From an uncultured Granulosicoccaceae bacterium (lineage in GTDB: Bacteria > Pseudomonadota > Gammaproteobacteria > Granulosicoccales > Granulosicoccaceae): 39,473 nucleotides of DNA. How positions within the stretch are numbered: the first letter of the stretch is position 1; each line of letters opens with the position of its first letter. Under the pieces are notes generated by a model, which searched no databases, was not told the DNA's origin, and worked only from the letters and a program-made list of their open reading frames with translations. This document shows, one piece after another, positions 1-39,473 of this stretch. A program made the translations under genes and the position numbers. Location of the stretch: NCBI GenBank assembly GCA_938008205.1, contig CALLLY010000086.1, forward strand, positions 1 to 39,473, written 5' to 3'.

Positions 1-691
1 TATAGCGGATTATTTCGGCGTGATCAGGCTGTTGTTGGTGTCCGCCAACCGTGGCGTGCACATACACGTATCCATTGATACTGAAATTCGGATCGAGCAC
101 CAGGCCCAACAATCCTTTCTCAACACCGGTGACTACCGGTACTGTGGCAAATGGCTGTGGCAATAATCCGTTTATCGGATCAATAATTCGTATGTTTCCG
201 GTTTGCAGTTCTGCGTAGAACAACCTGCCGTCGGCGGCCAGTGCCATGCGCACCGGCACTTGCGCGTTCTGCAGTACAACCTCTGCGTTAAACCCGGCTG
301 CAAGGCTTGTGATAGAACCAGGCAGTTTGCCATCAATCGCAATAGATACATGATAATCAGATGATCCACGACTATCGACTGATGTGATCGTGTAGGTCGT
401 GGCTGTGGCTTGCGCTACTGGTGTGCCGGTTATGCGGCCGCTAACCGGATCGAACTCCAGCCCGGCAGGCAGTGATGGGCTGATGGAGAGTAGCGTTGCA
501 TGACTATCTGCCAGTGTTTGTGCTGTGTCTGCAAGCACTGCCAACTTTTCTATGGGCTGCGATTGTCGCAACGCAACATGGTTGGTGATCGCTTTGTTCT
601 GTGCAGGCTGTGAGGGATTTTCCTCACAGCCCACTGATAATGTCAGCGCTAAAAGCGGGCATAACAGCAACGAACGGCTGAATAGTCCCAT
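1..691 (-). CDS. Lipoprotein with putative Ig-like domain plus PQQ-type glucose/sorbosone dehydrogenase-like beta-propeller (3' end beyond the window)
   Basis: Manual reverse-strand translation from ATG at 691 is open to the window edge: MGLFSRSLLLCPLLALTLSVGCEENPSQ... (lipobox SVGC), ...LPAGLEFDPVSGRITGTP... (putative-Ig motif), ...MALAADGRLFYAELQTGNIRIIDP...GLLGLVLDPNFSINGYVYVHAT (GSDH-type motif). Absent from the ORF track because it has no stop in the window. Confidence 0.8.
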   Translation of the reverse strand, partial: MGLFSRSLLLCPLLALTLSVGCEENPSQPAQNKAITNHVALRQSQPIEKLAVLADTAQTLADSHATLLSISPSLPAGLEFDPVSGRITGTPVAQATATTYTITSVDSRGSSDYHVSIAIDGKLPGSITSLAAGFNAEVVLQNAQVPVRMALAADGRLFYAELQTGNIRIIDPINGLLPQPFATVPVVTGVEKGLLGLVLDPNFSINGYVYVHATVGGHQQQPDHAEIIRY

Positions 692-719
692 AGACGGTTA
701 TGCACCCGAGTGACTTTAG

Positions 720-1970
720 TTAAACAATGCCAAGTGCGTTCGCGGTGATCTGGTTTGTATCAGGGAATACAGGCGATGCATCGTGGCCCAGGTGATTGGC
801 GATGACTTCGCTAAAAACCTGTCGGAAGTCTACTTCCATCGGCAGGCTGCTTTGATCCCTGATATCGGATGAAACCAGGTCGCTTCCATAGGTGCCACCC
901 TGAACCGCGCCGCCTGTGAGCAGCATTGTCTGGCCGGCGCCGTGGTCGGTACCGCCTGATCCGTTTTCAAAATTGCGGCGGCCAAACTCGGAAAATACCA
1001 CCATGACACAGTCCTGCCATTTGCCGATTGCTTTCATGTCGTTGGCAAAGGTTTCGATACCGCTATTGAGGTCTGACATCAGGTTAGGATGCCGCCCGCC
1101 GGTCACGCCCTGGCCGCTGTGAGTGTCAAAGCCACCTATGCCGGTGTAGTAGATATCAGTGCCCAGGCCGCCACCCTGAACCAGTTGCGATATACCCTGC
1201 AGGGATTGTCCGAAACGGCTACCGGAATACTCGACATTCGGTACGTAGCTGTCGACAATCTGCTGAATTTTTTCAATATTCTGATGTCCTGCCTGAATGG
1301 CGTTTTTAACGGCCAGTACATTGCCACTACCGGTGTGTCTTTCCAGCAGGGCTTTGGCGACCTGCAGTCGCTTAGCGCTTTCGCCCGCAAAGCGCCCATC
1401 GTTGTTATAGGCGAATCCGGAAAGCTTGTTCATTTGCAGCAGGTTAACGTCCGGACCCTGTAATGCCTTGGCGTTGTAGCCAATGGAGATGCACCCGAGA
1501 CTGTGAGGGTTGTAAAGACCTGCATAACGGGCAACCCAGCCGGTTTTGTTGTTGGCATCGAGTGCACTGGTATCACCGGTGTGAAAGACATCTTTGCTGG
1601 TAAAGTGGCTGCGGTTGGCATCGGGGTAACCGACTTTCTGCACCATCGCGAGTTGTCCGTCAGCGTGCAGACTTTGCAAACCCGTTAAATTGGGGTGTAA
1701 ACCGTATTCCGAGGTCGCCGCAGGCCCTGTGGTAAGTTCCAGTGGCGTTTCGATGGACAATGAAGGTCTTCTATCGTGATAAGCACCAATGTTTAGCGGC
1801 ACCGCGGTATTGAGTGAATCATTGCCACCGTCAAGGTTAACCAGTACCAGAAACTTTCTACTGTCTATGGCTTGAGCAACATTTGCCAGTGGTCCAAGTG
1901 CTGCCAGACCGGCGCTCGCAGCACCCAGTTGCAACAGATTTCTTCGTGATAAAGAAAAACGAGTAGTCAT
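720..1970 (-). CDS. DUF1501 family protein with Tat-like signal
   Basis: Probable start MTTRFSLSRRNLLQLGAASAGLAALG (ATG at 1970) rather than the 459-aa ORF start; SRRNLL twin-arginine motif; LVNLDGGNDSLNTAVP and VVFSEFGRRNFENGSGGTDHGAG are typical of DUF1501. Confidence 0.88.
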   Translation of the reverse strand: MTTRFSLSRRNLLQLGAASAGLAALGPLANVAQAIDSRKFLVLVNLDGGNDSLNTAVPLNIGAYHDRRPSLSIETPLELTTGPAATSEYGLHPNLTGLQSLHADGQLAMVQKVGYPDANRSHFTSKDVFHTGDTSALDANNKTGWVARYAGLYNPHSLGCISIGYNAKALQGPDVNLLQMNKLSGFAYNNDGRFAGESAKRLQVAKALLERHTGSGNVLAVKNAIQAGHQNIEKIQQIVDSYVPNVEYSGSRFGQSLQGISQLVQGGGLGTDIYYTGIGGFDTHSGQGVTGGRHPNLMSDLNSGIETFANDMKAIGKWQDCVMVVFSEFGRRNFENGSGGTDHGAGQTMLLTGGAVQGGTYGSDLVSSDIRDQSSLPMEVDFRQVFSEVIANHLGHDASPVFPDTNQITANALGIV

Positions 1971-1983
1971 TACAGAGCTCCGG

Positions 1984-3609
1984 TTATTTGATATGAAAGC
2001 TTGGGTGCTGACATAGAATCCATAGCAGATTGCGTAGCTTTCGGCTCTGGTGTGAGGTGTTTTGTGGCGTGTAGTTAACCGGTGTTTCAGTACCGTCATT
2101 ACTGACTTCTGTATTCATGAAGTTGATCAGGTCCTGACGTTCGGTGTCATTCAGGGTGACTCCCAGCAGCATCGCCACGTGATCTATCACTTCTTCGGCA
2201 CCGGTTGCGTCGGCGGGCTGAAGTGCGGCACCAATGTCGTAGCCTGCTTCGAGCTGGTTATTGCGATTGGTAATCAGTTCATTAACGAAATTCGGCATTG
2301 CCACACCAGTGGCATGACTGCTGATTTTGTCGTCACCCTCAGGCCACCCTTCAACACTGGGTGGTCGTGAAGGCACGCTCTCCATGTCGCTCAGGTAGCG
2401 CCGGTATTGCCAGTTACTCTCAGTTAAACCGGTAGTCCTGACCAGTCCGACAACCTGTTCATAAAAGTCACGAACCAGACCTTCTTTTGCAGACTCTGAA
2501 TAAAACGATTCAGATAAAAACAGGGTTTTCAGTGATGGACCAATGTTCAGGTTGTTTTGACGTAAAACTGCTGAAAAAGCGTTTATCAGTGTGTCCGAAG
2601 GGTTTTCACTATGAAAGTACCTAAGTAGTTTTCTGCTTAGGTAGCTGGAAACCAGGTCGGCACCGGTAGCGTCTGTATGCTGCATTGTCAGATCCACCAT
2701 CACGCCGTAGTCGTCATTGCTTAAGTCGTGACTCACGCTATTGCCCAATGGCTGTTTGCTGCCAACCGCTTTGCTCTCCGGATCGAACACCACTTGCGTC
2801 AGTCCGGTGTTGGCGTTGTACTCTCTGCGCCAGCCGGTAAACGCTCGAGAAGCTTCTATAACATCGGTTTCGTTGTAGCCGTTGTCTACCCCCAGGGTGA
2901 ATAACTCCCAGAATTCTCGGGCGTAGTTTTCATTGGGCGCAAATTTGCTATTGTCTGCTCCGTCGAGAAATATGAGCATCGCGCCGTGGCGTGACACATC
3001 AAGCAGAAGGTCGCGAAAGTTACCGGTGCCTCGTTCCCGCAGCATATTAACGAAGTCGATCATCAAGTGATCTTCCTCACCGCGGAATCTTTCGAAATCT
3101 ATACCGAAGTGGTCTTGCCAGAACATGCCCATCACTTCCTGAAAAGCATTCGGGTTGTTCATTAACAGATGCAGGTTCCAGTCGATGACATCCGAAACGC
3201 TTGGAAACTTTCCCTCGAGCCCGGCGGGATCATCGTCATTGATCAGCAGCTCGTGTGCCTCCGTTTCGAAACTCTGGCTGTTGGTGGGGGCGAAGGACAT
3301 CATTTCATCGATATATACCGACAGGCCTTTGGTTTGTACGTCAGCCGGTTTTCCGGGCTCGATGCCGAAATGAGTCCTCGACAGAAAGTGGAGGATATCG
3401 GATTCGGAGATAGTCTCTTTCGGAGCCAGGCTGGAGTCGCTGTAAACGACCGGGTTGATCGAACCGGAGTCCGTAGTGCCCGGATTCGCGGCACCGGGTG
3501 CGGGCGTATCTGACCCGCCGCCGCCACAGGCAACCAGCGCTGTGGTCAGTAAGGTAAGTGTAAATTTTCTGACAAGCCGGCCAGAAGAGTTTACAAGCCT
3601 GATCTCCAT
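1984..3609 (-). CDS. DUF1800 family lipoprotein
   Basis: 541-aa ORF; lipobox-like ALVACGGGG; HFLSRTHFGIEPG, WQDHFGI, NENYAREFWELFTLGVDNGYNETDVIEASRAFTGW and RKLLRYF motifs of DUF1800; next to DUF1501, a common pair. Confidence 0.88.
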   Translation of the reverse strand: MEIRLVNSSGRLVRKFTLTLLTTALVACGGGGSDTPAPGAANPGTTDSGSINPVVYSDSSLAPKETISESDILHFLSRTHFGIEPGKPADVQTKGLSVYIDEMMSFAPTNSQSFETEAHELLINDDDPAGLEGKFPSVSDVIDWNLHLLMNNPNAFQEVMGMFWQDHFGIDFERFRGEEDHLMIDFVNMLRERGTGNFRDLLLDVSRHGAMLIFLDGADNSKFAPNENYAREFWELFTLGVDNGYNETDVIEASRAFTGWRREYNANTGLTQVVFDPESKAVGSKQPLGNSVSHDLSNDDYGVMVDLTMQHTDATGADLVSSYLSRKLLRYFHSENPSDTLINAFSAVLRQNNLNIGPSLKTLFLSESFYSESAKEGLVRDFYEQVVGLVRTTGLTESNWQYRRYLSDMESVPSRPPSVEGWPEGDDKISSHATGVAMPNFVNELITNRNNQLEAGYDIGAALQPADATGAEEVIDHVAMLLGVTLNDTERQDLINFMNTEVSNDGTETPVNYTPQNTSHQSRKLRNLLWILCQHPSFHIK

Positions 3610-3728
3610 GTTCGCGCCTTTGTTTTTGCTGTGAGAAACAACTAATCGAACGAGTAGAGGTATTCGGCTTGCCGGGAAATAACTTTATATACAGCCGTGA
3701 ATAGAGCATTAAACAAGTGCGAAATCGG

Positions 3729-3778
3729 GCGCAAATTCTCACTTGACGAGGGTGGAGTGCTACTGCCGAGAATTGCGC
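3729..3778. repeat. Imperfect inverted repeat in the DUF1800/phnD intergenic region
   Basis: gcgcaaattctc (3729-3740) and gagaattgcgc (3768-3778) are reverse complements apart from one missing base. Confidence 0.55.
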
Positions 3779-3800
3779 GGTACCTACGCGGCAAGCATTA

Positions 3801-3814
3801 AAGCGTGCACGCTT
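3801..3814. promoter_or_regulatory. 14-bp perfect palindrome upstream of phnD; candidate operator
   Basis: aagcgtgcacgctt equals its own reverse complement; lies in a ~390-bp intergenic region. Confidence 0.4.
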
Positions 3815-3999
3815 GCGAATGATGCTCACAAGCTAAAACTCTATGTCTGGAAACATCAAATCAGTTCTATCAGGGGTTATAGCCAGGCCGGCCGAGCGAG
3901 AAAAACGGCCTTCGAAACTAACGGGAAATTCGATCTTCAATTGTGTATGCTAGGAGCGAGGCTAAAGCGTCAATATACTGTCCAGTTGGAGGAAAACAG

Positions 4000-5025
4000 T
4001 TGAATATACTACACACAGTTTCAAACCTTATGTCTGGCGTAGCGCGCGTAACAGTGCCTGCGCTTGTCGGAGTCGGATTGTTGTCTTTTGTATCCGGCAC
4101 TGCTGCCGCACAAGATTGTCCGCGTGGTGACCTTGATAAAAAATACTGCGATGTCGATGGTGATCTGGTAGCAGATTTACCGACAGATCCTGCCGAGTGG
4201 GTCGATCCCAAAACCCTGGTGTTTGCCTACACGCCAGTTGAAGATCCGGCGGTGTACAAAGCTGCATGGTCTGATTTCCTGACGCATATGGAATCTGTAA
4301 CAGGCAAGAAGGTGCAGTTCTTTCCGGTTCAATCCAATGCCGCCCAAATTGAAGCCATGCGTTCAGGTCGATTACATGTCGCAGGATTTAATACCGGCTC
4401 CAATCCGTTGGCAGTGAACTGCGCGGGTTTCCGTTCTTTTGTGATTATGGGTCGCGAAGATGATTCCTTTGGCTATGAAATGGAAATTATCACCTACCCG
4501 GGTAGCGGCATTGAAAAAGTAGAGGATATCAAAGGCAAGACTCTGGCATTCACTTCACCAACTTCAAACTCCGGATTCAAGGCACCGTCTGCCATTTTGA
4601 AAGCAGAGTTCGGTATGGTTGCTGAAACCGATTTTAACCCTGAGTTCTCCGGTAAGCATGACAACTCAATTCTGGGTGTTGCCAATAAGGACTACCCGGC
4701 AGCTTCTATTGCTAATTCGGTGAAAGCCAGAATGATCGCCCGCGACGTGATCAAACCCGAACAGGTAACTACTATTTATAAGTCGCAAACCTTTCCAACA
4801 ACCGGGTTTGGTGTTGCACACAACCTTCATCCGGATTTACAAAAGAAAATTGAGGAGTCTTTTTTCACCTTTAAGTGGGTAAAGGAAGACGGCACCCCGA
4901 CCTCACTGAAAAAAGAGTTTGAAAAATCCAAGGAGGGTAAGTTTCTACCTATCACCTATCAGTCACACTGGGAAGTGATTCGAACTATCGATAAAGCTAA
5001 CGAAGTTTCCTACAGCTGTAGTTAG
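4000..5025 (+). CDS. phnD: Phosphate/phosphite/phosphonate ABC transporter substrate-binding protein, PhnD-like
   Basis: Start TTG 4000 is preceded by ggagga with 7-nt spacing (track start is 3943); signal peptide ending TAAAQ; LVFAYTPVEDPAVYKAAWSDFLTHMESVTGKKVQFFPVQSNAAQIEAMRSGRLHVAGFNTGSNPLAVNCAGF; phnC and phnE follow. Confidence 0.88.
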   Translation: MNILHTVSNLMSGVARVTVPALVGVGLLSFVSGTAAAQDCPRGDLDKKYCDVDGDLVADLPTDPAEWVDPKTLVFAYTPVEDPAVYKAAWSDFLTHMESVTGKKVQFFPVQSNAAQIEAMRSGRLHVAGFNTGSNPLAVNCAGFRSFVIMGREDDSFGYEMEIITYPGSGIEKVEDIKGKTLAFTSPTSNSGFKAPSAILKAEFGMVAETDFNPEFSGKHDNSILGVANKDYPAASIANSVKARMIARDVIKPEQVTTIYKSQTFPTTGFGVAHNLHPDLQKKIEESFFTFKWVKEDGTPTSLKKEFEKSKEGKFLPITYQSHWEVIRTIDKANEVSYSCS

Positions 5026-5062
5026 TTGCATCAGGTTGCAACTCAGCTATGTACGTTGCGTG

Positions 5063-5099
5063 CAAGTAGTGATCTGAGCCGCGCTCAGATTGCTACTTG
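5063..5099 (+). terminator. Stem-loop between phnD and phnC; candidate attenuator or mRNA stabiliser
   Basis: caagtagtgatctgagc / gctcagattgctacttg form a 17-bp stem (two G-U pairs) with a cgc loop; outer arms (cgttg...caacg) can extend it. Not followed immediately by a U tract. Confidence 0.6.
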
Positions 5100-5231
5100 T
5101 AACAACGCACTCTTACAAAAATAAAAAATTACCGGGGCGTGATAGCTGCCAGGAGCAGTTGTCGCGTGGCGGTGCTATGGCGAATGAGGCCTCTGATGTC
5201 TCAAGTAGTCACCTGACGGTCGGAGCCTGCG

Positions 5232-6035
5232 TTGCTACGAATTACCAATTTATCCAAAAGATATAAAACCGGTGACGATGCACTTAAGGGCGTGTCACTG
5301 GAAGTGCCAGACGGACAAGTGCTTGGACTGATCGGTCCCAGTGGTGCGGGTAAGAGCACGTTGATTCGTTGTGTAAACCGATTAGTGGAACCAACGACTG
5401 GCACGATAGATCTGAACGGGGCACAGTTGCAGCGACTTGGCAGTCGAAAGTTACGCAAGGCACGCCGCCGTATCGGCATGATTTTTCAGGAGTACGCCCT
5501 GGTAGAGCGATTGACGGTCATGGAAAACGTGCTATCCGGAAGACTTGGGTATGTCGGATTCTGGGCCAGTTGGTTTCGCAAATTCCCGCAGGACGATATC
5601 AATGAAGCATTCAGATTACTGGAACGTGTTGGTCTGGATCACATGGTCAACAAGCGTGCCGATGAACTATCCGGTGGGCAGCGTCAGCGCGTCGGGATTG
5701 CACGGGCGTTAATACAAAACCCTGAACTGCTGCTGGTAGATGAGCCAACTGCCTCGCTTGATCCAAAAACTTCACGGCAAATAATGCGTCTGATCTGTGA
5801 ACTGTGTGAAGAACGAAATTTGTCAGCCATTGTGAATATCCATGACGTTGCCCTTGCGCAGTTATTTGTGCAGAGAATTGTCGGACTGCAGGACGGTAAG
5901 ATTGTGTTTGACGGCCCGCCTGACAGCCTGGACTCGGCAGTATTAACTCAAATCTATGGTGAGGAAGACTGGGAAGCAACAACGATAGATGACACTCAGA
6001 CAGACAAACATAGTCTGGAGTTGTCTGGTGAGTGA
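5232..6035 (+). CDS. phnC: Phosphonate ABC transporter ATP-binding protein, PhnC-like
   Basis: Walker [10 protein letters not shown], signature [15 protein letters not shown], Walker [17 protein letters not shown] start with ggag upstream. Confidence 0.92.
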
Positions 6036-6831
6036 CGCACAGGTTGTTCGTCATTGGCGTAAACCACCGACCATAGAGCGCGCCTGGCTGCGCTATGGGT
6101 TGTTGTTGCTTACACTTGTCTACCTTTACTTTTCTGTTGGCTCGTACGATGTCAACTGGGCTCGCGTGGCTGAAGGACTCGATAGAGGCTGGGCATTTAT
6201 CAAAGCATTTGCCAATCCGGATTTTGTATCGAGAAGATCCGACTTTATCGAAGGTATGACCGAAAGCATCATTATGACAGTGACATCCACTGTCGTCGGT
6301 ATCATCATCTCTATACCTATCGCACTAGGTGCAGCCAGCAACCTTGCACCGTTACCGGTGTATCTTTTCTGTCGTGCGATTATTGCGTTATCGCGTGCTC
6401 TTCACGAAATTATTGTCGCTATTTTAATGGTTGCGATATTCGGCTTCGGTCCGCTGGCAGGGTTTATTACTTTGTCATTTGCCACCATCGGGTTTTTATC
6501 CAAACTCCTTGCAGAAGATATTGAGTCGATGGACAAAGCGCAGGCGGAAGCAGTTAAAGCTACCGGCGCCAGTTGGTTGCAGTGGATTAACTATGCGGTG
6601 CAACCGCAGGTTATGCCGAGGCTGATCGGTTTATCCATGTACCGCCTTGACATAAATTTTAGAGAATCAGCGGTGCTGGGGCTGGTAGGTGCCGGGGGTA
6701 TAGGTGCGACACTTAACACCGCCTTTGATCGCTACGAATTCGATACCGCAGCGGCGATTATTATTTCTATCATTGTGATTGTGATGGTACTGGAGTACAG
6801 CTCCAGCCTGATCAGAGGCTGGGTACAGTAG
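6028..6831 (+). CDS. phnE: Phosphonate ABC transporter permease, PhnE-like (first copy)
   Basis: GTG start at 6028 overlaps the phnC stop (track start is 5989); [68 protein letters not shown]. Confidence 0.9.
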
Positions 6832-7631
6832 TGGCGGGCAAACACGTTTGGCAAAGACGAACTACCACACGGCAACTGCTGATCTGGTTTGGCTGGCTGC
6901 TGCTGGTGGCGATATTTGTTGCCTGCTGGATGTACATATCCAATAGAACCGAGTGGTTTTTTGTTTATGATGCGCCTCGAATTGCCGGTGACATTTTCAG
7001 CCGTGCCACGCCACCGCGCTGGAGTTACATAGAAAAACTCTGGGAGCCTCTGTGGGACACCCTTAACGTGGCGACAATTGGTACTGCACTGTCGCTGATA
7101 TTTGCTATACCCGTTGCGTTTCTTGCGGCGAAAAACACCACCCCCAGCGTGACCTTTGTGCGTCCGATAGCGTTGTTTTTGATTGTTTCGTCGCGCTCTA
7201 TCAATTCCCTGATCTGGGCATTGTTACTGGTGGCCATCATTGGTCCGGGGATACTGGCCGGGACCATCGCCATTGCGTTGAGATCAATCGGCTTTTGTGC
7301 AAAGTTACTTTACGAAGCGATAGAAGAGATCAATACCACACAGGTAGAGGCGATTTCAGCCACTGGCGCGCGACAGTCACAAGTCATAAGCTACGGGATA
7401 TTGCCACAGATTATGCCGGCACTAGCCGGTATCACGGTATTCAGGTGGGATATCAATATTCGCGAATCTACTGTGCTTGGTCTGGTCGGTGCCGGGGGAA
7501 TCGGGCTACAGTTGCAAAGCTCGTTAAATATTCTGGCGTGGCCGCAGGTCGCGTTGATTCTATTGGTGATATTTATCGCTGTTATTGTTAGTGAATGGAT
7601 CTCTGCAATGGTTCGCAAGGCGATTATTTAA
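6831..7631 (+). CDS. phnE: Phosphonate ABC transporter permease, PhnE-like (second copy)
   Basis: GTG start overlaps the previous stop by 1 nt (TAGTG); [62 protein letters not shown]. Confidence 0.9.
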   Translation: MAGKHVWQRRTTTRQLLIWFGWLLLVAIFVACWMYISNRTEWFFVYDAPRIAGDIFSRATPPRWSYIEKLWEPLWDTLNVATIGTALSLIFAIPVAFLAAKNTTPSVTFVRPIALFLIVSSRSINSLIWALLLVAIIGPGILAGTIAIALRSIGFCAKLLYEAIEEINTTQVEAISATGARQSQVISYGILPQIMPALAGITVFRWDINIRESTVLGLVGAGGIGLQLQSSLNILAWPQVALILLVIFIAVIVSEWISAMVRKAII

Positions 7632-7673
7632 TTGCAGGTCTAATCTGGTTTAAAGTAAGAACGGTTTACTTGA

Positions 7674-8033
7674 ATGATTGATCACATCAGCATTTCTATT
7701 AGTGATATTGCAGTCAGTCAGCAATTTTATCTGCAGGCACTGGCGCCTCTCGATATGAGTGTGGTCGGTGAAGACAATGGCTGGATCGGGTTTGGTAAAG
7801 ATCAGCAGGGTGTATTCTGGTTTGGTGTTGAAGATGCACCGCTGCAACCAATGCACATCGCCTTTACCGCTGCTACCCGCGACGCGGTGGATCTTTTTTA
7901 TAATGCGGCAATATCATCCGGTGGTAAATGCAACGGCGCACCGGGGGTCAGAGTGCGTTACCACGCAAATTATTACGCTGCCTTTGTTCTGGACCCTGAC
8001 GGGCACAACATTGAAGCGGTTTGTCATCACTGA
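7674..8033 (+). CDS. VOC (glyoxalase/fosfomycin-resistance/dioxygenase superfamily) protein
   Basis: MIDHISISISDIAVSQQFYLQALAPLDM at the N-terminus; HIAFTAATRDAVDLFYNAAISSGGKCNGAPGVR...YHANYYAAFVLDPDGHNIEAVCH at the C-terminus. Confidence 0.88.
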   Translation: MIDHISISISDIAVSQQFYLQALAPLDMSVVGEDNGWIGFGKDQQGVFWFGVEDAPLQPMHIAFTAATRDAVDLFYNAAISSGGKCNGAPGVRVRYHANYYAAFVLDPDGHNIEAVCHH

Positions 8034-8055
8034 TTGGTCGCGGAGGTGAGTTGAA

Positions 8056-8538
8056 ATGTCGGATATGCTGGTCAACCTCTATGCTGAACGCGAAACAGAC
8101 AATCGCATTGCGCTTGCTGCAAACGGAGTTACCTGTAAACGGGCTCTGGCTTTGGATAAACAATCGATTATCGGGTTCGTAAAGCAACACTTTAGTACAG
8201 ACAATGAAGGCTGGGCAGATGAATGCAGTGTTGCACTTGGCAGACAACCGGGCAGCTGCTTCGTGGCGGTGAGTGAACAACAGCCCATCGGGTTTGCCTG
8301 CTATGACGCGACTGCCAAAGGCATGGTCGGGCCTTTGGGTGTGGCAGCCAGCTATCGTCAACAGGGTGTTGCGACGGTGTTATTAAACTTGTGTTTCGAG
8401 GCGATGAAGGCAGATGGATATGCCTATGCGGTGATTGGCTGGGTAAGTTCCGAAGATTTTTACCGCAAGTGTTGCGGTGCCATCGCGATCCCGGGGAGTG
8501 CCCCGGGTGTGTACAGCCGAATGCTTAACAATCTATAG
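8056..8538 (+). CDS. GNAT family N-acetyltransferase
   Basis: GFACYDATAKGMVGPLGVAASYRQQGVATVLLNLCFEAMKADGYAYAVIGW matches the GNAT acetyl-CoA binding region (V-x-x-x-x-R-x-x-G-V/I-A). Confidence 0.85.
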   Translation: MSDMLVNLYAERETDNRIALAANGVTCKRALALDKQSIIGFVKQHFSTDNEGWADECSVALGRQPGSCFVAVSEQQPIGFACYDATAKGMVGPLGVAASYRQQGVATVLLNLCFEAMKADGYAYAVIGWVSSEDFYRKCCGAIAIPGSAPGVYSRMLNNL

Positions 8539-9585
8539 CGGTTTATCTTCAGGGAGATAGCGTGCTTTCCACAGCGTTGCCAATGAATTAGCAGCGGCGG
8601 CTGCTTGTTCGTCGAGCTTGCTTCTGCAAAGCGTGCTGGCGTCAAGGTCGTCCGGGTAACCGTTTGCCATGGCGACATCTACCCAGGCTGTGCACTTAAC
8701 GTAGTCCTGCTCGGTGCCAAGGCCATCGTGGTGAAGTATGCCAAGCGTATACTGAGCATGTGGATGGCCTTGTTCTGCGGCAAGTGTGTACCACTTTACC
8801 GCCTCGGCGTAGTTGGTTTTAATGCGATTGCCTTCATGGTACAACGATCCAAGCAGTGTTTGTGCTTCGGCGTTGCCGCGGTTTGCCGCCTTGGTGTACC
8901 AGTCTATGGCCTGATCAAAGTCCCGTTCCACACCGATGCCTTCACTGTACATATAACCAAGCTTCTGTTGTGCCGCAGCATTACCGTTTTCGGCCGCATC
9001 CAGCCACCATTGCCGGGCACTTTGGTAGTTTTGTGTCGCGCCAATGCCGGTGTAGTACATATTGCCCAGTTCGTACTGAGCAGTTTGTTCCCCTTGTATG
9101 GAAGCTAGCTCCAACCATAGTCGCGCCACTGCAAAGTCCTGCGGTACCCCTTTGCCACTGGCATAGGCCTGACCCAGCTGAAGCTGCGATGGAATGTGTC
9201 CTCGTTCTGCGCGCCAGGTGACAATGCCCATGTCATCGGTTTGATGGTGAGGCTTTACCACCGCTGCCGGTGTGCCGGTTTTTCGAACCACTGGCGGTTC
9301 AGGTGTTTGTGGTACTTGAGTCGGTGCGTTAGCCAAGGTGGTGTTGGTGTTTGCCTGATCTGCCGATGGTGCAGGTGGCAACGGTAAGCGATCACTGGCG
9401 CTATCTGTTTGAGTTGATGCTTGCGATGGTACCGGTGGAGTAGCGGGGAGTTGCGGTATCTCTAGTCTGTTTGAAGGGGGCGCGGTGTCGACGACCGCAG
9501 GCTCTTCGACGCTGGTGGCACAGCCAACTGACAAAATAGTCGCTGCAACAGCGATGGTGTGTATTTTGGTGTGTTTGAATTGCAT
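8533..9585 (-). CDS. Sel1-like repeat lipoprotein with proline-rich linker
   Basis: Lipobox SVGC; repeated A-x-x-x-L-G-x-x-Y-x-x-G-x-G-x-x-x-(D/N)-Y/F-x-x-A-x-x-W motifs (GNMYYTGIGATQNYQSARQWW, GYMYSEGIGVERDFDQAIDWY, GSLYHEGNRIKTNYAEAVKWY). Confidence 0.9.
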   Translation of the reverse strand: MQFKHTKIHTIAVAATILSVGCATSVEEPAVVDTAPPSNRLEIPQLPATPPVPSQASTQTDSASDRLPLPPAPSADQANTNTTLANAPTQVPQTPEPPVVRKTGTPAAVVKPHHQTDDMGIVTWRAERGHIPSQLQLGQAYASGKGVPQDFAVARLWLELASIQGEQTAQYELGNMYYTGIGATQNYQSARQWWLDAAENGNAAAQQKLGYMYSEGIGVERDFDQAIDWYTKAANRGNAEAQTLLGSLYHEGNRIKTNYAEAVKWYTLAAEQGHPHAQYTLGILHHDGLGTEQDYVKCTAWVDVAMANGYPDDLDASTLCRSKLDEQAAAAANSLATLWKARYLPEDKPL

Positions 9586-9664
9586 AAGTTCGGTGATCGG
9601 GTTCAGCGAGCCCGCAGTTTACACCACAATTTATCGCTTTCTACAGGGGCAGTTGTACCTGTAA

Positions 9665-10135
9665 TCAGGCAATGCCTGCATCAAGGCTGGCAGCCATCAG
9701 AAGTCCCAGCTCTTCAGTTTGTGCAGTAAACTCATCCTGATAAGCACCGTGACATAAAAGCGGCTCGCGCAGTGCTTTCCAGCGCAATCCGGTCACGATG
9801 CGTTCAACCGCTGAAATCGTGCCTGTTCCATCAAGGCCTGCGCGCACGTACAGCAGATAGGGCATGCCTTGCTTGTGTTCCAGTACCGGGTAGTACACGC
9901 GGTCAAAAAAATCTTTCAAGGCCCCGCTCATGTAGCCAAAGTTCTCAGTTGTGCCCAGCACAATACCGTCAGCGCTCATTACATCGTTAGCATCAGTGTC
10001 GAAAGGGGTCAGCAGACGTGCTTCCACCGAGTCGATGTCCGGGTGCTGTGCGCCCTGAAGAGCGGCTTGTGCCAGTGCTGCCGTGTTGTCTGATGGTGTA
10101 TTGGCAACGATAAGCAGTTGTTTTTTGTGGCTCAT
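9665..10135 (-). CDS. Flavodoxin-like / NADPH-dependent FMN reductase family protein
   Basis: KKQLLIVANTPSDNTAALAQAAL and DGIVLGTTENFGYMSGALKDFFDRVYYPV resemble the FMN-binding loops of flavodoxin-like reductases. Confidence 0.75.
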   Translation of the reverse strand: MSHKKQLLIVANTPSDNTAALAQAALQGAQHPDIDSVEARLLTPFDTDANDVMSADGIVLGTTENFGYMSGALKDFFDRVYYPVLEHKQGMPYLLYVRAGLDGTGTISAVERIVTGLRWKALREPLLCHGAYQDEFTAQTEELGLLMAASLDAGIA

Positions 10136-11052
10136 GGATCGGTGGATTGTTTGTAGCCACCGAAAATTTCGATCAGCCGCGGAAACATGGTGGAGAACTC
10201 GAGTGCCATGAGTGAGAAGTTGCTGTCGAAAATAGCACGACTATCAAGATCAGCAACGTCGGCACCGTCTTCCGGTGAGGTGTCAACAAATTTGATCTTA
10301 CTGAATACAAACTCATCATCGAGAACAAAGTTGATGGTTTCGTTTAGCGTTAAGCCGATTTTCTGAACATGCTTGCCGGTGGTAGAGAGCGCGCGAATTT
10401 CATCGCTGGTGAGATCCTGTTTAATGCAACGCACGGTGCCTGCAACATCGTCCTCGTCCTGCAGTACGCATTCGTCGCCCATTAACAGGTCTTTCGGGAG
10501 CTTGCGGGTCCCTTTTAACCAGCGCGTGTAAAGCCCTGCCTGACCGATTTCTGTCTGTACCGGTGCTATTGCCAGTGAGCCTAAAGAGTCACGCAGCAAG
10601 GCGGTGCACTGATCAATCTTTTTCGCGCTGGCGTTGTCTATGACCAGCAGGCCCTGCCTGGGCATAATAAGTATTTGTTCGTACGTTGATTTCGTGAAGG
10701 CCTGCGGTGTGAGTTCCATGACCACGTTGTCGCGGATGTCGAGTTTCTCTTTACCACGGATTTTGCGTTCGAGGGTTTGCTCGAGCTTCTGGATTCGTTC
10801 AGCCATATGATCGGCGATAACGCTGGCGGGAAGAATCCGCTCTTCACGGCGAACCTTTAACAGCATAAACCCACTGGCAGAATGAACCAGTTGCTCACTG
10901 TCACTACCCATGGGAGGTACCCAGCCGTAGCTGAGCAACTGTCTGCGATTGACTGGTTCGTAGGCTTTGGTAGCGAGCGCGTCTTCGAGCTCTTCCGGTT
11001 GCATCGTAAATTCTTCGACGAACTGGAATAAACTTGCTGCTTTAAACCACAT
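10132..11052 (-). CDS. rdgC: Recombination-associated protein RdgC
   Basis: MWFKAASLFQF, YGWVPPMG, LLKVRREERILPASVI, TRWLKGTRKLPKDLLMGDECVLQD, IRCIKQDLTSDEI-type region, FDSNFSLMALEF; characteristic of RdgC. Confidence 0.93.
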   Translation of the reverse strand: MWFKAASLFQFVEEFTMQPEELEDALATKAYEPVNRRQLLSYGWVPPMGSDSEQLVHSASGFMLLKVRREERILPASVIADHMAERIQKLEQTLERKIRGKEKLDIRDNVVMELTPQAFTKSTYEQILIMPRQGLLVIDNASAKKIDQCTALLRDSLGSLAIAPVQTEIGQAGLYTRWLKGTRKLPKDLLMGDECVLQDEDDVAGTVRCIKQDLTSDEIRALSTTGKHVQKIGLTLNETINFVLDDEFVFSKIKFVDTSPEDGADVADLDSRAIFDSNFSLMALEFSTMFPRLIEIFGGYKQSTDP

Positions 11053-11186
11053 CTGCGGGTGCCTGGAGAATGTTCGGGGGACGGTATTGTAACGGAGCCA
11101 TCCGTTCGATGCTGACTCACATCGACACCTGATGCAGGTTGCTGCGGTACACTGGTAGTTTGACCCACTTGTGACTGAATCAGATC

Positions 11187-12116
11187 ATGGCCCGAACCGC
11201 ATTTATCACCCACGAAGACTGTGTAAAACACCAGATGACGCCAGGACATCCGGAGCAACCTGCGCGTATTGGTGCGGTGCTGGAAGAGTTGGTAGCACAG
11301 GGGCTTTTTCAGATGTTACAGCGGTTCGAAGCGGTCGAGGCGACGCGCGAACAGGTGCTGCTCGCTCACCCGGCAGACTACGTGGACCATGTATTTTCCA
11401 AGGCACCCGCTGCAGGCCAGGGTATGGTGCAACTGGACGCCGACACCGCGCTTAACGAGCATTCGCTGCGAGCGGCTCTGCTGGCTGCCGGGGCCGGCAT
11501 TCAAGCCGTCGATCTGGTCATTGGCGATGATTTCGACAACGCTTTTTGTTGTGTTCGCCCGCCCGGGCATCATGCAGAAAAGTCTGAGGCAATGGGTTTT
11601 TGTTTCTTCGGTAGTATTGCCATTGCGGCACTGCACGCGTTGCAACAACCGGATATTAATCGCGTTGCGATCATTGATTTTGATGTTCACCACGGTAACG
11701 GCACTGAAGACTTAATCGGTGATCATGAAAGCATATTCTTCTGCTCGTCATTTCAACACCCCTTTTATCCCGGTAAGTTCGGTACCAATGTCCCGGGCCG
11801 GAAAATCAATATCCCTCTCGAAGGTGGCACTGACGGCGCGGTATTCAGAGAACGAATGAAAACCGATTGCCTGCCGGCGCTGGAAGCGTTTGCACCGGAT
11901 ATCATTTTTATCAGTGCCGGATTTGACGCACATAAAGAGGATCCGCTGGGTGGTTTGAACTGGAACGAGGAGGACTTTGCGTGGATCACCCGAGAGCTAC
12001 TGTCGGTAGCGGGTCGCCATAGCGCAGGCCGGATTGTGTCGATGCTTGAGGGTGGTTATAACCTCGATGCGTTGGGCGCCAGTGCTGCCATGCATGTGAA
12101 AACACTGCTCGCGTAG
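11187..12116 (+). CDS. Histone deacetylase family protein (acetoin utilisation/HDAC-like deacetylase)
   Basis: FCCVRPPGHHAEKSEAMGFCFFGSIAIAA, VAIIDFDVHHGNGTEDLI, IFISAGFDAHKEDPLGGL, SMLEGGYNLDAL. Confidence 0.93.
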   Translation: MARTAFITHEDCVKHQMTPGHPEQPARIGAVLEELVAQGLFQMLQRFEAVEATREQVLLAHPADYVDHVFSKAPAAGQGMVQLDADTALNEHSLRAALLAAGAGIQAVDLVIGDDFDNAFCCVRPPGHHAEKSEAMGFCFFGSIAIAALHALQQPDINRVAIIDFDVHHGNGTEDLIGDHESIFFCSSFQHPFYPGKFGTNVPGRKINIPLEGGTDGAVFRERMKTDCLPALEAFAPDIIFISAGFDAHKEDPLGGLNWNEEDFAWITRELLSVAGRHSAGRIVSMLEGGYNLDALGASAAMHVKTLLA

Positions 12117-12156
12117 CTAATCGAACAAAAAATAAAAAACCAAGTCTGAACTGAAT

Positions 12157-12843
12157 ATGTTTGAACAATTTGCCGAGTACTTCTGGATAGCGTTATTCGC
12201 AGCACTGGTGCTGTATGGATTGGGTAACGCGATTCAGGTGCCGTTTTTAGTTAAAAAGTTTTATCGCAAAAAAGATTTCGAAGATCACGGTAAATCGACA
12301 TTTGACGAAGCGCCGTTGGTGAACTCAAAACTGCTGAAAGGATTTCAAACACCTAATGTATATAGCGGTAGCTATCGCAATCACCGGGTGTCGCAGTTTG
12401 CCGCTTATTCGGTGAATCGTCGCAAGCTTACGATGAACAAGGCGATACGAAAGAATAATCAATTGAGTTATACAATCTCCATTGTCCATCTTGAAACCCG
12501 TTGCCCGGTGTTCTGTGCCCGGCCAACCAGAGTGACCGAGTCGCCGTCTTACATTTTTGAAGAGCAGGGGGTGTTGTTTCCGGACGACGAGGGCTTTGTG
12601 AACAAGGTACATGTGATGGCCGAGGATCATGCTGCCGTGCGAAAACTGTTTACTATTTTTATTCGTGAACGGTTAAACGCCATTGATCCGGTATCACTGG
12701 AGTCACTGGGCACAGTGTTGATTTACAAGAGCCCGCGCCTGCCGCATGATGCCGGCACCACGCTCGAAAAAGATCTCACGATACTGATAGATATTGCTGA
12801 AAATATCGCGATCACCACTTCTGCTTCGGATGTAAAATCGTAG
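12157..12843 (+). CDS. Hypothetical protein with N-terminal membrane segment
   Basis: 228-aa ORF; hydrophobic N-terminus YFWIALFAALVLYGLGNAI; no family recognised. Confidence 0.65.
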   Translation: MFEQFAEYFWIALFAALVLYGLGNAIQVPFLVKKFYRKKDFEDHGKSTFDEAPLVNSKLLKGFQTPNVYSGSYRNHRVSQFAAYSVNRRKLTMNKAIRKNNQLSYTISIVHLETRCPVFCARPTRVTESPSYIFEEQGVLFPDDEGFVNKVHVMAEDHAAVRKLFTIFIRERLNAIDPVSLESLGTVLIYKSPRLPHDAGTTLEKDLTILIDIAENIAITTSASDVKS

Positions 12844-12865
12844 TTGTCACGCAACCGTTACGACG

Positions 12866-12891
12866 CAGGGTGAGCAGCTACAGTTACCCTG
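12866..12891. terminator. Weak hairpin between convergent genes
   Basis: cagggt (12866-12871) / accctg (12886-12891) between the stops of the 12157 gene and the DHH gene; no strong T tract. Confidence 0.25.
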
Positions 12892-13851
12892 TCAGCTGGC
12901 AAACTGTTGTTGAAAAGCGCTTAAGAAATTGTCGATCTCGCTGTGTGGCAGGTTATTGATGCCAGCAGCTGCTTTTCGACCCCCACCGGTGGCGAATTGT
13001 CTGCACAATTCATCGGCGCCTTCTCTGCGATTGATCGGTGCCCGTACACTGACCTGATAAGCATTGTTTTCGATTTCGCTGAGCAATGCATGCGCACGAT
13101 CCGGATAGTCTCTGGCCAGTTCGTTGCCGTACACGCCGCCAACTCTGCGTGACCAGCTGGCGTGAGGGAACACAAACATTGCACAGTCTGCGCTGTCAAA
13201 GTGTGGTCCGATTGCTTTGGCATTAGCCATGTCGCTTGCATAGCCTTCTTTTAGCGTGGCAAAGGTGCCGTCTGAGTTTATAAAATCAAACGGATCAGGG
13301 TACGGCAGCAGTGTTTCGAATAACTTATCCGGTGCAAAAAACAAGTCATCGATTGTTGCGCCATAGCCGTTGTAGTTCAGTAACGTACCAAGCTCTTCCA
13401 GTTGCGCAAGTTGTTTATCATTCGGTTGCAGCGGCTGTGCTGCCTGCCGTGCTGCTGTGTGCAGGTTGTCGCCAAATGCTGCGGTGACCGCCCACGGTAA
13501 GAACTGATTATTTAAATGTTTGTTCACCAGGAGACCGGTACAGACTTCGGCATCGGTATCGATGGTGGCGTCAAGGTTTTTGTGCTGTGGAATCTCACCG
13601 GGGAAGTGGTGATCAAAGTATTGAACCTGAGCGCCGTTATCCAGTGCCGATACCAGAGCCTGGTTATTCTTATCCATTGAAATATCCAGCACGGTGAGTC
13701 TGTCACCGTCTGTAGCATCCACTTTTGCAAGCAGATTAATATCTCGCTTAACACCAGTAACTAAGGCTGATTGTCTGGGTTCAGCCAGGCGCAGTTGAAG
13801 CAGTGCGCAAATGCCATCTGCATCACCATTGAACACATCGTAGTCAGCCAT
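12892..13851 (-). CDS. DHH family phosphoesterase-like protein
   Basis: DVFNGDADGICALLQLRL and VQYFDHHFPGE (DHH motif); C-terminal GGGRKAAAGI resembles the DHHA1 motif. Confidence 0.82.
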   Translation of the reverse strand: MADYDVFNGDADGICALLQLRLAEPRQSALVTGVKRDINLLAKVDATDGDRLTVLDISMDKNNQALVSALDNGAQVQYFDHHFPGEIPQHKNLDATIDTDAEVCTGLLVNKHLNNQFLPWAVTAAFGDNLHTAARQAAQPLQPNDKQLAQLEELGTLLNYNGYGATIDDLFFAPDKLFETLLPYPDPFDFINSDGTFATLKEGYASDMANAKAIGPHFDSADCAMFVFPHASWSRRVGGVYGNELARDYPDRAHALLSEIENNAYQVSVRAPINRREGADELCRQFATGGGRKAAAGINNLPHSEIDNFLSAFQQQFAS

Positions 13852-14884
13852 GGGAAATCTCTTTTTGTTCTTTTAGTAAGGTCTGTCGCGCGTCGTCTAC
13901 CAGTGCCGGGCCCTGAAATACCAGGCCGGTATATATCTGTACCAGATCAGCGCCCGCCTGCAGATGCCCCAGTGCATCGTCGCCACTGGATATGCCGCCG
14001 CATCCGATAATCGGGATTTCTCCCTGCAACCGTTGCGCCAGTCTTGCAATGGTATTTCTGGCTCTTTCGGTGAGGGGCTGCCCGCTCAGTCCGCCGGCTT
14101 CGTTGGCGTGGACGGACTGCTCCACACCCGCTCTTGTGGATGTTGTGTTGCCGGCAATAATGCCGTCGATATTGTGTCGTCGGGCAGCATCGCAGAAGCC
14201 ATCAATATCTTCGAATGCCATGTCGGGTGATATTTTCACCGCCACTGGAACATATTTGCCGTGCTTGTCGGCAAGGGCTTGCTGAGTACTTTTAAGCGTT
14301 TTTAATAAAATGCTTAGTGACTCACCCAGCTGCAGATCGCGCAGGCCAGGGGTGTTAGGTGATGAGATGTTCACCGTGATGTAATCGGCATGCTGATAGA
14401 CCTGATTCATACAATGCTGGTAATCCTCATGCGCCTGCTCCAGTGGCGTGGTGAGATTTTTACCGATATTGATACCCAGTATTCCGCGGTAACTCCGTCT
14501 CTGAACCTGCGCTACCAGGTGATCGACGCCTTTATTGTTGAATCCCATGCGATTGATCACCGCATTGTCGGATGTGAGTCTGAACATTCTCGGTTTCGGG
14601 TTGCCGGGCTGTGGCCGGGGGGTTATCGAGCCGACTTCAACAAAACCGAATCCAAATTGTCCAAGTGCATTGAAGTAGTCGGCGTTTTTATCAAGGCCTG
14701 CGGCCAGCCCGACCGGATTGGCAAATTTAAGCCCCATCACCTCGACCGGCTGATCCGGCAGGGTTGCAGAGGCGCGCGATTTCAGCAGCCAGGCGGGTGT
14801 GTAGCGCAGACTCTTCAGAGCCAGATTGTGAGAGCTCTCTGCTGGTAACCGGAACAACAGGGGTTTCACGAGTGAGTAAATCAA
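13844..14884 (-). CDS. pyrD: Dihydroorotate dehydrogenase (quinone), class 2
   Basis: FANPVGLAAGLDKNADYFNALGQFGFGFVEVGSITPRPQPGNPKPRMFRL, INRMGFNNKGVD, ITVNISSPNTPGLRDLQ, IIGCGGISSGDDA. Confidence 0.97.
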   Translation of the reverse strand: MIYSLVKPLLFRLPAESSHNLALKSLRYTPAWLLKSRASATLPDQPVEVMGLKFANPVGLAAGLDKNADYFNALGQFGFGFVEVGSITPRPQPGNPKPRMFRLTSDNAVINRMGFNNKGVDHLVAQVQRRSYRGILGINIGKNLTTPLEQAHEDYQHCMNQVYQHADYITVNISSPNTPGLRDLQLGESLSILLKTLKSTQQALADKHGKYVPVAVKISPDMAFEDIDGFCDAARRHNIDGIIAGNTTSTRAGVEQSVHANEAGGLSGQPLTERARNTIARLAQRLQGEIPIIGCGGISSGDDALGHLQAGADLVQIYTGLVFQGPALVDDARQTLLKEQKEISHG

Positions 14885-15026
14885 TGTTTGTCAGATCCGC
14901 AATTGGTGAGCAGAGTTTACTGGGTAACTGGCGGATTAGAAATCCTGAACACAGCTATAAATAAAATTGAAGTCTGCATCGCCTGTTTGCGCGGTAATTC
15001 GTCTGCAAACGCGGTAAAATACGGGT

Positions 15027-16073
15027 GTGAACGTCTTCCCCGATACTTTGCCAAAAGCGCTGGCCAAACAGATTGCACCGGTTTATCTAATCACCGGCGA
15101 CGAGCCGCTGCAGATGATGGAAGCAGCGGATCAGATTCGTGTGGCTTGCCGTGATGCCGGTTTTACCAACAGTGAGCGTTATCAGGTAGATAACGCGCGC
15201 TCGTTTGATTGGCAGGGTTTGCAGATGTCTGGCAATACAATGTCACTGTTTGGCGATAAGAAAATCATCAATCTGCATTTGCCCAACGGAAAACCAGGGA
15301 CAGAAGGCGCAAACGCACTGAAGAACTGGTGTGCGTCTCCGTCACCAGACGCAGTGCTGCTGATTACCGCTGGCAAACCCGAGGGCAGGTTTCAGAATAG
15401 CGCGTGGTTTAAGGCAATTGATAAAGCCGGGGTCACCATGCAGGTCTGGCCACTGCCGCCTGACAAAACCGAACAGTGGATCCGGATCCGGTTGGCGGCC
15501 AACCAGGTGACAGCCAGTGATGCTGCGGTAACGCTATTGCTGGAGCGAGTGGAAGGTAATCTGCTGGCTGCCAGACAAGAGATCGAAAAACTGGCAATTC
15601 TCTATAGCGGGCAGTCTGTCGGACCGCATGAAGTGCTGGCAAGTGTGACTGACAGCTCGCGCTATAGCATTCTCGATCTTGTTGATGCGGCACTCGAGAG
15701 TGACCCGGCCAGGGCAGTCAAAGTGCTGGATAGTCTGCAGGCGGCGGGTGATGCGCCGGTGTTGATCTGCTGGCATCTGGCCAGTGAGGTTCGTAAAGTT
15801 CATGCGGTGTTAAATCGCATCGAATCAGGTGAGAGTGTCACATCTGCCATGATGCGTTCGGGGATATGGAAAAACAGACAGAAGCAGGTTGGTAAAGTAC
15901 TGCAGGCGCGTTCGCGAATATTCTGGTTGCGAGCGCTTTCAGACAGCAGTGCGCTCGACAGACTGTCCAAGGGCATGGCCGATGGCGATCTGTGGGTTGA
16001 AATTGGTGCGTTTGTGACAAGACTCAGTGGAAAGAAATGGCCTTTGTTGCGTGCGGCGGATGTGCCGCGGTAG
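15027..16073 (+). CDS. holA: DNA polymerase III subunit delta
   Basis: GTG start; APVYLITGDEPLQMMEAADQIR, ERYQVDNARSFDWQGL, SLFGDKKIINLHLP, LLERVEGNLLAARQEIEKLAILY. Confidence 0.94.
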   Translation: MNVFPDTLPKALAKQIAPVYLITGDEPLQMMEAADQIRVACRDAGFTNSERYQVDNARSFDWQGLQMSGNTMSLFGDKKIINLHLPNGKPGTEGANALKNWCASPSPDAVLLITAGKPEGRFQNSAWFKAIDKAGVTMQVWPLPPDKTEQWIRIRLAANQVTASDAAVTLLLERVEGNLLAARQEIEKLAILYSGQSVGPHEVLASVTDSSRYSILDLVDAALESDPARAVKVLDSLQAAGDAPVLICWHLASEVRKVHAVLNRIESGESVTSAMMRSGIWKNRQKQVGKVLQARSRIFWLRALSDSSALDRLSKGMADGDLWVEIGAFVTRLSGKKWPLLRAADVPR

Positions 16074-16139
16074 GGTGTCGGTGACGTTGCTCTTACGGGC
16101 TTCAACATGCGGCAACTAAAGATTAAAACGGTAAGTTAA

Positions 16140-17411
16140 GTGAACAGCGAAACGAATCTGGATATCAAAGCCTATATGCAAAAGCTTGGCAGCAATGCCA
16201 GAGCGGCAAGTCGAAAAATGGCCAACGCTGATGCCAGTCAGAAGTCGGCAGCGCTTATCGAAATGGCCTCTGCTATTCGTGCCAATGCGAAAAATATTGT
16301 GGCGCAGAACAGCAAAGACATGAAAGCCGGTGCGGCATCTGATTTAAGCGATGCATTGCTTGATCGACTGGAACTTACCGACGCACGTATTGAAGCGATG
16401 GCCAACGGGCTTCAGCAAATTGCCGAACTACCCGACCCGATTGGTGAACTTACCGATATGAAGTACCGGCCATCCGGTTTGCAGATTGGAAAAATGCGTG
16501 TGCCGCTTGGTGTGATTGGCATCATCTACGAATCGCGGCCAAACGTTACTGCTGACGCCGCAGCAATTTGTTTAAAGGCTGGCAATGCTGCGATTCTTCG
16601 TGGAGGGTCTGAAGCGTTGCATTCCAATCAGGCCATTGCTGCATGCATTGGCGCAGGGCTGGCCAGTGCCGGTTTGCCAGCTAATGCGGTGCAGGTGGTA
16701 GACACCACTGATCGCCAGGCAGTTGTTGAACTGATTCAGATGCGCGATTGTGTCGATGTGGTGGTCCCGCGTGGAGGCAAGGGTCTGGTAGAAAGAATCA
16801 GTAACGATGCCAGAGTGCCGGTGATCAAACACCTGGAAGGGCTTTGCCATGTTTATATCGATGATCACGCCGATCACGACAAAGCGATTGCCGTAGCTTT
16901 TAATTCCAAAACTTATCGCTATGGAATCTGTGGCGCGATGGAAACACTGCTGGTAGCACAGTCGCTGGCGGATTCTGTACTGCCGGTGCTGAGTGAAAAA
17001 CTGGTATCCGAAGGGGTGGAACTAAGAGGGTGTGAGCAGACTTGTAAGCTGGTTTCACAGGCAATTCCAGCCACCGAAGAAGATTGGGTCACCGAGCATC
17101 TGGCACCTGTGTTATCCGTTCGAATTGTCAGCGGCATCGATGAAGCCATCGAACATATTGAACGCTATGGTTCTCACCATACCGATGCCATCGTCACAGA
17201 GAATCTATCCAATTCACGCAGGTTTACCCGTGAAGTGGATTCAAGCTCTGTGATGGTGAATGCCGCCACCTGTTTTGCCGACGGATTTGAATATGGTCTG
17301 GGTGCTGAAATAGGCATCAGCACTGATCGATTACATGTACGCGGGCCGGTGGGTGTCGAAGGGCTGACCACGCAAAAGTTTGTAGTGATTGGAAACGGAA
17401 CCACTCGTTGA
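16140..17411 (+). CDS. proA: Glutamate-5-semialdehyde dehydrogenase (gamma-glutamyl phosphate reductase)
   Basis: GTG start; [93 protein letters not shown]. Confidence 0.97.
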
Positions 17412-18091
17412 GTCAGTTTGCGCCGATTCCCAACGCAGTGACTAGTATTGCGATGTACGGTGGTTCATTTGACCCCGTGCACCTGGGGCATTTGCGCAGT
17501 GCTTTAGAAGTGCGTCAAACACTGGGTATTGATGAGTTGCGATTTGTGCCATCGGGTAACCCGCCGCATCGGCAACGGGCGCGCGTTGAAGCAAGCGACC
17601 GTCTTCACATGCTTGAGCTCGCGGTGCGTGATACGCCTGGTATAGTTGTTGACCCGCGCGAGATACATAGCAGCGCCAAGTCCTATACAATCGACACGCT
17701 GGAATCGTTGTCGGCGGAGTTTCCGCAGGCACGACTCACTCTGATTATTGGCATGGATCAGTTCAGTGTATTTGATACCTGGCACCGCTGGCAGGAGCTT
17801 TTACAGCGATTTGATCTGGCAGTGATGGAGCGTCCGGGAGAACCACTGTCTGACACTGGTGTGTCGATATTGTCCCGCAGCGCCGAGCCGAATGTGACCG
17901 GTGTAAATTCTTCACAGGCGACAAAACCCGACGGCCATCACGGCGGGCGGATAAATATCATCGCGGTGACGCAACTCCAGATATCATCAAGCCAAATCAG
18001 GCGGGATTTAGCCGAACAGCGTGACATCCGGTTTCTGGTGCCGCTTGCGGTGCGCGACTATATCTACGACCATGGGCTCTATGTCGCCTAG
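17408..18091 (+). CDS. nadD: Nicotinate-nucleotide adenylyltransferase
   Basis: [62 protein letters not shown]; the TTG at 17408 overlaps the proA stop; an alternative ATG lies at 17453. Confidence 0.94.
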
Positions 18092-18128
18092 GCGATCAAA
18101 TTATTTTGTACGAGGCTGAACAACAGCG

Positions 18129-18512
18129 ATGACCCCCACCGAGTTAAAAACTCTTGCCGAAACTGCGCTCGATGACATGAAAGCAGTCGAGGTCACGGTG
18201 ATTGATGTGGCAGACCGCACCACCGTGACCGACTGGATGATTGTTGCCGGAGGCACTTCGCAGCGCCATGTAAAATCACTTGCAGGTGAAGTCATACGCC
18301 TGAGCAAAGAAACCGGTGTCCGCCCGGTCGGGATTGAGGGTGAATCCGAGGGCGACTGGATACTGGTTGATCTGGGTGATGTGATTGTGCATGTTATGAC
18401 CCGCGAAACCCGTGATTTCTATGCACTTGAAAAACTCTGGACCATGGAACCTACCGAGCAAAAGGCCGACAATGATGCGGCTATCGACGATGGCGATGTG
18501 GTCGCACAGTAG
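18129..18512 (+). CDS. rsfS: Ribosome silencing factor RsfS (YbeB)
   Basis: DRTTVTDWMIVAGGTSQRHVKSLAGEVI, GIEGESEGDWILVDLGDVIVHVMTRETRDFYALEKLW. Confidence 0.96.
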   Translation: MTPTELKTLAETALDDMKAVEVTVIDVADRTTVTDWMIVAGGTSQRHVKSLAGEVIRLSKETGVRPVGIEGESEGDWILVDLGDVIVHVMTRETRDFYALEKLWTMEPTEQKADNDAAIDDGDVVAQ

Positions 18513-18577
18513 GCTACACGCATATGTTCCACAAAGTGCCCGAGGTTAAATCATCTCACGGCATTACCTGTCGCTAA

Positions 18578-19048
18578 ATGGAAATTCACTTACTTGCTAT
18601 TGGCACGCGAATGCCCGGGTGGGTGGATGAAGGTTTTAATGAGTATTCACGACGTCTGGGGCGTGACTGCGAAATAGTGTTAAAAGCACTGCCCTCTCCG
18701 CGTAAGAGCAAAACCGAAAACAGTGCCAAAGTGAAACAACAGGAAGGCGAACTGCTGTTGGCAGCCATCCCGCCGGACGCCTATGCGGTGGCGTTGCACG
18801 AACACGGTAAAATGCTCGATACAGTGGCGATTTCTCAAAAGCTTGGTGACTGGTTCGAACAATACCGAAGAGTTGCGCTGATTGTCGGGGGGGCCGACGG
18901 GCTGTCAGAGGAGTGTTTGGCCGCCTGTAAAGAGCGCTGGTCATTGTCCCGAATGACATTCCCTCACTCGTTAGTCAGAGTCATCGTGGCAGAGCAAATC
19001 TACCGGGCGTACAGTTTGCTGCACAATCATCCGTATCATCGTGCTTAA
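18578..19048 (+). CDS. rlmH: 23S rRNA (pseudouridine(1915)-N(3))-methyltransferase RlmH
   Basis: AIGTRMPGWVDEGFNEYSRRL, VALHEHGKMLDT, LIVGGADGLSEE, SLSRMTFPHSLVRVIVAEQIYRAYSLLHNHPYHRA. Confidence 0.97.
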   Translation: MEIHLLAIGTRMPGWVDEGFNEYSRRLGRDCEIVLKALPSPRKSKTENSAKVKQQEGELLLAAIPPDAYAVALHEHGKMLDTVAISQKLGDWFEQYRRVALIVGGADGLSEECLAACKERWSLSRMTFPHSLVRVIVAEQIYRAYSLLHNHPYHRA

Positions 19049-19131
19049 TAAGTTGCCTGGCTGCTGTTCGGCAGGGTGGCACGGTTGTATTCTATTCGTT
19101 GTGTTTCGAAGCTAATGAGTAAAAACGCATC

Positions 19132-19725
19132 TTGAACTGTCGAATTGTACTTGCCTCTTCGTCTCCCAGGCGTCGTGAATTGCTGAGGCAGATTGGCATT
19201 GAGCCTGAAATACTGCCGGCGGATATTGATGAACAAGTGTTGTCAGGTGAGTCTGCAACACAGTATGTGCAGCGTCTGGCCGCGGAAAAGGCGATGAAAA
19301 TTGCGCAGCAAAACCCGGGTGCGCTGGTGATTGGTGCTGACACCACCATTGATCTCGACGGTGAAATTCTGGGAAAACCGGACCACCAGCAGCACGCTGT
19401 TGAAATGCTGACGTCTATGGCAGGAAGGGAGCATCGGGTACATACCGGCATTGCTGTTGTGACGGAAAATAATGTTGACGCGCAAGTTGTAACAACAAGA
19501 GTGGAGCTTGTCGCCATGACCCGGCAAGATATCGAAAACTACTGGCGATCCGGAGAGCCGGCAGGCAAGGCGGGTGCTTATGCAATTCAGGGGCTTGGAG
19601 CGGTACTGGTTAAGCGCATTATCGGGTCTTACAGTAATGTGGTCGGATTGCCAGTGTGCGAAACAGCTGCGATGCTGATGGCCCGCGGTTACTCTGTACT
19701 GAGTTTAGAAAGTGTCTCTAAATAG
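19132..19725 (+). CDS. maf: Maf family nucleotide pyrophosphatase
   Basis: TTG start; IVLASSSPRRRELLRQIGIEPEILPADIDE, GADTTIDLDGEILGKP, YWRSGEPAGKAGAYAIQGLGAVLVKRIIGSYSNVVGLPV. Confidence 0.95.
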   Translation: MNCRIVLASSSPRRRELLRQIGIEPEILPADIDEQVLSGESATQYVQRLAAEKAMKIAQQNPGALVIGADTTIDLDGEILGKPDHQQHAVEMLTSMAGREHRVHTGIAVVTENNVDAQVVTTRVELVAMTRQDIENYWRSGEPAGKAGAYAIQGLGAVLVKRIIGSYSNVVGLPVCETAAMLMARGYSVLSLESVSK

Positions 19726-19767
19726 TGTTTCTTAAGAAGTTGAGTTGATGCCCCAAGGATCCCGACC

Positions 19768-21252
19768 ATGCTAGAAGAAATTCTGATCAATGTGACACCG
19801 CAGGAGACCAGAGTTGCGACGCTCGAGAACGGCGTGCTCAACGAAATGTGTATTGAGCGCACCTCCAAAACCACGCTGGTCGGCAACATCTATATGGGCA
19901 GAGTTGCGCGTGTATTACCGGGCATGGAGGCGGCGTTTATTGATGTGGGTCTGGAGCGTGCGGCGTTTTTGCACTCTTCAGATATTGCTGATAACACCCG
20001 CATCGATGAAAACGGCGAAAAGCAACCCAGGCATATCCGTGAGCTATTGCGCGAGGATCAGAACGTACTTGTGCAGGTGATAAAAAACCCGCTCGGTACC
20101 AAGGGGGCGCGACTCACCACTAACCTGACTGCGCCTGCACGGTATCTGGTATTTATGCCGGGTGACCCGTCGATTGGGGTTTCTGCAAAAATTGAACAGG
20201 AAACCGAGCGCGATCGGTTGCGTGATATTGTGCGGAAACTGCAGGAGGAAGATGAGGATAACGAACAGGGTAATCAGGATGGTTATATTGTCCGAACCGC
20301 TGCAGAGGGGATCAATGAAGAAGCGCTGGCCAAGGAAATCCTGTTTTTAAAGAAGCTCTGGCGCTCGATTCAGGAGAATATTCAAAAGGCTAAGCCGGGA
20401 GATCTGGTGCATGCCGACTTGCCACTGGTGAAAAGAACCCTCCGTGATCTGGTCGGGGTGTCGGTAGAGCGTATTCGAATTGACTCGCGAGAGTCTTATA
20501 CCGCTGCCTGTGAATTTGCAGATAAGTATTTACCGGAGATTCGCCCGCGCATTGAGCACTATCCGGGAGAGCGCCCGATCTTTGATCTTTATGGTGTAGA
20601 AGACGAAATCCAAAAAGCGCTGGAGCGAAAAGTACAGCTGAAGTCCGGCGGCCATCTGGTGTTTGACCAGACAGAGTCTATGACCACCGTTGATGTCAAT
20701 ACCGGTGCGTTTGTCGGCCACCGTAACCTTGAAGAAACCATATTTAAAACCAACCTCGAGGCTGCGCAAACCATTTGCCGTCAGCTGCGGCTTCGCAATC
20801 TGGGTGGAATCATTATCATCGATTTTATCGATATGTCGGTGGATGAGCACAAGCGTCAGGTGATGCGGGCAATGGAGAAAGCGCTCGACCGTGACCATGC
20901 AAAAACCCAGGTTTGCGATGTGTCGTCGCTCGGGCTAGTCGAGATGACTCGCAAGCGAACGCGCGAAAGCCTGGAGCAAACTCTGTGTTCTGAATGTCCC
21001 ACCTGCAGTGGGCGCGGGCTATTACGCACTGCCGAGACAGTGTGCTACGAAATCTCCCGAGAGATTATTCGCCAGGTGCGACAATTCGACGTGAAGTCAC
21101 TGACCGTAGTAGCGGGCCCTCAGGTGGTAGACATGTTTCTCGATGAGCAGTCCCACTATTTTGCCGAACTGGAATCATTTGTCGATGTGCCAATCCGGCT
21201 GCAGGCCGAGTCTATGTACAATCGCGACCAGTACGATGTCGTGATTGTATAG
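19768..21252 (+). CDS. rng: Ribonuclease G
   Basis: EEILINVTPQETRVATLENGVLNEMCIER, GNIYMGRVARVLPGMEAAFIDVGLERAAFLH, GGHLVFDQTESMTTVDVNTGAFVG, IIDFIDM, CPTCSGRG. Confidence 0.97.
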   Translation: MLEEILINVTPQETRVATLENGVLNEMCIERTSKTTLVGNIYMGRVARVLPGMEAAFIDVGLERAAFLHSSDIADNTRIDENGEKQPRHIRELLREDQNVLVQVIKNPLGTKGARLTTNLTAPARYLVFMPGDPSIGVSAKIEQETERDRLRDIVRKLQEEDEDNEQGNQDGYIVRTAAEGINEEALAKEILFLKKLWRSIQENIQKAKPGDLVHADLPLVKRTLRDLVGVSVERIRIDSRESYTAACEFADKYLPEIRPRIEHYPGERPIFDLYGVEDEIQKALERKVQLKSGGHLVFDQTESMTTVDVNTGAFVGHRNLEETIFKTNLEAAQTICRQLRLRNLGGIIIIDFIDMSVDEHKRQVMRAMEKALDRDHAKTQVCDVSSLGLVEMTRKRTRESLEQTLCSECPTCSGRGLLRTAETVCYEISREIIRQVRQFDVKSLTVVAGPQVVDMFLDEQSHYFAELESFVDVPIRLQAESMYNRDQYDVVIV

Positions 21253-21396
21253 CGCCGGTTCATGTTCCCTGTGTATTCTTCTCGGTAATACGGTGCGATT
21301 CCTGATACAAAACATTCGCTTCAGACTGTACCGTTTTAACCGGATTCCAGCGGAGTCCTGAAATTCTGACCTGACGGAAATACACCGCAACCCACC

Positions 21397-24300
21397 ATGT
21401 TTCTTCGCGCGCTTACACGCACTGGTAAGTGGCTCCTGTATCTGTTGGCAGGGCTGCTTGTTCTCATAGCGCTGCTTACAGCGTTTGCTCGCTTTGCTAT
21501 TTTTAACAGCAATGACTACAGCGAACGACTGGCGTCAATTGTGAGTCGCTACATTGGCAGCCCGGTGCAAATCGATACCATCGATCTGGTCTGGGAGCGA
21601 TTTGATGCCGTTGCCAGTTTATCAGACGTTCGAATCCTGTCGGCCGATGGTCAGCAAACTGATTTGGTTTTGCCGTCCATTGAACTCGAACTGAACCTGC
21701 GTGACATGCTTTTACAGCGCAATCTTTCAGTTCGCAAGGTTCAGTTGAAGCAACTTTCACTGGTTGCTGAATATAAAGGTCGCGGGGAACTGGAAATCCT
21801 TGGTCGCGAGATCAGCCCGCAACGAAACAATAATGCCACGACTGAGTCTGAACCGATCAGCACCGGTAAAGGCAAAAGCGCATTAAGCTGGCTGTTTAAT
21901 GCCGAACGCATTGCGATTCTGGATAGCAACATTACGCTCACCGATCGTACCCGCGACACCACGCATCGTATTGATAATGTCGATATACGCGCGTTTAATG
22001 ATAATGATCTGCATCAGATTCGCATTAGCAGTGCACTGCCCGGTGCTATCGGTAAAACCAGTGTAGCCTCGTTTGACTTTACCGGCACCGCAGACAACAT
22101 CAAGGAATGGACCGGGCAATTTTATATCGACGCACGACAGGTAAACCTGCCAGAGGTCTCTGACTATCTGCATGCGGGTAATCAGAGTCTTGAAGGCATT
22201 GCCGATCTGCAGGCATGGGGGCGCTGGCGTGGCACGCGAATTAATGAGCTGAGAATACTTGGTGATATCGCAGATTTCGGTTTGATTGCATCTGTGCAGA
22301 ATTCATCGGCTCCGGCACAACTTATCGCAGACAGCGTCGCGGTGGATCTTGACTGGCAGCGCGATGAGGCTGGCTGGCAGGCGACCTTTAATCGGTTTGC
22401 GATCGGGTTTGATGGTAATCCTGACAAACGAGTGGTGTTTGACGGGCTTGATCTTAGTCAGTCAAAAAACGAATACGGTGTGCGGCAATATCGTGCAGCG
22501 GGTCCGGATCTGGATCTGGTTAAGCTGCAACCACTGCTTGAGTTTGCCACGTCTGTTTCCAATGGTCAGATAAATGCCGGCACACTGGGTAGCGGTCGAA
22601 TTCGCAACTGGATACTGTCAGGTGAGATGCACGGTGATAAGCCGGTAGTCAACGCGGGTAGTGCACAGATTGCTGAGGTTAATTTTGAGTCACCGCAGTT
22701 CGGCTTAACAAATGCGACTGCATCAGTGGTCTTTGCTGAAGGTGCCGGTGTGCTTGAGATCGCACCACAAACGACGCTCAGCCGGGTTGCGTTGTTCAGT
22801 GACGAGACGCCATCGGTATCCCTGGCAGGCTCTGTTCACTTTGCACAAAGCGATGATCGCTGGCTGTTTGGTTCTGAAAATTTTACCGTCAGTAACGATG
22901 ATCTTAAATCCCAAAGCACTTTCAACTTAAGGTTTAACAAGTTTGGTCAGCAGTTGCTGGACTCCGTCACGTCGATTGAATATGCCAATCTTTCCAGGGT
23001 TAAACAGTATCTGCCTGTTAAGGGTTTAAAACCTAAACTGCGACAATGGCTGAACCAGGCTATTGTCAGTGGTGATGTGGTTCGAGGGCAGGTGACGGTC
23101 AGTGGTGATTTAATAAATTATGCACCGGCACAGGGCAGAGGTGACTTGTTCGGTGAGATTGATATTGTCGACAGTACCGTTAAATTTCGTCCCGACTGGC
23201 CGGTAGCAAGGCAGATGGATGGCAATCTGATTTTTAACGCTAAATCGTTGCGAGGACGAATTTATCAGGGTGCATTAAGGGACGCTCGTTTCAGTGATGC
23301 GCGGTTGTTTGTCGCTGACTTTAAAGCGCCGTTGTTAGAGCTGCAAACTAATGCTATCGGTCCGCTGGATGACATGCTGGATTTTGCTCAGCGTGGGCCG
23401 TTAGCCAAAAAAATCGGTAATTTATTTGGCGATGCCAGCGGCAGTGGTGCATCACGTCTTGCGCTTGATTTAGTCGTACCGTTAAAGCGTGAACTGAAAG
23501 ATCAATTAAAGGTAGATGGCTCTGTACTGCTTGAAAATGCACAAATCAATGCCAGGCGATTTGCACTTGATTTTGAATCGGTAACCGGTGAAGTTAAGTT
23601 TAATCGACAGGGTGTGCTGCTTGATGATCTTCTGGTTCGTTACCTGGGCATACCGGTTAAGGTTAATGCAGTACAAACACAACGTGCCGGCAAGCTGATT
23701 AATTCCGTTGTTATCAACGGACCAATGAGTGTTTCAAGTGTGCTTGGCAGTTTCGGTATTCCGATGACTGACTCATTTGAAGGTGTTTCGGACTGGCAGG
23801 TTAAGCTCGATATTACCCGACGTAATATTGGTGCTAAGGCAGTCGTCGAACTGACTGCCAGCAGTGATCTCAGCGGCACCGCCGTGAAGCTGCCGGTGCC
23901 GATGAATAAAGTTGGCGATACCATTATGGCGGCGAAGTTGTATCGCAATTTCAGTGAAAAGGACAAGGACTGGTGGCTGGACATTCCAGGGCTTGCTCAG
24001 ATGCGCTTGCGCGTTGGCAATGATCGCAAATTAGAGAGTATGGCTATTGCGCTCGGGAAGTCTAATAACACGGTATTGCCATGGCGTGGCATAGCAGTGC
24101 ACGGGGATGTAAATCGTATAGACACCATGGGATGGTATCGTTTTGCTACGGGTTTCAAGCAATCAAAACCGCGTGGGGGAAGTGAGCCGTTTCCACTGTT
24201 TGCAAAAGTGCAGGCGCGCGCCATGCTGGTTGGCACCGAGAATGTTGGCAAAGGGGTCTATATCGCCTTTCGTGATGGTGACGAACAGGTGCATCGAGTA

Positions 24301-25287
24301 GAGAGCGCGTGGGTCAATGGAGAGCTGAGAACCGTCTTCGGTGCCGTCTCCGATGAGCCGCTGGTGTTTCGGATAGACAATCTTGATAAACGCTTATTGA
24401 TGGCGCTGGGCACTGAGCGCAAAGCTGACAACGTGACAGATCGGTTACTTGATCCACGGGATGTTCCGCCAATCGACGCGATTGTAAAGGAATTGAAATG
24501 GGATAATTGGCGCTTATCCAGAGTGGCACTGCGCACGGCGCCTGCTGACAGCGGGATGCAGATCACGTCACTGACGGCGCGTCAGGAAGCGATACGAATA
24601 AGCGGCAGCGGTCTGTGGTCGGTGAATGCCAGCGGCTCGCAAAGCACCTCAGTGGACTTGAACGCCAGTGTCGATAATCTGGGCAAGAGCGTCAGAGCGC
24701 TGGGCGGTGGTGAGTCCTTTGCCGACGGCTCCGGTGAAGTTGCGTTGTCTCTGGAGTGGCCAGGTGCTGCCTATCGTCCAGAGTTACTGGCACTGAGCGG
24801 GCAACTGTTTGTGAGCTTTCGAGACGGACGTATTCTCGGGGTAGAACCGGGCGCTGGAAGAATTCTTGGATTATTTGCGTTGCAGGCATTGCCCAGACGT
24901 CTGACACTGGATTTCCGCGATATTCTCAATACCGGTCTGGAGTACGCCACCATTAATGGCAATTTCAATATTGGTGATGGCAAGCTATCGTCGCAAACCT
25001 TGCTGTTTACCGGGCCGGCGGCCGAGATTCTGATTCACGGGCATTCGGATTTTAACAATCGGATTTATGATCAAACCGTGGATGTGCTGCCGAGAGTCAG
25101 CGGTGCATTGCCGCTAATCGGGGTATTGTCCGGGGGTCCTGCGGCTGGTGTGACCGCGCTGGTGGCCGATGGAATCCTAAAGGGTCTGGGCGTTAATCTT
25201 GACGAAATCGGGCGGCGGCGGTTCACTCTGACTGGCAGCTGGGACAGCCCGGACTGGCAAACGGTGAATACTCAGGCCAGTCGATAA
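21397..25287 (+). CDS. yhdP: YhdP family protein (large AsmA-like inner-membrane/periplasmic protein)
   Basis: 1296 aa with an N-terminal transmembrane segment; YIGSPVQIDTIDLVWERFDAVASLSDVRIL; C-terminal AGRILGLFALQALPRRLTLDFRDILNTG...YDQTVDVLPRVSGALPLIG; directly downstream of rng. Confidence 0.93.
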   Translation: MFLRALTRTGKWLLYLLAGLLVLIALLTAFARFAIFNSNDYSERLASIVSRYIGSPVQIDTIDLVWERFDAVASLSDVRILSADGQQTDLVLPSIELELNLRDMLLQRNLSVRKVQLKQLSLVAEYKGRGELEILGREISPQRNNNATTESEPISTGKGKSALSWLFNAERIAILDSNITLTDRTRDTTHRIDNVDIRAFNDNDLHQIRISSALPGAIGKTSVASFDFTGTADNIKEWTGQFYIDARQVNLPEVSDYLHAGNQSLEGIADLQAWGRWRGTRINELRILGDIADFGLIASVQNSSAPAQLIADSVAVDLDWQRDEAGWQATFNRFAIGFDGNPDKRVVFDGLDLSQSKNEYGVRQYRAAGPDLDLVKLQPLLEFATSVSNGQINAGTLGSGRIRNWILSGEMHGDKPVVNAGSAQIAEVNFESPQFGLTNATASVVFAEGAGVLEIAPQTTLSRVALFSDETPSVSLAGSVHFAQSDDRWLFGSENFTVSNDDLKSQSTFNLRFNKFGQQLLDSVTSIEYANLSRVKQYLPVKGLKPKLRQWLNQAIVSGDVVRGQVTVSGDLINYAPAQGRGDLFGEIDIVDSTVKFRPDWPVARQMDGNLIFNAKSLRGRIYQGALRDARFSDARLFVADFKAPLLELQTNAIGPLDDMLDFAQRGPLAKKIGNLFGDASGSGASRLALDLVVPLKRELKDQLKVDGSVLLENAQINARRFALDFESVTGEVKFNRQGVLLDDLLVRYLGIPVKVNAVQTQRAGKLINSVVINGPMSVSSVLGSFGIPMTDSFEGVSDWQVKLDITRRNIGAKAVVELTASSDLSGTAVKLPVPMNKVGDTIMAAKLYRNFSEKDKDWWLDIPGLAQMRLRVGNDRKLESMAIALGKSNNTVLPWRGIAVHGDVNRIDTMGWYRFATGFKQSKPRGGSEPFPLFAKVQARAMLVGTENVGKGVYIAFRDGDEQVHRVESAWVNGELRTVFGAVSDEPLVFRIDNLDKRLLMALGTERKADNVTDRLLDPRDVPPIDAIVKELKWDNWRLSRVALRTAPADSGMQITSLTARQEAIRISGSGLWSVNASGSQSTSVDLNASVDNLGKSVRALGGGESFADGSGEVALSLEWPGAAYRPELLALSGQLFVSFRDGRILGVEPGAGRILGLFALQALPRRLTLDFRDILNTGLEYATINGNFNIGDGKLSSQTLLFTGPAAEILIHGHSDFNNRIYDQTVDVLPRVSGALPLIGVLSGGPAAGVTALVADGILKGLGVNLDEIGRRRFTLTGSWDSPDWQTVNTQASR

Positions 25288-25313
25288 CACACCTGATGTG
25301 ATGTTTTCTCGGG

Positions 25314-25853
25314 TTATATCCCCTGGTCAGCAGCCTCTGACAGCAACCTTTGAAGTGACTTTTTAGCTTTGCTGATTTTTTTCGCTGCGGATTTTTCCTG
25401 CTCTGACGGATCGTTTTCAACAGCATAGCTGATTGGCTGGGCTGCTCGTGCCAGTTGACGTGCCTGTTGCAGACTCACGGCGGGGTAGAGTTCGCGCAGT
25501 GTGTCTGCGTGATCAGAGAACGACTCAATTAACTGATTGCACAGGGCTTCATGAGGGTTGGATTTGGCAACCGGCGGGGCATCCAGTAGTGTTTTCAATG
25601 CCTCGAAATCATCGGTTTTGCGGATCAGTTTGCCGATGTATTGAATGTGGCGCTTGTACGCACCTCGGGTGCTTTGAGCCGGGCAGTTGGCAATAGCGTC
25701 CCGAATTTCTGCGGATAGTGGCAGCTTATTGAGTTTCTGCGGTTTCTCCTGAACCAGACGCGCTGCAAAATCGCGAATGTCGTCCGCATCTCGTTTGCGC
25801 TGCGATTTGCTGATCTCGATTTCAGAGTCGGGTTCGTTTGCTTCTGTATTCAT
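25314..25853 (-). CDS. darP: Ribosome biogenesis factor YjgA/DarP
   Basis: EISKSQRKRDADDIRDFAARLV, LPLSAEIRDAI, TRGAYKRHIQYIGKLIRKTD; characteristic of YjgA. Confidence 0.92.
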   Translation of the reverse strand: MNTEANEPDSEIEISKSQRKRDADDIRDFAARLVQEKPQKLNKLPLSAEIRDAIANCPAQSTRGAYKRHIQYIGKLIRKTDDFEALKTLLDAPPVAKSNPHEALCNQLIESFSDHADTLRELYPAVSLQQARQLARAAQPISYAVENDPSEQEKSAAKKISKAKKSLQRLLSEAADQGI

Positions 25854-26005
25854 GTTGTAATTCTACAAATGTTGCAAAAAATTAACAGCTTTGCTTGACG
25901 AAATCATGGATAAAAGTTAACGTCTGCACCAGTGCAAGCTAACGGATTGCTGCTACGATTTTAAAAGAGTTGTAAAAAAACAACTCAAATGCAAGTTTCC
26001 TGGAA

Positions 26006-26102
26006 CCGCCAGCGCGGTGCCGGGTCACATAATAATAACGTCGGCGGTCGCTTGTTTAGCTAACGACGAGACTAAAATCCCCCGGCACCTTTGTTTAGGT
26101 GC
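26006..26102 (+). promoter_or_regulatory. Structured leader with mutually exclusive helices upstream of the beta-barrel-like gene
   Basis: ggtgccggg (26016-26024) pairs perfectly with cccggcacc (26081-26089), enclosing cgtcg/cgacg (26039-26043/26064-26068). gcacct (26085-26090) can instead pair with aggtgc (26097-26102). Confidence 0.45.
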
Positions 26103-26116
26103 TGTACGAGTTTTCA

Positions 26117-26908
26117 ATGGACACAGTGCGTTTTACTTACAAAACGGCAGCAGCGATAGTACTGGGTGCAATCCCGGGATTGTGTTTTGCTGACACCCCG
26201 GCCGATTATCGTATTGGCGGGTTTGGTGTGCAAAGTTCTTTCGCCGATGAGTACTCCGAAGCGGCCTCGGATAGTGGCAATCGCTCGGAAATGCTGTTCA
26301 AACTCTCTCCGCCCGAGTCTGTCGAAGATCCAGAGCTGCCAGATGAAACTGCGAATTACTGGAACAGTGAAGTACGCCTGAACCGGATTGATTTTTTAAA
26401 GCCCGGTGAAGCGCGCATGCACGATATTCATCAGGGGTTTTCCTACTCTGCATCCTTCGATGTGGAATCTGAAAAGTTTCGCAGCGAATCCCGCATGATC
26501 AGTAGTCGACAACTCGGCATCCATTACGGACGATTGGGATCGGTGAATTACAGCGGTGTGGATTTGAGCTTTCGCCAGTTTAACGAAGAACCCGAAGTGC
26601 CGGAGTCCGCCGATGACAAAGAACTGTGGTCATTAGGGGTGACTACTGGCAGACGTTTTTCCATGACCGGGCTCGAGCCGTCAGACCCGTTGTGGACTGT
26701 GTCTTTGCGGGGGCAGTTCAGTCTTTCAGAGCAGAATGACGATCGCATTGAAGTGGAAGATCAGCAATGGTACCTGTCACCCGGGTTGCATTGGGAAGGC
26801 GATAGCTTTTTGCTCAGCGCAGATGTTCTGATGCCTTTCCTGCAAAGCGGTGAGTATGAAGCCGAAACCGATTATCGCATTCGCGCTAACATACAAAAGC
26901 GCTTCTAG
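26117..26908 (+). CDS. Hypothetical exported protein, probable outer-membrane beta-barrel
   Basis: MDTVRFTYKTAAAIVLGAIPGLCFADT signal peptide; alternating-residue strands; ends in ...YRIRANIQKRF with terminal Phe, as in OMP C-terminal signals. The track start at 26099 is an upstream GTG. Confidence 0.65.
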   Translation: MDTVRFTYKTAAAIVLGAIPGLCFADTPADYRIGGFGVQSSFADEYSEAASDSGNRSEMLFKLSPPESVEDPELPDETANYWNSEVRLNRIDFLKPGEARMHDIHQGFSYSASFDVESEKFRSESRMISSRQLGIHYGRLGSVNYSGVDLSFRQFNEEPEVPESADDKELWSLGVTTGRRFSMTGLEPSDPLWTVSLRGQFSLSEQNDDRIEVEDQQWYLSPGLHWEGDSFLLSADVLMPFLQSGEYEAETDYRIRANIQKRF

Positions 26909-26913
26909 TTAAA

Positions 26914-27306
26914 TCACTGGAAAGCCACAACATCCCATCCCTTTGGCTCAAGTGATCCGTCACTCAGCAGAATTTTTTTGTCTGCTTTTACATGGCTGTA
27001 CAAACGCTTAAGATTATCTTCGCTGAGCTTGCCGAATGAGGTTCGAAAGATGACATCTTTCGAGGCGAGTTCCGGCAGCGGTCCCAGTGACGCCTTGTCG
27101 GTTCCGATGGTAACGTTTTTATATCTGGAAGAGTCCTCGTAGTCTTCAATCCAGTTTTTCACCGAAGGAAAGTCAGGTTTCATTGAAAATGAGGTATCCA
27201 CTACCAGCAGCACTTCTGATTTATTGGCAGTGAAATAAATATGCGAGCCTATCCATAACAGGCACTGCAATAAAATCAAGGCGCCGAATATCTTGATGAA
27301 CTTCAT
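26914..27306 (-). CDS. Small membrane-anchored protein with compact vWA-like fold
   Basis: 130 aa; N-terminal hydrophobic anchor KFIKIFGALILLQCLLWIGSHIYF; EVLLVVDTSFSM (D-x-S-x-S MIDAS) and KKILLSDGS (second MIDAS aspartate). Confidence 0.6.
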   Translation of the reverse strand: MKFIKIFGALILLQCLLWIGSHIYFTANKSEVLLVVDTSFSMKPDFPSVKNWIEDYEDSSRYKNVTIGTDKASLGPLPELASKDVIFRTSFGKLSEDNLKRLYSHVKADKKILLSDGSLEPKGWDVVAFQ

Positions 27307-27309
27307 GCG

Positions 27310-28995
27310 TTACATCTCAGAGTTGAGCAGGTTGCCAATGCGGTACGAAGCAGATTCAGCGCTCGATTCTATATAGGCACCTTCGGCAAGACTTGCCATT
27401 GCCTTGAGATGGTCGGAAGATAACTCGTAGGCAATAGAGTGAATGGGTATGCCAGTCCATTCCATGGTTTTTTCGACACTGGCGTATTCCAGGCCTTTGT
27501 TTGTTTCTCCATCTGACAATACAAAGATAACCAGTTTGTGATTCGGATTGGTGCTGGCAAAATCTACTAGCTCCTGTGCGGCGACGAGTACTGCATCGTT
27601 AGTGGCGGTGCCGCCACCGGTCTGGAGTTGTTCTACCGCACCTATAAACAGTGATTTCTGCTGTATGTTGAACTGCTTAATGCTCAGGTCGACGTTTACT
27701 CGCTCGTTATAGCTCACCAGTCCGATAGAGTTGCCGGAGCTGATTAAATCTGAGGATTCAATGAGTGCGCGCTTAAGGTTTTTAATTCTGGAACCGTCCA
27801 TAGAACCGGAGACATCTGCAACAAAAACCGCTGCGATGGGTCTGCCACCGGATTTCTTTTCTTTCCAGATTTTCTGTGCGTTGAGAATCATAGCGCCGTT
27901 GTCCAGCTTGTAGGTGCTGGTGTAGTTCGCTTGTCTGCCAAACCCGTAATCTGTGACTGCACGTTTATTCTGATCTAGAAACTTTGCGAACAGCGCTAGT
28001 ACCTCTCGCTCTGCGCTGTCTGCTTCGGCAGTGGCGTACAACGGACTGTCGTGTCTGACGCCAAATGGCAGGAACTCATAGTCCCCCATGCCTTTAACGT
28101 TAACCCACGATTGATGCTCCATAACCAGTGCGTCGAGAACACCGCTGTCGACAGCGGCATCACGCATCTGCAGAGTGGTTTGCGCCACGAAAGGCACACC
28201 GGCCTGAAACGCTTCGAAGGCACTTGCGACGTCCGGAGCCAGCATCTGGCTTTCATCGCCTTCTGCAAAGGCGTTGAGAACGGTTAGCAGGAAGTTAAGA
28301 CCGGTACTCGATTGGTAGGGATTTGTGTATCCCATAGAAAAATTGCCAGTCGTGACCTCGGTCAGTAGTTTTTGAATATCAAGCTGGTTATTGGTGGTGA
28401 TGAGATCTTTCTTTGACTTACGCACAATCACACCGGCAGTGTTGGGTGCAGTCACTTCAGAGATAACAGAAAGTGAGATGCCCTGACCTGAAAGCATATC
28501 CCCCCATAAATGGTTACTTGGTGAGAACGCGTCAGGTGTATTGCGTTGTGCCAATATAAATTGTGCCCCCAGGCCCGAGGCTATTTTGCGAATGCCAACC
28601 TGTGCAATTTTTCCATTACCAATTTTGAGCTGCTGATTATTAAACGCCTGAGCCATCTCAATATACAGACCATCACGGCCGGAGCCGGCTTTTTCAGAGG
28701 AAGTGAATATCTCCACCGCCTCGACACGGCTGCTGTCGCGGGCGTCGAGCGACATCGGGTATTCACTCATGCTCGGTAGCATGGATAGCAGATTGGTTTG
28801 TGTGAGCTCTATGTTCGCACGGTAGTTGTTCTCGCGGCGGCTTGGCCGAATAGTTTCGGACACCAGTTCATTAAGTTGTTTTAAAGCAGTTTCTTTACTG
28901 TCTACTTCACCGGGACCACAGGCCGCCAGCGCCATTGCCATCGTTGCACATACGCTTGCGTACAGTGCGCCTTTTGCAGTTGAACGTAAATTCAT
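27310..28995 (-). CDS. Lipoprotein with periplasmic-binding-like region and C-terminal von Willebrand factor A domain
   Basis: Lipobox ALAACGPG; SBP-like segments (NFSMGYTNPYQSSTGLNFLLTVL, AGVPFVAQTTLQMRDAAVDSGVLDALVMEHQSW); vWA motifs AVFVADVSGSMDGSRI, GGGTATNDA, VIFVLSDGETNKG. Confidence 0.87.
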   Translation of the reverse strand: MNLRSTAKGALYASVCATMAMALAACGPGEVDSKETALKQLNELVSETIRPSRRENNYRANIELTQTNLLSMLPSMSEYPMSLDARDSSRVEAVEIFTSSEKAGSGRDGLYIEMAQAFNNQQLKIGNGKIAQVGIRKIASGLGAQFILAQRNTPDAFSPSNHLWGDMLSGQGISLSVISEVTAPNTAGVIVRKSKKDLITTNNQLDIQKLLTEVTTGNFSMGYTNPYQSSTGLNFLLTVLNAFAEGDESQMLAPDVASAFEAFQAGVPFVAQTTLQMRDAAVDSGVLDALVMEHQSWVNVKGMGDYEFLPFGVRHDSPLYATAEADSAEREVLALFAKFLDQNKRAVTDYGFGRQANYTSTYKLDNGAMILNAQKIWKEKKSGGRPIAAVFVADVSGSMDGSRIKNLKRALIESSDLISSGNSIGLVSYNERVNVDLSIKQFNIQQKSLFIGAVEQLQTGGGTATNDAVLVAAQELVDFASTNPNHKLVIFVLSDGETNKGLEYASVEKTMEWTGIPIHSIAYELSSDHLKAMASLAEGAYIESSAESASYRIGNLLNSEM

Positions 28996-29008
28996 TGAGG
29001 GCTCCGTG

Positions 29009-29677
29009 TCACTGACTTTGTTGTTTGGCTATGCTGACCAGGTCTTTCAGACGGGCAAGCGTTTCTGTGCGTTCGAACTCGCCTATCTCCTGGATATTGG
29101 CAACTTCCACTGAGGTGTCGGACAGCGCTTTGAACAGAGTGCGATTTTCAGCGAGTAACGATTCAAGTCGTTGCTGCTGCATTTGCAGTTGTGCTTCATC
29201 GCGCTGACTGCGTTGTCTTTTCAGGCTGGAAATGCTGTGTCCTATTCCGACCATATCTGACAAATTCTGCAGTGATTGATTTTGAACGTTTCGTGCTGCA
29301 TCGAGATAGGTGCTGGAACTCAGCTGCTTGCCCCGAAAGCGGTTGGCGATAACCTCATGAAAATCGTTAAGTAAATGCCTGAGTGTGACAACCTGTTTCG
29401 CACCGTCTTTATTTTCCAGGGATTCAAGGTCACTTTGCATGGTAGAGAGTCGTTGCATCATTTCGTCGTGTTCGCGCTCTTCCTGATCGAGCAGGCCGCG
29501 GATGACGTCGAGATCGAGAAAACCAAACCATCGATAGCAAAGTGGTACCAGCGCGAGTGCCAGTATGGAGATAATGGCGTAGCCGATTGTCGTGAGCCAC
29601 GGTGATTGAAACCACCAGGAGTAGGCACCCACCAACAACAATGTTGCCAGTGCAGCCGTAGCAATCGCGTTGATCAA
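29009..29677 (-). CDS. Hypothetical membrane protein: two N-terminal TM segments and coiled-coil region
   Basis: Hydrophobic IATAALATLLLVGAYSWWF and TIGYAIISILALALVPLCY, then a Glu/Gln-rich helical region; 13 nt upstream of the SBP-vWA gene. No family assigned with confidence. Confidence 0.65.
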   Translation of the reverse strand: MINAIATAALATLLLVGAYSWWFQSPWLTTIGYAIISILALALVPLCYRWFGFLDLDVIRGLLDQEEREHDEMMQRLSTMQSDLESLENKDGAKQVVTLRHLLNDFHEVIANRFRGKQLSSSTYLDAARNVQNQSLQNLSDMVGIGHSISSLKRQRSQRDEAQLQMQQQRLESLLAENRTLFKALSDTSVEVANIQEIGEFERTETLARLKDLVSIAKQQSQ

Positions 29678-29713
29678 GAGTGTTCCTCTGGGAGCTGCCT
29701 TTCAGTACGACTT

Positions 29714-29758
29714 ATTATATATGCGGATTGTCGGTTCGCTAATCAACTGACAATCAAC
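29714..29758 (-). promoter_or_regulatory. Candidate promoter with 11-bp-spaced direct repeats upstream of the vWA operon
   Basis: Minus strand: GTTGATT-GTCA-GTTGATT (29758-29741), then a consensus TATAAT (29719-29714), then ATG at 29677. Confidence 0.45.
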
Positions 29759-29765
29759 ACTGAAA

Positions 29766-30539
29766 TCACTCAATCAGCGAGAATCTCGAAATAATCAGGC
29801 GAAGGGTTAGTTTTCCGCGCTTGTAGTGCTCGATTTTCAGTGGTAGCACGGTGTTTTTTTCGCCAACTTCGGCCAGCCAGATGATGGTTTCCCGATTGCT
29901 GTTAACACGGTCTTTTAATATGCGGTTTGCGTCGAAATCACCAATTTCGGTGCTGATAGGCTCAATGCCGTGGTTGCTGTAGGTGAGTGTTTCTGCGTTT
30001 TTACCGTCCAGTACTTGTATTTGCATCGACTCGAAATTTCTATCGTTAGCAAGCTTATTGAGTAGTGCCAGAGTGACTGACAAGCGGTCGATTGCACCCT
30101 CAGGCAGTGGATGCGCCGTGGTTTCGTTACCGCGTTTCAACTCCAGTTGTAGGGTATCGCGATCTAAATTGACCTGATAGTTGCGCTTGGGCCTGCCTTT
30201 GTCGGTGTATGTGTACTGTATTGATTCAAACGGCGTGTTTAGCGATGGTAATACTGCATGCTCGCGGATGTTGCCGTTGCTGGTCCATTTAAAAATACCG
30301 GTAGGTTTCGACTGTAGAACGAAATCGAAATTGCCGTCGTCTGCCGGAGTCAGGCTAAGTGTTGCGGTGCCACCGGTGATGTAGTCGTTTTCAACTGAGT
30401 ATTCTGCTTTGAATGGGGTCAGTGTAGTCCCGGCACTTTGCGCAGCCCCGGTACAGGCGTATGACAGCAGCACCGTGATCAGTATCGCCTGCAATCTAAC
30501 GCCGTATGCCTTCAGTAACCGGTAACTTTTTTTATTCAT
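29766..30539 (-). CDS. DUF3108 domain-containing exported protein
   Basis: TPFKAEYSVENDYITGGTATLSL, FESIQYTYTDKGRPKRNYQVNLD, LPEGAIDRLSVTLALL; position next to purN/purM is typical of DUF3108. Confidence 0.87.
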   Translation of the reverse strand: MNKKSYRLLKAYGVRLQAILITVLLSYACTGAAQSAGTTLTPFKAEYSVENDYITGGTATLSLTPADDGNFDFVLQSKPTGIFKWTSNGNIREHAVLPSLNTPFESIQYTYTDKGRPKRNYQVNLDRDTLQLELKRGNETTAHPLPEGAIDRLSVTLALLNKLANDRNFESMQIQVLDGKNAETLTYSNHGIEPISTEIGDFDANRILKDRVNSNRETIIWLAEVGEKNTVLPLKIEHYKRGKLTLRLIISRFSLIE

Positions 30540-30597
30540 AGCCTTTCTGCCGTTTTAATACCCGGCAAGCTTGAGCGGGGAAAGTACACTACCGACT

Positions 30598-31230
30598 TTA
30601 GGACAAAGTCAGCGGATAAACGAGTCGATTTCCCTGGTATTCAACGTGACCATCCCGCCATATGATTAACCCTTGCAAGTAATACTGAGCCACCTGCCAG
30701 TAGAGCCGGTGCTCTTTTTCCAACACTCTTGCAGCTAGCGAATCCGGTGTGTCTGTCGACTCGACGGCAACGACACTGCGAGCGATTACAGGGCCGGCAT
30801 CAAGTTCCGCTGTAACAAAATGTACGCTGCAACCGTGCGTTTTATCGCCGCTTTGCAAAACCTGCTGGTGGGTGTGTAACCCCGGATACCTGGGTAACAG
30901 TGACGGATGAATGTTCAATAGTCGTGATTCAAAATGCTCGGTAAAACTGGCACCCAGTCGTCGCATAAAGCCCGCCAGCAGGACGAGTTGCGGCGCGTCA
31001 CTTTCAATAGTGTTCAGGAGTTGTTGATCAAAGGCGTCGCTGGTATCGAAAGCCTTGTGATCAACAACCGAGGTTCTGATGTTATTGTTTCTTGCATAAG
31101 TAAGGCCCGGCGCGTCTTTTTTATTGGCGATTACATGGCTGATCGGTGCCTGTAGCAATCCACTGACCGAGGCCTTATGCAGGGCTTGCATGTTTGAGCC
31201 TCGACCGGAAATCAGAACGGTAATTGTCAT
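30598..31230 (-). CDS. purN: Phosphoribosylglycinamide formyltransferase
   Basis: TVLISGRGSNMQAL, HVIANKKDAPGL, LVLLAGFMRRLGASF, LLNIHPSLLPRYPGLHTHQQVLQSGDKTHGCSVHFV. Confidence 0.97.
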   Translation of the reverse strand: MTITVLISGRGSNMQALHKASVSGLLQAPISHVIANKKDAPGLTYARNNNIRTSVVDHKAFDTSDAFDQQLLNTIESDAPQLVLLAGFMRRLGASFTEHFESRLLNIHPSLLPRYPGLHTHQQVLQSGDKTHGCSVHFVTAELDAGPVIARSVVAVESTDTPDSLAARVLEKEHRLYWQVAQYYLQGLIIWRDGHVEYQGNRLVYPLTLS

Positions 31231-31260
31231 AAGGTATTGCTAATCAGGTGATGCGGATGT

Positions 31261-32301
31261 TCACCGGTATCGCACCGTGGGTTGAGTATTGTCGCTGTGC
31301 TCTACCGTGCCAATTCTGACGGCGGTTTCACCGTTATCGGCAAGTAGATCAATGGCAGTTTTTACATGCTGCTCGGGCAGCATAACGGCCATACCAATAC
31401 CGCAGTTGAACGTTTTAAGCATTTCATCGTCAGTGATATTGCCATTGCTTTGCAGCCAGTTAAAAACCGGCAGTGTCGGAATGGCTTGAGTGTTTATAAC
31501 CGCACACGTGTTGGGAGGTAGTGAGCGTGGTAGATTTTCTGTGATTCCGCCACCGGTGATATGTGCCAGCGACGTTACCGGGACTTCAGCCAGCAGTTTA
31601 AGAATGGGTTTTACGTAAATTTTTGTTGGTGCAATCAATTGACTGGCGAGGCTGTCAGTTCCCAATGTCATCGCCGGGTCGTCAGCGCTGACTTCCAGTA
31701 CTTTGCGTACCAGCGAATAACCGTTCGAATGACATCCGGACGAAGTCAGTCCGATGACAGCATGGCCTTCGCTGACATTGTTTTTATCCAGAATAGCGGC
31801 TTTTTCAACAATGCCGACCGAGAAGCCGGCCAGATCGTATTCGTCGGCGTTGTACATGCCGGGCATTTCTGCGGTCTCACCACCGATCAGTGCTGCACCG
31901 GCTTGTTCGCAGCCATTGGCGATACCACGAATAATTTGTTGGGATTTATCGAGATCCAGTTTTCCGGTTGCGTAGTAATCGAGGAAAAACAGCGGCTCGG
32001 CACCACAAACCAGGATGTCGTTAACGCACATTGCGACCAGATCAATACCAATCGTGGCGTGATTGTCGAACTGGTTTGCCAGCATCAGTTTGGTGCCGAC
32101 ACCGTCGGTACCTGACACCAGCACCGGTTGCTTGTAGCGATCTGCTGGCAGTTCGAACAGGCCTCCAAAGCCACCCAGTCCACCCAGTACACCGGGCCTG
32201 TGGGTGCGGCTGATATCGGGCTTTATGCGTTCTACCAGCGTGGCACCCGCTTCAATGTCCACACCGGCATCGCGGTAACTTAAAGTCTCTTTTGTCGTCA
32301 T
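31261..32301 (-). CDS. purM: Phosphoribosylformylglycinamidine cyclo-ligase
   Basis: LSYRDAGVDIEAGATLVERIK, LVSGTDGVGTKLMLA, IGIDLVAMCVNDILVCGAEPLFFLDYYATGKL, LIGGETAEMPGMY, LTSSGCHSNGYSLVRKV. Confidence 0.98.
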   Translation of the reverse strand: MTTKETLSYRDAGVDIEAGATLVERIKPDISRTHRPGVLGGLGGFGGLFELPADRYKQPVLVSGTDGVGTKLMLANQFDNHATIGIDLVAMCVNDILVCGAEPLFFLDYYATGKLDLDKSQQIIRGIANGCEQAGAALIGGETAEMPGMYNADEYDLAGFSVGIVEKAAILDKNNVSEGHAVIGLTSSGCHSNGYSLVRKVLEVSADDPAMTLGTDSLASQLIAPTKIYVKPILKLLAEVPVTSLAHITGGGITENLPRSLPPNTCAVINTQAIPTLPVFNWLQSNGNITDDEMLKTFNCGIGMAVMLPEQHVKTAIDLLADNGETAVRIGTVEHSDNTQPTVRYR

Positions 32302-32433
32302 TTCATTCCAGTGAGCAGGTGTCAGGAAATATCTTTCGCCAGTCGGCAGATTTTACCGCGGAATAGCGCGTCTGAGTTACAATTGACCAATTCACCAATC
32401 ACTCGTTTTCGCAGCGCATTACAGAGTTCTATT

Positions 32434-33540
32434 ATGTCTAAATTGCTGAGAACCTTCCTGGTATTCGGTGCAATGTGCGTCTTTGCATTGCACAGCGGTG
32501 TGGCCACTGCAAATGACTTTACCGTTGAAGTGGTTGTGGCTAACCCGGGAGACAGTCAGCGATCCAGCGCATACTGGCTGGCGCTGAACCGGGTGCTGCA
32601 ACGCGAAATGCCACCGGGTGCGATTGATGAAGCGCAGCGCAAGGAGATTTTACGTGAACCCTCGCGTTATGTTCAGTCATTTCGCTATCGAGCCTTTGAT
32701 GTCGGCCGAGACAGCAGCCGTCTCGCCACCCGCCAGGTCCGCGAAGGAGAACCCGCCGACAGCGTGGTTGCGGTTACCTTTCCAGCGACTCTGCTGGGCA
32801 ATATTCAGCGGCAATTTCAGGCACCGGTGATTGAAGAAGTGGTCACACCCGGATCGGGACGGATTCTGGCACTGGTTGCCGTAGAGCAGGATACCGATCA
32901 GTTTCTGATCGGCGGCACTCGTGCCACCAAGTTTCAGTCGCGCATGATCCAGTTGGGTGCAGCGAACAATATGGCGTTTGAATTTCCGCTTCTGGACGAC
33001 GCAGACCAGGCGTTGCTGACGCCGTCCAACGTGTTGTTTTATGATCAGGCAGTGGTTGACGCGATGGCTGAAAAATATCAGGCATCAGGTAGTTTCACCG
33101 GAGCCCTGGTCAGATTGTCCGAGCAGTCATGGCAATCCGACTGGCACTACCGCGTGGCAGGTGCTGAAGCCCAAACCTTGTCGCTCACCACCCGGTCACT
33201 CGATGAAGCATTGCTTACTGCAGTGACCGAGATTGCCAACATGAACGGCTCCACTTCGGGCTATTTGTCAGGTGTGGGCGGGTTTAATCGCAGTGGTGTG
33301 GCAATTCGTGTAGAGAATATAAACTCGTTATCGCAGCACCAACAGGTGCTGGCGCTATTGCGCAGCATTGAATCAACGGTGGTCACTGAAGCGCTGGAGC
33401 CAGGGGCGACAGTTTTTCGTGCGCCCGATGCTGATTCGTTCAGCCTGCAACAGCGTTTGTCGAGTCAGACGGCGCTTTCTCCGCAAGTTTCATCCGGAGT
33501 CGGGCAGAGTAGTGAATCACTCACCTATCGCCTGCGCTAA
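32434..33540 (+). CDS. DUF2066 domain-containing exported protein
   Basis: Probable start MSKLLRTFLVFGAMCVFALHSGVATA (ATG 32434); DFTVEVVVANPGDSQRSSAYWLALNRVLQREM, RYVQSFRYRAFD; upstream of hda and divergent from purM. Confidence 0.83.
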   Translation: MSKLLRTFLVFGAMCVFALHSGVATANDFTVEVVVANPGDSQRSSAYWLALNRVLQREMPPGAIDEAQRKEILREPSRYVQSFRYRAFDVGRDSSRLATRQVREGEPADSVVAVTFPATLLGNIQRQFQAPVIEEVVTPGSGRILALVAVEQDTDQFLIGGTRATKFQSRMIQLGAANNMAFEFPLLDDADQALLTPSNVLFYDQAVVDAMAEKYQASGSFTGALVRLSEQSWQSDWHYRVAGAEAQTLSLTTRSLDEALLTAVTEIANMNGSTSGYLSGVGGFNRSGVAIRVENINSLSQHQQVLALLRSIESTVVTEALEPGATVFRAPDADSFSLQQRLSSQTALSPQVSSGVGQSSESLTYRLR

Positions 33541-33548
33541 CCTGCTAT

Positions 33549-34289
33549 ATGCAACAACAATTACCGCTACCGATTGTGGCACCGGAAGCCTGCAGTTTTG
33601 ACAACTATGCCAAAGGCAGTAACGGGCTTGTGGTTGAGTTGCTGGCAAGCCTTGATCAAAGCGCAGATGTCCGTCAGGTCTTTTTGTGTGGGCCGCCGCA
33701 GAGTGGTAAGTCCCATTTGCTGGTAGCGCTTCACGGGCACTATCTGGCGGTTGGAAAAAAGTCGTTTTACGTTTCCCTGAATGATGTGATGCAGTCTGAC
33801 AGAACACCGTCAGAGTCTCAGGCTATGCAGCCGTCCTTTGATCCTGCGTTGCTTGAATCACTGGATCACTATGATCTTATAGCGATTGATGATGTCGATC
33901 AGGTCGCAGGCAAGGATGACTGGGAAACCTCGCTGTTTAATCTGATAAATTTTGTCCGTGAAGGTGAAGGAAAAATCATATTCAGCGCATCTGCAGCACC
34001 ATCCATGGAGCGCTGGAAACTGGCTGATCTGTTGTCGCGTTTTACCTGGGGGCCGGTGCTAAAGCTGGTGCCACTTAACGAGATTGAAATTCGACAGGCA
34101 ATGCTGGCCGCGGCGCAACTGCGCGGTATGAAACTCGATACAGACGCGGTAGATTTTTTATTAAAGCGTTACCGGCGAGATGCCAGTAGTCTCTTGTCTG
34201 CGATTGCTATTCTTGATGCAGAGTCTCTCGCTGCCGGTCGCGAGAGAATTACGATTCCGTTTCTGAAGCAGTGTTTTGACTTTGGTTGA
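33549..34289 (+). CDS. hda: DnaA regulatory inactivator Hda
   Basis: DnaA-like AAA+: SFDNYAKGSNGLVVELL, VFLCGPPQSGKSHLLVAL, LIAIDDVDQVAGKDDWETSLFNLINF, DLLSRFTWGPVLKL; lacks the DnaA DNA-binding domain. Confidence 0.93.
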   Translation: MQQQLPLPIVAPEACSFDNYAKGSNGLVVELLASLDQSADVRQVFLCGPPQSGKSHLLVALHGHYLAVGKKSFYVSLNDVMQSDRTPSESQAMQPSFDPALLESLDHYDLIAIDDVDQVAGKDDWETSLFNLINFVREGEGKIIFSASAAPSMERWKLADLLSRFTWGPVLKLVPLNEIEIRQAMLAAAQLRGMKLDTDAVDFLLKRYRRDASSLLSAIAILDAESLAAGRERITIPFLKQCFDFG

Positions 34290-34647
34290 ATTTTTTATGT
34301 TGCTTTGCGGTATATGTACAACCAACGAACCACATTAGCGATAACACCACCAGTACAGCGCCCAGCCAGTTGTTATCTTGTCTGTGCACAAATGCATCAA
34401 CGCCAAATGCAAAGTAGGGCAGTGCTAGAAAGCTAGCCCATTGATAGGTGTAAATCCTGCCGTGCAGTAAGCCGCGCAGTGCCGGTAACATGGGTAATAG
34501 CGCTATCGCCAGCACAATACTTTTAGGCGCCGCTGGTGGTGCCAGATAGGTGATCCAAAGCAGGACGAAAAACAACGTACCCAGATAACCACACAAAGCG
34601 ATAAAGCGCCACCTGCTGGTATTGATTGTATTGTTATCAGTAATCAT
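34249..34647 (-). CDS. DUF2069 domain-containing membrane protein
   Basis: Probable start MITDNNTINTSRWRFIALCGYLGTLFFVLLWITYLAPP (ATG 34647); LLPALRGLLHGRIYTYQWASFLALPYFAFGV. Earlier ORF residues overlap wrbA in another frame. Confidence 0.85.
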   Translation of the reverse strand: MITDNNTINTSRWRFIALCGYLGTLFFVLLWITYLAPPAAPKSIVLAIALLPMLPALRGLLHGRIYTYQWASFLALPYFAFGVDAFVHRQDNNWLGAVLVVLSLMWFVGCTYTAKQHKKFNQSQNTASETES

Positions 34648-35239
34648 CAAGACCGCCTTTGAGTCGCAAGGCCAGTAACGCAACGCGTTTGCCAAGCGCT
34701 GAGCATAAGGTTTTTTCATCAGGTGTGAGATTCGGAATCGGGCTGTTTCCGGAAACCTGACTTGCACCGTAGGGTGTGCCACCGCTTTGCGTTGTGTGCA
34801 GTGCGTGTTCACTATACGGGATCCCCGCCATCACCATGCCATGATGAAGCAGTGGCAGCATCATGGTAAGCAGGGTTGATTCCTGTCCGCCATGCATGGT
34901 TGAACTGGAAGTAAAAACCGCACCGGGTTTATCGCGCATTGCGCCACTTAGCCACAGGTCGCTGGTGGTATCGAAAAAGTGTTTGAGGGGGGCTGCCATA
35001 TTGCCGAAGCGGGTCGGGCTGCCAACAATCAGCGCGTCCGCATTTCGTAGTTCAGCTTTTTCAATTTCAGGCGCACGCAGATTTTCGGATTCAACACTGG
35101 CTGAGTCGGTAATTTCCGCTACCGTGCGCAGCACGGCTTCACAACCCTGCACACCTTCTATGGCGCGCGCGATCTGATTGGCCATACGGCGGGTATTGCC
35201 ATCGCGACTGTAATAGAGCACCAACACTTTACAGGTCAT
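34637..35239 (-). CDS. wrbA: WrbA-type NAD(P)H:quinone oxidoreductase/flavodoxin family protein
   Basis: KVLVLYYSRDGNTRRMANQIARAIE, DALIVGSPTRFGNMAAPLKHFFDTTSDLW, GAVFTSSSTMHGGQESTLLTMM. Confidence 0.87.
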   Translation of the reverse strand: MTCKVLVLYYSRDGNTRRMANQIARAIEGVQGCEAVLRTVAEITDSASVESENLRAPEIEKAELRNADALIVGSPTRFGNMAAPLKHFFDTTSDLWLSGAMRDKPGAVFTSSSTMHGGQESTLLTMMLPLLHHGMVMAGIPYSEHALHTTQSGGTPYGASQVSGNSPIPNLTPDEKTLCSALGKRVALLALRLKGGLDDY

Positions 35240-35591
35240 TGATGAGTTCCATCACATTGTCCAGCGGCCTGCCGATTGCGGCTTCCTCACCAGTGGTAAC
35301 AATGGGGCGTTCCAGCAGAATTGGGTGTTCAACCAGGGCATCGAACAGTGCCTCGTCATCGTGGCTGCCCTGGTGCAGGCCGAGTTCTTTAAAGATTTTC
35401 TCGCCATGTCGCATGAATTCAAGCGGACCGAGCCCCAGTTGATCCGCAATAGACTTGAGCGTGGATTTATCGAGCGGCTGTTTGAGGTATTCCACTACTT
35501 CTAAGTCTATGTTCTGCTGCTTGAGCCACTCAACGGTGGCACGGCTCTTGGAGCATCGCGGATTGTGGTAAACGGTAATAGTACTGGTCAT
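35229..35591 (-). CDS. arsC: ArsC family arsenate reductase (glutaredoxin-type)
   Basis: ITVYHNPRCSKSRATVEWLKQQ, VVEYLKQPLDKSTLKSI, FDALVEHPILLERPIV...AAIGRPLDNVMELI. Confidence 0.93.
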   Translation of the reverse strand: MTSTITVYHNPRCSKSRATVEWLKQQNIDLEVVEYLKQPLDKSTLKSIADQLGLGPLEFMRHGEKIFKELGLHQGSHDDEALFDALVEHPILLERPIVTTGEEAAIGRPLDNVMELINDL

Positions 35592-35738
35592 CGTTACTGG
35601 CCGGTATTCGGTGAGAAGAAAACTGATTAATGCCCGACGTCAGTGAGCTGACGCCGATCGTGAGCGTTGCCGTTTTAATCACAGAAAGCGGGCAGGGCGC
35701 TACGGCGATTCTGTCACATTTACCAGCGAGTATAATAA

Positions 35739-37556
35739 ATGAGCGGCACTACCGCGTTAATCATTGATGATAGCCATCCGATGTTCGCTGATCCGGTGAC
35801 CGGTAAGCTTGAGTTGTTCATGTTACTCGATGAACTGCTGGCTGACGGGGTCATTTCCGATGAGAATCACAAAGTGCTTTCTGTGGTTCGTGCCAACGTT
35901 AAAGACGATCCGAAAAACGCACTGCAAATTATCGCAGAGTGTGGCTGGACCAACCTGGCGCTCGGTCAGCAAAAGCTGACACTTGATTATCTTATTGACT
36001 GGTTGTCCCGGAAGATTGATGTGCCGGTTAAGAAGGTTGACCCGCTAACGATCGACGTGGCCTCAATAACTTCTGTGATGTCGCTGGCTTACGCCAAGCG
36101 CTTTAATATTATTGCTTTGGAGGTCACTGATTCTGAAGTACAAATTGGTACCGCCGAACCGTTCTACGCTGGCTGGGAGGTCGAACTCTCGTCAGTACTG
36201 CGCAAGAGCATTACTCGGGTACTGGTAAACCCCGAAGACATCAGCCGTTACCTGCACGAGTTTTACAACGTATCGCGTTCAGTGCTTGGGGCCAAGAAAG
36301 ACCAGAATAATGCTGAAGGCAGCAAGGTGCAAAACCTTGAACAGTTGATGGAGCTCGGGCGTAAGGGTGCGCTCGATGTTAATGATCAGCATGTGGTCAG
36401 CATTGTCGACTGGTTGCTGCAATACGCCTTTGAACAACGGGCCAGTGATATACACCTGGAGCCCGGACGACAGGATAGCCTGGTCAGATTCCGTATCGAT
36501 GGTGTGCTGCATCGCGTCTACGATGTGCCTACTACCGTGATGGCTGCCATTACCAGTCGTATCAAAATACTTGGCCGTATGGATGTTGCCGAAAAGCGCA
36601 GGCCACAGGACGGTCGCTTAAAGACACGCAACGAAGATGGCAGAGAAGTGGAACTGCGTTTGTCGACTATGCCAACGGCATTCGGTGAAAAGATGGTGAT
36701 GCGGGTATTCGACCCGGATGTATTACTGCGTGATGCCACCGACCTGGGATTCACCCAGCGGGAACGAAGTGTTTGGGAAGGCATGCTGAAGTCACCGAAC
36801 GGCATTATTCTGGTCACCGGCCCTACCGGGTCGGGTAAAACAACCACGCTATATACCAGCCTGCAGCAACTGGCGACACCGGAAGTCAATCTGTGCACTG
36901 TTGAAGATCCCATTGAGCTGGTGGTTCCTGCTTTTAACCAAATGCAGGTGCAGGCCAATATTGAACTGGACTTTGCGACTGGGGTACGGACGCTGCTCAG
37001 GCAAGACCCTGACATCATCATGATTGGTGAGATTCGCGATTATGAAACCGCTCAAATGGCAATCCAGGCTGCGTTAACCGGGCATCTGGTCATCAGCACA
37101 TTGCACACTAACGATGCATCAGCAGCGATAACTCGATTGCTGGAATTGGGAGTGCCGTACTACCTGTTGCGTAATACCATGATCGGTGTGTTGGCACAGC
37201 GCCTGGTCAGAACTCTGTGTGCTGAATGCAGTGTCTCTGCAGCCGTAGAATTGGAGGCCTGGAATGGGCTGGTAGCCCCTCTAACCGTCGCACCGCCAGA
37301 TTCTGTGAAGGCGAAAGTCGGATGTCGAAAATGTCGGGATACCGGTTATGCCGGCCGAGTCGGAATCTACGAAGTGATGGAAATGACTCAGGCGCTGAAA
37401 GATCAGATTCTGCCGGAAATGGACATTACCGAGTTTCGCAAACAAGCAATACGCGACGGTATGCAACCGTTGCGGATTAGTGGTGCGCGCAAAGTAGCTC
37501 AGGGCGTGACCACAGCAGCTGAGGTATTGCGCGTCGCGCCGCCGCCTATGGGATAA
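35739..37556 (+). CDS. GspE/PilB-family secretion/pilus assembly ATPase
   Basis: RASDIHLEPGRQDSLVRFRIDGVLH, ILVTGPTGSGKTTTLYTSL, VNLCTVEDPIELVVPAFNQMQVQ, LLRQDPDIIMIGEIRDYETAQMAIQAALTGHLVISTLHTNDA; CAEC and CRKC zinc motif. Confidence 0.94.
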   Translation: MSGTTALIIDDSHPMFADPVTGKLELFMLLDELLADGVISDENHKVLSVVRANVKDDPKNALQIIAECGWTNLALGQQKLTLDYLIDWLSRKIDVPVKKVDPLTIDVASITSVMSLAYAKRFNIIALEVTDSEVQIGTAEPFYAGWEVELSSVLRKSITRVLVNPEDISRYLHEFYNVSRSVLGAKKDQNNAEGSKVQNLEQLMELGRKGALDVNDQHVVSIVDWLLQYAFEQRASDIHLEPGRQDSLVRFRIDGVLHRVYDVPTTVMAAITSRIKILGRMDVAEKRRPQDGRLKTRNEDGREVELRLSTMPTAFGEKMVMRVFDPDVLLRDATDLGFTQRERSVWEGMLKSPNGIILVTGPTGSGKTTTLYTSLQQLATPEVNLCTVEDPIELVVPAFNQMQVQANIELDFATGVRTLLRQDPDIIMIGEIRDYETAQMAIQAALTGHLVISTLHTNDASAAITRLLELGVPYYLLRNTMIGVLAQRLVRTLCAECSVSAAVELEAWNGLVAPLTVAPPDSVKAKVGCRKCRDTGYAGRVGIYEVMEMTQALKDQILPEMDITEFRKQAIRDGMQPLRISGARKVAQGVTTAAEVLRVAPPPMG

Positions 37557-37669
37557 AGGGTTTGCGCTCGTTAAGTGTTCCGGGTGTCGTCGTGTTTTGT
37601 TGGTGATATGACTTTGCTGTAAACAGGGCGACTGACGTACACTACTCCGTTTTCAAAAGACCTAAAACG

Positions 37670-38617
37670 ATGAGCGATAAACAGTCTGTTTTGCAGGTTA
37701 ATCCCATTTTCCCGCACACACAGCAGTTGCTGGAAAATCAATATGAGGTACACAGACTTTGGGAAGCAGCGGATCAGGCGGCTTTTCTGGCAAGTGTTTC
37801 TGAATCGGTGACAGCTGTCGTTACAGATGGCGGCTCCGGTGCCAGCGCTGATCTGCTTCGGCAGCTGCCCGGGGTGGGCATGGTTACCGTTTTCGGCGTT
37901 GGTGTTGACGCCGTTGATCTCGACTACTGCAAGGCCAAGGGTATCCGGGTTGGTAATACCCCGGACGTGCTGACCGATGATGTGGCCGATCTGGCGCTTG
38001 GACTGGCGCTTGGCAGCTTCAGACAAATGGCATTCACCCATAACTATACCTGTCAGGGGCGCTGGCTCAGCGATGGGCCTGCACCACTGACGCAGAAATT
38101 CAGTGGCTGCAATGTTGGTATTTTCGGGCTGGGTCGTATCGGTGCGGCCATCGCAAACAGGGCGGAAGGCTTTGGTTGTAAAATCAGTTACTGTAATCGC
38201 AACGAAAGAACAGATGTACCTTATACCTACTTTGCCAATCTAAAAGACATGGCTGAAGCGGTGGACTGTTTGATTATCGGTGTCGCGCCAACTCCGGATA
38301 TGCGAGGGGTTGTTGATGCTGACATTCTCGCAGCGCTGGGGCCGCGAGGGCATCTGGTGAATATTTCACGCGGGTGGGTGGTCAATGAATCCGATCTGGT
38401 GGAAGCGCTGGTCAGCGGCACGCTGGGTGGAGCCGGACTGGATGTCTTTGAAGATGAACCCAATGTTCCGGAAGCTCTGTTTACACTGCAAAACGTGCTG
38501 TTACAGCCACATGTTGCCAGTGGTACCGTAGAAACACGGACAGCAATGGGTAATCTGATGCTTGAGAATCTGCAGAACTATTGCGCAGGTAAAGAACTAA
38601 CGGCCTTTGTTGCCTGA
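37670..38617 (+). CDS. D-isomer-specific 2-hydroxyacid dehydrogenase
   Basis: VGIFGLGRIGAAIANRAEGFGCKISYCNR (Rossmann), GHLVNISRGWVVNESDLVEALVSGTLGGAGLDVFEDEP, LLQPHVASGT. Confidence 0.94.
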   Translation: MSDKQSVLQVNPIFPHTQQLLENQYEVHRLWEAADQAAFLASVSESVTAVVTDGGSGASADLLRQLPGVGMVTVFGVGVDAVDLDYCKAKGIRVGNTPDVLTDDVADLALGLALGSFRQMAFTHNYTCQGRWLSDGPAPLTQKFSGCNVGIFGLGRIGAAIANRAEGFGCKISYCNRNERTDVPYTYFANLKDMAEAVDCLIIGVAPTPDMRGVVDADILAALGPRGHLVNISRGWVVNESDLVEALVSGTLGGAGLDVFEDEPNVPEALFTLQNVLLQPHVASGTVETRTAMGNLMLENLQNYCAGKELTAFVA

Positions 38618-38684
38618 CGAATTACCCGGCAGTTGGCTTGCTGGCAAGCACCGGTAAGCTGTTTGATTTACGCAGGGAGGAAAT

Positions 38685-39350
38685 ATGAACATCGTGCTAA
38701 TCGATGATCACAGTTTGTTTTCCGAAGGGTTGAAAACAATGCTGGTGGATTTTGATCCACAACCGCAGGTGGAGATGTACCCCGGTTGTGAAAGTGCTAT
38801 CAAGAGCGCCAATCCTGAAGCAGTGGATTTAATTCTGCTGGATTATTACTTATCCGGTGTCAGCCAGCTGGAGGCGCTGGAAGTCGTACGCAATCATTTC
38901 ATAAACGCCCGCATTGTTGTGGTCTCGGCGCTCGAGGATCCGGCTGTCATTCGGGCTATTATCGAGGCTGGTGCTGCAGGTTATATCCCTAAATCGGCCA
39001 CTTACGCAGTGCTGACAGCGGCAATTCATCTCGTTGCTGCCGGAGGCACTTATCTGCCAGCCGAAGCGCTGGACGATGCTTTACCGGTAGCCGGGCGTCC
39101 AGTAGATGCAACGGTGCGTGGCAACGCCGGGCTGGATTGCCTTTCGAAAAGACAGCAGGAAGTGTTGCTTCAGGTAGTACAGGGAAGACCCAACAAGGTG
39201 ATTGCACAAAACCTGAAAATATCCGAGCACACCGTAAAGGCTCATGTGTCGGCGGCTTTTAAACTACTGGGCGTGAGTAACAGAACTGAGGCGGTTTACG
39301 CAGCGGCTAAGTTGCAGCGTAAGTCGCTGGCTGAGAGGTCTGGAACTTAA
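38685..39350 (+). CDS. NarL/FixJ-family response regulator with LuxR-type HTH
   Basis: IVLIDDHSLFSEGLKTML, VDLILLDYYLSG, IIEAGAAGYIPKSA; C-terminal LSKRQQEVLLQVVQGRPNKVIAQNLKISEHTVKAHVSAAFKLLGVSNRTEAV. Confidence 0.94.
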   Translation: MNIVLIDDHSLFSEGLKTMLVDFDPQPQVEMYPGCESAIKSANPEAVDLILLDYYLSGVSQLEALEVVRNHFINARIVVVSALEDPAVIRAIIEAGAAGYIPKSATYAVLTAAIHLVAAGGTYLPAEALDDALPVAGRPVDATVRGNAGLDCLSKRQQEVLLQVVQGRPNKVIAQNLKISEHTVKAHVSAAFKLLGVSNRTEAVYAAAKLQRKSLAERSGT

Positions 39351-39358
39351 AACCGGTA

Positions 39359-39385
39359 CTCCACATCCGTTTGCCGGATGTGGAG
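39359..39385. terminator. Hairpin between convergent genes; probable bidirectional terminator
   Basis: ctccacatcc (39359-39368) / ggatgtggag (39376-39385) form a perfect 10-bp stem with 7-nt loop gtttgcc, between the response regulator and the right-edge gene. Adjacent T tracts are weak. Confidence 0.6.
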
Positions 39386-39396
39386 GGAGAAAAAAC

Positions 39397-39473
39397 TTAC
39401 TTTGCTGCATCCATCTGGCTGAAGTATGCCGCCAGATCCATAATTGCCTGGTCGCTTAGACCGGCAGCCATAG
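39397..39473 (-). CDS. C-terminus of a probable class I cytochrome c (5' part beyond the window)
   Basis: Reverse translation ending in TAA: ...MAAGLSDQAIMDLAAYFSQMDAAK*, the usual C-terminal helix of small c-type cytochromes. Confidence 0.65.
   Translation of the reverse strand, partial: MAAGLSDQAIMDLAAYFSQMDAAK

Follow-up and report, generated by a model that had tools for sequence, protein, structure and literature searches.

The question raised by three adjacent minus-strand genes in an uncultured Granulosicoccaceae bacterium is whether their products make up one envelope sensing or stress system and, if so, how that system relates to the TelA/XpaC-type proteins. The genes lie in contig CALLLY010000086.1 (assembly GCA_938008205.1), of which positions 1 to 39,473, the whole 39,473-nucleotide stretch analysed, are referred to here as the window. 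Gene 1 (29009-29677, minus strand) starts with TTG and encodes 222 amino acids, with a predicted membrane hairpin followed by a helical or coiled-coil C-terminal part. Gene 2 (27310-28995, minus strand) encodes a 561-aa lipoprotein in which a type-2 periplasmic-binding domain is followed by a vWA domain. Gene 3 (26914-27306, minus strand) encodes a protein of 130 aa, predicted to be a signal-anchored periplasmic mini-vWA with a domain of ~100 residues.

A preliminary description of the sequence had treated the three genes as one operon, given the gaps of 13 nt (gene 1/gene 2) and 3 nt (gene 2/gene 3). The open reading frames are found where that description placed them, and the operon is supported by the order and strand of the genes, which are kept in the loci of relatives. 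The TTG start of gene 1 and the preceding Shine-Dalgarno-like AGAGGAA are the same in L027 and L028, the closest relatives, and GGGGAA precedes the TTG start in another relative (L029). Scans for a sigma-70-type promoter upstream of the trio and for an intrinsic terminator at the trio recognised nothing above chance. The neighbours of the trio encode DarP, an outer-membrane-like protein, a DUF3108 protein, PurN and PurM; the end of gene 3 is separated by 5 nt from the convergent gene at 26099-26908 (plus strand). The 269-aa product of this convergent gene resembles an outer-membrane beta-barrel or a secreted protein; it is found in near relatives only and is matched by no Pfam or NCBIfam family.

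The anatomy proposed at the outset for gene 2, a lipoprotein with a binding-protein region and a vWA domain with a MIDAS, holds: a lipobox is present (LAAC in the window protein, and a lipobox in most of the proteobacterial forms inspected), both domains are recognised, and the MIDAS is invariant. The binding-protein-like domain (27961..28743, minus strand; approximately residues 85-345) is recognised through the SBP_bac_11 family, which matches the gene 2 orthologue of locus L088 (4.5e-15), and through Foldseek searches with an AF2 model (pLDDT 86, pTM 0.81, from a 37-row alignment). The best structural relatives of this domain are the ferric-binding FbpA/HitA, the sulfate-binding Sbp and the molybdate/tungstate-binding ModA/WtpA, with E values of 1e-9 to 1e-7 for FbpA/HitA/Sbp/ModA; by fold, an oxyanion or a metal ion would be the most likely class of ligand. 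The closeness to ferric-, sulfate- and molybdate-binding proteins also speaks for a role in uptake or ion scavenging, in which gene 2 would serve a transporter as its binding protein, with the permease encoded elsewhere and genes 1 and 3 as accessory anchors. We regard such a role as improbable: no ABC permease or ATPase gene accompanies the binding protein among the immediate neighbours of the window operon, the neighbours vary between families while the trio is constant, and transporter binding proteins normally carry no C-terminal vWA domain.

The second domain of gene 2 (27313..27837, minus strand; residues 387-561) is unambiguously a vWA domain (PF00092, 3.7e-15). Its profile matches in the PDB include the vWA domains of alpha-2/delta and the inter-alpha-inhibitor, and its Foldseek relatives are the vWA domains of alpha-2/delta, CLCA1 and the inter-alpha-inhibitor, with BatB also among the structural matches. 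The MIDAS is of the functional type, with DxSxS, Thr and Asp in a vWA fold, and consists of DVSGS (27802..27816, minus strand; residues 394-398, with D394, S396, G397 and S398 invariant in 37/37 sequences), the threonine segment TAT (27601..27609, minus strand; residues 463-465, 37/37) and LSDG (27508..27519, minus strand; residues 493-496, 37/37). The five residues D394, S396, S398, T463 and D495 are invariant across all 37 sequences of an alignment that takes in both Proteobacteria and Bacilli. The dN/dS of gene 2, ~0.03-0.04 in close pairs with synonymous sites near saturation, indicates strong constraint; owing to this saturation, estimates on close pairs are usable for gene 2 and for a single pair of gene 1 sequences, which gives 0.05.

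The protein encoded by gene 3 has one hydrophobic segment at the N-terminus and, in the window, no match in the family libraries, including Pfam and NCBIfam. Sequence gives only a hint of its nature, VWA being the commonest weak family match among 52 homologues (8/52, best E 0.011). In the AF2 model (pLDDT 86), a TM helix is followed in turn by beta, alpha, beta-hairpin, helices, beta and beta, and vWA or integrin I domains account for 14 of its 15 top Foldseek matches in the PDB (best match E 0.012, probability 0.98; TM ~0.35-0.52), which lets us assign gene 3, with moderate confidence, to a truncated vWA. The preliminary description had credited this protein with a MIDAS of its own. The motifs DTSFS (27184..27198, minus strand; residues 37-41) and LSDG (26956..26967, minus strand; residues 114-117) are present, within a vWA by predicted fold, but their residues are only partly conserved. 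In the 52-row alignment, D37 is found in 52/52 and S39 in 51/52 sequences; S41 is not conserved (Ser in 20/52, Ala in 25/52), and D116, present in 46/52, is missing in Reinekea, Parendozoicomonas, Motiliproteus and Maritalea, so that the lack of a complete conserved MIDAS extends to early-branching relatives. The features conserved in place of the MIDAS are TDK (69-71), R88 and an FG pair (91-92). Judged by the alignment, the metal site of gene 3 is degenerate across relatives, and the suggestion that two metal-dependent vWA proteins act together is therefore unsupported; an invariant MIDAS exists in gene 2 only. Nor does a comparison of profiles (P 0.025, across 16 columns) support the idea that gene 3 arose by duplication of the vWA domain of gene 2.

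The combination of an invariant MIDAS in gene 2, which could hold an acidic residue of a partner, with another vWA fold, that of gene 3, is compatible with a structural or assembly module as well. Here, the vWA pair would be a chaperone or scaffold for the maturation of an envelope complex, comparable to BatA/BatB- and CoxE-type proteins, which likewise are envelope or partner-binding vWA proteins with a MIDAS, and the binding-like domain of gene 2 would be a fold that binds protein and no small ligand. The presence of BatB among the structural matches of gene 2 fits this possibility, which, taken as a whole, we nevertheless consider unlikely. Unlike the BatA/BatB and CoxE-type loci, the window operon has in its immediate neighbourhood no gene for a MoxR-type AAA ATPase, with which vWA proteins of this kind are usually partnered, and the vWA of gene 2 is fused to a type-2 binding domain; the link of relatives to TelA, described below, also counts against an assembly role.

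Gene 1 conforms to its first description as a coiled-coil protein with two TM segments: two hydrophobic segments (approximately residues 1-20 and 26-54), joined by a WWF turn, are followed by a helix-rich, coiled-coil-like stretch, and W21/F22 and N193 are invariant in a 45-row alignment. In Paenibacillaceae, the gene that directly precedes gene 2 is probably a homologue of gene 1, given reciprocal profile matches (down to 3.4e-7 and 3.9e-9) that are collinear over 163 columns. Coiled coils can inflate such scores, as illustrated by a 1135-aa ORF in locus L197 that scores 1e-7 with the gene 1 profile, and operon position therefore carries much of the argument for homology. XpaC (PF10112) is the commonest weak Pfam match of the gene 1 homologues (10/45, best 1.8e-4); the gathering cut-off is not reached, the window protein itself has no XpaC match in the Pfam search, and the comparison of the gene 1 profile with local XpaC proteins is not significant (P 0.013). 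These matches suggest that gene 1 may be remote kin of the XpaC-type partners of TelA, with a similarity below the Pfam cut-off.

The three genes are inherited together. Searching genomes with gene 2 yielded 72 loci, 62 proteobacterial-type and 10 from Bacilli; gene 3 directly follows gene 2 in 62/62 of the proteobacterial-type loci, and gene 1 precedes gene 2 in the order gene 1-gene 2-gene 3 on one strand in all 60 with enough sequence, the two gaps ranging from -28 to 142 and from 0 to 63 nt. Within the Granulosicoccaceae, all three genes occur in the same 25 of 36 genomes, and in a sample of the class, genes 2 and 3 occur in the same 5 of 369. The synteny purM-purN-DUF3108-trio-omp-darP-yhdP is conserved in close relatives; in other families, the flanks differ and the trio is retained. 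Because the trio stays one unit across families, its arrangement is far beyond chance. The preliminary description had named rare co-occurrence of the homologues as an outcome that would refute its interpretation; in Proteobacteria, genes 1 and 3 are found strictly with gene 2. The 62 proteobacterial-type loci include one labelled Aquificaceae (L065, QOAQ01000003.1), which is probably a mis-binned contig in that MAG because the gene 2 tree nests its trio within Thiotrichaceae.

The connection to TelA/XpaC-type stress genes, raised in the preliminary description, is borne out in relatives, where TelA adjoins gene 2 or the trio. All 27 Bacilli loci have the order gene 1-like/gene 2/TelA (10/10 in a first search and 17/17 in a second, the L088 query genome falling in both), and the TelA of L088 is confirmed by PF05816. 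Within this set, the operon of Paenibacillaceae and Rossellomorea encodes a gene 2 orthologue that is 41-43% identical over the whole protein and follows a homologous membrane coiled-coil gene, as in the window; it differs in having TelA instead of the mini-vWA as the third gene, and an N-terminal hydrophobic segment without a lipobox, in those inspected, where the window protein has a lipobox. Among proteobacteria, TelA lies divergently beside the trio in Motiliproteus, two Reinekea and Parendozoicomonas (L038, L071, L073 and L079), and in the gammaproteobacterium G393 (L193) the order is gene 1-gene 2-gene 3-TelA on one strand, with the TelA frame cut by the contig end. A side case is G054 (L196, 5103-7833), where a gene 1-like frame stands next to a TelA-like frame without genes 2 and 3; it was set aside as main evidence for the TelA link, the branch that leads to its TelA in the tree being very long.

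No TelA is encoded near the window operon, and the clade of the window has no TelA of the SBP-vWA-linked type, in agreement with the alternative, already entertained in the preliminary description, that the locus is a variant of the TelA-associated form. The TelA tree consists of two well separated clades, one SBP-vWA-linked (support 100/99) and the other XpaC-SPFH-linked (99/97). The sole TelA of the window's genome groups in the latter and is encoded on another contig (L001; contig C285, 2-3531), in a cluster comprising XpaC, TelA, SPFH (Band_7 with GYF_2) and a zinc-ribbon protein. This TelA was considered as a partner of the trio and rejected: it belongs to the other clade and to an XpaC-TelA-SPFH operon, and TelA of this type, found in 33/36 genomes of the family, is present in all 11 genomes without the trio and so does not follow it by co-inheritance.

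Among Proteobacteria, the TelA-linked lineages are the first to diverge in the gene 2 tree, whose crown consists of the TelA-less Granulosicoccaceae and Thiotrichales. The Maritalea genomes (L040, L042 and L045; Alphaproteobacteria) possess the trio and no TelA anywhere in the genome, and the trio, whatever its role, therefore does not require TelA. The gene 2 sequences of Maritalea stand beside Motiliproteus, nested among gammaproteobacterial sequences, which suggests that this trio was acquired by lateral transfer. The simplest history would involve an ancestral gene 1-gene 2-TelA system, the presence of the mini-vWA in the proteobacterial branch, and loss of TelA in the crown group and in Maritalea.

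Ter-type systems include both a vWA protein (TerY) and TelA, and the TelA neighbours of relatives could accordingly point to a defence or Ter-type conflict module. We hold this to be highly improbable, given that PADLOC detects TerY alone, with E 0.013 and over part of the gene 2 vWA, that the chromosomal synteny is conserved in close relatives, and that a search of 50,697 phage records yielded no match.

The reading that we favour, with about even confidence, is that the trio forms a single complex across the envelope, for sensing or for protection against stress, and that this complex is derived from an XpaC-like/SBP-vWA/TelA system and has no TelA. Gene 2, a periplasmic protein with a lipid anchor, would bind a small ligand in its type-2 binding domain and use its intact MIDAS to dock a partner; the subunit dedicated to this docking would be gene 3, a mini-vWA anchored in the inner membrane and with a degenerate metal site. 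Gene 1, with its hairpin in the inner membrane and its coiled coil in the cytoplasm, would signal to the cell interior which state the periplasmic pair is in. Cytosolic TelA would, in relatives, read the coiled coil of gene 1; in the clade of the window, this output would have been lost or replaced. A function in envelope stress would be in line with the placement of Bacillus subtilis xpaC-yaaN (YaaN being of the TelA family) in the sigma-W envelope-stress regulon (PMC3498285) and with the contribution to resistance against nisin and cell-wall antibiotics reported for Listeria TelA (Collins 2010, as cited in PMC12791056). Points that weigh against this reading are the TelA-free trio of Maritalea, the sub-threshold similarity of gene 1 to XpaC, the spurious matches to which coiled coils are prone, and the lack of a recognisable sigma-70-like promoter.

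The window operon resembles the XpaC-TelA pairs (B. subtilis xpaC-yaaN, Listeria lmo1966-lmo1967), in which a membrane coiled-coil protein comparable to gene 1 is encoded beside TelA, and the leading weak Pfam match of the gene 1 homologues is to the XpaC family. It differs from these pairs in the absence of TelA, in a gene 1 that falls under the XpaC cut-off, and in the addition of SBP-vWA and mini-vWA; a true XpaC-TelA-SPFH operon is separately present in the same genome. Many bacteria have TelA/XpaC proteins, which are linked to envelope stress. In the locus family described here, a vWA pair and a ligand-binding protein of the periplasm stand on the outer side of a TelA/XpaC-type system, which gives a testable hypothesis for what such proteins listen to, and the lineage that retains the outer part with TelA dropped is a natural experiment on which part does what. 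A literature search on TelA with XpaC, vWA or SPFH, with most subscription journals outside its reach, found no paper on the trio operon, no counterpart of the gene 3 protein and no description of the Paenibacillaceae/Rossellomorea operon.

The partnership of genes 2 and 3 extends to cyanobacterial plasmids. Homologues of gene 2 (30-32% identity) are encoded on four plasmid records, and a search with one of the cyanobacterial small proteins returned the same four records. The three loci inspected (L198, L199 and L200, on plasmids of Pseudanabaena and Stanieria) contain four SBP-vWA genes, and in 3/3 a gene for a small TM protein with the layout of gene 3 directly follows an SBP-vWA gene, as gene 3 follows gene 2. 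Of the three cyanobacterial mini-vWA proteins, two are matched by the gene 3 profile (5.4e-5 and 7.5e-5, in a small set of ~24 proteins), the third only at 0.09; in reverse, the cyanobacterial mini-vWA profile has gene 3 proteins as its top matches (1.2e-5) in a set of 1265 ORFs. Because the mini-vWA follows gene 2 homologues on these plasmids, the partnership would be either older than the proteobacterial clade or spread by transfer. The cyanobacterial mini-vWA has Cys at two MIDAS positions, the second MIDAS Ser and at or near the LSDG Asp, and a disulfide could occupy the former metal site. TelA is not listed in the flanks of the loci inspected.

A bolder reading takes a dedicated periplasmic pair of heterologous vWA proteins, with one MIDAS intact and the other degenerate, as the core of a trans-envelope signalling machine that is sparsely but widely spread, that has no TelA, known kinase, transporter or ATPase as a partner, and in which the degenerate MIDAS of the cyanobacterial form is replaced by a possible Cys-Cys link. 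We put this forward as a tentative and somewhat doubtful proposal. Several further features of the plasmid loci may be recorded. Genes for two-TM coiled-coil proteins with weak similarity to gene 1 lie near by (L199, 7185-7841; L200, 3153-3677). SPFH/prohibitin genes occur near the SBP-vWA genes in L198 and L199, two of the three loci inspected, and a CHAT-domain protein is encoded in L198. In the latter locus (4944-8635, Pseudanabaena), the SBP-vWA gene is a tandem duplicate, and the mini-vWA gene follows the second copy only.
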